A stretch of DNA of 52,875 bases, taken from Pirellulaceae bacterium. Lineage in GTDB: Bacteria > Planctomycetota > Planctomycetia > Pirellulales > Pirellulaceae. The stretch spans positions 1-52,875 of the forward strand of contig JASMLW010000544.1 of NCBI GenBank assembly GCA_030748485.1, read 5' to 3'. Shown piece by piece: positions 1 to 52,875 of the stretch. The notes under the pieces were generated by a model that was given only the letters and a program-made list of their open reading frames with translations, ran no database searches and was not told where the DNA came from. The position numbers were made by a program, and so were the translations under genes. Within the stretch, counting starts at the first letter, position 1. Each line of letters opens with the position of its first letter.

Positions 1-6
1 GAGCGA

Positions 7-112
7 CGCCAAAGAATTTCTTCCCGCCTCGAAGGCCCGAAGGGGCCGCAACATGTCAGCCCGGGGCAGAGCGCAGCGGCGCAGCCGCGAAGCGCCGCCC
101 TGGGTTACCGAT
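7..112 (+). repeat. Direct repeat copy 1, left arm of a large palindrome
   Basis: This 106-bp block recurs with no difference that I can see at 275-380, an offset of 268 bp. Its second half, from about 41, is also the left arm of a long imperfect palindrome whose right arm is at 158-212. The two arms match over about 51 bp once a 16-bp GC-rich stretch present only in the left arm (about 74-89) is skipped, with one further mismatch. The loop contains a short inverted repeat (CCCTTTCAGGG). No reading frame here resembles a protein. Confidence 0.85.
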
Positions 113-157
113 TGATCGGTAATATTATGCCCTTTCAGGGCGACGGGGTGGGGGATT

Positions 158-242
158 TCCCAACCCAGGGCGGCGCTTCGCTCTGCCCTGGGCTGACATG
201 TTGCGGCCCCTGCGGGGCGAAGAAAGGCGGGGAGCAGGTCAG
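158..242 (-). repeat. Inverted right arm of the palindrome plus repeated tail
   Basis: Positions 158-212 are the reverse complement of the left arms at 41-112 and 309-380, lacking the 16-bp insertion. Positions 211-242 form a 32-bp tail that recurs exactly at 407-438, just before xseA. The arrangement arm, inverted arm, arm, tail suggests a repeat that has duplicated locally. Confidence 0.8.
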
Positions 243-274
243 ATGAAGATGCGGAATAGAAGAAGGGCGAGCGG

Positions 275-380
275 CGCCAAAGAATTTCTTCCCGCCTCGA
301 AGGCCCGAAGGGGCCGCAACATGTCAGCCCGGGGCAGAGCGCAGCGGCGCAGCCGCGAAGCGCCGCCCTGGGTTACCGAT
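275..380 (+). repeat. Direct repeat copy 2
   Basis: Second copy of the block at 7-112. It is followed by about 26 bp of other sequence and then by the tail copy at 407-438, which ends two bases before the first possible xseA start (TTG at 440). The whole 1-438 stretch therefore appears to be repeat rather than gene. Confidence 0.85.
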
Positions 381-466
381 CGATGAAGACCCCGTCCTGA
401 AAGGCCTGCGGGGCGAAGAAAGGCGGGGAGCAGGTCAGGTTGTCGAAAAACGATCGGAGCGGGACA

Positions 467-1741
467 ATGCCGGTTTCATCGCACCGGTCGACCAGTCCCA
501 TGAATCAGCCTCGCGTCCTGACGATCTCGCACCTGACGCAGATCATCAAAAGCACCATCGAGCAGACCGTTCCCGCGGTCTGGGTGACGGGCGAAGTGGG
601 TGATCTCTCCCGACCTCGATCGGGCCACTTTTACTTCTCGCTCAAAGACTCCGACGCTCAAATTCGCGCCGTGGTGTGGCGCAGCACGGCCAATCGTCTC
701 GATCTCGACTTCATGCGCGACGGCGTCACGGTCGTCGCCCGCGGCGACCTCGAGGTCTACGCTCCTCGCGGGACGTATCAGATTGTGCTCCGCCACGTCG
801 AGCCGCTGGGCGTCGGCGAATTGCAGTTGGCGCTGCGGCGATTGCAAAAGAAGCTGGCCGAAGAGGGGCTTTTCGACGCCGAACACAAGCAGCCGCTGCC
901 GAAGTTTCCCAAACGAATCGCTGTCGTCACGAGCCCGACGGGAGCGGCTGTGCGCGATTTCCTGGAAGTCGTCCGCCGTCGTTGGCGAGGACTCGGCGTG
1001 TCGATCATTCCGTCGCGAGTGCAAGGCGACGGAGCGGCTCAGGAGTTGGCGCGAGCCATCCGAGCCGCCAATCGGCTCACACCCCGCCCCGACGTGCTCG
1101 TCGTCACCCGCGGCGGCGGCAGCATCGAGGATCTCTGGAGTTTCAACGAGGAGGTTGTCGTCCGCGCGATCTTCCAGTCGGAGATTCCCGTCGTCAGCGC
1201 TGTCGGGCATGAGATTGACGTCACCCTGTCCGACCTGGTGGCCGATGTCCGAGCCTTGACGCCAACCGAGGCCGCCGAGCGTGTCGCCCCCTCCAGCGAA
1301 GAGTTGGCTCAATGGATCGGTTCGCTGGAGCAACGGCTGTCGGCGGCGCTCGACAATCAAGCCAGTTCGGCGCGACTCAGACTCGATGCCCTGGCCAACT
1401 CCCGGACACTCAGTCAACCGCTCGACTTGGTGCACGTCCGCAGCCGCCGATTGGATGAGTTGAACGATCGTTTGCAACAGGCGGCGGCGCGCGGGTTGAA
1501 AGCAGGTCACGAACGAATCGGCCGCTTCGCCGGTCAGCTCGAATCGCTCAGCCCGCTCGCCGTACTCGGCCGCGGCTACAGCCTGACGACAGACAGCGAT
1601 GGAGGCCTCGTGACAAGTCACACAGAAGTAGCGGCCGGCGATCGCTTGATGACCCGACTGCAGCGCGGAATGATCGAGAGTGAAGTGCTCGGCTGTCGCG
1701 GTGAACAGACGCCGGACAACGGCGACGGGAAGTCCCAATGA
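467..1741 (+). CDS. xseA: Exodeoxyribonuclease VII large subunit
   Basis: Catalytic subunit of exonuclease VII, a cytoplasmic single-strand DNA exonuclease active in both directions that works with XseB. The N-terminal 100 residues form an OB-fold (VWVTGEVGDLSRPRSGHFYF). The nuclease domain follows with VVTSPTGAAVRDFLEVVRRR, RGGGSIEDLWSFNEE and AVGHEIDVTLSDLVADVRALTP, all family hallmarks. The chosen ATG has a GGAG seven bases upstream. A TTG at 440 and an ATG at 500 are alternatives, and the strongest family similarity starts near 500. The length of about 424 residues is normal. xseB follows after 68 bp. The upstream region is entirely repeat DNA, so the promoter may lie within the repeat. 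Confidence 0.95.
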   Translation: MPVSSHRSTSPMNQPRVLTISHLTQIIKSTIEQTVPAVWVTGEVGDLSRPRSGHFYFSLKDSDAQIRAVVWRSTANRLDLDFMRDGVTVVARGDLEVYAPRGTYQIVLRHVEPLGVGELQLALRRLQKKLAEEGLFDAEHKQPLPKFPKRIAVVTSPTGAAVRDFLEVVRRRWRGLGVSIIPSRVQGDGAAQELARAIRAANRLTPRPDVLVVTRGGGSIEDLWSFNEEVVVRAIFQSEIPVVSAVGHEIDVTLSDLVADVRALTPTEAAERVAPSSEELAQWIGSLEQRLSAALDNQASSARLRLDALANSRTLSQPLDLVHVRSRRLDELNDRLQQAAARGLKAGHERIGRFAGQLESLSPLAVLGRGYSLTTDSDGGLVTSHTEVAAGDRLMTRLQRGMIESEVLGCRGEQTPDNGDGKSQ

Positions 1742-1809
1742 TGATCGAAACGATCCTCTAAATCGCCGCTTTGTTTTTTTGATTGCTCAGTTTAATACGA
1801 GACGTTCGG

Positions 1810-2199
1810 ATGGCGAAAAAGAAAAAAGTCGCGCAAGCGGGCAACGACGCGCAAGCGGGCAACGATGCGAGCGAGCCGCTGACGTTTGAGCAGTCGCTCG
1901 CTCAACTGGAGTCAATCGTTCGCGAACTCGAGGGGGGCCGATTGGGACTCTCCGACTCGATGGCTCGCTACGAAGAGGGCGTGAAGCGGCTGCACGAGTG
2001 TTATGAAACGCTGACGGCCGCCGAGCAGCGGATTGAGTTGCTGACGCGAATCGGCCCCCGCGGGGAGGCGGAGGGCGAGGCCTTTGAAGGGGGCGAGTCG
2101 CGGAGCCTGGCGGAGAAACAGCAAAATCGCAGTCAGCGGCGATCCGCGAGCGGCGACCCGGAGGAGGGCGACGTAGACTCCGCCAACCGCTTGTTCTAG
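1810..2199 (+). CDS. xseB: Exodeoxyribonuclease VII small subunit
   Basis: Small helical subunit that assembles on XseA. The conserved core is FEQSLAQLESIVRELEGGRL followed by SDSMARYEEGVKRLHECYETL, about residues 25-80. The protein is about 129 residues, longer than the usual 80, because of an N-terminal Lys-rich leader and a charged, low-complexity C-terminal tail that looks disordered. The leader contains a near-perfect 18-bp tandem duplication encoding AQAGND twice. The ATG at 1810 fits the reading best; an upstream in-frame start at 1783 would add nine residues. Confidence 0.9.
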   Translation: MAKKKKVAQAGNDAQAGNDASEPLTFEQSLAQLESIVRELEGGRLGLSDSMARYEEGVKRLHECYETLTAAEQRIELLTRIGPRGEAEGEAFEGGESRSLAEKQQNRSQRRSASGDPEEGDVDSANRLF

Positions 2200-2291
2200 T
2201 ATGAGACCTAGTTGGCAGTTACGACCCATTCCGCCCTCCCCCGCTTCGCACTGTATCCGAGACTCGACCCATCTCTTCCGCCCGCCACACG

Positions 2292-3188
2292 ATGTCCTCT
2301 CCCGCCGCCGCGACTTTCGTTGAATACGCAGATTCCGCGCGCCCGGCTGTCGACCGGGCTCTCGAGGATTACACGGCGGCGGCGGCCGGTTTCCCCGACG
2401 GATTGAGAGACGCGATTCGACACAGCCTGATCGCTCCCGGCAAGCGTTTGCGTCCCCTGATGGTGTTAATGGCGGCTGAGGCGTGCGGTTCGCCGCCAGA
2501 AGCGGCGATGCCGGCCGCCTGCGCGGTGGAGATGATCCACACCTATTCACTGATTCACGACGACCTGCCGGCGATGGACGACGACGACATGCGGAGGGGA
2601 CGTCCCAGCTGCCACGCCAAATTCGGCGAAGCGACGGCCATTCTCGCCGGCGACGCGCTGTTGGCTCAGGCGTTTGAGGTCTTGGGGCGAGATATTCAGC
2701 CCGCCGATGCAGCCGCTCGCTGTTGTGCGGAACTAGGGCGGGCGGCCGGCCGCGCCGCGCTCGTCGGCGGCCAGCACGACGACTTGCACGCCGAGGGTTC
2801 CGACGGCGATGTGGAACAACTCGAGGCAATCCACGCGAGAAAAACGGGGGCTCTGTTTCGCGTTTCCTTGCGGATGGGAGGGATCGTGGCCCAGGCTGAG
2901 GCGGCCCAAATCGCGGCGCTCGACCGCTACGGTCAGAAACTGGGGTTGGCGTTTCAAGTGATCGATGATCTGCTCGACCTTCACGGCGATGAACAAACGC
3001 TGGGCAAACGAACGAATAAGGATTCAGAACGAGGCAAGTTGACATACCCGGCCCTGCTCGGCGTCGAGCCCAGCCGCCGGAAAGCGGGGGAATTGATCGC
3101 TGAGGCGATCGACTCGGTCCGCATCTTTGAGTCAGACGCGAGTCGACTGGAGGCGCTCGCCGTTTTCGTGTTGGAAAGGAATCGATAA
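2292..3188 (+). CDS. ispA: Farnesyl diphosphate synthase (polyprenyl synthetase)
   Basis: Condenses IPP with allylic diphosphates to make C15 (possibly C20) precursors of quinones, undecaprenyl phosphate and hopanoids. The first Asp-rich motif is DDLPAMDDDDMRRG, with the bacterial type-II spacing, preceded by YSLIH exactly as in E. coli IspA. The second is DDLLD near residue 222, followed by GKRTNKDSERGKLTYP. The length of 298 residues is typical. The residue pattern before the first motif argues for FPP as product, but chain length cannot be fixed by eye. Its stop overlaps the dxs start (TAATG), so translation of the two is probably coupled. Confidence 0.93.
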   Translation: MSSPAAATFVEYADSARPAVDRALEDYTAAAAGFPDGLRDAIRHSLIAPGKRLRPLMVLMAAEACGSPPEAAMPAACAVEMIHTYSLIHDDLPAMDDDDMRRGRPSCHAKFGEATAILAGDALLAQAFEVLGRDIQPADAAARCCAELGRAAGRAALVGGQHDDLHAEGSDGDVEQLEAIHARKTGALFRVSLRMGGIVAQAEAAQIAALDRYGQKLGLAFQVIDDLLDLHGDEQTLGKRTNKDSERGKLTYPALLGVEPSRRKAGELIAEAIDSVRIFESDASRLEALAVFVLERNR

Positions 3189-5095
3189 TGCATAAGCTGC
3201 TCTCGCAACTCGATTCAGCCGAGCCGCTGCGCGATATGTCGTTGGCGGAGTTGGAGCAACTGGGCGACGAGATTCGCGACGTGCTCTGCAACCTGCTGAG
3301 CGAACGCACGGCGCACTTCGCTTCAAATCTGGGAGTCGTCGAACTCTGCCTGGCGCTGCACAGTTCGTTCGACTTCCGCCGCGACCGTCTGCTGTGGGAC
3401 ACCGGACACCAGGTTTACCCTCACAAGCTGGTGACGGGACGCTACCACGAGTTTGGCACGATCCGCACCAAAGGCGGATTGATGGGTTATCCCAATCCGG
3501 AGGAGAGCGAATACGACTTGTTCATGACTGGCCACGCGGGCTGCAGTGTTTCGACCGTGCTCGGCATCCGCGCCGGCGACCAACTGCTCTCCCCCGATCG
3601 CTACTCGGTGGCCGTGATCGGCGACGGCGCCTTTCCCTCAGGCATCGTCTACGAAGCGCTCAACAACATCAGCGAAGTCAAAGACAAACTGCTGATCGTC
3701 CTCAACGACAACAAGATGTCGATCTGTCCGCGCGTCGGCGGCATGGCCAGCTATCTGGATCGACTGAGAACGAACTCCTTCTACACGGGATTGAAGACGG
3801 AAGTCGTCAAGGTCTTGAACAAAGTTCCCCTGCTGGGCGATCCGGCCGAGAGATTCTTGGCTCAAATCAAAGAAGGCGTCAAAGCCGGACTGCACGGCGG
3901 GATGTTGTTTGAAGACCTGGGACTGCGGTACATCGGTCCGATCGACGGACACGACATCGGCTTGATTCGCAAGTATCTGGCGATGGTTCGCGATCTGGAG
4001 GGCCCGATCCTGCTGCACGTCGTCACCGAGAAAGGGCACGGCTTTGAACCGGCGGCCGAAGATCCCGTTTTCTTTCACACGCCGCCGGCGTTCGTCAACG
4101 ACAACGGTCACGCCGTGCCCAAGAGCAAGGGCGGTTCAAAGGCCTACACCAACTTCGCTCGCGACGCGATCCATCAAGCAGCCGGCAAAGACGAGCACGT
4201 CACTGTCATGACCGCCGCCATGTGCCAGGGCAACAAACTCGAACCGGTTCGCGAAGACTATCCCGAACAGTTCTTCGACACGGGGATCTGCGAGTCGCAC
4301 GCGGTCGCCTTCGCGGCCGGTCAAGCCAAAGCCGGACTGCGTCCAGTCGTGGCGATCTACAGCACTTTCCTACAACGTAGTTTCGATCAGATCTTCCAAG
4401 AGGTGGCGCTGCAGAATCAACCCGTCACTTTCATGCTCGACCGCGCCGGACTCGCCGGACCCGACGGTCCCACTCACCACGGTGTTTACGACCTCGCCTA
4501 CATGCGAGTCTTTCCCAATATGACCGTCATGGCTCCCGGCGATGCGCGAGACGTCGGAGCGATGCTCGACTTTGCGCTGAGCCTCGACGGGCCCAGTTCG
4601 CTGAGGTACCCCAAAGCGGCCGCCGAGACGATTGACGGACCCCGCGCCGATGTCGAGTTGGGACGCTGCGAAGTGCTCCGCGAAGGGGCCGACGGAACGC
4701 TCGTCGGCTGTGGTGTCATGGTGCACGAATGCCTGCGAGCCGCCGATTTGCTCAAAGATGAAGGCCTGGAACTGGGCGTGATCAACGCGCGATTCGTCAA
4801 GCCGATCGACCGCGAAACGTTCTCTCGTGTCCTCGCCCTATCGCCCTTTGTCGTGACGGTTGAGGAAGGCTGCCTGATGGGCGGCTTTGGCGCAGCGCTG
4901 CTGGAAATGGCCTGCGACCAAGGACTCGATACTAGCCGCCTGACCCGCCTGGGCGTCGCCGACGAGTTCATCGAACACGGCGACCGCGGTGAACTGCTCG
5001 CCGAACTTGGACTCGATGCCGCCGGTATTGCGGCGACCTGCCGTCGGCGAGCCAATCCGGTGTCCCAAGATATCCGCGATTCGGCCGTCGGATAA
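3188..5095 (+). CDS. dxs: 1-deoxy-D-xylulose-5-phosphate synthase, divergent type
   Basis: First enzyme of the MEP pathway, joining pyruvate and glyceraldehyde 3-phosphate using thiamine diphosphate. The ThDP motif runs from GDGAFPSGIVYEALNNI to VLNDNKMSI. The transketolase middle domain has GICESHAVAFAAG, keeping the catalytic Glu, then DRAGLAGPDGPTHHGVYD. The C-terminal transketolase domain follows. Several usual Dxs words are changed: TAHFASNLGVVEL instead of the GHLAPNLGVVEL type, and GHGFEPAAEDPVFFHTPPAF in the linker. All functional residues I can name remain, so I read it as an active but divergent lineage. The 635-residue length is normal. The start overlaps the ispA stop by one base. 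Confidence 0.93.
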   Translation: MHKLLSQLDSAEPLRDMSLAELEQLGDEIRDVLCNLLSERTAHFASNLGVVELCLALHSSFDFRRDRLLWDTGHQVYPHKLVTGRYHEFGTIRTKGGLMGYPNPEESEYDLFMTGHAGCSVSTVLGIRAGDQLLSPDRYSVAVIGDGAFPSGIVYEALNNISEVKDKLLIVLNDNKMSICPRVGGMASYLDRLRTNSFYTGLKTEVVKVLNKVPLLGDPAERFLAQIKEGVKAGLHGGMLFEDLGLRYIGPIDGHDIGLIRKYLAMVRDLEGPILLHVVTEKGHGFEPAAEDPVFFHTPPAFVNDNGHAVPKSKGGSKAYTNFARDAIHQAAGKDEHVTVMTAAMCQGNKLEPVREDYPEQFFDTGICESHAVAFAAGQAKAGLRPVVAIYSTFLQRSFDQIFQEVALQNQPVTFMLDRAGLAGPDGPTHHGVYDLAYMRVFPNMTVMAPGDARDVGAMLDFALSLDGPSSLRYPKAAAETIDGPRADVELGRCEVLREGADGTLVGCGVMVHECLRAADLLKDEGLELGVINARFVKPIDRETFSRVLALSPFVVTVEEGCLMGGFGAALLEMACDQGLDTSRLTRLGVADEFIEHGDRGELLAELGLDAAGIAATCRRRANPVSQDIRDSAVG

Positions 5096-5110
5096 GAACG
5101 TGAGGAAGCC

Positions 5111-5992
5111 ATGGGTGCGGCGCCAACCTGGGCGGATCGAGATCGGCCCCAAGTCCTGCTGCTCGGCGCGGGCGACCGACCCGCCGTGGCCGAGAACGCC
5201 GAGCAGATGCGGGCGATCGTCGAATCGCACTGTGACATCCAACTCGTCGATTTCGTCCTCACCGATCCGATGCCGGCCGACGTGGAAGCCGATTTCGCTG
5301 TCGTGCTGGGCGGCGACGGATCGATGTTGCGTGCTGGCAAGCTAGTAAGAAAACTCGCCCTGCCCTTGCTCGGCGTCAACTTGGGGCGTTTGGGTTACCT
5401 CGCGCCGATCTCGCCCAAAGAGTTGCCGGAAGTTCTGCCGGCTGTCTGCCGAGGCGAGTGTCAGATCGTCGATCATTTGATGATGCGTTGTCGCGTCTTC
5501 CGTGGCGACGAGGTGTTGGCGGACGAAACCGGGTTGAACGAGGTGGCCGTTTTGGGCGGCCCGCCGTTCTCGATTCTGGACATCGATGTTTACGTTGACG
5601 CGGAATTGGCGACTACCTATAGTTGCGACGGCTTGATCATCTCCACACCGGTCGGATCAACGGCGCACAACTTGTCGGCTGGCGGGCCGATTCTGCGAAA
5701 CAACTTGCACGCTTTTGTCATCTCACCCATCAGCCCGCACACCTTGACAGTTCGTCCCGTCGTCGACACGGCGGACCGCGTGATCGAAGTGGTGGTTCGC
5801 GAGCCGAACGAAACCACATCGGCGGTGGTGGATGGACAGGTTGTCTGTCACTTGACGAAGAACGACCGCGTGCGTGTGGAGCGTTCGATTCGCACGTTCC
5901 GCACGATAGAAGTTCCCAGTCAAAGTTACTACCGGATGTTGCAGGAAAAACTCGGTTGGCGCGGGACGATTCGCGGCAAGCGATCCAATTGA
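5111..5992 (+). CDS. nadK: NAD kinase
   Basis: Phosphorylates NAD to NADP with ATP or polyphosphate in the cytoplasm. The GGDGSML motif is near residue 68, NEVAVLGG near 140, and the NAD-binding stretch CDGLIISTPVGSTAHNLSAG near 170, all diagnostic. Length is 293 residues. A GAGG five bases before the ATG supports the start. It lies 15 bp after dxs and so is probably the last gene of the xseA-xseB-ispA-dxs-nadK unit; Dxr, later in the MEP pathway, uses the NADPH this enzyme helps supply. Confidence 0.93.
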   Translation: MGAAPTWADRDRPQVLLLGAGDRPAVAENAEQMRAIVESHCDIQLVDFVLTDPMPADVEADFAVVLGGDGSMLRAGKLVRKLALPLLGVNLGRLGYLAPISPKELPEVLPAVCRGECQIVDHLMMRCRVFRGDEVLADETGLNEVAVLGGPPFSILDIDVYVDAELATTYSCDGLIISTPVGSTAHNLSAGGPILRNNLHAFVISPISPHTLTVRPVVDTADRVIEVVVREPNETTSAVVDGQVVCHLTKNDRVRVERSIRTFRTIEVPSQSYYRMLQEKLGWRGTIRGKRSN

Positions 5993-6031
5993 CTTCTCAG
6001 TCACCTCAGCCTCAAAGCAAGGATGCGAACG

Positions 6032-6970
6032 ATGGCCTCGAAGACACGTAGTGCGTTTCTCTGCGCGGCGATTCTTTGCGCCGCTTGCTCATTCGCCGCA
6101 GCTGCCGACAAGCATCAACTGGCGTACAAGTTCACCGAAGGCGAGTTGATTCGCAGCAAGGTTGTCCATCTGGCGACGACGGAGACGCGGATTCAGGGGA
6201 CGACGCAGGAATCGGAATCGCGCGGAGTTTCCGAGAAAGAGTGGCGGATCGTCGAAGTGTCGGCGAGTGGCGAGGTGACGTTTGAACATCGGGTGACGCG
6301 GATTGACATGCGGCAGCATATCTCCGGGCGTCCACAAGTCGCCTACAACAGCGACAAGGACAAGCGGGTGCCTGTCGAGTACGAGAAGGCGGCGGCGAGC
6401 GTCGGCAAAGTCATCGCTCAAGTCACGATTGCCCCGCACGGTGAGGTGATCAAGCGAGTGGACCATTTCGATGGTCCGACGGTAAGCATGGGAATGGCCA
6501 ACATGGTCACGCCCTTGCCCAAGGAGGCCGTGGAGATTGGGGCCAAGTGGTATTTTCCAGTGGAGATTCGCGTGAAGGACGAGGGGCAAGTCAAGCGGAT
6601 CAAGACGAGACAGAAATATGTGTTGGAGAAAGTCGTGGCCGGCCTGGCGACGATCCGCGTGACCACGCAAGTGCTGACTCCCATCAACAGCCCTCGCATC
6701 GAAGCGCAGCTCATCCAGCAGCTCAACAACGGCATCGTGAAGTTCGACATCGACCGCGGCCGAGTGATTTCGCAGCGCTACGACTGGGACGAGCAAGCGA
6801 TCGGATTCAGCGGCGCCGACAGCGCGATGGACTACTTGGCGCGCTACGAGGAAACGATGTTGGCGGACGACGCGGGAGACAATGCGGCGAACAAGCCCGC
6901 CGACAAACCCGCCGCGAAGACGGCGGCGAAGCCGCAGCCTACGGATGTCCCGCGTCCGCCCCGGCAATGA
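6032..6970 (+). CDS. Secreted protein of unknown function
   Basis: Not a family I recognise. An N-terminal signal peptide (hydrophobic AFLCAAILCAACSFAAAA, cleavage near AAA-DKHQ) is followed by a beta-rich domain of about 250 residues with alternating charged and hydrophobic positions, and by a low-complexity tail of repeated Ala-Asn-Lys-Pro and Ala-Lys units. AAGG nine bases before the ATG at 6032 favours it over the ATG at 6023, which lies directly against that site. It follows nadK by 39 bp and could be co-transcribed, but nothing ties it functionally to NAD metabolism. Confidence 0.75.
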   Translation: MASKTRSAFLCAAILCAACSFAAAADKHQLAYKFTEGELIRSKVVHLATTETRIQGTTQESESRGVSEKEWRIVEVSASGEVTFEHRVTRIDMRQHISGRPQVAYNSDKDKRVPVEYEKAAASVGKVIAQVTIAPHGEVIKRVDHFDGPTVSMGMANMVTPLPKEAVEIGAKWYFPVEIRVKDEGQVKRIKTRQKYVLEKVVAGLATIRVTTQVLTPINSPRIEAQLIQQLNNGIVKFDIDRGRVISQRYDWDEQAIGFSGADSAMDYLARYEETMLADDAGDNAANKPADKPAAKTAAKPQPTDVPRPPRQ

Positions 6971-7117
6971 TGGCGACGACGGCGGCGCTTCCCGTTGGCC
7001 GCCGCAGCTATTAAGCTTGAGGGCAGCCTTGCCGAGCGATTCCACGGAGCGAGCCACGCCGCGACCCGCCAACGAGCGGCGCGCGGGTGGTTTACTTCGG
7101 ATGCAGCTGTCAGCGGA

Positions 7118-8713
7118 ATGAACCACCATCGACAACTCATGCTCCGCGGCGGCGCGGCGCTCTTGCTGCTGGGCGTCCTCGCATTGGTCCCTTGGTTAGC
7201 CGCCAGTGATTCGCGCGTCCGAGGTCTCGCGCTCACTTCTCTCAAACTGGCCGGCTATTCCACTTTGCTGAGCGTACCGGTCGGCTCCGTCTTGGCGTGG
7301 CTGCTGTCGCGGACGGACCTACCGGGCCGCCGCTTCTTCTTCGGCTTGCTGGGGGGAATGATCTTCATTCCGCTCTACTTGCAGGCGGCAGCCTGGGAAG
7401 CCGGGTTCGGCCAGCTCGGGTGGTACACGATCAGCGCGGATCAGGTCGCCGCGCCGTGGTTGGATGGATTCCGCGCCGCGGTCTGGGTCCACTTCATCAC
7501 GGCCGTGCCGTGGGTCGTGGTCATCGTCAGTCTCGGGCTGCACTACGTCGAGCCCGAGATCGAAGAGGGGGCTCTGCTGGACGGCGGTTACGCGGCCGTC
7601 TTCTGGCGCATCACATTGCCCCGCGCGATGGCGGCGATCGGGATCGCCGGTCTGTGGGTGTTCGTGACCGGCTGCAGTGAGATGGTGATCGCCGATCTGT
7701 TTCTCGTCAGCACCTATGCGCGGGAGCTGTACGCCGGCCAGGCGCTGGGCGATCAGCTGGGAGACGCCTGGCGGCGGACCTTGCCGAGCGTCGGCATGCT
7801 CGCGTGGCTGGTCGTAGCGGCGGCGATGGGCTTGGCGTTGGTGACCCAACGAAGCGGGCCGGGAACATTGCGCCGCCCGCTGACTTTTTCGCTGGGCCGC
7901 GCGCGTTGGCTCAGCGCCGCATTGGCCGCCTTGGCCGTCGCGCTGATCGCCGGCGTGCCGCTGTTCAACCTGGCGGTCAAAGCGGGCGTGTCGGTTGAGT
8001 CGATTGGAGGCGAGCGAGTTCGCAGTTGGTCGTTGCTGAAATTCTGGGACGTGACAGCGCCGACGATCAATCGCTTTGGTGAGGAGTTTCGCTGGTCGCT
8101 GGCAATCGGACTGCTGGCGGCGACGGCGACAATCATCGTAGCCGGTCCGTTGGCGTGGTGGGCTCGCCGCGGCGGTTGGCGAGCGGTCGCGCCGCTCTCG
8201 ATCAGCGCGGCGAGCCTGGCGACGCCCGGTCCGCTCATCGGTTTGACGCTGATTTTTCTGCTCAATCGCCCGGGCCTCTACACCGTCTACGACAAGACGC
8301 TGTTGGGTCCCGTGCTGGCCGTGTCGATCCGCTCGTTGCCGTTTGCACTCGGGATCTGCTGGTTCGGTTTCAGTTCGGTCGCCGAAGAAGTGCTCGAGAG
8401 CGGCGAGTTGGACGGCGCCGGACCGCTGCGTCGATTCGCCGTGCTTGCCACGCCGCAGCGGCTGCCCGTCTGGTTCGCCGCCTGGCTGGCGGCGTTCTCA
8501 ATTTCACTCGGCGACTTGTCGGCGAGCATTCTCGTCTATCCGCCGGGAGTGGAAACGATTGCCCGGCGACTGTTTGGCCTGATCCACTCGGGAGTCCGTT
8601 ACCAGGAAGCTGGACTCGCGCTCGTCAGCGCAGTGCTTTTCGCACTGATTGCCGGACTGGGATGGTGGATGTTGAGCAGGACAGCGCGGGCGCTGACCGC
8701 CTCGCCGCAATGA
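7118..8713 (+). CDS. ABC transporter permease with two fused permease domains (FbpB-like)
   Basis: Inner-membrane permease with about twelve transmembrane segments. Two permease modules lie in one chain, each with an EAA-type loop: EEGALLDGGYAAVFWRITLP in the first half and LESGELDGAGPLRRFAVLATP in the second. This arrangement is typical of iron(III), thiamine or spermidine/putrescine class importers (FbpB/ThiP type). No ATPase or substrate-binding protein gene is adjacent, so the substrate cannot be assigned. The reading frame extends upstream to 6995, but that part is polar and unlike a membrane protein, so the ATG before the first hydrophobic segment was chosen. Confidence 0.85.
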   Translation: MNHHRQLMLRGGAALLLLGVLALVPWLAASDSRVRGLALTSLKLAGYSTLLSVPVGSVLAWLLSRTDLPGRRFFFGLLGGMIFIPLYLQAAAWEAGFGQLGWYTISADQVAAPWLDGFRAAVWVHFITAVPWVVVIVSLGLHYVEPEIEEGALLDGGYAAVFWRITLPRAMAAIGIAGLWVFVTGCSEMVIADLFLVSTYARELYAGQALGDQLGDAWRRTLPSVGMLAWLVVAAAMGLALVTQRSGPGTLRRPLTFSLGRARWLSAALAALAVALIAGVPLFNLAVKAGVSVESIGGERVRSWSLLKFWDVTAPTINRFGEEFRWSLAIGLLAATATIIVAGPLAWWARRGGWRAVAPLSISAASLATPGPLIGLTLIFLLNRPGLYTVYDKTLLGPVLAVSIRSLPFALGICWFGFSSVAEEVLESGELDGAGPLRRFAVLATPQRLPVWFAAWLAAFSISLGDLSASILVYPPGVETIARRLFGLIHSGVRYQEAGLALVSAVLFALIAGLGWWMLSRTARALTASPQ

Positions 8714-8798
8714 CCGCGCGGCCGCCACATCGCGCAACCGATGCCGGGGTCTTGCCGGGGTCTGACTGCGCCGATTCGGGAACTCGGAGGCGGTTGTC

Positions 8799-8804
8799 TA
8801 TAAT
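8799..8804 (+). promoter_or_regulatory. Perfect -10 hexamer upstream of the DUF1570 gene
   Basis: TATAAT lies 42 bp before the start at 8847 in the 133-bp gap after the permease. No good -35 hexamer is found at 16-18 bp, so this is a -10-dependent promoter guess. It implies that the DUF1570 gene is transcribed separately from the permease. Confidence 0.45.
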
Positions 8805-8846
8805 GAATTCTCGCGACAGGGGTTTTCTCTAACAGGCGAACGACGC

Positions 8847-10025
8847 ATGAACAGGCCGCAACGGAGCGATATCAACCGCTGGAAGACCGCGCGCCGTCTA
8901 CTCGCAGTGGCGATTCCTTACCTCTTACTGTCAACCGCCCAGGCGGCGGACCACGTCTCATTGGAACGCGACGGGGCGCGTCACCACCTGGACGGCAAAG
9001 TGGTCGTGGAAGGACAAGACGGCAGTCTCTTGTTCATGGCCAACGACAGCGTGTTGTGGTTGATTAGCAAGGAAGAGCAATTGTCGCGATCGAGCGACGA
9101 CGAGTCGTTCAAGTGGCTGGACGATGAGCAACTGGAGAAGCGGTTACTCAAGCAACTCCCGGTTGGATTCAAGATCCATCGCACGGCTCACTACCTGATC
9201 GTATACAACACGTCGCCCGCGTACGCCGCTTGGTGCGGTTCGTTGTACGAACGACTGTACCGCGCATTCTTCGGATTCTGGAAGAAGAACGGCATTGAAC
9301 TTGAGGAGCCTGACCACCGGTTGGTGGCGATCGTCTTTCGCGACAAGGGGTCGTATGCTCAGTACGCCCGTCGCGACCTGGGTGACGCCACGAGCGGGAT
9401 CATCGGCTACTACAACATCCTCTCGAACCGGGTGGTGATGTACGACTTGACGGGCGTCAATGCGCTCGCCCGGCCGGGGCGCCGCATCACATCGGCTCGC
9501 CAAATCAATCAGATTCTCATGCAGCCGGCGGCCGAGCGGACGGTGGCGACGATCGTCCACGAAGCAACTCATCAGTTGTCCTACAACAGCGGACTGCAGA
9601 TCCGGCTGGGCGGCAATCCGTTTTGGTTGAGCGAGGGGCTGGCGATGTTTTTCGAATCGCCCGATTTGAAAAGCTCCCGCGGGTGGCGTGGTATCGGCAA
9701 TGTCAACTCGGTTCAACTACTGCAGTTTCGCAAGCACCTCCGCGAGCGCGCTCCGGATCGGATCTCCGAACTGCTGCGCCGCGACGCCGAATTCCGCCAA
9801 GCCGACGCGGCTCAACGAGCCTACGCTGACGCTTGGGCGCTAACCTATTTCTTGCTGAAAACTCGCAAGCAGCAGTTTGTCCAGTACATCAAAACGCTGG
9901 CCGAGACTCCGCCGCTGGGCGAACCGTCGGAGGAAGAGCGGGAAGCCCAGTTTCGCGACATCTTTGGCGTCGAGTTGGAGGAGATGGACACCGAGCTGAT
10001 TCGCTATATGCGGCGTTTGCGTTGA
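8847..10025 (+). CDS. Secreted DUF1570-type putative metallopeptidase
   Basis: Signal peptide (AVAIPYLLLSTAQA, cleaved near residue 34), then an SHD1-like or small beta region, then a gluzincin-like domain. The metal site reads VHEATHQL (His238, Glu239, His242), followed after about 20 residues by WLSEGLAMFFE, whose Glu263 could be the third ligand. This is the DUF1570 pattern that is abundant in planctomycetes. Substrate is unknown. Length is 392 residues. It is probably exported to the periplasm and is monocistronic between two promoters. Confidence 0.8.
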   Translation: MNRPQRSDINRWKTARRLLAVAIPYLLLSTAQAADHVSLERDGARHHLDGKVVVEGQDGSLLFMANDSVLWLISKEEQLSRSSDDESFKWLDDEQLEKRLLKQLPVGFKIHRTAHYLIVYNTSPAYAAWCGSLYERLYRAFFGFWKKNGIELEEPDHRLVAIVFRDKGSYAQYARRDLGDATSGIIGYYNILSNRVVMYDLTGVNALARPGRRITSARQINQILMQPAAERTVATIVHEATHQLSYNSGLQIRLGGNPFWLSEGLAMFFESPDLKSSRGWRGIGNVNSVQLLQFRKHLRERAPDRISELLRRDAEFRQADAAQRAYADAWALTYFLLKTRKQQFVQYIKTLAETPPLGEPSEEEREAQFRDIFGVELEEMDTELIRYMRRLR

Positions 10026-10046
10026 CGGCTGGAGGTCTGTCCGAGC

Positions 10047-10076
10047 TTGCGAGTCGCGGCGTCGGCAGGCTATTAT
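10047..10076 (+). promoter_or_regulatory. Candidate sigma-70 promoter for the oxidoreductase gene
   Basis: TTGCGA (10047-10052) and TATTAT (10071-10076) are 18 bp apart, about 100 bp before the ATG at 10175. The 149-bp gap holds no gene. Confidence 0.45.
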
Positions 10077-10174
10077 GTTGGCCGTCATTGGCGTACGAAT
10101 GGTTGGTCATGTGCTCAGTCGCCCGACCGGTCCCACCCCCTTCCCACCTGTCGATGCTGTAGGAGATCCAATCG

Positions 10175-11458
10175 ATGACCGACACTACCAACCAAACAAG
10201 TCGACGCAGCTTTTTGCGCAACTCAAGCGCCGCAGTCGTGGGGTCTTCGTTAGCCACGTTGGCTGCGCAGCAACCCGTTCACGCGGCGAGCGACAACGTC
10301 ATCAAAGTCGGCTTGATTGGAGCCGGCGGGCGGGGAAGCGGTGCGGCCGTGAACGCGTCGCATGCGGGCGATGATGTCCGTATTACAGCGCTTTGCGACG
10401 TCTTTCCCGATCGTCTCGGACATGCCAAGAATCTCCTTGAACGGCGTCTGGGCGAGCAATACGCCGTCACGGACGAGCAGTGCTTTTCCGGATTCGACGG
10501 GTACAAACAACTGCTGGAGACCGATGTCGACGTCGTCTGTCTGTGCACTCCTCCCCATTTTCGCCCCGTGCAATTGCGGGCTGCGATCGAAGCGGGCAAG
10601 CACGTGTTTTGTGAAAAGCCGGTGGCCGTCGATGCGCCGGGCGTCCGCAGCGTGCTCGAAACGGCTGCGCTGGCGAAACAGAAAGACCTGTCCATCGTCT
10701 CTGGACTCTGCTGGCGTTACGACCACGGCGTGCGCGCCACGATGGACAAGATCAAGAACGGCGAGATCGGCGACATTCGCACGATTCAAGAGAACTACTT
10801 GACCGGAACGCTCTGGCACCGCGGACGCAAACCCGAGTGGAGTGAGATGGAGTACCAGATGCGAAACTGGTTGTACTTCTCCTGGCTGTCGGGCGACCAC
10901 ATTGTCGAACAGCACGTCCACAGCCTCGACAAAGCCATGTGGTTGAATGACGACATTCCGCCGCTCCGCTGCTATGGACTAGGCGGCCGCCAGGTCCGCA
11001 GTGATGAGAAGTGGGGACACATCTACGATCACTTCGCCGTTTGCTACGAGTGGAAAGACGGCACCAAGTGCTTCTCCTACACGCGGCAGATGAAGGGCTG
11101 CTACAACAACGTGGAAGACTATGTGATCGGCACCACCGGCCGCGCTGAAGTCCTCCGCAACACCGTCACCAACAGCAAGGGTGATTGGCGTTACAAAGGC
11201 GACAAGCCGAGCATGTACGATGTTGAGCACAAGGAGCTCTTCGCTGGAATCCGCGCGGGCAAGCACATCAACAACGGCGTCTACATGTCCTACAGCACGT
11301 TGTTGGCGATCATCGGACGCGAAGCTTGCTACACGGGCAAGTCGATCGGTTGGGACGAGGCCATGGCGTCCAACACCGTGCTGGGGCCCCGGGAATACGC
11401 TTGGGGCGACATCGAGGTGCCGGAAGTGGCTGTTCCCGGCAAGACGAAGTTCGTCTAG
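10175..11458 (+). CDS. Gfo/Idh/MocA family oxidoreductase, TAT-exported
   Basis: NAD(P)-dependent sugar or cyclitol dehydrogenase family. A twin-arginine leader (SRRSFLRNSSAAVVGSSLA) ends near residue 38. The Rossmann fold starts with KVGLIGAGGRGSG, and the catalytic-domain motif EKPVAVDAPG is near residue 148. The C-terminal half is the usual alpha/beta domain and carries GDHIVEQHVHSLDKAMWL. AGGAG nine bases upstream fixes the start. Such exported paralogues are numerous in planctomycetes and are usually linked to carbohydrate breakdown; the substrate cannot be told from here. Confidence 0.9.
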   Translation: MTDTTNQTSRRSFLRNSSAAVVGSSLATLAAQQPVHAASDNVIKVGLIGAGGRGSGAAVNASHAGDDVRITALCDVFPDRLGHAKNLLERRLGEQYAVTDEQCFSGFDGYKQLLETDVDVVCLCTPPHFRPVQLRAAIEAGKHVFCEKPVAVDAPGVRSVLETAALAKQKDLSIVSGLCWRYDHGVRATMDKIKNGEIGDIRTIQENYLTGTLWHRGRKPEWSEMEYQMRNWLYFSWLSGDHIVEQHVHSLDKAMWLNDDIPPLRCYGLGGRQVRSDEKWGHIYDHFAVCYEWKDGTKCFSYTRQMKGCYNNVEDYVIGTTGRAEVLRNTVTNSKGDWRYKGDKPSMYDVEHKELFAGIRAGKHINNGVYMSYSTLLAIIGREACYTGKSIGWDEAMASNTVLGPREYAWGDIEVPEVAVPGKTKFV

Positions 11459-11515
11459 GACGGCGAGCGGACCGATTGTCGGCCATTCGGAGATCCAATT
11501 TGCCGATCCCCGTGA

Positions 11516-11614
11516 GGTCCGCTGGGATTCGTCGTGGTCGGAGTGCTGCCGTTTATCGGCGGGCTGTTTTATCTGCTCTATGGAACGATCGTCATGGTCA
11601 CGGGTCGTGAATAA
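11516..11614 (+). other. Possible remnant of a membrane-protein gene
   Basis: A short open stretch ends with two hydrophobic runs (FVVVGVLPFIGGLFYLLYG, then TIVMVTGRE) and a stop at 11612. It has no convincing start codon or ribosome site and follows an in-frame stop at 11513. It reads like the C-terminal end of a membrane protein left behind in the gap between convergent genes. It could also be chance. Confidence 0.25.
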
Positions 11615-11639
11615 CGACCCATTGACGAGTTTCTCGAGA

Positions 11640-12002
11640 TCATTCGGGCGTCGACGAGAAAATGTGATACGCCTGGAAGCCGATGATGGCGACGAGCCCG
11701 ATCCATCCCAAGATGCGGAGCAAGTCGGGCGGCGATTCCTGGCTGACTTGGCGAAACTGAAAGATCCCCGTGAACGAACCAATCTCGTCGCTAAACCAAA
11801 TCAACGCCAACGGCGGAATCAGTGGCAGGCAACCAAAGAGCAGCGTGGACAACGCATCACCCGTCGCGATGGCCGCGACGACAAACCAGACCGGCGGCAC
11901 GATGAGCGATATCAACCGGTCAAGTGGAACACCCAAGTCGAGCACGAACCGAATACCGGCTCGTAATGGCGATTGCGCTTTCGAGTTCGACGAGTCCGTC
12001 AT
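11640..12002 (-). CDS. Small membrane protein of unknown function
   Basis: 120 residues with an N-terminal polar segment and about three hydrophobic helices (LISLIVPPVWFVVAAIATG, LSTLLFGCLPLIPPLALIWF, ILGWIGLVAIIGFQAYHIF). No motif I recognise. It is convergent with the oxidoreductase and lies 274 bp from dnaA on the same strand, so it is probably its own unit. The clean helical pattern supports a real gene. Confidence 0.65.
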   Translation of the reverse strand: MTDSSNSKAQSPLRAGIRFVLDLGVPLDRLISLIVPPVWFVVAAIATGDALSTLLFGCLPLIPPLALIWFSDEIGSFTGIFQFRQVSQESPPDLLRILGWIGLVAIIGFQAYHIFSSTPE

Positions 12003-12276
12003 GCGCGCGTCTCCGTGGAGAAATCGATTGGGGTGTTAGCGATCTTTCGAGCACACAAACGATCTATTCGGTCGGCGCCTTGCTGTCTTGGCTCGCAATT
12101 GACTCAGCGTCCGGCGACTCGCAACCCTCTGAGCTTGACAAGCATCTAGATCTAGAATACGAGGCACTATCCGAAAATTCGAGCTGTTGTTGTGTTGAGG
12201 AATCGTGACTTTTATCTCGATTCCAGCGACCGACGGGAGCGGCGAGCGAAGCCTGTAGTGTGAGTGGCACAGCCAC
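12003..12276. other. Intergenic region, gene-free, mostly plain sequence plus a decayed repeat
   Basis: No coding frame of quality on either strand. From 12188 to the dnaA stop it is a degenerate copy of the 106-bp dispersed repeat described at 42818-42923. The rest shows no structure I can name; a promoter for the small membrane protein should lie near 12010-12060. Confidence 0.5.
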
Positions 12277-12278
12277 TT
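12188..12278 (+). repeat. Degenerate third copy of the 106-bp dispersed repeat
   Basis: It shares the opening (TGTTGAGGA), the central GATTCCAGCGACC block followed by GACGGGAGCGG, and the end GTGAGTGGCACAGCCACTT with the copies near 42.8 and 43.4 kb, but has lost about 15 bp in the middle. Its right edge overlaps the dnaA stop codon (TAA on the - strand, 12279-12277). Confidence 0.7.
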
Positions 12279-13686
12279 AGACGGCGCGGAGTTGAGATTC
12301 GATCCGGCGGACTGCATCGCGGATATCGCAATCGCCGTTGGCCATTCGAATCGGTTCGCCGGTGTCGAGCCACGAACCGATCTTCTTTTGAGCCGAGATT
12401 ACCGTACTGTGGGTGCGGCGGCCGAAGTAGTCGCCGATCTCCGAGAACGCAGCGCGCGTGTGCTTCCTCGCCAGCCACATCGCCAGCATTCGCGGGTGGC
12501 TGACCGACTTGCTCTTTCTCGGCGACTGCAGCTCTTGGCGGTTCAGGCCGAAGACGTCGCACACAGCCTGCTCGATGTCGCACAGCTTGACGGCTCGTTG
12601 CGTCGCCTGAAAGAGATCTCGCAACGTGCGTTCGGCCAGATCGCGACTAATCGGCTCGCCCAAAGCGCGATTGCTGGCGTCAAGTCGATTGAGAGCTCCG
12701 CGCAGGCGACGAGCGTCGCCGGGAAGGTGGGCGGCCAAGTAGGCGAGCACCTCGTTCGAGGCGGCGACACCGTATTGTTTCGCCAACGACTCCAGAACAC
12801 CTAGTCGCGTCGATTCGTCGAGCGGCTCCATGGCGCTCACGATACCGCCCGACATTCGCGCCGTCAGATCAGGGCCCAACCCGTTCAATTCAACGGGGCT
12901 GCGGTCCGCCGCGAAGACAACTTGCTTGCCGCTGCGGACCAGGCTGTCCAGCGTGTGATGTAATTCGGTGAGCGTAGCTCGCTTGCCCGCAAAAAAATGT
13001 ACATCGTCAATCAGCAGCACATCGAGATCGCGGTACTTGCGGCGGAAGTTCGGCAGCCCACTGCCCTGCAGCGCCTCAAGGAAAATGGATGTGAACTGCT
13101 CTGCGGAAAGCAGAACGACGCGGCCCGAGCGCAACCGCTTCCGCGCCATGCGCTGGATCGCCGCCAGCAGGTGGCTCTTCCCGCAACCCGTCGGTCCGTA
13201 AAGGAAGAGCGGTGAGAAACGCCCCAAGTTCTCCAGCGACATCTGTGCGGATGCGTTGGCCAATTGATTGCAAATACCAGTGATGAACTTGAGTTCGCGT
13301 TTGGGTTTGGCGGCGGCCGTTTGTTTGGCTGAGATCGCCGGAGCGGCCTGGCCGCGCGCTGGGGGGCTCTCGTCGACCGCTTCGTCCATGTCGTCCCAAA
13401 GCAATCGGTTTCGCTCGCGCGGCGCAGCGGCCGGAGTTTGCTTGGCGGGCCTGCCGTGACAACGAAATTGCAAAGTGACCGGACCGCCGAGAACGTCCTC
13501 GGCGGCAGCGGCAAGCTCCTGACGAAAGTGATTGCGGAGACGATCGACCCAAAACGAATCGGGGGCTTGAACGCGCAACGTCTCTCCGTCCAAGTCCATC
13601 AGAACTCGGTCGCAAAACCACAACTCGTATCGTTCTTTACCGACCTTGCCAGCCAACTTTTGACGGATAGCTGACACGATCTCCAT
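12277..13686 (-). CDS. dnaA: DnaA-family replication initiator ATPase
   Basis: AAA+ initiator. Domain I is residues 1-75; a Pro/Ala-rich linker follows; the ATPase has Walker A GPTGCGKSH near 165 and Walker B VLLIDDVHFF near 225; domain IV ends with the DNA-binding signature EIGDYFGRRTHSTVISAQKKI, close to the usual EIG-FG-R-H-TV pattern. Walker A differs from the common GG-G-GKTH form, and the sensor/arginine-finger region reads LTARMSGGI. ATG at 13686 has AGGG six bases upstream; a GTG at 13701 lacks a site. Neither dnaN nor an evident origin is next to it, and planctomycetes can carry several dnaA genes, so this may be a paralogue. The stop codon lies within a repeat. Confidence 0.85.
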   Translation of the reverse strand: MEIVSAIRQKLAGKVGKERYELWFCDRVLMDLDGETLRVQAPDSFWVDRLRNHFRQELAAAAEDVLGGPVTLQFRCHGRPAKQTPAAAPRERNRLLWDDMDEAVDESPPARGQAAPAISAKQTAAAKPKRELKFITGICNQLANASAQMSLENLGRFSPLFLYGPTGCGKSHLLAAIQRMARKRLRSGRVVLLSAEQFTSIFLEALQGSGLPNFRRKYRDLDVLLIDDVHFFAGKRATLTELHHTLDSLVRSGKQVVFAADRSPVELNGLGPDLTARMSGGIVSAMEPLDESTRLGVLESLAKQYGVAASNEVLAYLAAHLPGDARRLRGALNRLDASNRALGEPISRDLAERTLRDLFQATQRAVKLCDIEQAVCDVFGLNRQELQSPRKSKSVSHPRMLAMWLARKHTRAAFSEIGDYFGRRTHSTVISAQKKIGSWLDTGEPIRMANGDCDIRDAVRRIESQLRAV

Positions 13687-14104
13687 ATCGTCCCTGGTCA
13701 CACGTATCGCATCCCATGCGCATACTGCGAGCGCCTCGTGTTGGTGAAGGTCGGCGGGAGAAATCCGCGTTCCCCAAAAAAAGAGCCGCAGCGCGATTGA
13801 CGGAAAAGCAACGCCGAATGGCGTCAGGTGAGTCTCAATTGTTGTTACCGAGGAGCGATTGTACGCCTGCTAGCGTGCCTGTCAAACCTCCTCATCGCAG
13901 CTCGCGGATTTTTCTTAACGAGAAGTCTGAACGAACCGGATCTGGCGGGAATCTTTGGTTCTCGCCACCCTTTTTTTTCATCTTCGCGGACCGTCGTCGT
14001 GGTGGAAAAGTTGTCAGAAAACGGACGACTCCGGCGCCGCGAATCGGACGGCGGGCACTAAGGGGTTGCCAGCAAACGGTTTCGAATTCTAGACGACCGT
14101 GAAC
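13687..14104. other. 418-bp gap upstream of dnaA
   Basis: No credible gene. I looked for DnaA boxes (TTATCCACA or its complement) and saw none, so this is unlikely to be an origin. Runs of seven A and eight T occur near 13776 and 13971. The dnaA promoter should lie near 13700-13760 on the - strand, but no hexamer pair stands out. Confidence 0.4.
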
Positions 14105-15043
14105 TCAAGAATCGCCGTTCCGCAGAATCTTGAGCAGGACCCGACGACGGTCACGAACTTGAAAACCAACTCGCGAGTAGATTGCGATCGCCGGGTCGTT
14201 GCGCTCGTCAACTCCCAGAACAACACCACCGCGCCCAGCCAAGAACGCTTGCCAACAGGCAAAACGAGTCGCTTGCTCCCCCCATCCCCTCCCCCGAGCG
14301 GTGGGCACGAGACCAACGTAGACAAGCTCCCACTCGTCGAGCGCCGGGTGATCGGCCAGCACCAGACAACCCACATCATCTGCGCCCTTTCGCACGAAGA
14401 ACCAGCCGTCCGGCGCGTTAACGCCCGTGTGTCGATACCCGTCGACGACATCGGCCACGCGCCGCGCACCATTCAACTCGGGACAATCGAAAGTGTTGGC
14501 GTAAGTCGCCTCAACGACCGCCTCGAAGCGACCGATTTCAGTTTCTTGAAACGGCTGAAACTCCAGATCGCAGATCGGCTTGCTCGGAGAAATCTCTGTC
14601 CGTTCGATGGCCAGATAAGAGAGCGTGATCTGATGCTCGAAACCGGCTTGACGAAGCAAGCGGGCGTCTTCGCTGGCGGCGACGGGCAGATTGGCTTGCA
14701 ATAGGGAGACATCCCGCCGTTGCAATTCGGCTTCCAACTGGTCGAGCAGCGAGATCGCGAGCCGCTCCTCGTCGCTGACCGCCAGTTTCCCATCTTGCCT
14801 CAGCCGGGGTGGAAAAATGACGGCGGCTCCCCCCTGCATCAGTTGCCCGTAGACTGCGGCGACAACCTGATCACCATCCAGGGCGACCAACAGCGCTCCC
14901 GAGTTGGGGTGGTGGCGGAGTGTCTGCCACGCGTTGGACGCCTGCTGGAACCGGGCGGATTCCGGTAGGTCGGCGAACAACAAAGCCAGCGCTTCGAGTT
15001 GCTGGTCGGCGGTGGCGGCTTGAATGGACGACAAATCAGTCAT
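14105..15043 (-). CDS. GNAT family N-acetyltransferase
   Basis: 312 residues. The C-terminal GNAT fold has the acetyl-CoA loop VGLVPTARGRGWGEQ (R-G-x-G) and the closing strand AIAIYSRVGF. The N-terminal half (LALLFADLPESARFQQASNA, then ALLVALDGDQVVAAVYGQL) looks like a second, decayed GNAT fold, so the protein is probably a tandem-GNAT enzyme. The acceptor substrate is unknown. The ATG has AGG seven bases upstream, in the divergent gap with the PDZ gene. Confidence 0.85.
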   Translation of the reverse strand: MTDLSSIQAATADQQLEALALLFADLPESARFQQASNAWQTLRHHPNSGALLVALDGDQVVAAVYGQLMQGGAAVIFPPRLRQDGKLAVSDEERLAISLLDQLEAELQRRDVSLLQANLPVAASEDARLLRQAGFEHQITLSYLAIERTEISPSKPICDLEFQPFQETEIGRFEAVVEATYANTFDCPELNGARRVADVVDGYRHTGVNAPDGWFFVRKGADDVGCLVLADHPALDEWELVYVGLVPTARGRGWGEQATRFACWQAFLAGRGGVVLGVDERNDPAIAIYSRVGFQVRDRRRVLLKILRNGDS

Positions 15044-15171
15044 GGATAACCTGGATGCGCGGTTGAGCCGTGAACTGTGGGCGTGAAGTGGACGGCGACG
15101 ACCATTTTGGCGTTTGGTCTTCATTTTCGGAATTCGAGATTCAAATCGAGCGCCGTTTTTCCGGCCGCGGA

Positions 15172-15177
15172 TATAAT
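15172..15177 (+). promoter_or_regulatory. Perfect -10 hexamer upstream of the PDZ gene
   Basis: TATAAT lies 60 bp before the ATG at 15238 in the divergent gap with the acetyltransferase. As with the box at 8799, no clear -35 hexamer sits at the normal distance. Confidence 0.45.
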
Positions 15178-15237
15178 GACAGCCGTCGCCTTGGGCAGTC
15201 TCGCCCCCCGTCTCGCTCGCTTCGTTGGGAGAAAGCC

Positions 15238-16503
15238 ATGAAGACCTCGCGAAAACCGATTCGCCAACGACTCGCGCTTGGCGTGGCGGCGATCTCGATG
15301 CTGACTTTTGCCGCTGCCGCACCGGCTCAATCCTTCTTGGAGCAGCTGGAGAAGCAGTTGGAGAACATACGACCGGGGGCGGGCGGTGAGCCCGCGCCAC
15401 CGGCGGCGCCGCCCATTCTGGGCCTGACGGCGGACAACTCGACGGAGGGCGTCAAGGTGCTTTCGGTGCGAGCTGGCGGGCCGGCCGATCAGAGCGGGGT
15501 GAAGCCGGGCGACATCCTCACTGGTCTCGGCGGCAAGCAGGTGACGACGCTGGCGGATCTGGCGGCGGCGGTGAAGACGACGACTCCTGGTCGCCCCGTG
15601 GAGATCCTCTTGAATCGCCAGGGCCTCAAGGTGTCGACGCGTCTGACACCTGTTGCGCGACCACCGGAGATCGAGGAGCCGGCGACACCGTTCGCGCGGC
15701 CGATCGACCCGGCTCCGATTGCGCCGGCTCCCTTTCGCGACACAACCCCGGCGCGGCCGGCGCTCGGCGTGACGGTCGTCGATCTGACCGACGCGTTGCG
15801 AGTGCGCTACGGGGTCGTTGTGCGGACAGGCGCGCTTGTGACGAACGTGCAACCGGGTTCGGCCGCGCAGCGAGCCGGCGTTCCCGTCGGAGCCGTCGTC
15901 GTCGCTGTCGACGGGCGACGAGTTGACACGGCCGACGATCTGATCGCGGCCGTCCAGGCGTCGCGCGTGGGACAGCCGCTCCAGGTGACGTGGTACGAAG
16001 GTAATCGTCTGGTCCGCCGCGCGGTGATCTTGGAAGCGGCCCGGGGCGAGGCGGGTGGTGGTTTGGCGGAACGGCTCGGAGCCGGCGGCTCGCGGCCGCT
16101 ATTAGGCGCGCTGGGACGGGCGCTCGACGATGCGATCGGCGATGCGCCCCGCGCCGGCGGAGGCCCCGCGCCGCGGATCGTCGATTCACCCGCATCGGCG
16201 GTTGAAGTCGAGTTGTTGCAGCAGCGGGTGCGATCGCTGGAGACGACTGTGCTCGACTTGCAGCGCCGAATGCTCGACCTCGAGACGCGACTTAAGGCGG
16301 CCACAACCGGTGGCGACGGTGAGTTGCCGCCGCTAGATCCGCCAGCCAAGCCCGGCGATGCGAAGAACGTGTTGCCGGCTCCCAAACCGGCCGGCGAGCC
16401 AGCACCGAGGAAAGCGGCTCCAAAAGATCCGCCCGACTCGGGTGAGGATGCGCCCCCCGCGCCCCAACCGCGACCAGGTGAAGAGCAGGAAGGTCGAGGA
16501 TAG
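15238..16503 (+). CDS. Secreted protein with two PDZ domains and a coiled coil
   Basis: Signal peptide ends near AAAPAQS. PDZ 1 is about residues 60-140 (GVKVLSVRAGGPADQSGVKPGDIL); a Pro-rich linker follows; PDZ 2 is about 175-265 (GALVTNVQPGSAAQRAGVPVG). A leucine-heptad coiled coil (LLQQRVRSLETTVLDLQRR) lies near 325-355, then a Pro/Lys-rich tail. There is no protease domain, so it is not a DegP-type enzyme and more likely a periplasmic scaffold or substrate binder. GGGAG seven bases before the ATG supports the start. Confidence 0.85.
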   Translation: MKTSRKPIRQRLALGVAAISMLTFAAAAPAQSFLEQLEKQLENIRPGAGGEPAPPAAPPILGLTADNSTEGVKVLSVRAGGPADQSGVKPGDILTGLGGKQVTTLADLAAAVKTTTPGRPVEILLNRQGLKVSTRLTPVARPPEIEEPATPFARPIDPAPIAPAPFRDTTPARPALGVTVVDLTDALRVRYGVVVRTGALVTNVQPGSAAQRAGVPVGAVVVAVDGRRVDTADDLIAAVQASRVGQPLQVTWYEGNRLVRRAVILEAARGEAGGGLAERLGAGGSRPLLGALGRALDDAIGDAPRAGGGPAPRIVDSPASAVEVELLQQRVRSLETTVLDLQRRMLDLETRLKAATTGGDGELPPLDPPAKPGDAKNVLPAPKPAGEPAPRKAAPKDPPDSGEDAPPAPQPRPGEEQEGRG

Positions 16504-16517
16504 ACTTCGCCGCGGGC

Positions 16518-17318
16518 CTACCAGAACCATCGTTTCCGCGGTGGAACGTGGCTCGCCATCAGACGGTTCATCGGCTCGCTGAGCCGCACGTAGGCGCGGG
16601 GGCGGTTTATCTCCAGATGCACTCGCAATCGTTCGTGTGGTGTCTCCGCATGAACGACTGGAGCCATATCAATAATCATGGCGCTGGTCGGGTTGCCATT
16701 CCAGCGGGCCACGTAGACGCCCGCCCGCAAGCTTGGTTCGGCGTTGAATTTGTAGGCCTCTTCGACCAACGAGACCAACTTCCGCTCGTCGCCCGTCGAA
16801 CCGTGAAAGACGATCCGCTGCAGCGTTTGTTGCTCGTCGAAGTAGTAGGTCAGCGACCCGGCGATATCGTCCAACTCCAGCCCTGTCACCAGCGGGACAC
16901 GAAGCGCCGTGAACTGATCTTCGCGGACCGTCGAAACTCGCGACCAGCGGGACAGCACCCACCGCGGCTGCACGTCAAAACGCAACACTTCACGGAGCTC
17001 ATGTATGTCGGAGCCAACCAACGTCGGACGAGCGACTCTTGTGGGCTGAGATGAATCGCCAGACGAGCTCACCAGTGCGTCGTAGTCGCTCGTCCAATCG
17101 GTCGCTTCGCCGTCGTCATCTTTGGCTCCGACCATCGCGAACAGCGAGCCCACGTCAAACAAGCTGGACGACTCAGATGTCGCCGTCCCTTCATCGGCGG
17201 AAACGAAGAGACTCTTCGCCCTCGCCCGCCATCCTTCGTCCATCAACAAGTAGGGGACTCCGATGGCGGCCGCGAGGGTGGCGACAAACCACAGTTTTCG
17301 AATGAGGAAGCCAATCAT
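16518..17318 (-). CDS. Membrane-anchored protein of unknown function
   Basis: 266 residues. One N-terminal transmembrane helix (LWFVATLAAAIGVPYLL) is followed by an acidic linker and a conserved-looking beta-rich domain of about 150 residues (DIHELREVLRFDVQPRWVLS onward) ending in a basic, Trp-rich tail. GGAG eight bases before the ATG at 17318 fixes the start; the frame continues upstream without a site. It is convergent with the PDZ gene, with 14 bp between the stops. Probably periplasmic; function unknown. Confidence 0.75.
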   Translation of the reverse strand: MIGFLIRKLWFVATLAAAIGVPYLLMDEGWRARAKSLFVSADEGTATSESSSLFDVGSLFAMVGAKDDDGEATDWTSDYDALVSSSGDSSQPTRVARPTLVGSDIHELREVLRFDVQPRWVLSRWSRVSTVREDQFTALRVPLVTGLELDDIAGSLTYYFDEQQTLQRIVFHGSTGDERKLVSLVEEAYKFNAEPSLRAGVYVARWNGNPTSAMIIDMAPVVHAETPHERLRVHLEINRPRAYVRLSEPMNRLMASHVPPRKRWFW

Positions 17319-17595
17319 GAAGGACGCTCCGATGCGAGACAGCAACGCCGTCAGCCATTGGGTTGGAACCATTGACGCCCTCCGTGGCGAATAAGTGGCG
17401 TCGAGGCGCGAGCTGTCGCCCGCGAGCCTACGAACGAACTCCTACGAGACACCACCAACTCAATCATCGACCACCGGGCGCCGAGAACTCACGTCGTCGT
17501 GCGCGCCGCGTTGCGGCGGCTACAATCGACGCGGCCGTTCCAATGAGATCGACTGTCGAAACCGATACATCTTGAGAGCCGTGCGGGATAGCCGA

Positions 17596-18009
17596 TCAGG
17601 GCGCTGGCCCGAAACGGTCGAGATGATCGAGGCTGCAGCCGAGCAGGCCGGCGGCGTACTCTTCATCGGTAAAGTACGCCTCGCGTTCGTTTCCCATTTC
17701 CAGCCCGGATTCCTGCAGCATGCGTTCGGCCCGCTCGCGAGGATAGCGACGCTGCAGTTGTTTGAGGAAGTGGCGGAAGTCGCTGTCTTCACAAGCTTCG
17801 TCTAGCGACTCCCAACGACGCAGCAGATGATTTGGGTTGTGTTCCAGGACCCGCTCGCGACAAAGTGCCGCGACGCGCGGTAACATCGAGTCGGCGGCCA
17901 ATGCCGCGGCGACGATCAGTAGTCGATCGCGCGCGTGCGGACGCCGACCCAGCTCAGCGGCCCGAGCCAAATGCAAGTAGATTCCGAGAAGATGGATCGG
18001 GTCTGCCAT
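17596..18009 (-). CDS. Small helical cytoplasmic protein, unknown function
   Basis: 137 residues, strongly helical, with no signal or membrane segment. Visible features are a His/Arg-rich stretch around NPNHLLRRWESL and an acidic C-terminus (NEREAYFTDEEYAAGLLG). Start taken at MADPIHLLG; an upstream in-frame start at 18048 exists but leads with low-quality sequence. It is divergent from the methyltransferase across 75 bp. No family recognised. Confidence 0.65.
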   Translation of the reverse strand: MADPIHLLGIYLHLARAAELGRRPHARDRLLIVAAALAADSMLPRVAALCRERVLEHNPNHLLRRWESLDEACEDSDFRHFLKQLQRRYPRERAERMLQESGLEMGNEREAYFTDEEYAAGLLGCSLDHLDRFGPAP

Positions 18010-18084
18010 GTTCGTATCTTCGGCAGCCGTTCCTCGTTCTGCAACCAAGTCAACTTTGCGATCAGAAAAACCTCAGTGTCCGCG

Positions 18085-19266
18085 ATGAATAGGTCGCCCC
18101 TCACGGCCGCCGATATCGATTGGCTGCAAACGCCCGCGGCGCAGAAACTGTTCGCCGCTTTCGCTGAACATGGCGATATTCCGCGAGCCGTAGTGGCCTT
18201 GCGAAAACGTCATCCGGGAGAGCGCGTCCGCCTCGTCGCCGCCCAAGTCGAATTGCGTCACCGAGCCCGCGAGAAATTCACCGCCGCCAATCAGATGTTC
18301 TTTTCAGCCACGCTGCTGGAACAGGCCACCGACGAGTGGATCGCCTCCCACAAAGCGCATCGTTTTGGCGGCGCGGATCGCGTCGTCGATCTTTGTTGCG
18401 GACTCGGCGGCGACCTCACCGCTCTGGCTCGCGCGACGGTCGCCTGCCGCGGGATCGATCGCAGCGACGAGGCCGTCTCGCTGGCTGCGGCTAACACTCA
18501 AGTCGCCGGCGTCGATGTCGAAGTCCGCTGCGCTGAGGCGAGCGAATGCGATCTGGAGGGCGCGCTGCTGCACATCGATCCCGACCGCCGCGCGACCGGC
18601 CAACGGGCGACTCGCGTGGAGTCGTTTTCGCCGCCAGCCAGCCTCATCGCCCAATGGATCGAACGGGCCGCCGCCGGCGGAGTAAAAATCGCACCGGCGT
18701 CGGAACCACCCACCGAGTGGACCGACGGGCGCACTGAACGCGAATGGATCGGCGGTCGAGGCGAGTGTCGACAACAGATGCTGTGGTTCGGCGACATCGT
18801 CCAGACATCCGGCCGACGCCGCGCGACGGTCGTGGCGAGCGACGGCTCGGCGGAATCCATTGTGGAGTCAGACAGAGCTGTCGATGCGGTTGCGCCGCGA
18901 TTGCTCGACTATCTCTACGAACCGCACGCTGCGGTCCTGGCGGCTCACCTCAGCGGCGCCTTGGCGGAGCGACTCGGACTGGCAGCCGTCGCTCCCGGCG
19001 CATGCTACTTCACCTCAGACCGATTCGTGACGACGCCGCTGGCCGCTTGCTTTCGAATCGTCGAGTCGGCTCCGTTCGATCGAAAGCGATGGCGCTCGCT
19101 GCTGCGCGCACGGGGCGTGGGACGACTGGAGATCAAGAAGCGCGGTGTCGACATCGCGCCCGACGAATTGCGGAAATCGCTGCGACTGAAAGGCGACTCG
19201 GCCGCCACACTGATTGTCGTTCGCCGCGGAGAACAGGTAGTGGGCGTGTTGGCGGAGCGGATGTGA
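18085..19266 (+). CDS. Class I SAM-dependent methyltransferase with THUMP-like C-terminal domain
   Basis: The Rossmann methyltransferase core has motif I VVDLCCGLGGDL near residue 98 and an acidic SAM ribose position in GIDRSDEAV. LLHIDPDRRATG near 155 is the post-V catalytic loop. The last 90 residues (KKRGVDIAPDELRKSLRLKG) fit the THUMP-like domain that accompanies this family. By analogy it probably methylates RNA, but the target is not known. The first 50 residues of the longer frame that starts at 17935 overlap the divergent gene and were left out. Confidence 0.8.
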   Translation: MNRSPLTAADIDWLQTPAAQKLFAAFAEHGDIPRAVVALRKRHPGERVRLVAAQVELRHRAREKFTAANQMFFSATLLEQATDEWIASHKAHRFGGADRVVDLCCGLGGDLTALARATVACRGIDRSDEAVSLAAANTQVAGVDVEVRCAEASECDLEGALLHIDPDRRATGQRATRVESFSPPASLIAQWIERAAAGGVKIAPASEPPTEWTDGRTEREWIGGRGECRQQMLWFGDIVQTSGRRRATVVASDGSAESIVESDRAVDAVAPRLLDYLYEPHAAVLAAHLSGALAERLGLAAVAPGACYFTSDRFVTTPLAACFRIVESAPFDRKRWRSLLRARGVGRLEIKKRGVDIAPDELRKSLRLKGDSAATLIVVRRGEQVVGVLAERM

Positions 19267-19322
19267 GCCGCGCCCGGTCGAGACTCGCCTCACCTGTTAG
19301 ATGATCGCGATGCGCGCTTTCG

Positions 19323-20111
19323 CTAGTCAGACGGGTCGTCGAGTTGGATGAGCGAGAACGAGGCGCCTTGGGGATCGCTGACGACAGCCATACGGCCGTA
19401 GGGAGTATCAAACGGGGGCACGCAAATCTGTCCGGACAGTTCGGTGTGACGCGCAAAAGTGGCGTCGATATCGCCGACGAAGAAGTAGACGCCCCAATGA
19501 GCTGGTACTCCGCCCCACTCGGTGTTCATCTGCAGAATCCCGCCGATTGCCCGGCTGGCGACCTTGACCACCAGGTATTTGGTGGGAGAGTGCGGGTTGT
19601 CCTCGAATTCCCAGCCAAACAACTCACCGTAGAAACTCGCAGCGGCGTCGGCGTCTTTCGTGTTGAGTTCGTTCCAGCAGCGTGAACCTGGCGCATCACA
19701 GAGTTCGGCTCCAAAGTGTTCGCCCTTTTGCCAGCAGCCGATGACGGCTCCCTCGGGATCTTGAATGAAGGCCAACCAGCCGGCTTCCAGCACCTTCATG
19801 GGAGGCGCGATGATTTGTGCGCCCAACTGTTCGGCCCGTTCGGCGACCGCTTCGACGCTGTCGACGTTGACGTAACTGTTCCAGACGGGAGGCGCGCCGC
19901 CGGCCTTCATTTCGGCGCTCATTTCACCGATGCCGCAGACCGACTTGCCGTCGACGTCGAATTGACCGTAGGGCGGTCCGCCGGCCGTGTCGTACAACAG
20001 GAAATTCCAGCCGAACAAGTCACAATAGAATCGCTGGGCTTCCTGCAAATCGTGCGAATTCAAGTCCACCCACGAGAACTCGCCCAACCTGTATTCCGTG
20101 CGGACCGGCAT
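19323..20111 (-). CDS. Tandem VOC (glyoxalase-like) protein
   Basis: 262 residues forming two VOC modules in tandem, 1-125 and 130-262, each with the beta-alpha-beta-beta-beta pattern: FSWVDLNSHDLQEAQRFYCDL in the first and CWNELNTKDADAAASFYGEL in the second. GWLAFIQDPEGAVIGCWQ and GRMAVVSDPQGASFSL close the modules. This resembles the Cfp30B / hydroxylase-like group of VOC proteins, for which no single reaction is established. It lies 41 bp after the SPFH gene on the same strand and may share its transcript. Confidence 0.85.
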   Translation of the reverse strand: MPVRTEYRLGEFSWVDLNSHDLQEAQRFYCDLFGWNFLLYDTAGGPPYGQFDVDGKSVCGIGEMSAEMKAGGAPPVWNSYVNVDSVEAVAERAEQLGAQIIAPPMKVLEAGWLAFIQDPEGAVIGCWQKGEHFGAELCDAPGSRCWNELNTKDADAAASFYGELFGWEFEDNPHSPTKYLVVKVASRAIGGILQMNTEWGGVPAHWGVYFFVGDIDATFARHTELSGQICVPPFDTPYGRMAVVSDPQGASFSLIQLDDPSD

Positions 20112-20152
20112 CGCGTACGCCCTCTTGTGAGACGTCCCGCTCGGTCGAGCGG

Positions 20153-21643
20153 CTAGAATTCGTCGCCACCGCCGAGCTTCTCCTCAACCTTGTCAGCTTG
20201 CCAGGCGACGGCCGTGATCACTCGCGTGATCTCCATCGGGTCAGCCGTGTCAGCCAACTGATTGGCCTGCACAACCAGAAACTCTCCGTTGCCCGTCTTC
20301 TGCACGGCGAATGCTCCGTGCACCATTTGCATATTGTAGCGGAGCAGAGCCATGGCATTGCCTTCGCTCGCCGTTCCGCAAATGGAGGTGTACGAAATCA
20401 GGTTGTGGCCGTCGGGATCCTTGGCCGCAAAATTGACGGTCACGTTCTGTTTGCGAAGCGACCCGATGGGAACGGTGATCTGCCACATCTGGCCAGACTC
20501 TTGAACTTGCCAGCCGTTGGAGCCGGCAACTGTGCGGACCAGCTCTTGCGGATCCAGCTTTTGCGGAGCCGCCGCCTCCCCGCCGGCCAATTCGCCGAAA
20601 TCCATCGAGCCAAAGCCGGCCGCCGCCGCTCCTGCCGCCGCGCCCGCCGCCGCCGCGGGAGTTCCACCGGTCGGAGCGGGAGCCTGAGGAGCTGCCGGAG
20701 TTTGCGGGGCCGCGGGAGCTTGCGGAGCGCCCGGCGGTTGAGGAGCGGCCGCCGCGCCCGGCGGCATCATGCCGGGCTGCTGTTGTTGCATCCCCGGGTG
20801 CATCGCCTGCTGGATCATGCCCGGCATCATCATGCCGAAGCCGGCCCCCATGCCCATGTTCATGGCGTTTCCGCCGGCGCTGTTGCCGCCCTGCTCGGCC
20901 ATCTTGGCCATGCTGTTAGCCGCCTGGTACATCGTAAAGGCGTGCAGGTCGCCGATCGCGCCCATGCTGCTCCGCGTGTCGATCGCCTTCTGAACTTCTT
21001 CCGGAGGCGTGATCGAGTTGATGAAGAAATCAACTAGCTCGAGCCCGTACTTGCCGAACTCCTCGCCCACCTTGACTCGCGTCGCCGCCGCGATTTCGTC
21101 AAACTTCGCCGGCAGGTCAAGCATGCTGACTTGCATCGTACCGAGCAAGTCGGTGAGGCGGGAAACGACGAGGTCTTTGAGGAACGCCGACACTTCCTCG
21201 GTCGTGTATTTGCCTTGCGTGCCGACGAGCGTATTGAGCAGCAGCGGACCGTCGGTGACGCGGAACGAGTACTTCCCGAAGCTCCGCAGGCGAACGATCC
21301 CAAAATCTTTGTCGCGGACGGTGATCGGCTGCCGCGTTCCCCACTTCTGATCGAGAAACGTCTGCTTCCCAATGAAGTAGACCTGCGCTTGGAACGGCGA
21401 CTTCTCCCAAGGAATCGTCAGGATTCGAGTGATGAAGGGAACGTTCGCCGTCGTCAGCGTGTGACGGCCAGCGCTAAACGTGTCCATCGCCTTGCCGTCA
21501 CGGTAGAACACGGCGTCTTGGTTTTCTTGGACGATGAGCTGAGCACCCAGCTGAATGTCCATCGATCCCTGCGGCGGAATGCGGTGCACGAGGGAGCGGT
21601 TGGATTCATCAAAGTACTCGAGGACCTCGAGCTTTCTGGCCAT
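20153..21643 (-). CDS. SPFH-domain protein with a C-terminal YbjN/CesT-like domain
   Basis: Residues 1-270 are an SPFH/band-7 domain of the YdjI (virion core protein-like) type: [18 protein letters not shown], then [20 protein letters not shown] Gly/Met/Gln/Pro and Ala-Pro low-complexity linker runs from about 270 to 360. The last 130 residues ([15 protein letters not shown] onward) look like a YbjN/CesT chaperone-fold domain. It has no transmembrane helix, unlike most SPFH proteins. AAAGGA precedes the ATG at 21643. The helical gene 90 bp upstream is probably co-transcribed. By analogy it may scaffold a membrane-linked complex; the exact role is unknown. Confidence 0.82.
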
Positions 21644-21732
21644 GTTCGATTCCTTTAGCGATATTCCCAATTCAAACTGGGCGGCGCGAGCGAACAGGTT
21701 CACCCGCAACGCTTGCGAACGAGATCGCGCGG

Positions 21733-22245
21733 CTATTCACCGACGCCCGTTAACATTTCGCCGCGTTTCAAGAACTTTCTCTCGACCTCATCGATCCGCG
21801 CGACCATTCCGATGGCGACCGCCGCTGGGTCCTCTTGCTTGAGGTGCAGCGACTCGAGTTCGCCCGCCAGCGTTTCGATGTCTTCAAACATTCCGACATC
21901 GTGCTGGTAGACTTGATCGAGTAGCCCTTCATCGACTTTCACAAAGTCGAAGAAGCCGCTGTAGCCGCGAACTTGAGCGCGGAGGCGATTCTCCAGTCCG
22001 TCCAAACGCGTACGAACTCGCTCGCAGCCGGCCATCGCATCGATCTGACCAGCGTCGAGCAATGAACGCATGTAGGTGTCCAGCCCGCCCTTGCTTTGGC
22101 GGAGACGGTCCGCCATCCAGGTGCGGGCCAAGTAGTCGCTCTCCCGCCGGTACTCTTTCTCCAGATACCCTTTGAAGCCGGGAATCTTGCGGAGAATGGA
22201 CTCGACGAAACCTCGATTGTCGGCATGGCTCTGCGGATCGGGCAC
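21733..22245 (-). CDS. Helical partner protein of the SPFH gene
   Basis: 170 residues, nearly all helix and highly charged, with probable coiled-coil stretches ([20 protein letters not shown] and [14 protein letters not shown]). The start is GTG, with GAGGAA about five bases upstream. It sits directly upstream of the SPFH gene on the same strand, with 89 bp between them, suggesting a functional partner, perhaps an assembly or adaptor subunit. No family recognised. Confidence 0.7.
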
Positions 22246-22561
22246 GGTATTTCCTCAGGTTGAGGCCTCCCAGGCTTCGAAATATTCACTTCCCCTAGTT
22301 GGCGGATTCGCACAAAATCTTGGGCGCGGCCGGCGAATTAATGCCATTTTCAAGGGAAAAAGAGGTGTCGAGCTGTTTTCCCGAGTGCGACCCGGTGTTT
22401 GTCGCGCGAGGGCGAACCTTCACCGGGGCCCCCATCGTACCAAAGCTGAGGGGTGGGGCCAGCCTGTTGGGACTCGTCTGGCTCCACCCCGCTCCGTCTG
22501 CTACCATCCGCCGCCCGTTTTCAACGGGCTGACAACTCCTCGACTCACTCAGCGGTTTGCG
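22246..22561. other. 316-bp divergent promoter region
   Basis: No gene. It separates the SPFH partner gene (-) from the HEAT lipoprotein (+), so it should carry both promoters. An imperfect inverted repeat, GGGGTGGGGCCAGCC pairing with GGCTCCACCCC, lies near 22450-22490. A local AT-rich patch (GGCGAATTAATGCC) is near 22335. Confidence 0.4.
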
Positions 22562-23257
22562 ATGAACGGACGCTTCGCTTGGATTTCCGCCGGCCTGCTG
22601 GCCCTGACACTCAGCGGTTGCAGCGACGGCAGCCTCCCCGAACTCAATCGGGCCAACATTTTCCAATGGAGTCAGTGGGAGGAGGACCGCCGATGGGGCC
22701 CCGCATTCGACGACCAATTGGCCGAGTTGCGGGACCTCCAGCGCCGCGCCCCGGCGATGGCGCCTAACGACCAACTCTATTGGATCGAGCGGCTCACCGC
22801 GATCCTCAAACAGGACTCGAATCCCATTCTCCGCAGCGAGTGCGCTCGAACGCTGGCCGCCTTTCCCGGCGCCGCCGCGTCGGCCGGGCTGCAAATCGCC
22901 ACCGCCGACAAGCTGCCTGAAGTGCGCATCGCAACCTGTGCTGCTTGGGGACAGCGAGGTGGCCCCGAGGCCAGCGCAGCACTTGCGCAACTGGCTACCA
23001 ACGACGCGGAAACGGATGTGCGGCTGGCGGCTATCGGGCAGCTTGCCAGGTACAACGACCAGCAGTCGCTGCGCGCGCTCGCCCAGGTGATCAATGACCG
23101 CGATCCGGCGATTCAATTCCGAGCCATCGAGTCTCTCCGCCAGGTCACTGGCCGCGACTACGGATCGGACGTCAACGCTTGGGGCATCTTTCTGCAAGGC
23201 GGCAGCCCACCCGAACCGGAGCGATCGATCGCCGACCGGCTCCGCACGATGTTCTAA
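22562..23257 (+). CDS. HEAT-repeat lipoprotein
   Basis: 231 residues. The lipobox LTLSGC places the lipidated Cys at residue 20, so it is anchored to a membrane and faces the periplasm. After a short linker come four or five HEAT/ARM-like helical repeats, most clearly PEVRIATCAAWGQRGGPEAS, TDVRLAAIGQLARYNDQQSL and PAIQFRAIESLRQVTG. Such proteins bind other proteins; no enzymatic residue is visible. The ATG at 22562 directly precedes the signal, but its ribosome site is weak. Confidence 0.8.
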   Translation: MNGRFAWISAGLLALTLSGCSDGSLPELNRANIFQWSQWEEDRRWGPAFDDQLAELRDLQRRAPAMAPNDQLYWIERLTAILKQDSNPILRSECARTLAAFPGAAASAGLQIATADKLPEVRIATCAAWGQRGGPEASAALAQLATNDAETDVRLAAIGQLARYNDQQSLRALAQVINDRDPAIQFRAIESLRQVTGRDYGSDVNAWGIFLQGGSPPEPERSIADRLRTMF

Positions 23258-23632
23258 CGCCGCGCCCGGCGTCGAGGGTAACGGCGTTGGCAGCCCGCTT
23301 GCGGACACGCGCTTTCCCAAAGCGGTCGCCGATCTCATCGGTAGGGTCGATGGGAAACTGTGCCGCTTGCGGTGTTGAGATAATCGAGGTTGTGTGAAAC
23401 GGACGGCTCAAGGTTGAGGCCCGCGGCGGCGGCGATCGCAGCAGCGGAACCGCCGGACGCCTTGTCCAATCGGCATCTCTTCCGCCACTTCCAAGCCAAT
23501 GCGAGCTATCGCACGCGAACGCCGTACGAGCGGCTGAACTGGCAGGCGTGTTTCGACCGATATGACACACACAACCAAACCGGTTTTCCTCGCCCCCCAC
23601 CGCCCGCCGCCCACCCATATCAGATCGCCGCC
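23258..23632. other. 375-bp gap between lipoprotein and large secreted protein
   Basis: No convincing gene; a frame open from 23390 into the next gene is polar and leads into its signal peptide, so it is treated as untranslated. AACGCCG pairs with CGGCGTT across about 19 bases at 23258-23290, a hairpin just after the lipoprotein stop but with no T-run. The next gene's promoter is not obvious. Confidence 0.4.
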
Positions 23633-25072
23633 ATGCACCCTTTCCGGGCCCTTCGCCTCCTGCTGCCGCTCTGCCTGCTCTTCTGCCAAATCTCGCACGC
23701 GCAAAGCGGCCGGTCATCTCGCCAAGTCGAGATGGGGCCGCGCCCGCCCGAACACCACCTGTTGAATGACCGCATGGACGAGGCGGTGAGGTCACGACCT
23801 CGTCTTGACGAAGACGAATCCCCGTCGGGCAGAATCGCTCGTCGGCCCCGTTCGCGGTTCTTCATGCGAGCCCGCCGCGAGGAGAATTCGGAGCGCAATG
23901 AGAGAGCACCTGAACCGCGCGACGACCTGCCTCAACCGATTGAAGACGTCGATGACGTCGACGACAGCGACTCCTCCGGCGCGCTGTCCGGGGGCGGCGG
24001 CTTAACCATTGACGGCGAGGACCAATCGTTTGACGCCCCGCCGACGCCCGCCGCAACGTTGCCTCCGCTGACGCCCGAGATGCTGCGGCGGCGGGATCGA
24101 ATTCGCCAGTGTTTGGCGATCTATTTCGAACGCCGCGAGCACGCCAACAGGCGAAGTCCCTGGGGCGTCATGCACAGCCTCATCGGATTCGGCGTCGATA
24201 CGGAGATGTACGCGCACGACGGCCAGCGCGTCAACGCCATCGGGTGGCTTTGCTGGAACGGTTCATGTCGGGGACAGCAACTCTTCTATCTCGATCGCGG
24301 ACGCCTCAACACGCGCCAAGGCCCCGGCGTGGAAGGGCACCGGGGGCAGTTCCTCGCCATGCTGGCGCAGTCGCGCGTGCCGCTCGACTATGAAATCCGG
24401 GTTGAGAGCCGTCGCTTCTCGATTCGCGACCTGGTCGCCTACGAACAGCGCACTTGTCGGCCGAACTCCGAGCTGACGTTCAAACTGATCGGACTGGTGC
24501 ACTACTTGGACTCGGACGCCGAGTGGAGAAGTGATGACGGCGAGCAATGGAATATCCAACGACTCATCAAAGAGGAATTGGCCCAACAAGTTGTCGGTGC
24601 GGCGTGCGGGGGCACGCATCGCATGATGGGATTCAGCTACGCGGTGAACAAACGCCGCAAACGCGGCGAAGCGTTCACTGGACAGTGGAAACGAGCGAAG
24701 AAGTTCGTGGAGGATTTTCAAGAGTACACGCTGGAATTACAGAATGACGACGGCAGCTTCAGCACGAATTGGTTTGTCGGACGAGGCGCACAAGACGACA
24801 TCGATCGACGGCTGCAAACGACAGGTCACATTCTGGAATGGCTCGTGTTCACCGCGTCGCCCGAGGAACTGCGCGATCCTCGCCTGGTCAAGTCGATCGA
24901 TTACCTCACCGCGCTGATGTCCGAACATCGCAACCACACCTTCGAAATCGGACCTCGCGGTCACGCCGTGCACGCCTTGTCGCTCTACGACGAACGGGTG
25001 TTCGAGGGAAATCTCGGCGACCGCGCCGCCGACTTGGCTGAGGCCGTGGAGCGGGCGTCGCGATCGCGTTAG
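23633..25072 (+). CDS. Large secreted protein, possible alpha/alpha-toroid fold
   Basis: 479 residues. Signal peptide LLLPLCLLFCQISHA, then about 100 residues of Arg/Glu/Asp-rich low complexity, then a globular domain. The C-terminal half (EYTLELQNDDGSFSTNWFVG through TTGHILEWLVF) has the Q-x-x-DGSF type repeat seen in terpene-cyclase/prenyltransferase toroids, but no catalytic Asp box is evident. It may bind the cell envelope. Function unknown; the start is the ATG immediately before the hydrophobic signal. Confidence 0.7.
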   Translation: MHPFRALRLLLPLCLLFCQISHAQSGRSSRQVEMGPRPPEHHLLNDRMDEAVRSRPRLDEDESPSGRIARRPRSRFFMRARREENSERNERAPEPRDDLPQPIEDVDDVDDSDSSGALSGGGGLTIDGEDQSFDAPPTPAATLPPLTPEMLRRRDRIRQCLAIYFERREHANRRSPWGVMHSLIGFGVDTEMYAHDGQRVNAIGWLCWNGSCRGQQLFYLDRGRLNTRQGPGVEGHRGQFLAMLAQSRVPLDYEIRVESRRFSIRDLVAYEQRTCRPNSELTFKLIGLVHYLDSDAEWRSDDGEQWNIQRLIKEELAQQVVGAACGGTHRMMGFSYAVNKRRKRGEAFTGQWKRAKKFVEDFQEYTLELQNDDGSFSTNWFVGRGAQDDIDRRLQTTGHILEWLVFTASPEELRDPRLVKSIDYLTALMSEHRNHTFEIGPRGHAVHALSLYDERVFEGNLGDRAADLAEAVERASRSR

Positions 25073-25178
25073 CGGCCTCGATCGAGTGGGATCGGACGTC
25101 GCTTCTTGCCGCATTCCAGCAAAATAATTATCATGCAGGGCCCCGCTTCTCCCCTCCCTCGGTCGTTTCCCCTCCCGC

Positions 25179-26111
25179 ATGAAGCACCAGAAATTCAACA
25201 AACAGTTCGCCAAGTTCTTTGGCACGGCCGTCAATCTTTTTGACACGGGTGAGGCGGACGGTCTGTTGGTGATGCTGGACGGCCCGACTGACTGGGAGCG
25301 GTTGCGCGAAGTAGCCGGCGATCGATTTGTTCTGGTAGCCGCCGATCATGAAGACGAGTTGGCCGGCGCGGCGGAATTCGATCTGAAGTGTGTGACGCTG
25401 GGCCGCGAAGAAGCTCCCGTGTTCGAGAAGCTCACCCAAGCCCTGCTCGAAGGCGTCGCCGACGACCTGCTGCTGCCCAGCGCTGACGTGATCGCCGTCT
25501 ACAGCGGATTCGAAGCCGGCAAGATCGATTCGATCAGCTACATCCACCTCGACGAACACCTCGGTCGGTTGACGTCTCGCGATCTGCAGAACCTGGAGAC
25601 CAGTGTGCCGCTCGAGACACTCAAGTCGGTGGTCGATTTGGCGGTCGACATCGGTCGAGAAGGTCGCGAAGGCAAAACGGTCGGCACGATGTTCATCGTT
25701 GGCGACACCCGCAAGGTGCTGAATCACTGCCACTCCGGAGGCTTTGACGCGGTGAAGGGATACGGGCGGAAAGAGCGCAACTTGCAGGACGGCCGCACAC
25801 GCGAGGCCGTCAAGGAAGTCGCCCTGTTGGACGGCGCGTTCATTGTCTCGGCCGATGGCACGGTCGAGCGCAGCTGCCAATTGGTCGACGCGCCGCACGC
25901 CAACATCACGCTCAGCAAAGGGCTCGGCTCGCGCCACTGGTCGGCGGCCGCCATCACGAAGGCGACCAATGCGATCGCCGTCGCGGTCAGCGAGACAAAC
26001 GGCACGGTGCGATTGTTCCAAAACGGCGATGTGATTCTGAGAATCGAGCCGTTCCGGCGAGCGATGAAGTGGATCGACTTTGAATACGAGCCGCCGGCGA
26101 CGACCGAGTAG
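25179..26111 (+). CDS. Diadenylate cyclase (DAC/DisA_N domain), DacZ-like
   Basis: Would make the second messenger c-di-AMP from two ATP. Residues 165-292 are a DAC domain: GTMFIVGDTRKVL, KGYGRKERNL, the DGA motif at 218-220 and GSRHWSAAAITKATNAIAVA, where the RHR motif of well-known DACs reads RHW (252-254). The N-terminal 140 residues resemble the pyruvate-kinase-C-like domain of archaeal DacZ rather than the membrane helices of CdaA or the DNA-binding part of DisA. It is soluble. It is convergent with nnrE, with three bases between stops. Activity is inferred and depends on tolerance of the RHW change. Confidence 0.82.
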   Translation: MKHQKFNKQFAKFFGTAVNLFDTGEADGLLVMLDGPTDWERLREVAGDRFVLVAADHEDELAGAAEFDLKCVTLGREEAPVFEKLTQALLEGVADDLLLPSADVIAVYSGFEAGKIDSISYIHLDEHLGRLTSRDLQNLETSVPLETLKSVVDLAVDIGREGREGKTVGTMFIVGDTRKVLNHCHSGGFDAVKGYGRKERNLQDGRTREAVKEVALLDGAFIVSADGTVERSCQLVDAPHANITLSKGLGSRHWSAAAITKATNAIAVAVSETNGTVRLFQNGDVILRIEPFRRAMKWIDFEYEPPATTE

Positions 26112-26114
26112 CTC

Positions 26115-26822
26115 TCAGTCGTCTGCTCGTCGCCCCATCACGTCCTCGAGCAGTTTTCGCGGCGCACCGATATCCAGCACATGCAGCCGCCCAATCACCC
26201 GCGCGGCGGCCGGCTGCGAGAAACCGACCTTGGCCGCGACGAACGTGCCCGTGTGGCAGGCGTGAAAAACCTCGCCTTCCGCGACTCCCCGATCGCAATC
26301 CAGTCCGCTCGGCGAATCGACGGCGAAACGTCGGCTCGGCAAGCGGTTGAGCAGGCGGATGACTCGGTCAAATGGCGGCCGCGGGGCTCCTTGCATGCCG
26401 GTGCCCAGCAATGCGTCGATCACCCACTCGCTCCCCGCGACTGACGCCGCAAGCAGCTCGTCGTCGAGAGACCGATCCCAGCGCACGATCGGCGCCCCGC
26501 TGCTCGCCCAAACGTCAAAATGAGTTCGCGCGTCCGGCGGCAACGCCGACGGGTCGCCGACGGAAACTACATTGACCGGCACTCCCGCCAACTCCAAGTG
26601 CCTGGCGATCACATACCCGTCGCCGCCGTTGTTGCCCTTGCCGCAGACGATTGTCGTCTTGCCCGAGCACCCCAGACTGAGCAACAGTTCCGCACAGCTG
26701 CGGCCCGCGTTCTCCATCAATACGACACCAGGCACTCCGAACTCGTCAATCGCCCGGCGGTCCAAGTCGCGCACCTCCGCGCAGGTAAGCGCCCGGCGAT
26801 CGGATGGATCTGATTCGGTCAT
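26115..26822 (-). CDS. nnrE: NAD(P)H-hydrate epimerase
   Basis: Interconverts R and S forms of damaged NAD(P)HX so that a dehydratase can repair them. The YjeF-N fold shows VPGVVLMENAGRSC, the GKGNNGGDGYVIARHL loop and WVIDALLGTGMQG, then AVDSPSGLDCDRG. The protein is the single epimerase domain (235 residues); the C-terminal dehydratase half of bacterial Nnr is absent and must be encoded elsewhere. It lies 19 bp after the membrane-protein gene, as the third gene of an apparent operon. Confidence 0.9.
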   Translation of the reverse strand: MTESDPSDRRALTCAEVRDLDRRAIDEFGVPGVVLMENAGRSCAELLLSLGCSGKTTIVCGKGNNGGDGYVIARHLELAGVPVNVVSVGDPSALPPDARTHFDVWASSGAPIVRWDRSLDDELLAASVAGSEWVIDALLGTGMQGAPRPPFDRVIRLLNRLPSRRFAVDSPSGLDCDRGVAEGEVFHACHTGTFVAAKVGFSQPAAARVIGRLHVLDIGAPRKLLEDVMGRRADD

Positions 26823-26841
26823 CGCCGACAAGTGTAAACGT

Positions 26842-27342
26842 TCAAGTGAACTGCAGGAAATAGACCGAGCCCACGGACGTGAACCAACTCAGGCACCGCA
26901 GTCCGAAGAACGATTTATCCGTGCGCCAGCCCCAGTAGATGAACAACGTCACGGGGGTGATCAAGACGGTCGCCACGCTGAGGAATATCATTAACGAAAC
27001 TCCCAGACCCAAGAAGACGTCGTGAGTACCGACGGCTGCGCCCATCTCGCGAGCAATCAGGATCGGCATCACGAGGCAACAACTGACCGGGGCGACGATG
27101 GCTCCGGCCAATCCCAACGACACCGCCCACCACTGCCGCTTCGTCATGCCGGTAAGCCCCGTCCAGACCCAGACGAGCAAGCCGAACTGCAGCGCGGTCA
27201 GTACGGTCCAGGCGCAAAGCGTCAGCTGGATCCAAACATCGCCAAAGCCGCGGGGCCACATCCGGGCGACCGTCGCGCACGCGGCTGTGAGCACGAGAAG
27301 TGAACCTATCGAGAACTGCATCTGCCGTTTCGAATGGCTCAT
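26842..27342 (-). CDS. Integral membrane protein of unknown function
   Basis: 166 residues with about four helices. The N-terminus has the QFSIGSLLVLTAACATVARM pattern common at the start of small planctomycete membrane proteins. The ATG overlaps the preceding gene's stop (ATGA at 27342-27339), which fixes the start and implies translational coupling. No catalytic motif seen. Confidence 0.75.
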   Translation of the reverse strand: MSHSKRQMQFSIGSLLVLTAACATVARMWPRGFGDVWIQLTLCAWTVLTALQFGLLVWVWTGLTGMTKRQWWAVSLGLAGAIVAPVSCCLVMPILIAREMGAAVGTHDVFLGLGVSLMIFLSVATVLITPVTLFIYWGWRTDKSFFGLRCLSWFTSVGSVYFLQFT

Positions 27343-27959
27343 TCCGAGGAGGCCTTGGCTTGGGCCTGTGACCTCCGCCAACGGTTGCCGAACGCTCGCC
27401 ACGCGAAGCGGAGCAAGAATGCGACGAGCAACAGTGAGATGACTGCGGCGAGGACGGGTACGACAACGGACAGAATCGACAACAACAGCGCGCCGATCCA
27501 CTCAACAGTGGAAACGACCGGATTGGCGACGCCTCCCGTCACGGCGGTCGAGCCGAGTCGGATGCCGGCGAAGCCAGCCTTCACGACGCCCGCGCCGCCA
27601 CCGCCGGCAATGATGGCAGTGGACCATTGCAGCATCGGGTGCATGTCGCTGACGCACGCCGCGGCGACCACTGAGCCGGCGACTATCGCAGCTGGGGTGG
27701 CGATCGAGTCGAGCGCGTTGTCAATCCAGGGCACATAAAATGCGCCGATCTCCAAAACCGTCGCGAGCGAGAAAGCGATGATCGCACCGTACGTCCCCAC
27801 CCAAGCGAATCCATCATCGAGGGTCAGGAGCCCCGCTTTCGTCGCGATGCTGGCCACCAGCATCGGGACAAAGACGCGAAAGCCGCACGACGCCGCCAGA
27901 CCGACGCCAAGGCAGGCCGAAATGATGGTGGCGAAGATGGTGGCGGCGTCTGGGTCCAC
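27339..27959 (-). CDS. DUF4126-type membrane protein
   Basis: 206 residues, about six helices, Gly/Ala rich. The N-terminus ISACLGVGLAASCGFRVFVP and the middle STAIIAGGGGAGVVKAGFAG match the DUF4126 pattern as I know it; the C-terminus is basic. The GTG start has GGAG seven bases upstream. First gene of a three-gene - strand unit with the next membrane protein and nnrE. Function of the family is unknown. Confidence 0.8.
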   Translation of the reverse strand: MDPDAATIFATIISACLGVGLAASCGFRVFVPMLVASIATKAGLLTLDDGFAWVGTYGAIIAFSLATVLEIGAFYVPWIDNALDSIATPAAIVAGSVVAAACVSDMHPMLQWSTAIIAGGGGAGVVKAGFAGIRLGSTAVTGGVANPVVSTVEWIGALLLSILSVVVPVLAAVISLLLVAFLLRFAWRAFGNRWRRSQAQAKASSE

Positions 27960-28105
27960 AAGTCCTCTCCGTGCGGGGAAGTTGATGCTCGCCGTATTCC
28001 AGGCGAACGGACCCCGCTATCGTAGCCGGAACAGCCGTTATGGAGCAGGCGGATTTCGGGGCGGCGGCGGGCGCGAAATCGCGTCCCCCGGCGCTCGGGC
28101 CGCAG

Positions 28106-29149
28106 TCAGCCGCTGACGATTCGCATGACGACGTCGTCGAAGCCGGCCATGGCGTGCTCGCCAATCTCGCCAAGCGCCGACCACGAGCCAACCAGGTCCG
28201 CCGGCAGCGTCACGCAAATCTCGCCCGCTTCGTCGCCCTGCCGCCACGAGGCCGCTTCTCCGGGATCGAAACGTATCGTCTGCTTTGAGTCAAAGCTGTA
28301 CAGAATGTAGGGGCGATCGAACGGAATGCGACCCGGCAGAATTTGGCGAAACTCGGCCACGGTCGACGCAGCCAACTCCAAAAACAATCGGTCCTCCGCG
28401 CGCGACCAGCGGATCGAATCCGCATAAGTGACCCCCGTCGACGATCCCCCGGCGCCGCGCCCCTGCTCAACTCGCTGAGCAAACGACTCGTCATTCAGCA
28501 GTGACTCGCGGCGGACATCGGTGACATGCAACGGGTAGTGCTCGGCGACCAGCCGACAGAAGTCACCGCCGTTCCAACTGATCTTGGCGGCGAGTTCATC
28601 GGCGGTGAGACCGAACAGTTGCAGCATCGTGAGTTTGCCGTTTTCCGATTCGATCTCCGGGAACTCACTGTCCGCGACGACGCCCAGCGCCGTAATCCGC
28701 GTCGTGTTCGATTGCTCGCTGACGATCGGCTTGTTCAAGTTGATGTGATCGCCCGGGCGAAACACGTTGCCGGATTTGAATACGTAGCGGGCGAGACTTT
28801 GGAAAGTCGAGATCGGCCAGGTGGGCGGGTCGGCGTCGCCCGCGTCGCGAGCCAAGCGGAACGAGATCTCAAAACCCCAACCGCTGCACTCCGGGTCGTC
28901 GCTGACCTTCTCGTACAACTCGCTACAACCGTAGGTGACGTAGTGCCAATGGGGCGTCGGCTCGTCACGGCGGTAGGCGGAAACGCCGTCGAGTGGGTCA
29001 TTCCCGCCGACGGCGTGCTTGACAATGGTCGCCCAGTGCGTCGGCTCCTGGTCGCTGTAGAGGTCGGTGAGCCGCGCATCGATCGCGGCCCAGCCGGGCG
29101 CCGCGTCGTCGGCCAATTGCCTGTCGCTCTCCGGATGTGGATCCGACAT
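28106..29149 (-). CDS. SUFU (suppressor of fused) family protein
   Basis: 347 residues. The N-terminal SUFU domain shows HWHYVTYGCSELYEKVSDD, SGWGFEISFRLARD and RPGDHINLNKPI. The C-terminal half carries a SUFU-associated region (NGKLTMLQLFGLTADELAAK). Bacterial members are often immunity proteins for polymorphic toxins, yet no toxin gene is nearby, so this is more likely a stand-alone housekeeping form. The ATG has GGAG nine bases upstream. It lies 59 bp after an FmdB-like gene on the same strand. Confidence 0.85.
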   Translation of the reverse strand: MSDPHPESDRQLADDAAPGWAAIDARLTDLYSDQEPTHWATIVKHAVGGNDPLDGVSAYRRDEPTPHWHYVTYGCSELYEKVSDDPECSGWGFEISFRLARDAGDADPPTWPISTFQSLARYVFKSGNVFRPGDHINLNKPIVSEQSNTTRITALGVVADSEFPEIESENGKLTMLQLFGLTADELAAKISWNGGDFCRLVAEHYPLHVTDVRRESLLNDESFAQRVEQGRGAGGSSTGVTYADSIRWSRAEDRLFLELAASTVAEFRQILPGRIPFDRPYILYSFDSKQTIRFDPGEAASWRQGDEAGEICVTLPADLVGSWSALGEIGEHAMAGFDDVVMRIVSG

Positions 29150-29208
29150 CGTGATGGGCTCCGCCCCGTTGGTTGACACTCGGCCAAGCGACGATCCAAG
29201 TCGCGCTG

Positions 29209-29427
29209 CTACGTCTCCATTCCCATGCAGCGTCCGCCGCCGCACGCCGGTCGACCACACGACTCGGGCGGCGCCATCTTGAGTCCCTTGCTGGGAGCAA
29301 ACGGCGCGCTAAACAGCTTCTCGACCTGCTCGTTGCCGCAATCGGGGCAAGCGGGCGTGTCGTCAGCGCGGATCAGCAACTCAAACTCGGAGTCGCACTT
29401 GTCGCAGGCGTATTCGTAAAGAGGCAT
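29209..29427 (-). CDS. FmdB-family zinc ribbon protein
   Basis: 72 residues. MPLYEYACDKCDSEFELL followed by CPDCG is the FmdB/CxxC_CXXC_SSSS zinc-ribbon signature (Cys8, Cys11, Cys27, Cys30). A second cluster with three cysteines, CGRPACGGGRC, is at the C-terminus. Members act in transcription or metal handling, but no specific role is established. First gene of a unit with SUFU, behind an extended -10 promoter. Confidence 0.88.
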   Translation of the reverse strand: MPLYEYACDKCDSEFELLIRADDTPACPDCGNEQVEKLFSAPFAPSKGLKMAPPESCGRPACGGGRCMGMET

Positions 29428-29501
29428 GGCGGCGGCTGTTGTCGAGATGGGTCGTGGAGATGAGTCTGCCCGCGCGGTGCGGGCGTTTTCAAGAGAGCTG
29501 G

Positions 29502-29507
29502 ATTATA
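29502..29507 (-). promoter_or_regulatory. Extended -10 promoter for the FmdB-SUFU unit
   Basis: On the - strand the sequence reads TGCTATAAT, an extended -10 with a perfect hexamer, about 75 bp before the FmdB start. No convincing -35 box is present, which fits an extended -10 type. Confidence 0.5.
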
Positions 29508-29534
29508 GCAGCAGCCGTCGAATTCATCGCGCAG

Positions 29535-29572
29535 AAAAAAAGCAAGGCGGTGAACTGAATTCACCGCCTTGC
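29535..29572 (-). terminator. Intrinsic terminator after the SHD1-like gene
   Basis: A perfect 13-bp stem (GCAAGGCGGTGAA with its complement) and a 5-base loop are followed on the - strand by seven T (plus-strand A at 29535-29541). It starts about 30 bases after the stop at 29602, so it closes the guaB/SHD1-like transcript. Confidence 0.9.
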
Positions 29573-29601
29573 CGAGCCAATCGCTCCCGAACTTGGTGGT
29601 T

Positions 29602-32503
<2,902 letters not shown>

Positions 32504-32511
32504 TCACCGAC

Positions 32512-33321
32512 TCAACGCTTGCGGCTCCGCCGGATGGGTCGAGTGCGGCGGGCGTTCGCGCTGGCGACGCCGTAGTCGGTCAACTCCATCGTGCGGCGTT
32601 CGAGCAGGTTGCCCGTCTTGCGATCAACAATCTTGGTCGACTGGGCCACGACGCCTCCAGGAACTTGGGGGCTGTAGACCTCAATCGTGATCGTCTGCGA
32701 TTCAGCCGTGGATTGCACGGTGCGGACGTAAGCGACCGGGTGAATGTTGGCGAGCACTTTGTAGGGCAGATCGACGGCCAGCACGGTGACGCGAAGATTC
32801 GCACTGGCCTCCGCCGCCCCGTTGGCGACCGTGCGGCCGAAGAGGAATGGGGCCCTTTTGGCCAGCACCAGTTCGGTGACCGAGGCGCCCTTCTTTTTCA
32901 CGCGGAGCACTTCACAGCGAACCTTGCCGCCGGGCAGATTCAATTCGCGCGCGTCCTTCCGTTCCCAGTCCGTCTCAATCCCATAATAGGGTCGGGCGTC
33001 TGTTCGAGTGGACGGTTTGAAACGCCGGCCGGCGATCTCCAACTGCGTTTCCGTGGTCAGAGTAAACGCCTTGTCGGTGATGGCGGTGAGCGCGGCGCGC
33101 GTGTCGGATGTCGAGACGCTGGACAACTTGCCCGTCTCGTCGAACGTCTCCTTCACCACTCGGACTGCTCGCCACGACCCCTTCTCAAAACGCCCCCAGC
33201 CGTGAAAGTCTCGCAGACGAAACTGGTCCGTCTTCGGCTCCGGCGCAGTCTGCTGTCCCACCGCAGTGGATCCAAACAGAACCACCAACACTAAGAGCGA
33301 CGATCTGGATATCAAACCCAT
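32512..33321 (-). CDS. Secreted protein of unknown function
   Basis: 269 residues. Signal peptide (SSLLVLVVLFGSTAVGQ), then a beta-rich domain with regular charged strands (GWGRFEKGSWRAVRVVKETF, RKTGNLLERRTMELTDYGVA) and a very basic tail (RRTRPIRRSRKR). General layout resembles the secreted protein at 6032, but I cannot claim homology. It is 119 bp upstream of guaB and may be transcribed with it. Confidence 0.7.
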   Translation of the reverse strand: MGLISRSSLLVLVVLFGSTAVGQQTAPEPKTDQFRLRDFHGWGRFEKGSWRAVRVVKETFDETGKLSSVSTSDTRAALTAITDKAFTLTTETQLEIAGRRFKPSTRTDARPYYGIETDWERKDARELNLPGGKVRCEVLRVKKKGASVTELVLAKRAPFLFGRTVANGAAEASANLRVTVLAVDLPYKVLANIHPVAYVRTVQSTAESQTITIEVYSPQVPGGVVAQSTKIVDRKTGNLLERRTMELTDYGVASANARRTRPIRRSRKR

Positions 33322-33538
33322 CAATGAGCCACAGTGGGAGGGTGGGAAGGAATGGCAGTATGAGAAATGAAAGGTGGCAAGATTTGGTTGGGAGACCGGT
33401 GGGTGAATTCAACCATTCTGGAGGCGGAGGTCAATAGAGGATATGCCTCCAAAGGGTGGTGTGCAATGCTTCCTTGGCTCGGAGGGTTTGGCCAGGGTGT
33501 GGGATGCTGTAGTCAAGTGGCGGCAGGGCGGTTATTTG

Positions 33539-34933
33539 TTACGCCTCGGCCGAATCTGGAGAGATGGCGCCGACCAATTCCATGTCCTGGCTGGGAAAGA
33601 CCGTCCGCAGGTCGAGCATGAAGGCTTCTCGGCTAATGCGTCCGACCACGGGTGGGTCGCCATTTCGCAGGCGCGACGAGAAATCGTCGACGTTGCCGCG
33701 GGCCGGAGTGATTTTCACGCACCACGTGGGAATTTGCTGAGTGGGCACCGAACCGCCGCCCAAGAAGGTGACGTCTTCGCAAGGCTCGGCGGTGGCGACT
33801 GAGCGGGCGGCGGCGATCTGTTCGGCCATGCGCTCCGCCCTGTGCCTCAAGTTTTCGACCGGGGTGGCGAGGAATCGCAGGAGGGGGATGCGTTCTTCGG
33901 CGGCTGGTGTGTCGCGATGCAATTTGAGCGTGGCGGCTAGCGCGGCCAGCGTCAGCTTGTCGACTCGCAACGCTCGCATGAGCGGATGGGAGTTCAACTT
34001 GTCGATCAGCAGTTGCTTTCCGACGACGATGCCGCATTGCGGTCCGCCGAGCAGTTTATCCCCACTGAACAGCACCAGGTCAGCTCCGGCGCGAATGCTG
34101 TCTCTCGCGACCGGCTCGTCTTCGATACCGTACTTGCTGTAGTCGGTGATCGCTCCCGAACCGATGTCATCGATAACGGGAAGTCGGCGACGGCGGCCCA
34201 ATTCGACGAGTTCGTTGAGTGTGGGTTGAGCAGTAAAACCAACCACAACAAAGTTGCTCGTGTGGACTCGCAGCAGCGCGGCCGTGTCTTGATTGATTGC
34301 CTCTCGGTAGTCTTCGATGCGAGTTTTGTTGGTCGTACCCACCTCGCGCAACTTGGCTCCACTGGCGGTCATCACATCGGGCAGGCGAAAACTGCCGCCG
34401 ATTTCAATCAACTGGCCGCGCGACGCGACGACTTCGCGATCGGCGGCCAGCGCGGTGAGTGTCAGCAGCGTGGCGGCGGCGTTGTTGTTGACCACCACCC
34501 CCGCCTCGGCTCCGGTGAGATCAACCAACAGCCCCTCCACTGCGGCGATCCGCCGAGACCGCTCGCCCGTGTCCAAATCCAGCTCGACGCTCGCGTACCC
34601 GCTCGCGTTGGCCTGCATGGCGTCGAGTGCTTCCTGGGCGAGTGGAGCTCGGCCGAGTCCCGTGTGCAGCAGCACTCCGGTGGCGTTGATGACTGGCCGC
34701 AGCGTCAGTTGCTCCTCCTGGATAATCCACTCGGCGATTCTCTCCGCCAGTTCTTGGGCGCCGGGCACTCCCATGTCGGTCGCTCGGTTGGCCAGATCGA
34801 CGCGGAGGTTGTCGAGGAAACGGCGAACTCCCGACACGACAACCGAACGGTTCGCCCGCTCCACCAAGGACCTCAGCGGAGGCAAGTCGAGCAAGTCGTT
34901 CACGGGCGGAATGTTTCTCATCACGTTGGGCAT
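33539..34933 (-). CDS. selA: L-seryl-tRNA(Sec) selenium transferase
   Basis: PLP enzyme converting Ser-tRNA(Sec) to Sec-tRNA(Sec) with selenophosphate. The N-terminal helical domain is followed by RPVINATGVLLHTGLGRAPL, then the PLP-lysine segment FSGDKLLGGPQCGIVVG. Length is 464 residues. It follows selB by 85 bp on the same strand, order selB then selA, the reverse of E. coli. No selD or tRNA(Sec) gene is in the window. Confidence 0.93.
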   Translation of the reverse strand: MPNVMRNIPPVNDLLDLPPLRSLVERANRSVVVSGVRRFLDNLRVDLANRATDMGVPGAQELAERIAEWIIQEEQLTLRPVINATGVLLHTGLGRAPLAQEALDAMQANASGYASVELDLDTGERSRRIAAVEGLLVDLTGAEAGVVVNNNAAATLLTLTALAADREVVASRGQLIEIGGSFRLPDVMTASGAKLREVGTTNKTRIEDYREAINQDTAALLRVHTSNFVVVGFTAQPTLNELVELGRRRRLPVIDDIGSGAITDYSKYGIEDEPVARDSIRAGADLVLFSGDKLLGGPQCGIVVGKQLLIDKLNSHPLMRALRVDKLTLAALAATLKLHRDTPAAEERIPLLRFLATPVENLRHRAERMAEQIAAARSVATAEPCEDVTFLGGGSVPTQQIPTWCVKITPARGNVDDFSSRLRNGDPPVVGRISREAFMLDLRTVFPSQDMELVGAISPDSAEA

Positions 34934-35018
34934 CGGTCACCATGGTGGAGGATTCGAGATCGGAGCCGCATCGTCCATTCGACAAGTGCGCGCCCGGCAA
35001 CTCGTTATCAACTAAGAA

Positions 35019-36938
35019 TCACCGATTCGACAGCAGGCGTAAATCGCCCTGTCGCTTCGTAAATCCAATTTTATCCAAGTGTTCGCACAGCGGGACGGCG
35101 TACTTGCGCGTCGTATTGAGGATTTCTCGAATCTCGCTCAGCGTCAAACCTTTTCCGTCGACCAGCCGTTCGGCGATGGCTTCCTGGACGTCCGCCAGAC
35201 AATCCCGGTGCAAAAAGTACGCCGGCGCGACCTGTATCAAATCCCCGTCGGCGGCCGCCAATTGCAGTAACTGTGGGATGGACGCTTTGTTCTTCGCCGC
35301 GTCCCGCTGGCATTGCTCGACCGTCGGAGACTCGATTCCGGCGACTTGAAATCTGGCTAGCAATTCGGCCAGCAACTTGCGCTCGCCCTGCGACAACCGC
35401 GGCCCCCGGTCCGCAAGTCCGATACCCGCCTCGGTCAGGCGAATCCGCCGTCCTCGCTCCATCGACGTGAGGACGGCGTTTAGCAACGGGGTGTTCTCGA
35501 GATAGTCGAATCGATGAATCAGCTGCGATCGATCGAGCATGCTGCGGAGCGGTTCCGCGTCGTGCATTTTGGCCAACTGATCGTGTACGCGCGTCGACAG
35601 TTCCTCAATCACGTCGCGGTGCACGTGCTGCACGCGAGAGGTCGACAGTGAAATCGCCCGCACCTGCTCTCGTTCAAGCAGCTCCAGCAACTGCGACTGC
35701 GGGTCGTCGACGCCCGCCTGGCGAGCCAGATCGACGGGCGACCACGAACGCACGTTGAGAAAGAAAATCGCCGCGGCGCAGCGGACCAGCGGGTCGGTCG
35801 ATTGCAGGTCCTTCGCCGACTGACGGTCTGCAGCGGTCGGCCGCCGCAACCGCGGAGCCGAGGGGTCGAGCACATGGCCGCCGCCGATCGTACAGACGGG
35901 CGACTCGGCGCGAATGACGAACGGCTGGTTCCAAATCGTGGCGACCGGTTCGTCCAGCAACAATTGCGCGACGCAGCGCTCGCGACGGGCGAGTGGTTCA
36001 TCCCGCCACAACCGCACTGTCGCCAAAGTCTCGCCACTGCCGCAATGTAGTCGAACGCGAGCGCGATCCTTGAGCGGCCGGGGAGCCGAAGCGAGCATCT
36101 CCAATTTGACGGTGAGCACGCGGGCGGACGCCAGGTAGCCGACGGCCGCGAGTTCCTGTCCGCGCTCGATCTCGTCGTGGCGAATCCCGGCCAGATTGAT
36201 CGCCGCCCGCTGGCCGCGCGACGCCGAGGCCGCGTCGTCGTCGTGGTTCTGAATGCCCCGCACGCGGACGGTCCGCCCGCTCGGCTGGACAACCAACTCA
36301 TCGCCGACAGCGATCACTCCGCTTACCACGCTGCCCGTCACGACAGCGCCGTGGCCGGTAATCGTGAACGAACGATCGATGGGCATCCGAAAGGGAGCTC
36401 GCAGCCGGTCGGCGCGCGGTGAATTCGACGCATCGTCCGCCGCGGTCCGCAACAACGCCCGCAGCTCGTCCAACCCCGACCCCGTGTTCGCGCTGGTGCG
36501 GACGAGCGGCGCCGACTCCAAAAAAGTGCCCGCGACCAGCTCGCGGACTTCCTCTTCGACCAACGCTGTCCAATCATCGTCCGCCAAATCGCACTTGGTC
36601 AGCGCGATGACGCCGTGCTGCAACTGCAAGAGCCGCAGTATCTCGACGTGCTCGCGAGTCTGCGGTTTTACCGAATCGTCGGCCGCGACCACCAACAGAG
36701 CCACGTCAATTCCCGTGGCGCCGGCCAGCATGTTCCGCACGAATCGCTCGTGCCCGGGAACGTCGACGACACCGAGTCGGTGCGGCTCCAAATCCAAAGC
36801 GGCGAAGCCGATGTCGATCGTAATGCCGCGCTTCTTTTCCTCCGGCAATCGATCCGTGTCCACACCCGTCAAGGCGTGGATGAGCGAGGTTTTCCCGTGA
36901 TCGATATGTCCGGCCGTACCGAGAATCAACTCTGCCAT
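35019..36938 (-). CDS. selB: Selenocysteine-specific elongation factor
   Basis: EF-Tu-like GTPase that brings Sec-tRNA(Sec) to UGA codons marked by a SECIS element. G1 GTAGHIDHGKTSL, G3 DVPGHE and G4 TKCDL are intact. Beta-barrel domains II and III follow, then winged-helix repeats from about residue 360 to the end (LADVQEAIAERLVDGKGLTL). Length is 639 residues, normal. It is upstream of selA and probably co-transcribed. No candidate selenoprotein is recognisable here. Confidence 0.94.
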   Translation of the reverse strand: MAELILGTAGHIDHGKTSLIHALTGVDTDRLPEEKKRGITIDIGFAALDLEPHRLGVVDVPGHERFVRNMLAGATGIDVALLVVAADDSVKPQTREHVEILRLLQLQHGVIALTKCDLADDDWTALVEEEVRELVAGTFLESAPLVRTSANTGSGLDELRALLRTAADDASNSPRADRLRAPFRMPIDRSFTITGHGAVVTGSVVSGVIAVGDELVVQPSGRTVRVRGIQNHDDDAASASRGQRAAINLAGIRHDEIERGQELAAVGYLASARVLTVKLEMLASAPRPLKDRARVRLHCGSGETLATVRLWRDEPLARRERCVAQLLLDEPVATIWNQPFVIRAESPVCTIGGGHVLDPSAPRLRRPTAADRQSAKDLQSTDPLVRCAAAIFFLNVRSWSPVDLARQAGVDDPQSQLLELLEREQVRAISLSTSRVQHVHRDVIEELSTRVHDQLAKMHDAEPLRSMLDRSQLIHRFDYLENTPLLNAVLTSMERGRRIRLTEAGIGLADRGPRLSQGERKLLAELLARFQVAGIESPTVEQCQRDAAKNKASIPQLLQLAAADGDLIQVAPAYFLHRDCLADVQEAIAERLVDGKGLTLSEIREILNTTRKYAVPLCEHLDKIGFTKRQGDLRLLSNR

Positions 36939-37037
36939 GGCCGCCCATTGTAGCGGCGGCCATGCGAACCGCGACCACGGCTGCGACCCTGGTTGCGACG
37001 GCGGCTGCGACGGCGCGGGCTAAGATGACACCGGCGG

Positions 37038-37601
37038 CTAGTCGTCAAAACCCGGACGCGGCTGGCTGAGAAACTCCTTGACGCTGCGCGGCTGGGGCGG
37101 CTCTTCAGGTTGGCTCCACGGCAACGTGAAGAAACTGGATTTGGGCTTCGACCGCGCGCTGGACATCCGCGCGGGAGTTTTGTCACCCGTCCAAGGAGCC
37201 ACGATCACGTCCTTGGTTTTCGAGAAGAGGTCCTTGGTCCCCTGGTTGAATTTTTCCAGCGTCGAGGGTGGCTGGCGGTACGTCATGCGGCCTCTCGGTC
37301 GCCGGGGCGACGTTTTCTTCGCGCCGCCGAGACCGAAACTCGGCAGCTTGGGAGTCGGCAACTTGGGTAACGACAGCTTCGGCAGCGACATCTTCGGGGC
37401 GGGCAACTTCGGCATCGATAGCTTGGGAAGCTCGAATCCCGACCTGCGCTGCGCCGGCGGCTCGTCGCCGATCGTGCGGCGAACTTGTTCCGGCTCCTTC
37501 TTGGTAAAGGGCAGCGGGAACTTGAAGCCCTGAGCCCAGGCGGGAACACTCAAGGACAGCAGCAGCCAGCCAGCGACGAGCCAGCGCAAAGAACTGTTCA
37601 C
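37038..37601 (-). CDS. Secreted Pro-Lys repeat protein
   Basis: 187 residues. Signal peptide LVAGWLLLSLSVPAWA, then a short basic region and a tandem PKL-type repeat (LPKLSMPKLPAPKMSLPK and onward; period about five residues) to around residue 90. The rest is basic and disordered with a conserved-looking RPRGRMTYRQPPSTLEKFNQ segment. GTG start with GGAGG eight bases upstream. It may be a wall- or polyanion-binding protein; function unknown. Confidence 0.7.
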   Translation of the reverse strand: MNSSLRWLVAGWLLLSLSVPAWAQGFKFPLPFTKKEPEQVRRTIGDEPPAQRRSGFELPKLSMPKLPAPKMSLPKLSLPKLPTPKLPSFGLGGAKKTSPRRPRGRMTYRQPPSTLEKFNQGTKDLFSKTKDVIVAPWTGDKTPARMSSARSKPKSSFFTLPWSQPEEPPQPRSVKEFLSQPRPGFDD

Positions 37602-37797
37602 GTTTCGGCCCTCCAGAATTGGCGCGAATCAAACTCGCCGCGATGGGCGATGGACAGGTGTCGAATTTAGGGGGCGGGAGTCTCGCAGATTCGGTGAACA
37701 CCGTCCAGGGCAAAAGAATTCGGCAATCGGGTCCTGGCCTCCGGTCCCCGATTCCCGGTACGTTATGCTGTAACCAGCAATGTTCGAGGAGCCAAAT

Positions 37798-38607
37798 GTG
37801 ACACAGCGGATCGGATTCATCGGCGCCGGACAGATGGCTCAAGCGCTTGCCAAGGGCTTCCTTGAGGCCGGTTTGGCCGGCTCTGATCAGATTCTCGCAT
37901 TCGACCCGGCGCCAGCAACGCTGTCGCAATTCACCGAGCTAACTGGGGGAGCCGCGGCGGAAACAAACCAAGCAGTTGTCGGATCGGCCGACGTCGTCTT
38001 CCTGGCCGTCAAGCCTCAGCGTGTCGCCGATGCGGCCGCCGATGTCGCGGCGTCGAATTGGGACGAGAAGCTGTTGGTCTCGATCGCGGCCGGCGTCTCG
38101 CTGCACTCGCTTCACGAGCTCTTCGGCGCCGCCCGGATCATTCGCGTCATGCCCAATACTCCCTGCCTTGTCGGATCCGGAGCGGCCGGGTTTGCCATCG
38201 GACCGGGAGCCACGTCGGCGGACGGCGAACTGGTGCGACAGCTCCTCAACTCGGTAGGACGCGCCGCGCAAGTGGACGAGCACCTGCTGGACGCGGTCAC
38301 CGGCATGTCTGGATCGGGGCCGGCCTACGTCTATATGGCGATCGAAGCGTTGAGTGACGGCGGGGTGCGAATGGGACTGCCCCGCCCGGTGGCGATCGAG
38401 TTGGCCGCCCAAACCGTTCTCGGTGCGGCGCAAATGGTGTTGGAAACAGGGGATCATCCAGGGGTCTTGAAGGATCGCGTGGCCAGTCCGGGTGGAACGA
38501 CAATCGCCGGACTTCAATCGCTGGAGGACCGTGGGTTTCGGGGGGCGTTGATCGCTGCAGTCGAGGCGGCGGCCAATCGATCCCGCGAGTTGGGAGCCAA
38601 GGAGTAG
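37798..38607 (+). CDS. proC: Pyrroline-5-carboxylate reductase
   Basis: Last step of proline synthesis, NAD(P)H-dependent. IGFIGAGQMAQAL is the Rossmann motif, AVKPQRV follows, and the signature MSGSGPAYVYMAIEALSDGG is near residue 170, then ASPGGTTIAGLQSLED. The GTG at 37798 has AGGAG upstream; an ATG at 37780 has none and would add six residues. The length of about 269 residues is typical. Confidence 0.93.
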   Translation: MTQRIGFIGAGQMAQALAKGFLEAGLAGSDQILAFDPAPATLSQFTELTGGAAAETNQAVVGSADVVFLAVKPQRVADAAADVAASNWDEKLLVSIAAGVSLHSLHELFGAARIIRVMPNTPCLVGSGAAGFAIGPGATSADGELVRQLLNSVGRAAQVDEHLLDAVTGMSGSGPAYVYMAIEALSDGGVRMGLPRPVAIELAAQTVLGAAQMVLETGDHPGVLKDRVASPGGTTIAGLQSLEDRGFRGALIAAVEAAANRSRELGAKE

Positions 38608-38661
38608 CAACGTCGCGCCGGCGACTCGGGCGCGCTCGGGCACTTTTCAACGGAGACCACG

Positions 38662-38919
38662 ATGGGGTCGATCTTCTGCAGAATTGACGACAAGCACGTT
38701 CCCCTGTTTCGGATCGTGTGGGTGTCTGATCTGCCTCACTTCTGTGGGTCGGATGAGTGCGACGTGGAAGGGCTCTATGAAATCCGCCTCGAGCAAGGTG
38801 AGGCGTTGTTCGCTTCGCGGGAGGAACGCGATCAAACGCTTGAGGCGCTCGAAAAGTGGGGGCTGCCCGAAGGCTACCCTGAAGACCTGGACGACGACGG
38901 TGACCCGGACTGGAACTGA
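38662..38919 (+). CDS. Small acidic protein, unknown function
   Basis: 85 residues, acidic, ending in the Asp-rich EDLDDDGDPDWN. Contains two Cys (CGSDEC) and hydrophobic strands (HVPLFRIVWVSDLPHF). GGAG six bases before the ATG supports it. 54 bp after proC on the same strand; may be co-transcribed. No family recognised. Confidence 0.65.
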   Translation: MGSIFCRIDDKHVPLFRIVWVSDLPHFCGSDECDVEGLYEIRLEQGEALFASREERDQTLEALEKWGLPEGYPEDLDDDGDPDWN

Positions 38920-39067
38920 CGCCCGCCGCAGTCCGCTGGGACCGCGGCTCAAAAACAGTTAAGTTGTTCCCTCCGCGCTGGTTCCGCCACGGCGCCGCAC
39001 CCGCCCAAAGATCCCCTCGCGGCCTTGTCGCACGATCTCGCTCATTCGCCCCTCACTGGATCGAAAC

Positions 39068-39550
39068 ATGTCGTTGTTTGAAAACCCCGAATACCAGTGG
39101 CGGGAGACCTACTTCGTCCTGTTTCCCGCCGCCAAACGCCCGTCGCTGGAGAGTGTCCGCCGCACCCTCGACTCGCTGGGCGACCATCAACTGGAGTCGG
39201 GACGCGGCGGTGAGGACGGCGAGTTTGAGTCGATCTCGATTCTCTCACCACAAGATTTCGCGGCGATGGACATCACCTACCTGGACGGCGAAGACGTCAT
39301 CGACCATTTACCCCAAGTGATCGAGGAACTCGAAGGGCTTATCGAACCGGAGGACCAGGAGAAGTTCGCCCGCTTGATCGGATTCGACGCGCGGCTCGAC
39401 ATTTTTCATTTTGAACAGTTGGTCTTCGACCCCGACGCCGGCGAGGACGATGGGTATCTCGATCCCGGGTCGTTGCTCCTCGTGCTCGAGCATCTCGCAT
39501 TGCTTTGCGACGGTGTCGGCGTTGACCCGCAATCGGGAACGTTGTTATGA
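39068..39550 (+). CDS. Conserved-looking protein of unknown function
   Basis: 160 residues, acidic, cytoplasmic. MSLFENPEYQWRETYFVLFP and the acidic stretch DPDAGEDDGYLDPGSLLLVL are the most distinctive parts. Aromatic-rich N-terminus and regular hydrophobic spacing suggest a folded domain. It lies 63 bp before efpL on the same strand. I do not recognise the family. Confidence 0.7.
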   Translation: MSLFENPEYQWRETYFVLFPAAKRPSLESVRRTLDSLGDHQLESGRGGEDGEFESISILSPQDFAAMDITYLDGEDVIDHLPQVIEELEGLIEPEDQEKFARLIGFDARLDIFHFEQLVFDPDAGEDDGYLDPGSLLLVLEHLALLCDGVGVDPQSGTLL

Positions 39551-39613
39551 CTGAAATCACCAAGTCGTAGTGGTCGGCGAACAGCAGCGGTCACCGCAGA
39601 GGAGTGATGAGAA

Positions 39614-40177
39614 GTGCTGGCGAAGGACGTTAAGAATGGCGCGGTTGTCAACTTTGAAGGCGCGCCGGTGATGATCGAGACGGTGAGCGTGCAGACGCCG
39701 TCGGCGCGGGGGGCCGCCACACTCTACAAATATCGCGGCCGCAACCTGGTCACCCGCCAGAAAATCGACATCACGCTGCGCGGCGGCGAGTCGCTGGATG
39801 AAGCTGACTTCGAACGCCGCCCCGTCAAGCTGATGTACACCGACGGATCGCAAGCCCATTTCCTCGATCAGAACGACTTCAACCAATACTCGCTCGAGCA
39901 AGAAGACGTGCAGCGAGAGTTGCAGTACGTGACGGAGGATCTGGAGGGCATGCTGGCGTTGATCTACAACGACGAATGCATCGGGCTGCAATTACCCACC
40001 GCCGTCGAATTGCAGATCACCCAGTGCGATCCGGGGGTGAAGGGGAATTCGGCGACATCGCGGACCAAGCCCGCCACTTTGGAGACGGGGATCACGCTCC
40101 AAGTGCCCGAATACCTGAAGCAGGGCGAACGAATTAAAGTGGATACCCGGACGGGCGACTACCTTTCTCGAGCCTGA
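39614..40177 (+). CDS. efpL: EF-P-like protein EfpL (YeiP)
   Basis: Three-domain elongation factor P paralogue. The loop QTPSARGAATLYK carries Arg32 at the tip, like E. coli YeiP (SPTARGAATLYK), not the modifiable Lys of EF-P. The C-terminus NKPATL-type segment here reads SRTKPATLETGITLQVPEYL, again YeiP-like. It relieves ribosome stalls by acting near the P-site; in E. coli EfpL acts at polyproline and related motifs. GTG start with GGAG nine bases upstream. 187 residues. Confidence 0.9.
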   Translation: MLAKDVKNGAVVNFEGAPVMIETVSVQTPSARGAATLYKYRGRNLVTRQKIDITLRGGESLDEADFERRPVKLMYTDGSQAHFLDQNDFNQYSLEQEDVQRELQYVTEDLEGMLALIYNDECIGLQLPTAVELQITQCDPGVKGNSATSRTKPATLETGITLQVPEYLKQGERIKVDTRTGDYLSRA

Positions 40178-40257
40178 CGAAACCTTTTCGCGTTTCTCGG
40201 GGTTTGGTTGAGTACGCCAAGTTGCCCCACCTCACAATCAACTGGAACGAGCCCGCT

Positions 40258-42537
40258 ATGCGACCTGACCTGCTAACGACCCTGCGAGCCACTCTGCGAG
40301 CCACCCTGCTCTTGCTAACCTGCGGAGCCGCTTTCGAAGTTGGCTTGGCTGCGGCCGCGGAGCGAAAAAAAACGCCGCCCGAGTCATCGATCGGCAAGCA
40401 GGTTGCAAACTTCGCGCTCTCGGACCAGCGCGGCCGCAATTGGACGCTCGAACAATTCGCCGACAAGAAGGTCGTGGTGGTCGCGTTCCTCGGCGTCGAC
40501 TGCCCGCTTGTGAAACTCTATGCGGCCCGGCTGGAGGAGTTGAGCCAGGAGTTCGCCGAGGGTGGAGTCGCATTTCTCGGCGTCAGCTCCAACCAACAGG
40601 ATTCATTGGCCGAGCTGGACCATTTCGTCCGCCAGAACAAGATCGCGTTTCCCATGCTGAAAGATGTCGGCAACCGCATCGCCGACCGCCTCGGAGCCGA
40701 ACGAACTCCGGAGATCTTCGTGCTTGACCAGCAACGGAAGGTGCAATACCACGGCCGTGTTGACGATCAATACACGTACGGAATTCAGCGTCCCAAAGTC
40801 AGGCGGCAGCACTTGAAACTCGCCATCGAATCGCTGCTCGCCGGCGAGCCGGTGGAGCTGGCGGAAACGCAAACAGTCGGCTGCCACATCGGCCGAATTC
40901 TAAAGCCGACCGGTGACGAATCGGTCACGTATTACAAACACATCGCGCCGATCTTGCAGGACAACTGCGTGTCGTGCCACCGCAGCGGTGAAGTCGCGCC
41001 GTTCGAGTTGATTGAGTACGACGAAATCGTCGGCTGGGCCGGCATGATCGCCGAGGTTGTCGAGCAGCGGCGGATGCCGCCCTGGCACGCCAATCCGAAG
41101 TACGGCCATTTCTCCAACGAATCGACGTTGTCCACTGACGAAAAGGAACTGATCTACGCCTGGGTCGAGGCGGGAGGTCCGGCGGGAGATGTCGCCGACG
41201 CGCCGCAGCCGCGAACCTTCGCGGACGGCTGGCAGATCGGCAAACCGGATCTTGTCGTCAAGATGTCCAGCAAGCCGTTCCGCGTGCCGGCGAACGGAAC
41301 GGTGAAGTATCAGTACTTCGTGGTCGATCCGGGTTTCAAAGAGGACAAATGGGTGAAGGCGGCCGAGTGCCGGCCCGGAAATCGCGCCGTCGTGCACCAC
41401 ATTATCGTCGCCGCCCGCTCTTCCGGCGGACGCGGCGGAGTTCACGGAGCCCCCGACTCGCATTGGATCTCCGCCACGGCCCCCGGCGCGCCGCCCATGC
41501 GATTGCCGCCGGGCATGGCGAAGAGGATTCCAGCCGGATCCAAGTTGCTGTTTCAAATGCACTACACGACCAACGGCACCGAGCAAAACGATCTCAGTTC
41601 AGTGGGCTTGGTGTTCGCCGATCCCGCAGAAGTCAAACACGAGGTCTCGACACAGGCTGCCTCGAAACGCCGAATTCGCATTCCACCGCACGCGGCGAAC
41701 CACAGGGAGGACGCCTCCTATCGATTCGAGCGCGACTCCCTCTTGCTGGGCCTCTTCCCGCACATGCATTTGCGCGGCAAGTCATTCAGGTACACACTCG
41801 TCTATCCCGACAATCGCCGCCGGATTCTGCTCGATATTCCAGCGTACGATTTCAATTGGCAAAACGGTTATCGGCTGGCTGAGCCCAAGATGATCCCGGC
41901 CGGCTCCAAACTGGAGTGCGTCGCCCACTACGACAATTCAGAGAACAATCCGGCCAACCCCGATCCCACGAAGACCATTCGCTGGGGAGATCAAACGTGG
42001 GATGAGATGATGATCGGGTATTTCGATATGTGTTGGGTCGAAGAGGTGTCGGCGGTCTCCCGCACCGATCAGTTCTTGGAGTCGATCGCCAAACAACAGG
42101 CTGCGGACTGGAAGTCACTCCGCCGCTCGGCTCTCGCCGCACCCGAGTCGGATGACGCGATGAAAAAATTCTCCGAGTCGATCCGGCGCGTATTCCCTCA
42201 AGTCGATCGGGTCGACTGGAGCATTGTCGAAGACGACAAGCTGCGCATCTTGCGAATCGCTCAACCCAAGAGCGAGCGCTCGCAACTGGCGGGCAAAGTC
42301 AGTGTCGGCGCCGCCGGCATGGCGTTGGCCGAGTACGGCAGGGGCGCCGAAATCGTGGCGCACGCGGACCTCGGCAAACAGCGCCACGGCGATCTGCGTT
42401 TCATGGCGCGGCGCTATCGCTCCAGCGCTCACGTGCCGCTGAGAATCGGTGAACAGACCGGAGTGCTCAGCTTCTGGAGCCGGGAGGGAAAGGCGTTCCC
42501 GACCGCAGCCGTCGATATGCTTGAGCGACTTCGATAG
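40258..42537 (+). CDS. Redoxin / cytochrome c / copper monooxygenase-like fusion
   Basis: 759 residues, exported (signal TLLLLTCGAAFEVGLAAAA). Redoxin fold at 45-195 with a single Cys in GVDCPLVKLYAARLEEL. A c-type heme site, CVSCH at 237-241, with SGEVAPFELIEYDE after it. A copper type II monooxygenase-like region at 325-600: HH at 380-381, MHY at 434-436, HMH at 502-504 and the MMIGYFDM segment near 584, matching the His/Met ligands of peptidylglycine monooxygenases. The last 130 residues look GAF-like (AHVPLRIGEQTGVLSFWSRE). Possibly an oxygenase fed electrons through the heme. Substrate unknown. Confidence 0.82.
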   Translation: MRPDLLTTLRATLRATLLLLTCGAAFEVGLAAAAERKKTPPESSIGKQVANFALSDQRGRNWTLEQFADKKVVVVAFLGVDCPLVKLYAARLEELSQEFAEGGVAFLGVSSNQQDSLAELDHFVRQNKIAFPMLKDVGNRIADRLGAERTPEIFVLDQQRKVQYHGRVDDQYTYGIQRPKVRRQHLKLAIESLLAGEPVELAETQTVGCHIGRILKPTGDESVTYYKHIAPILQDNCVSCHRSGEVAPFELIEYDEIVGWAGMIAEVVEQRRMPPWHANPKYGHFSNESTLSTDEKELIYAWVEAGGPAGDVADAPQPRTFADGWQIGKPDLVVKMSSKPFRVPANGTVKYQYFVVDPGFKEDKWVKAAECRPGNRAVVHHIIVAARSSGGRGGVHGAPDSHWISATAPGAPPMRLPPGMAKRIPAGSKLLFQMHYTTNGTEQNDLSSVGLVFADPAEVKHEVSTQAASKRRIRIPPHAANHREDASYRFERDSLLLGLFPHMHLRGKSFRYTLVYPDNRRRILLDIPAYDFNWQNGYRLAEPKMIPAGSKLECVAHYDNSENNPANPDPTKTIRWGDQTWDEMMIGYFDMCWVEEVSAVSRTDQFLESIAKQQAADWKSLRRSALAAPESDDAMKKFSESIRRVFPQVDRVDWSIVEDDKLRILRIAQPKSERSQLAGKVSVGAAGMALAEYGRGAEIVAHADLGKQRHGDLRFMARRYRSSAHVPLRIGEQTGVLSFWSREGKAFPTAAVDMLERLR

Positions 42538-42541
42538 CCTG

Positions 42542-42958
42542 ATGGACTGCGAACACGCGACTTCGCGGGCCCTGTTTGGCGAGTTGGCGCCATTCGCCGC
42601 CACGCGAGTCGACATGTGCCTCGATCGCGCCTACGTCGACTTGTTCTGCTTCGACTACCGCAACCGCCGGCGAAGTCCGGCCGTCATCCTCTGGCTGGCC
42701 GATCGGGCGAACGAGGCCTACCTGGAGTGGGAGCACCAACCCCTCGACGAAGATGATGATGATGACGAGTTGGCAGGCGTGCGCTGGGATGAATTCGCGA
42801 TCCCCGTCGCCGACAGTTGTGGCGTTGAGGATGCGGGACTTCCCTGGTTGGATTCCAGCGACCAACGGGAGCGGACGAAGTCGAACCGAGCGGCAGCTCG
42901 CTTTGTGAGTGGCACTGCCACTTTCGCCGACTTCGTCAAGATGCTGCGCCCAGCCTAG
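42542..42958 (+). CDS. Small acidic protein carrying an in-frame repeat
   Basis: 138 residues. The first 90 (VDMCLDRAYVDLFCFDYRNR, then SPAVILWLADRANEAYLEWE and an Asp run) look like an ordinary folded acidic protein. From about residue 93 to 127 the reading passes through a 106-bp dispersed repeat (CGVEDAGLPWLDSSDQRERT onward), then resumes as FADFVKMLRPA. The ATG follows the previous stop by four bases but has no clear ribosome site. Real gene status is probable, not certain. Confidence 0.6.
   Translation: MDCEHATSRALFGELAPFAATRVDMCLDRAYVDLFCFDYRNRRRSPAVILWLADRANEAYLEWEHQPLDEDDDDDELAGVRWDEFAIPVADSCGVEDAGLPWLDSSDQRERTKSNRAAARFVSGTATFADFVKMLRPA
42818..42923 (+). repeat. 106-bp dispersed repeat, copy inside a coding region
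   Basis: Begins TGTGGCGTTGAGGATG, contains GATTCCAGCGACC and a GAACCGAGCGGCAGCTCG hairpin-like core, and ends GGCACTGCCACTT. An inverted copy of the same length is at 43364-43469 and a decayed one at 12188-12278. The copies near 42.8 and 43.4 kb match at most positions apart from one variable patch after the first 16 bases. It lies wholly inside the gene at 42542. Confidence 0.85.
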
Positions 42959-42960
42959 AA

Positions 42961-43078
42961 CACCGACTCGCACAGCATCACCGACTCGCACAGCATCACC
43001 GACTCGCACAGCATCACCGACTCGCACAGCATCACCGACTCGCACATCTCCGCCGACTCGCGCATCTCCGCGGACTGA
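42961..43078. repeat. 18-bp tandem repeat array
   Basis: CACCGACTCGCACAGCAT occurs four times in a row (42961-43032), followed by degenerate units (CACCGACTCGCACATCTC, CGCCGACTCGCGCATCTC) to about 43078. It lies between the converging genes at 42542 and 43096, immediately after the former's stop. No coding value seen. Confidence 0.9.
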
Positions 43079-43095
43079 CAGAGATGCTCTGCGCC

Positions 43096-43242
43096 CTACT
43101 TCTTCGACTTCTTCTTCTTGGTCGACTTGGCGGTGGCTTTCGCGGCGGACTTCTTCTTGGCCGTCTTTCTGGTCTTCTTGCTGAAGATCTCGTCCCAACC
43201 GGCAGCGTATTTTTCGTTAGTGCCGACTCGCAAAATCGTCAC
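43096..43242 (-). CDS. Small Lys-rich basic protein
   Basis: 48 residues: VTILRVGTNEKYAAGWDEIF followed by a histone-H1-like tail of Lys/Ala/Ser/Thr (KKKSAAKATAKSTKKKKSKK). The GTG start has GAGG eight bases upstream. Such tails bind nucleic acid nonspecifically, and I recall similar short proteins in planctomycetes, though I cannot name a family. It sits between the two inverted repeat copies. Confidence 0.7.
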   Translation of the reverse strand: MTILRVGTNEKYAAGWDEIFSKKTRKTAKKKSAAKATAKSTKKKKSKK

Positions 43243-43324
43243 GGCTTTGGCCTCGTCAATAAAGATGCAAAGAGATAAAGGTGAACACCACCAAAAACGC
43301 CGCATCTCGCATAGAAACGCGGCT

Positions 43325-43339
43325 CACAGTCCAACTGTG
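43325..43339. promoter_or_regulatory. Perfect short inverted repeat upstream of the Lys-rich gene
   Basis: CACAGT-CCA-ACTGTG, a 6-bp dyad with a 3-base spacer, lies about 83 bp upstream of the GTG start at 43242. It could be an operator, but the evidence is only the symmetry. Confidence 0.25.
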
Positions 43340-43363
43340 ATAACGACCGCTGGGAAGCTGGTC

Positions 43364-43469
43364 AAGTGGCAGCGCCACACACAGAGCGAGCTGCCGCTCG
43401 GTTCGACTTCGTCCGCTCCCGTTGGTCGCTGGAATCGATTGAGCAAAGTCTCACATCCTCAACGCCACA
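43364..43469 (-). repeat. 106-bp dispersed repeat, inverted copy
   Basis: Same element as 42818-42923 on the opposite strand, equal length. Here it is intergenic, between the Lys-rich gene and the 3' end of ettA, 40 bp from the ettA stop. On the - strand it can also be read through as CSIDSSDQRERTKSNRAAAR, close to the peptide at the coding copy, but no gene appears to use this frame. Confidence 0.85.
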
Positions 43470-43509
43470 AGGGCCGTAGGTCGCCCAATTGCCGGAAAGG
43501 CCGCGGGCG

Positions 43510-45183
43510 TTATTGCCGCAGTTTCTTGTAGCGGAATCGGCGTGGCGCATCGGCGGAGATTCCCAGCCGTTCGCGCCGTTGCTGCTCGTACGTCTGGTAA
43601 TTCCCCTCGCACCAATGGACGTAGGCGTCTCCTTCGAAGGCCAGCACATGGGTGGCGATGCGGTCCAGGAACCAGCGGTCGTGACTGGTCACCACGACAC
43701 ACCCGGCGTAGTTCAGAATCGCTTCCTCCAGAGCTCGTAGCGTGTCGACATCGAGATCATTGGTCGGCTCGTCCAAGAGCAGGACATTGGAGCCGCGGCG
43801 GAGGAGCTTGGCCAAGTGGACCCGGTTTCGCTCGCCGCCGGACAATTCGCCGACTTTCTTTTCCTGATCGACGCCGCGAAAGTTGAACCGGGAGACGTAG
43901 GCCCGCGAGTTGATTTTGCGGCCGCCCATTTCCAAATGCTCGTAGCCGCCCGATATCTCCTCGTAGACCGTCTTCTCGGCGGCCAACGCGTCGCGGGTCT
44001 GATCGACGTAGCCGAGTTCCACGGTCTCGCCGACCCGCAGGCCGCCCGAGTCGGGCGCGTCCTGACCGGTCAGCATGCGAAACAGCGTCGTCTTGCCGGC
44101 TCCGTTGGGGCCGATCACGGCGACGATGCCGCCCGGAGGCAAACGAAAATTCAAGTTCTCCATCAACTGATTGTCGCCGAACCCCTTGTTCAAACCCTCC
44201 GCTTCGATCACGAGATCGCCAAGCGTCTTGCCCGGCGGGATCTGGATTTCGAATTCGTCCGGTCGCTCCTCGAATCCCGCCGAAGCCAATTGTTGGTAGG
44301 CCTTGAGCCGCGCTTTACTCTTGGCTTGCCGGGCGCGGGGAGCCATCCGGATCCAATCGAGCTCCCGTTCGAGCGTCTTTTGCCGAGCCGCGCTGGAACG
44401 TTCTTCCCGCGCCAGCCGCTGTTGCTTCTGCTCAAGCCACGAGCTGTAGTTGCCCTCCCACGGGATGCCCTCGCCGCGATCGAGTTCGAGAATCCAACCG
44501 GCCGCATTGTCCAGAAAGTAACGGTCGTGAGTCACCGCGACCACCGTGCCAGGATAGCTCGACAAGTGTCGCTCGAGCCAGGCGACGCTGTCCGCATCGA
44601 GATGGTTGGTCGGTTCGTCGAGCAGCAACAGGTCCGGCTGTTCGAGCAACAACTTGCACAACGCCACTCGACGCCGCTCGCCGCCCGACAACGTGGCGAC
44701 TTCCGCTTCCCGCGGCGGCAAGTTCATGACGTCGAAGGCAATCTCGATTTCCCGATCGAGCTCCCAAGTGTTGGTCGCTTCGATTTGGTCCTGTAGGCGA
44801 GCCATCTCGTCGCACAGCTTCTGCATCTGGTCGTCGTCCATCGGCTCGGCTAACGCCTCGCTGATCTCGTTGTAACGAACAACTAACTGGCGTCGCGACT
44901 GGACCGCTTCCTCGACATTGCCCCAGACATTCTTGTCGGGATTCAGTTCGGGCTCTTGGGCGAGAAAGCCTCGAGTGAATCCATCGGTCAGCCGCGCGTC
45001 GCCGTCGAAGTCGTCATCCAACCCCGCCATGATCCGCAACAGCGTGCTCTTGCCCGCCCCGTTACGGCCCAGCACACCGATCTTTGCGCCTGGATAAAAC
45101 GCCAGCCAAATATCTTTCAGCACCTCGCGCTGTCCGCGCTTTTTAGTGAGGTCGGCGATTGTGAAGATGTACTGCTTGCCCAT
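43510..45183 (-). CDS. ettA: Energy-dependent translational throttle protein (ABC-F)
   Basis: Soluble ABC-F protein that binds the ribosomal E site and gates elongation by energy state. Two ABC domains: Walker [14 protein letters not shown] and [13 protein letters not shown]; signatures [16 protein letters not shown] and [16 protein letters not shown]; Walker [13 protein letters not shown] and [12 protein letters not shown]. The inter-domain linker ([20 protein letters not shown]) and the second half match the EttA group. 557 residues, as usual. A -10 box lies upstream at 45251-45256. Confidence 0.95.
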
Positions 45184-45250
45184 ACCTGCGAAGTGGTTAA
45201 GCCACTCCCCGTGCGTTCGTCCAAAGTCTCAAGACGACGAAGAAACGAAG

Positions 45251-45256
45251 ATTATA
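45251..45256 (-). promoter_or_regulatory. -10 hexamer for ettA
   Basis: TATAAT on the - strand lies 68 bp before the ettA ATG and just downstream of the terminator at 45299-45332. This places ettA in its own transcription unit. The -35 region is poor. Confidence 0.5.
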
Positions 45257-45298
45257 GGTGGCTGGAAGCAATCGCTGCACCCGTCGTGTCGCGACGAC

Positions 45299-45332
45299 AA
45301 AAAAAGGCCCGCCGCTGGGAACGACGGACCTT
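45299..45332 (-). terminator. Intrinsic terminator upstream of ettA
   Basis: An 11-bp stem (AAGGTCCGTCG with CGGCGGGCCTT, two G-U pairs), a 7-base loop and seven T on the - strand (plus-strand A at 45299-45305). It stops whatever is transcribed toward ettA from 45340-45580. Confidence 0.8.
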
Positions 45333-45472
45333 GGAGGTGCGCAGATGCCATGTCGCCTGGGTGTGTGCAGGGCGAGCGGGTGAGGATGCTCGAGCCCAAA
45401 CGGACGATGGCGGAGTGAGGTTTGCGGCGCTGGGTGCTGGCCGCACTTAGGGGATCGACGCCGCCCATCTGC
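45299..45472 (-). ncRNA. Candidate structured small RNA B, ending in a terminator
   Basis: On the - strand nested helices can be drawn: an outer 7-bp stem GCAGATG (45466-45472) with CATCTGC (45341-45347), an inner CGAC/GTCG pair, a hairpin closed by TGCGGC/GCCGCA (45423-45445) and another at 45370-45397 (GGGC plus GAGC pairs with a 2-base bulge). It ends in an intrinsic terminator at 45332-45299. There is no protein frame of quality. The family is unknown; it does not show the SRP, RNase P or tmRNA signatures I know. Confidence 0.4.
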
Positions 45473-45580
45473 TTCAGCCACGTTTTTCGTCATCCGACGA
45501 ATAACCGTATCAACCGCTAGTCTTCGTCCACTCTTCGCATATTGTCTGCGGGGGCCAAGTGGCGACGCGCGGAAGACAAT

Positions 45581-45625
45581 AAAAAAAGCGAGCGTACGTT
45601 TCCTGGAAGAGAAACGCATGCTCGC
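45581..45625 (-). terminator. Intrinsic terminator downstream of guaA
   Basis: A 15-bp stem with one mismatch and one wobble (GCGAGCATGCGTTTC with GAAACGTACGCTCGC), an 8-base loop and seven T on the - strand. It lies about 265 bp after the guaA stop. Confidence 0.88.
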
Positions 45626-45842
45626 TTGCCTCAAAAGGATCGAAATCCTTTACGCGTTGTGCAGGGCGCCCAACCCCGCAGGAGGCAGTGTTTCCAACCG
45701 GACAAGGAGAATCACCACCCACCGCAATAATCGATCGGCACGGGAGATTGAGAACAACCACGTTTTTCGGCACGCCCCGAAAACTTCGCTGAGGTTGCCC
45801 AACTTAGCACGTCGCCTCAATCTCGCCCTTCGCTCCGCGAAG
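45581..45842 (-). ncRNA. Candidate structured small RNA A or structured guaA 3' UTR
   Basis: Downstream of guaA on the - strand come a CTTCGC-GGA-GCGAAG hairpin (45842-45828), a 9-bp perfect stem GAGATTGAG/CTCAATCTC (45824-45816 with 45752-45744) enclosing a GTTTTCGG/CCGAAAAAC hairpin (45784-45762), then further short hairpins and a strong terminator at 45625-45581. It may be an independent RNA or the guaA tail. A weak TTGGTT / TGAATC pair precedes it near 45875-45852. Confidence 0.4.
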
Positions 45843-45889
45843 ATGATTCACACGCCTCAGCGAATGAAACCAACGTCTTCGAGCTACCC

Positions 45890-47476
45890 CTATTCCCACT
45901 CGATGGTCGCTGGCGGCTTGCTGCTGATATCGTAGACGACTCGGTTCACGCCGCGGACTTCGTTGATGATGCGAGTCGAGATCCGCGCCAACAGGTCATA
46001 CGGCAGGCGACTCCAATCGGCCGTCATGAAGTCGTCGGTGTCCACGCTGCGAATGGCAATCGCCGGCTCGTACGTTCGGCAGTCACCCATCACGCCGACA
46101 CTCTGCACAGGCAGCAGCACGGCGAAAACCTGCGATGTCTGGCGATAAAGATCCGCCTCTTTAATCTCGTTAATCAATATGTCGTCAGCTTCGCGGAGCA
46201 CATCCAACCGCTCACGCGTCACCTCGCCCAGGCAGCGGACAGCCAATCCCGGGCCGGGGAACGGATGACGCCACACCAGATCCTCGGGCAACCCCAACTC
46301 GATTCCCAACCGCCGCACTTCGTCCTTGAACAAGTCTCGCAGCGGCTCGATCAACTCGAATCCCAGTTCAGCCGGCAAGCCGCCGACGTTGTGGTGAGTC
46401 TTGATGGTGTCCGCGGGCCCGTCGACGGCCGCTCCGCTTTCAATGACATCCGGGTAGAGCGTGCCTTGGGCGAGGAATTTTGCGTTCGAAATTCCTTCCG
46501 CCTCCGCGCGGAAACAGTCGATGAACGCATGGCCAATTCGCTGTCGCTTTTCCTGAGGATCGGTAACGCCCGCCAACGTGTTGAGAAACAACTCCTCGCC
46601 GTCAACGACGTGGAGGTCGGTCCGAAAATGATCGGTGAACTCACGCACGACCGTATCCTGTTCGCTCTTGCGCAGTAGACCGTTGTTGACCAGGATGCAG
46701 GAGAGCTGATCGCCGATCGCTCGATACAACAAAGCCGCTGTCACTGACGAATCAACGCCGCCGGACAATCCGCAGATCACACGAGCGTCACCAACCCGCT
46801 CGCGAATGGCGGCGATCGTCTGAGCCGCGAAGTCGCCCAGCTTCCATGCGCCGACGCACTGGCAAACTGAGATGAGGAAGTTTCGCAGCAACTGGCCTCC
46901 CGCCGGCGTGTGTGTCACCTCGGGATGAAACTGCAGCCCGTACACGGGGAGCTCGTGGTGCTTGACCGCCGCCACGGGGCAGGTGTCGGTGGCCGCCAAC
47001 GGTACGAACTGTTCGGAGACTTTCGGGAGTTGATCGCCGTGGCTCATCCAAACCTGCGTCTCGTCCGGCAGCCCGGCGAATAGTTCATTCTCCGCCGATA
47101 CTCGGCAAACGGCCCGTCCGAACTCACGAGTCGGAGTGCTGCCCACCTGTTCACCGAGCGCCTCACAAGCTAACTGCATGCCGTAGCAAATCCCGAGCAC
47201 GGGAATTCCCAAACGAAAAATGGCTGGATCGCACTGCGGCGCGCCTTCCGCGTAAACGCTGGCTGGTCCGCCGGAAAGGATGATCCCTTTCGGTTGCAGC
47301 TCGCTGATCCGCTCGGCGGTCAAATCGTGGCGAACGATTTCGCAATAGACGTTTTGCTCGCGAACGCGGCGAGCGATGAGTTGGGCGTACTGCGATCCGA
47401 AGTCGAGCACCAGGACTCGCTCGTCGCTCACCAACGCGGCAGGTGGGACCTGTTGAGGAGTGGTTGAATTCGTCAT
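45890..47476 (-). CDS. guaA: GMP synthase (glutamine-hydrolysing)
   Basis: Aminates XMP to GMP using glutamine and ATP. The amidotransferase half has [15 protein letters not shown] with the catalytic Cys and a later His/Glu pair in QFHPEVTHT. The ATP-pyrophosphatase half begins [15 protein letters not shown]. The C-terminal dimerisation domain ends [10 protein letters not shown], the canonical end. Start at the ATG with GGAGG eight bases upstream; length 528. Leader hairpins lie upstream. Confidence 0.95.
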
Positions 47477-47499
47477 CCTGCTCACCTCCGTGTTGGGCG

Positions 47500-47568
47500 C
47501 TGCGAGTTGACCCCGAAACGCAGAAGTCCCGCCGGCGAAAGGACGGGACTAGAGAAAGGAAAATTCTA
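47500..47568 (-). promoter_or_regulatory. Structured guaA leader with -10 box
   Basis: On the - strand TAGAAT (47568-47563) is a likely -10. The transcript would then begin near 47556 with two adjacent hairpins, AGTCCCG/CGGGACT (47550-47525) and CTGCG/CGCAG (47523-47500), before the ribosome site of guaA. Neither hairpin is followed by a T-run. It might regulate translation or mRNA stability; no known riboswitch family matches by eye. Confidence 0.35.
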
Positions 47569-47731
47569 ACGCAGCCGAGCAGAGGCGAAAGGTGCAGACC
47601 CAGAAATCGGCGTCCTCAAGCCCCCTCTAAACGATGCCGCCAACTAGCCCAACTCGCGGCCGCAGCCAACCATCGCGAAAGTTTTCGCAATTCGCAAACC
47701 CTGTCTTTTAAACGGCTTATGGCTCAATCAG

Positions 47732-47759
47732 TTGCATTCGCGGCAGCGCTAACTATCAT
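47732..47759 (+). promoter_or_regulatory. Candidate sigma-70 promoter for surE
   Basis: TTGCAT (47732-47737) and TATCAT (47754-47759) with a 16-bp spacer lie about 60 bp before the surE ATG at 47822. The rest of the 345-bp guaA-surE gap holds the guaA leader and nothing else recognised. Confidence 0.45.
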
Positions 47760-47821
47760 AAACACTTGCACCTCTCTCGAGCCTCCTCGTTCCCGTTCCG
47801 GCCCTTCCGGCGCCGAAATCC

Positions 47822-48589
47822 ATGCGAATTCTGTTAACCAATGATGACGGCGTCTACGCACCCGGTCTGGCGGCTCTGGAACACGAGCTACAGAGTGTGG
47901 GGGATGTTTGCGTCGTTGCGCCGTCGACCGAACAGAGCGGAGTGGGGCACTCGATTACATTTCTCCGCCCCCTGGTCTGCACGGAAGCATACGAGGGCAA
48001 TCGCTTCCGCGGCTGGGCCGTGGAGGGGAGCCCGGCGGACTGCGTCAAGATCGGACTATTTGAGTTTTGTCGCGACGCGGACCTGGTCGTCAGCGGCATC
48101 AATGGCGGATTGAACGCCGGCATCAACGTGCTCTACTCGGGCACGGTGGCGGCGGCGATCGAGGGCGCGTTTTACGGCATCACCAGTTTCGCGGTCTCGC
48201 TCGAATTCGCTGAGCACTTCCAGTTCGAACGCGCCGCTCGTCTGGCTCGCCAAGTCATCGAGCGAGTACTCGAAGAGAAGAGCGACGAACCCGAGCTGGT
48301 GAACATCAACATTCCGACCGCGGCGTTGGAGGGGAATGACGATATTCGCGTCGTGCCGATGGGCGTGGCCCGCTACGGAGAACACTTCCTGCGCCGACAA
48401 GACCCCAAAGGTCGCAACTATTATTGGGCGACCACCGACCCACCCCCCAAACCGACCGATCAGGAAACCGACCTGACGGCGCTGGAGAAGGGATTCGTCA
48501 CGGTAACTCCGCTACAATACGACATGACCAAGCCAAGTGCGTTGGAGCAAATGCGGTCGTGGTCGTTTTCCACAGGAGAGAGCCGATGA
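47822..48589 (+). CDS. surE: 5'-nucleotidase SurE
   Basis: Metal-dependent survival-protein phosphatase acting on nucleoside 5' and 3' monophosphates. MRILLTNDDGVYAPGL holds the metal-binding Asp pair, SGVGHSIT the next loop, and VVSGINGGLNAGINVLYSGT the third motif. 255 residues. The stop overlaps the next gene's ATG (ATGA), so the lipoprotein is translationally coupled. The start has no strong ribosome site. Confidence 0.93.
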   Translation: MRILLTNDDGVYAPGLAALEHELQSVGDVCVVAPSTEQSGVGHSITFLRPLVCTEAYEGNRFRGWAVEGSPADCVKIGLFEFCRDADLVVSGINGGLNAGINVLYSGTVAAAIEGAFYGITSFAVSLEFAEHFQFERAARLARQVIERVLEEKSDEPELVNINIPTAALEGNDDIRVVPMGVARYGEHFLRRQDPKGRNYYWATTDPPPKPTDQETDLTALEKGFVTVTPLQYDMTKPSALEQMRSWSFSTGESR

Positions 48590-49062
48590 AGAGAACAGTG
48601 AACGCGTTCGCTCTGTTGCTGGCGGCCGCCGCGTGCCTGGTCACCGCTTGTGATGAGCCGGTGCAAAAGTCGCCGGTCACCAGTCAAGCGAAGAAGAAGG
48701 GCCCGCCGCCGGTCGTCGGTCAATTGAACACGAACCCCGACGCCAACGTTTCGACTCAGGAGGCGCAAGCCGGCGTCGGCAAAAAAGGTCGCGGGCTCGA
48801 TGACGTGAAGGGAAGCGGCCGGATCGTTTCGCAACCGGCGTCGACTCTCTTCTCATTCAAAGAGAAAGCCGTCTTCGACATTCAGATCCCCCAAGCGATG
48901 AATCTGTACCGCGCCACCCACGGTAACTTTCCCAAGAGCCACAAAGATTTTCAGACGCACATCATCAAGGCGAACAACCTCCGTTTGCCGGAATTGGAAT
49001 CCAACCAACGCTACGTCTACGATCCGGAAACTCAGAAGTTGATGGTCGAGACTCAACATTAG
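48586..49062 (+). CDS. Small lipoprotein of unknown function
   Basis: 158 residues. The signal ends in a lipobox, LVTAC, with the lipidated Cys at 22. A Pro/Lys/Gln-rich disordered region is followed by a compact domain from about residue 90 (FDIQIPQAMNLYRATHGNFP, then YVYDPETQKLMVE). The middle is reminiscent of the small exported pilin-like sequences of planctomycetes, but not clearly so. AGGAG precedes the ATG, which overlaps the surE stop by four bases. Confidence 0.75.
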   Translation: MKRTVNAFALLLAAAACLVTACDEPVQKSPVTSQAKKKGPPPVVGQLNTNPDANVSTQEAQAGVGKKGRGLDDVKGSGRIVSQPASTLFSFKEKAVFDIQIPQAMNLYRATHGNFPKSHKDFQTHIIKANNLRLPELESNQRYVYDPETQKLMVETQH

Positions 49063-49129
49063 TTCGACAGCTATTTCGACAGCGGGGGTGAGGCAGTCTT
49101 TCGCAAATCCTCAACGAAGGCACCTCCCC

Positions 49130-49693
49130 ATGAGAAGCACCTTAGTCATCATCGCCACGTTCGTTGTCACCACACTATCGTTCGGGCCTTTGCCCGCAGC
49201 CGACTGGGTGGCGGCTCCCTCGACGTACAGCCACGACCGGACGACCGGCGCTCGAGTCGACCAGTTCGCGCCTAAGCGTCCGGCCGTCTCGTACCTCGAC
49301 GCCAACTACACGCGGAGCGGCTTCCGCCACATTCGCCGCAGCATCCAAACGAAACACGGAGCCGACCACCTGCACATTGAAGAGCGGTGGGGCGCGCCGG
49401 TTCGGCCGTACGGCGAGTGGCGTTTTCCTTACCGACCCTACTCGGCTCCCTACGACGCCTGGGGCCCGCCGCCGCCTTTGTACGGTTTCTACGGCGGTTT
49501 CGGCCGCGGCCCATTCGCGGGTCCGGGTCTTGGCGCGGGGGCTGGAGCGGGGGCAGGGGCTGGAGTTGGAGCAGGTGCACCGGCCCCCGCCGGACCGGTA
49601 CCCGCCACGCCGCCGCGGTGGCGACCCTGGCACGACGGCTCGTATCCCGACTATCCGCGTCAGTACTACCACTTCGCTCCCCCGACGCCCTGA
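49130..49693 (+). CDS. Secreted Gly/Ala and Tyr/Pro-rich protein
   Basis: 187 residues. Signal peptide LVIIATFVVTTLSFGPLPAA. The middle has basic repeats and a Tyr/Pro-rich stretch (YGEWRFPYRPYSAPYDAWGP), then a GAGAGAGAG run (about residues 145-155) and a Pro/Tyr tail. Low complexity makes it look like a structural or surface protein. 67 bp after the lipoprotein on the same strand. Confidence 0.65.
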   Translation: MRSTLVIIATFVVTTLSFGPLPAADWVAAPSTYSHDRTTGARVDQFAPKRPAVSYLDANYTRSGFRHIRRSIQTKHGADHLHIEERWGAPVRPYGEWRFPYRPYSAPYDAWGPPPPLYGFYGGFGRGPFAGPGLGAGAGAGAGAGVGAGAPAPAGPVPATPPRWRPWHDGSYPDYPRQYYHFAPPTP

Positions 49694-49901
49694 CCGAGAG
49701 TCCCAGAAAGAGTTCGTCCATCGAAGTGCAAGCGACTCGCCGGAGCGGGTCGCCCGCCGGCGCGAAGCACTCCGACGGATGGCGAACAGAACGGCGGTCC
49801 TCACGAGCGCGGCGCAGCTTCCCACCTTGGCTTGGCGTCCGTGTGCGGATAGCCTGATTGAGTTGCTCGTCAACTCACCGGTCTCCTTTCTGGATGGGAA
49901 C

Positions 49902-50231
49902 GTGTCTTCCACGCCTTCGATCACCGAGTCGCCCTGGTATTGGGTGCACTTATTCTCGGCGGCCGGATTGGTGGCGCTCGTCTTGCTGACTCCCAAATTT
50001 GGACCGCGGCAGGCGCAGATTGAGCAGAACTATCAGGCCCGACAGCGGGCGGCCCGCGCGGCGGCCGGTCAAGAACCCGACACGCCGCTCTCGACGGACG
50101 CGAGAACGCTCATTTCGTTGAGCCCGCTTTACGTTGGGCTGGCGGCTGTTTTCTTCGTCTCGGGCGTCAAGATCTGGCGGCGGCGGACCACCGCGCGTTT
50201 CCACTCCTCGCAGGAAGTGACAACATCATGA
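49902..50231 (+). CDS. Two-helix membrane protein of unknown function
   Basis: 109 residues with two helices (LFSAAGLVALVLLTP and LSPLYVGLAAVFFVSGVKIW) and a basic cytoplasmic-looking stretch between. The GTG at 49902 has GGA about seven bases upstream; an ATG at 49779 is the alternative and adds polar sequence of low quality. The stop overlaps the next start (ATGA). Confidence 0.6.
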   Translation: MSSTPSITESPWYWVHLFSAAGLVALVLLTPKFGPRQAQIEQNYQARQRAARAAAGQEPDTPLSTDARTLISLSPLYVGLAAVFFVSGVKIWRRRTTARFHSSQEVTTS

Positions 50232-50758
50232 CATGGGTCGCCGAAAACCCGTTCCCGATTGCCATGATCGGCGCCCTCGGCGTCGCCATCGGAATCGGCG
50301 GTTGGTTGAAGACCGGCGGCCGCCGAGAGCCGCTCTACTTCCTCGTCGCCGTTGTCCTGATCTGCGGCGGAGGTTTGCTCTACGAGCGACTCGTCACAAC
50401 CGATGCCGAGCAAGTTAAGAACACGCTGCACATGCTGGCCGCCGCGATCGAGCGCGACGATTTGCAGACCGTGCTGGACAACATCGACGAAGCCAATCGC
50501 GAGCGGCCGACCGTGGAGATGATGTTCCGCCGTTTTCGCGTACACCGAGTTAAGATCAAGAGCAACCTGGAAGTTGAGTTTCCCGGCCAGACTCCGCGCG
50601 CCAAGGCGACCTTCAACGCCGTCGCCGTCGGCGGACCGCGTTCAGAAACGCTCGGGGAACATCGCTACCCGCAATTCGTCATCGTCAATTTCGAAAAGCG
50701 AGGCGAAAGGTGGATCATTATCGACTGGGAGCTGCGACGGCCAATAGGTCACCAATAG
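50228..50758 (+). CDS. Membrane-anchored protein with a small alpha/beta domain
   Basis: 176 residues. Two N-terminal helices (PIAMIGALGVAIGIGGWL and LYFLVAVVLICGGGLLYERL), then a domain beginning VKNTLHMLAAAIERDDLQTV and ending in strands (PQFVIVNFEKRGERWIIIDW) that fits an NTF2-like cone fold. Coupled to the two-helix gene by ATGA, so the two probably form a membrane complex. No catalytic residues assigned. Confidence 0.7.
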   Translation: MTWVAENPFPIAMIGALGVAIGIGGWLKTGGRREPLYFLVAVVLICGGGLLYERLVTTDAEQVKNTLHMLAAAIERDDLQTVLDNIDEANRERPTVEMMFRRFRVHRVKIKSNLEVEFPGQTPRAKATFNAVAVGGPRSETLGEHRYPQFVIVNFEKRGERWIIIDWELRRPIGHQ

Positions 50759-50813
50759 TCAATCAAGAGCGACTAGAGCACCCCGGGCAAGTTGCGTTTA
50801 CGCAACGCCGATT

Positions 50814-52109
<1,296 letters not shown>

Positions 52110-52218
52110 CTAAAACCAGAAGGGCGTTGTCAGCGGAAACAACGCGGCGAAGCGAACCGCTTATTCTGCCCGATCTCGGGTGAATTGCCTAGGAGGCGCC
52201 GTTCGTCGGCGCGAAACG

Positions 52219-52818
52219 ATGTTCACAGGTTTGGTTGAGCGAACTGGTCGAGTTGTCAAACTGTCGCCGGATGGACCGGGTGTGCGGTTGGGTGTGGAGG
52301 CGGGCGAGCTTGCCGCGGCCGCCAAGTTGGGCGACAGCGTCGCCTGCAATGGCTGTTGTCTCACCGTTGTGCAACACGACGGCCGGTCGATCGAATTTGA
52401 CGCCGGACCTGAGACGTTGAAGCGCACGAATCTGGGTGAACTCGAAGTCGGCGACGGAATCAATCTGGAACGTTCGCTCAAAGTCGGCGACCAACTGGGC
52501 GGGCACTACGTGACTGGACACATCGACGGACTGGGGCGTTTGGACGAACGGATTGACGAAGCCGACTGGTCGACGTTTTGGTTTCGCACGCCTCTCCCCT
52601 TGGCTCGCCAAATGGTCTCGAAAGGATCGATCGCCGTCGACGGCGTGAGCCTCACGCTGGTCGATGTGGAAGAAGAACGTTTCAGCGTCGCTTTGATTCC
52701 TCATACGCTACAAGTGACGACGTTGGGAAAACTGCAAGCGGGAGACGCCGTCAATCTGGAGACCGACATCTTAGCGAAGTACGTCGAAAAACAACTCGTC
52801 GGACTGAAGCCGGCGTAG
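52219..52818 (+). CDS. ribE: Riboflavin synthase alpha chain
   Basis: Dismutates 6,7-dimethyl-8-ribityllumazine to riboflavin. Two lumazine-binding halves: MFTGLVERTGRVVKL opens the first; LGGHYVTGHIDGLGRLDER is the inter-barrel motif; the second half ends with ETDILAKYVEKQL. 199 residues. The ATG at 52219 gives the family's MFTGLV start; a GTG at 52180 would add 13 residues. AGGAGG at 52191 is too far for the ATG, so the start is decided by family form. Confidence 0.92.
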   Translation: MFTGLVERTGRVVKLSPDGPGVRLGVEAGELAAAAKLGDSVACNGCCLTVVQHDGRSIEFDAGPETLKRTNLGELEVGDGINLERSLKVGDQLGGHYVTGHIDGLGRLDERIDEADWSTFWFRTPLPLARQMVSKGSIAVDGVSLTLVDVEEERFSVALIPHTLQVTTLGKLQAGDAVNLETDILAKYVEKQLVGLKPA

Positions 52819-52875
52819 CCGCCGCCACGATTCGCCGGGGCGCCCAATTGCCGATCGCGCGATTGGCTGTTCCAA

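Follow-up and report, generated by a model that had tools for sequence, protein, structure and literature searches.

Introduction

The Rickettsia palindromic elements (RPEs) and their Wolbachia counterpart are short repeats, dispersed and about 105-150 bp long, that lie both between genes and in frame within conserved protein genes, where the peptide inserts they encode are tolerated (PMC2229807, PMC10969869). Counting these, in-frame short elements have been described in Rickettsia, Wolbachia, enterobacteria and Neisseria (PMC2229807, PMC10969869, PMC2759123), and REPs occur inside genes and in Planctomycetes (PMC3733652). Here we analysed a stretch of 52,875 nucleotides from a member of the Pirellulaceae (hereafter the window), in which a repeat runs in frame through a predicted gene. 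Like the RPEs, this planctomycete element is also inserted in frame in genes that relatives have without it. Unlike them, it consists of local hairpins and a constant 18-nt core rather than a single long palindrome, and it is found in tandem arrays, in several reading frames, in a different phylum and also in phages. Judged by these features, it works like an RPE and is not one.

Other families share part of this description. With REP/RAYT systems the element has in common a high copy number, hairpins, grouped copies and occasional copies within genes, but it is about 105 bp long where REPs measure 20-40 bp, lacks the GTAG/CGTC tag at the hairpin foot and has no RAYT adjoining it. As with the MITEs ERIC/RU-1, RU-2 and RU-3 and the 107-bp Neisseria element, it is non-autonomous, about 100 bp long and has open frames that become fused to genes (PMC2229807, PMC2759123). 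It differs from MITEs in having asymmetric ends without terminal inverted repeats of 15-30 bp; the only such repeats are GTGGC/GCCAC in this genome, and there are none in other genera. Miniature elements derived from IS200/IS605 carry hairpins near their ends, recognise a short target by the left end and lack long terminal repeats. The planctomycete element has these same features, but the analysis turned up no insertion sequence whose ends match. A text search of the literature for the core sequence and its peptide found no description, and Rfam gave no match for the window element or its relatives at E-values up to 1 and 0.5. In-frame selfish insertion is thus already known, while this planctomycete and phage element is apparently undescribed in the literature searched.

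A dispersed 105-bp repeat

Three copies of the repeat lie within the window:

42818-42922, + strand: element copy of 105 bp, inside an ORF and in frame, encoding CGVEDAGLPWLDSSDQRERTKSNRAAARFVSGTAT
43364-43469, - strand: second element copy, intergenic and inverted, 90% identity to the first
12189-12278, + strand: third element copy, decayed, of the same family as the copy at 42818 (nhmmer E 1.7e-14)

Compared over 42818-42923 (+) and 43364-43469 (-), the first two are identical at 95 of 106 positions, as copies of one repeat, and with genome-wide matches as well the repeat read from the window is real. It had been described as a dispersed repeat of 106 bp. The dispersal stood, but each unit spans 105 bp (35 codons), and base 106 is part of the adjacent copy or the flank, being shared between tandem copies. 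As predicted, the copy at 43364 matches that at 42818 in both length and open frame, here within an ORF at 43362-43649 (-). This ORF overlaps the end of an ABC-F gene and is probably non-coding.

Copies were counted in the genome from which the window comes, 8.7 Mb in 649 contigs. A search with the full-length repeat sequence returned 69 scored matches, and a 20-base core pattern, allowing up to three mismatches, gave 117+79 matches against 0+2 for the reversed control. Based on the pattern counts and about 100 arrays, the census stands at ~194 element copies in 8.7 Mb. Copies frequently follow one another head-to-tail with a period of 105, and the 104 distinct arrays hold one profile match (73 arrays), two (26), three (4) or four (1). 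The nearest relative of a unit lies in the same array for 18 of 37 array units, which indicates that arrays stem partly from repeated insertion or old duplication.

Structure and target site of the element

The element follows a plan of a variable 5' part of ~45 nt, the constant core AGCGACCAACGGGAGCGG, two hairpins and a short end. In the copy at 42818 these parts and the left target are placed as follows:

42814-42817, + strand: left target CAGT, followed by T, fitting C-N-N-T|T
42858-42872, + strand: core hairpin GCGACC-AAC-GGGAGC, constant and bearing tandem G.A mismatches, within the 18-nt constant core at 42857-42874
42887-42900, + strand: hairpin 1, CGAGC-GGCA-GCTCG, covarying between genera
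42909-42921, + strand: hairpin 2, GTGGC-ACT-GCCAC, covarying between genera

Related elements align at lengths of 105-118 nt, and a GTAG or CGTC tag is absent from the hairpin foot throughout this alignment. Across the whole structure 98.0% of cells were paired, compared with 89.6% in shuffles, and 43 cells were changed on both sides, compared with 9.6; sliding of the hairpin partners abolished pairing. The core hairpin is a potential fold with two tandem G.A mismatches whose sequence is nearly invariant, and because the core hardly varies, covariation is uninformative on it. The original prediction had likened the repeat to the RPEs. The likeness is borne out at the level of function, by in-frame insertion in genes, but does not extend to one long palindrome, since the folding z-score of the whole element is -0.39, not better than shuffles, and only local hairpins are present.

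Flanking bases define an insertion target. Of 82 left flanks, 72 have C at -4 and 75 have T at -1, and on the right G lies three bases past a constant T in 60 of 77 flanks, giving C-N-N-T|T-N-N-G as the target in this genome. The target consensus, CACT|TGTG, is also the sequence at which tandem units join. A left flank resembling the element end was also seen in G063 (CTAG) and G519 (TTAG), two genomes of other genera. Here the element ends, GTGGC/GCCAC, have TT on both flanks, an arrangement that fits either a 2-bp duplication or a shared junction.

In-frame copies within genes

To define in-gene cases, codon usage was scored on both flanks of each array, and arrays whose two flanks are coding, on one strand and in a compatible frame, were translated. 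Besides the window copy, the following cases were obtained:

L037: sulfatase, one unit in frame
L145: methyltransferase-like protein, two units (named from sequence; Pfam match none)
L007: BatD-like protein, one unit plus a partial one (named from sequence)
L027: protein with a cytidylyltransferase-like domain, two units
L006: glycosyltransferase region, perhaps a fusion of two genes
L131: beta-lactamase-fold protein, unit directly behind the likely start codon
L086: two partial pieces of the element
L004: a weaker in-gene case

At L131 (1955-3724) the unit splits the signal peptide of the gene, and a downstream start may serve in its place. The two pieces at L086 (730-1905) are apparently separate partial elements within one gene.

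Comparison with relatives revealed clean empty sites. The sulfatase insert occupies residues 733-767, inside the Pfam Sulfatase domain (555-973). Fifteen relatives align up to query residue 64-67 and resume, at a neighbouring genomic position, from 100-106; in the relatives aligned pairwise the gap is 35 or 36 residues and falls in a variable loop. In one example, NSLAHHK-[35]-GNDDYPSRPALQ stands here against NSMAEYK-NRSYPNTPALQ in the relative. In the methyltransferase, the segment between 188 and 257 (69-70 aa) is absent from five relatives; two of these, aligned by residue, lack exactly two units (70 residues), so that GRYVAAE-[70]-VPNLPF reads GRYVAAE-LPDLPF. Relatives of the BatD-like protein join about 232 directly to 283-286, and the extra segment comprises one unit and about 16 residues resembling a partial unit.

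The gene in which the repeat was first noticed is placed as follows:

42542-42958, + strand: host gene, 138 aa, orphan, with 92 aa ahead of the insert and 11 aa behind it

As anticipated, the ORF crosses the repeat with no stop, resumes as the tail FADFVKMLRPA and runs to 42958, and a codon-usage gene call takes it in as 42521-42955. The product has no Pfam or NCBIfam match, and no convincing homologue was found in 241 genomes of the family, the best being a 34-residue match at E 0.009. Given that the gene has no homologue for comparison, its segment might be native sequence and no insertion at all. We consider this highly improbable, as copies in unrelated surroundings on other contigs match the segment at 93-97% identity, which identifies it as an insert. 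Without the insert, the natural reading of the protein would be ..VADS|FADFVKML... A single-sequence structure model of the protein had a mean pLDDT of 52.7, too low to interpret. Directly 3' of the stop of this gene, an 18-bp tandem repeat, CACCGACTCGCACAGCAT, runs for about 5-6 copies (window 42961-43070).

The repeat had been proposed to be tolerated as a peptide insert, and a search for other in-gene copies in the same frame had been suggested as a check. In-frame copies in conserved genes with clean empty sites uphold the tolerance, but not an adaptation to translation, and among the in-gene copies four different frames occur, on both strands. The element consensus is open in five of six frames, a level reached or exceeded by 14.5% of shuffles. 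Array lengths are divisible by three in 8 of 8 in-gene arrays and in 40 of 56 others (p = 0.18). Adaptation of the element to translation was rejected, unit length and open frames being no better than chance. In other genera the unit is near 109-115 bp, and preservation of the frame is therefore not general. The predicted inserts suggest an element that is tolerated in frame and does not appear to be built for translation. Only about 9 of 104 arrays lie within genes, in contrast to a coding share of ~85% in the window, and copies are therefore strongly depleted from genes, through selection or target choice.

Distribution in Planctomycetota and phages

Elements of the same plan were found in other genera of the same family and in another family of the same class. 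Pattern or model matches extend over Pirellulaceae, Planctomycetaceae, Thermoguttaceae, Schlesneria, Fuerstiella and phage contigs, with 64 core matches in one genome (G007). Matches beyond Planctomycetota are weak and are not claimed as members.

Copies also occur on IMG/VR contigs that carry phage genes, and G279 has them within a prophage-like region. Segments containing the core lie in frame in a phage primase, in a phage helicase near its start, and in the nuclease domain of two terminases at differing positions; one further in-frame copy is in an AcrB-type transporter. Four loci of planctomycete phage or prophage DNA (L347, L364, L361, L315) carry the element, some of these contigs with several copies in about 10 kb.

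Candidate mechanisms of movement

Dispersal, exact insertion and a target motif demonstrate mobility. Very probably the repeat is a non-autonomous mobile element of ~105-115 bp, spread across Planctomycetota and their phages, with its mover supplied in trans. A recombinase or transposase acting in trans would recognise the constant core and the hairpins and insert whole units, singly or several together, at the target. With every insertion a target would be recreated at the edge of the element, and arrays would build up in this way. In this genome, where the usual unit happens to be 105 bp and has stops in few frames, insertions into genes would lengthen the protein by multiples of 35 residues; insertions that fall in variable loops or linkers would survive selection.

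The identity of such a mover can be weighed by analogy with known enzymes. A Y1 (RAYT/IS200-like) transposase, acting in trans on single-stranded DNA, is the leading if doubtful candidate, and the element would then be REP-like or an IS200-derived miniature. The hairpins near one end, the absence of long terminal inverted repeats and the unit-length arrays are consistent with this, as is the likeness of the last bases of the element to its left flank in several genera (CACT here, CTAG in G063, TTAG in G519); by analogy, two Y1 genes in this genome lie among tandem two-hairpin units of other families. Against it, the element flanks none of the 61 Y1 loci from 10 genomes, and the single locus with a copy inside 1.5 kb (at a distance of about 1.3 kb) belongs to a genome rich in copies. 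No IS200/IS605 parent with matching ends was found among these 61 loci. Moreover, G448 has an element copy and no Y1 match, G007 has just two Y1 genes, both IS200-like, for its 64 core matches, the GTAG/CGTC tag is absent at the hairpin foot, and target information lies on either side of the insertion.

This two-sided target fits a circle and a site-specific recombinase about as well as a Y1 enzyme. Here an IS110-like, serine or tyrosine recombinase would recombine the CACT|TGTG junction of a double-stranded circle with matching targets, a somewhat unlikely route in our estimation. The target consensus equals the element junction on both sides and the arrays have a one-unit period, both of which argue for it, but no recurrent neighbour gene emerged when ORFs around 173 loci were clustered; the clusters held just translated repeats and common planctomycete families. 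A DDE-type miniature inverted-repeat transposon making a 2-bp TT duplication (TT|GTGGC...GCCAC|TT) would explain the GTGGC/GCCAC ends flanked by TT in this genome. With terminal repeats of just 5 bp that are absent in related elements of other genera, we judge it improbable.

With the non-autonomous element moved in trans as our preferred reading, we tentatively suggest something broader: a phylum-wide class of hairpin elements with an invariant tandem-G.A core, common to Planctomycetota and their phages. Its mover would be a type of enzyme as yet unconnected with elements of this kind, and it would have added peptides of 35 residues, or similar, to host and phage proteins time and again. In-frame selfish repeats have hitherto been known mainly from Rickettsia and Wolbachia, with scattered ERIC, REP and Neisseria cases. 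In large-genome planctomycetes and their phages a different element has the same outcome: empty sites are clean, and one methyltransferase even contains two units in tandem. These numerous copies are natural tests of how far proteins tolerate insertions, and the conserved core is a handle for seeking the missing enzyme.

Other hairpin repeats were seen at the window edge and around Y1 genes. Window positions 1-438 hold a different family, with 116-bp copies 268 bp apart and inverted 47-bp arms, that also surrounds the gene for a Y1 transposase of 160 aa on contig C113 (L212); together they look like a REP/RAYT pair. On contig C304 (L224, 800-2400), a 158-aa Y1 transposase lies between tandem two-hairpin units of ~114 bp with GTAG on one strand, and the same unit is also present near the end of L004.

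Follow-up and report, generated by a model that had tools for sequence, protein, structure and literature searches.

A structured noncoding RNA is encoded on the minus strand between guaA and ettA in a 52,875-nt contig of a Pirellulaceae bacterium (the whole stretch of DNA analysed here, referred to as the window), and homologues occupy the same locus in relatives; their helices covary, and both a 5′ domain and the terminator are conserved. The reading that we favour, with somewhat better than even confidence, is that this gene, u2, would be transcribed independently and yield a small RNA of about 190 nt, belonging to an undescribed family and acting in trans through redundant C-rich sites, as LhrC does in Listeria. 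In the window, the guaA–ettA gap spans 706 nt and the RNA lies 113 nt upstream of the ettA start on the ettA strand (Table 1). The features common to the homologues are the 5′ domain, a long hairpin with an apical CGAGC/GCUCG stem and a CCCYGC element, and a terminator with a UCCC-type loop.

Table 1. Features of the guaA–ettA region, in window coordinates
Feature	Position	Strand	Basis or remark
ettA (ABC-F translational throttle)	43510..45183	-	NCBIfam equivalog; neighbour
TATAAT, likely ettA -10 box	45251..45256	-	by eye; downstream of the RNA's terminator
Candidate RNA stretch as first given	45299-45472	-	174 nt
RNA gene u2, about 191 nt	45299..45489	-	5′ profile HMM and covariance model R2
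Intrinsic terminator, UUCCCA loop and T run, covarying stem	45299..45332	-	fold test and homologue comparison
P2 long hairpin GCCAU...AUGGC with inner helix	45347..45411	-	covarying
Unpaired CCCUGC adjoining apical stem	45367..45372	-	CCCYGC-type in 27/30
Apical hairpin CGAGC-AUCCUCACCC-GCUCG	45373..45392	-	near-invariant stem, C-rich loop
Unpaired linker AACCTCACTCC	45412..45422	-	CCTCAC-type in several relatives
P1 hairpin TGCGGC/GCCGCA	45423..45445	-	weak; small hairpin here in part of the relatives only
Conserved 5′ domain CGAAAAACGTGGCTG...CGATC	45453..45489	-	near-fixed spacing in relatives
u1, tandem copy; 5′ domain kept, P2 apical hairpin missing, own unrelated terminator	45581..45770	-	5′ HMM
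Terminator between u1 and u2	45586..45627	-	arms 45586-45602 and 45611-45627; z -4.85
guaA (GMP synthase)	45890..47485	-	NCBIfam equivalog; neighbour

A blastn search with u2 and its flank (291 bases) against 60 genomes gave no match outside the genome of origin, suggesting a species-specific stretch. This suggestion was ruled out by a comparison of motifs and structures; blastn is blind to the homologues because they share too little sequence identity. Sequences upstream of ettA were compared between the window and 45 loci of relatives. Many of these loci have guaA ahead of ettA, as in the window, and in several the gap contains an opposite-strand noncoding element having motifs in common with the window's minus strand. 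An alignment of 12 to 15 sequences contained a near-invariant CGAGC...GCTCGCCC, a 5′ GAAAA..TGG.TG motif, a CGAT block and the terminator. A covariance model of 13 sequences, the window included (R1), matched 46 of the 149 genomes of the family at E ≤ 0.01, with 32 of these matches reaching at least 45 bits; the RNA is thus not universal, being hit in about a third of the family's genomes.

For the covariation count, the 32 strong R1 matches were aligned, giving 30 distinct sequences and 28 pairs (L139 and L008 were excluded from alignment A2 and L139 from A4; the sequences of the duplicate rows L006 and L008 each entered the count a single time). Standard pairs occupied 91.5% of cells in the 30 sequences, compared with 70.7% in shuffled alignments and 34–41% for slid structures, in an alignment that was fitted to the model structure, so that the figures lean towards it, and whose relatives are not independent, several coming from one genus. 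Double changes were observed at 24 of the 28 pairs (198 cells vs. 61 in shuffles), the covariation score was 0.644 vs. 0.087–0.144 for slid structures, and none of 500 shuffles reached any of the five observed values. Because the gap to the slid controls is large, alignment fitting is unlikely to explain the covariation. The check proposed in the first-pass annotation, i.e., a covariance model on homologous intergenic regions, therefore returned strong covariation, which supports its claim that the stretch encodes a structured noncoding RNA that ends in its own terminator and is separate from guaA. A held-out model built from 29 relatives without the window (R2) found positions 45411–45297 (minus strand) with 60.9 bits and E = 6e-17, the next best match in the window scoring 6.6 bits, and this was the sole match at E ≤ 0.001 in the window's own 8.7 Mb genome. 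On the strength of its recovery by a model built without it, u2 is assigned to the new family.

The single sequence, taken by itself, would leave the finding open, because the terminator-free fold resembles that of shuffled sequences and Rfam is silent. The whole 174 nt stretch folds with z = −2.80, a value owed entirely to the terminator, since positions 45334–45472 alone give only z = −1.05 (27 of 200 shuffles fold as well) and the nested helices are thus within chance from one sequence; with a longer 5′ flank included, the fold z was −0.52. The terminator itself consists of a 13-bp stem (45332–45304, minus strand) around a UUCCCAG loop, followed by a T run, with z = −4.92 and none of 200 shuffles as good, confirming the strong stem and T run described from the sequence. 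The preceding terminator placed at 45581, which was said to isolate the stretch from guaA, is equally borne out and parts the RNA from that gene.

The nested helices described in the same annotation fared unevenly. The second of the inner hairpins matches the conserved P2 and, like the terminator, stands, whereas neither of the other two helices is conserved. The outer 7-bp stem (GCAGATG/CATCTGC) can form in the window but pairs in 32 of 81 cells in 13 relatives, and in these relatives the first inner hairpin pairs in 21 of 68; the pairing rates of both are close to those of the slid controls of the covariation test. P1 is an alternative hairpin, with z = −3.1 in the window and a mean z of −1.3 over 21 sequences. 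The 5′ limit, previously set at 45472, also had to be moved, in that the gene reaches approximately 17–20 nt further, to about 45489, and its true 5′ end probably lies within a few nt upstream of that position. This revision comes from a profile HMM of the 5′ domain (GAAAA..TGG.TG..CGAT) in 21 relatives, made without u1 and u2, which had exactly two significant matches in the window, namely u2 (45488–45432, E = 5e-5) and u1 (45769–45727, 1e-4). The GAAAA..CGAT domain could not be recognised at six loci (L163, L165, L166, L168, L170 and L174), where the RNA may be shorter or have a different start.

The second of these HMM matches lies in a unit that we read as a decayed tandem copy of the RNA gene. 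The 8.7 Mb genome has just two occurrences of the 12-mer CGAAAAACGTGG, one in u1 and one in u2, 280 nt apart; a shift of 294 separates two occurrences of CGCCCTGCACA, and one of about 282 the terminators of the two units. In local alignments of u1 with u2 under two scorings, only 7 and 8 of 1000 shuffled pairs scored better. Neither R1 nor R2 matched u1, because the apical hairpin is missing: reading from the sequence, TTTGGG[...]CGCCCTGCACA in u2 faces GTTGGGCGCCCTGCACA in u1. A blastn search with u1 gave short matches in 13 of 60 genomes (its own included), mostly on an intergenic repeat on the 5′ side of the query. Positions 45810–45850 (minus strand), just downstream of guaA, are part of a short intergenic repeat, CTTCGCGGAGCGAAGGGCGA, of which other genomes of the order contain many copies. 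The string TTCG-N8-CGAAAAACGTGG was also considered as an operator and rejected; its one-mismatch matches, in 83 of 396 genomes, are scattered and thus give no sign of a conserved operator.

When the 396 genomes of the order were searched with R2, 52 were matched at E ≤ 0.001. The 19 matches of at least 45 bits all fell in the window's own family, and those outside it, being weak (at most 37.7 bits), were not accepted. This family is probably Pirellulaceae, because the row of L006 (Pirellulaceae bacterium Prado166) is identical to that of L155, which is in the same family group. Among the best 30 homologues, 13 of which are R1 genomes chosen near ettA, both guaA and ettA are nearby in 22, only ettA in three, only guaA in three, and neither in two; outside the R1 set, 15 of 17 homologues lie beside guaA and/or ettA, as found by a model blind to genes. 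Of the 28 placed homologues, 27 have the RNA on the opposite strand from guaA and ettA; the sole exception is the window, whose genome is a draft in 649 contigs. These counts of position and orientation are not independent, as several matches come from the same genus. Opposite-strand placement is treated here as a position rather than as a defining feature of the family. Two strong homologues (L167 and L169) lie away from guaA and ettA within the stretch compared. No RNA is present in the gap in L002, L012 and L013, where gaps such as those of 1 and 75 nt are too short to hold it.

That the RNA forms its own transcription unit, as first suggested, draws partial support from the flipped orientation and from the conservation of both the 5′ start and the terminator. 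A promoter scan called no consensus promoter for u2, nor did it call the TATAAT assigned by eye to ettA; hexamers resembling the latter are similarly spaced in some relatives. In many relatives, a TRTAYS-like hexamer was seen by eye ahead of the conserved 5′ end, with a −35 box not definable. At three loci (L121, L125 and L131), the space between the RNA and ettA contains a further opposite-strand unit (e.g., L125:3335-3455:+), which has a terminator of its own and a G-rich start (GTGGGGAGG...CTGGGGGGA); by blastn, this unit near ettA was found in only four of the 149 genomes, one of them weakly.

The placement data bear directly on the readings in which the element serves one of its neighbours or is itself a message. 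In the window, where the RNA ends in a terminator shortly before ettA on the same strand, a cis-acting attenuator or leader of ettA would be a natural interpretation, which was rejected as highly improbable: the homologues cannot be ettA leaders because 27 of 28 are on the opposite strand, so that the same-strand upstream placement fails, and a TATAAT stands between the RNA terminator and ettA. Cis service to guaA, as an antisense RNA or convergent terminator, would agree with the many relatives in which the RNA terminator lies convergently 5–100 nt from the guaA stop; however, the distance can be as large as 1026 nt, the window has the RNA the other way round, and two of the best 30 homologues have neither gene nearby, making this reading very improbable. 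A short mRNA for a small protein is scarcely credible. Open reading frames of 79 to 145 aa do run open through the stretch, but the four gap-overlapping ORFs tested had no match in Pfam or NCBIfam, in keeping with the earlier statement that the stretch has no coding frame; moreover, no closed ORF fits inside u2, the longest ORF in the RNA homologues of 21 relatives is 0 to 47 aa, and the stems covary. A functionless terminator with a neutral spacer, to which the shuffle-like fold of the terminator-free sequence would lend itself, is hardly conceivable in view of the covariation, the conserved 5′ domain and the held-out detection, and is refuted unless the alignment is wrong throughout.

A more serious competitor, though still an unlikely one, is a structured RNA that acts by binding a protein or the ribosome, in a housekeeping or sponge role, rather than by pairing with mRNAs. 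The near-invariant apical stem and the CCCYGC bulge resemble a recognition site, and the guaA leader, the sole pairing candidate tested, was negative: the C-rich loops paired with it no better than with shuffled leaders in 15 genomes (mean z = −0.13, −0.22 and −0.32). Against this reading, the loops vary in length and sequence and yet stay C-rich and G-poor, which fits pairing better, and the RNA is not 6S RNA, for which (RF00013) no match up to E = 10 was found in 45000–45900, despite a similar length. The best 6S RNA candidate of the genome, G000:C66:7495-7719 (L082), scored 32.6 bits, below the Rfam cut-off of 46.4. In most of the 15 guaA leaders of relatives (L200–L214), a TATAAT is followed, often after a GGTTTCC-like start, by a GC-rich hairpin and a T run right before the start codon, an arrangement that is attenuator-like; in the window's guaA leader (about 47486–47555, minus strand), the T run is poor.

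We infer that the RNA acts in trans, because only the RNA itself persists between genomes; only the RNA seems to be required, since the window has it in the reverse orientation and two homologues are away from both genes. That it works by base pairing is less certain than trans action. The apical loop is 49% C and 7% G in the 30 sequences, with CCTC, CCC or TCC in 27 of them; the bulge is 67% C (CCCYGC-type in the proportion given in Table 1) and the terminator loop 58% C. CCC is present in the terminator loop of 15 of 18 family terminators vs. 5 of 40 other terminators of the scanned loci, a split made by a simple motif, so that a few of the five may be family members. The family thus has the LhrC-like trait of C-rich unpaired sites in a hairpin loop, a single strand and a terminator loop. 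With start codons picked mechanically, Shine–Dalgarno-like cores precede 13 of 33 window ORFs vs. 3 of 33 in control stretches, and such sites therefore exist as possible targets. Pairing of redundant sites with mRNAs is proposed because of these C-rich loops and Shine–Dalgarno-like cores, together with LhrC and the rhizobial anti-Shine–Dalgarno loops. In the favoured reading, separate transcription would yield a small RNA of about 190 nt from its own gene, which would present several unpaired C-rich, G-poor sites (the apical loop, the CCCYGC bulge, the linker and the UCCC-type terminator loop); these sites may pair with the G-rich ribosome-binding sites of mRNAs, and such pairing would lower the translation of several mRNAs. 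A bolder version, which is possible and which we hold only tentatively, is that it is a core regulatory RNA of Pirellulaceae that would address many mRNAs at their ribosome-binding sites through multiple C-rich sites, and whose gene, because the RNA acts in trans, would be free to flip and duplicate in place. If true, this would be its founding description; for the phylum as a whole, hardly any small RNA was found to have been described.

The cell biology of planctomycetes is unusual, and the literature searched contained next to nothing on small RNAs of this group. One study reportedly described 224 candidate structured RNAs. No Rfam 15 family matched at the gathering cut-off in the window or in the loci of 12 relatives, and at the RNA position in eight loci no match was obtained up to E = 3. 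In the parts consulted of the literature on planctomycete small RNAs and guaA/ettA intergenic RNAs (including PMC9029176 and PMC2864571), no description of this RNA was found. The Rhodopirellula-1 motif, which has no Rfam accession, is given in the part consulted of its source as occurring in Proteobacteria and Planctomycetes and is graded there as a doubtful RNA that is probably cis-regulatory (PMC2864571); it is thus also listed for Planctomycetes, and the features described for it differ from those of the present RNA, although the two might still be one and the same. The family, which matches no Rfam 15 family, is presented as new and undescribed.

Listeria, Staphylococcus and rhizobia all provide known cases of regulation through redundant C-rich sites. 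With its strong covariation, its repeated C-rich sites and a genomic address that is fixed in many genera, the present family provides a concrete RNA to study in cultivable carriers, and such a study would test for a separate origin of this type of regulation in this phylum. Rfam ar14 scored a sub-threshold 16.2 bits against the RNA (cut-off 58.8). The rhizobial small RNAs SmelA075 and SmelA099 are described, in the sections consulted, as having CCUCCUCCC loops with an anti-Shine–Dalgarno character (PMC3927594); the present RNA likewise appears trans-encoded with anti-Shine–Dalgarno-like C-rich loops, which are variable here, whereas the rhizobial loops are perfect repeats. Among the closest known systems is also LhrC of Listeria monocytogenes, for which the portion consulted reports three UCCC sites, including one in the terminator loop, that pair with G-rich ribosome-binding sites (PMC4132741). 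Both RNAs have CU-rich UCCC-type sites in a stem-loop, a single strand and the terminator loop, and both occur in more than one copy, although the RNA described here belongs to another phylum, its genome has only one intact copy, and the likeness described is one of features.
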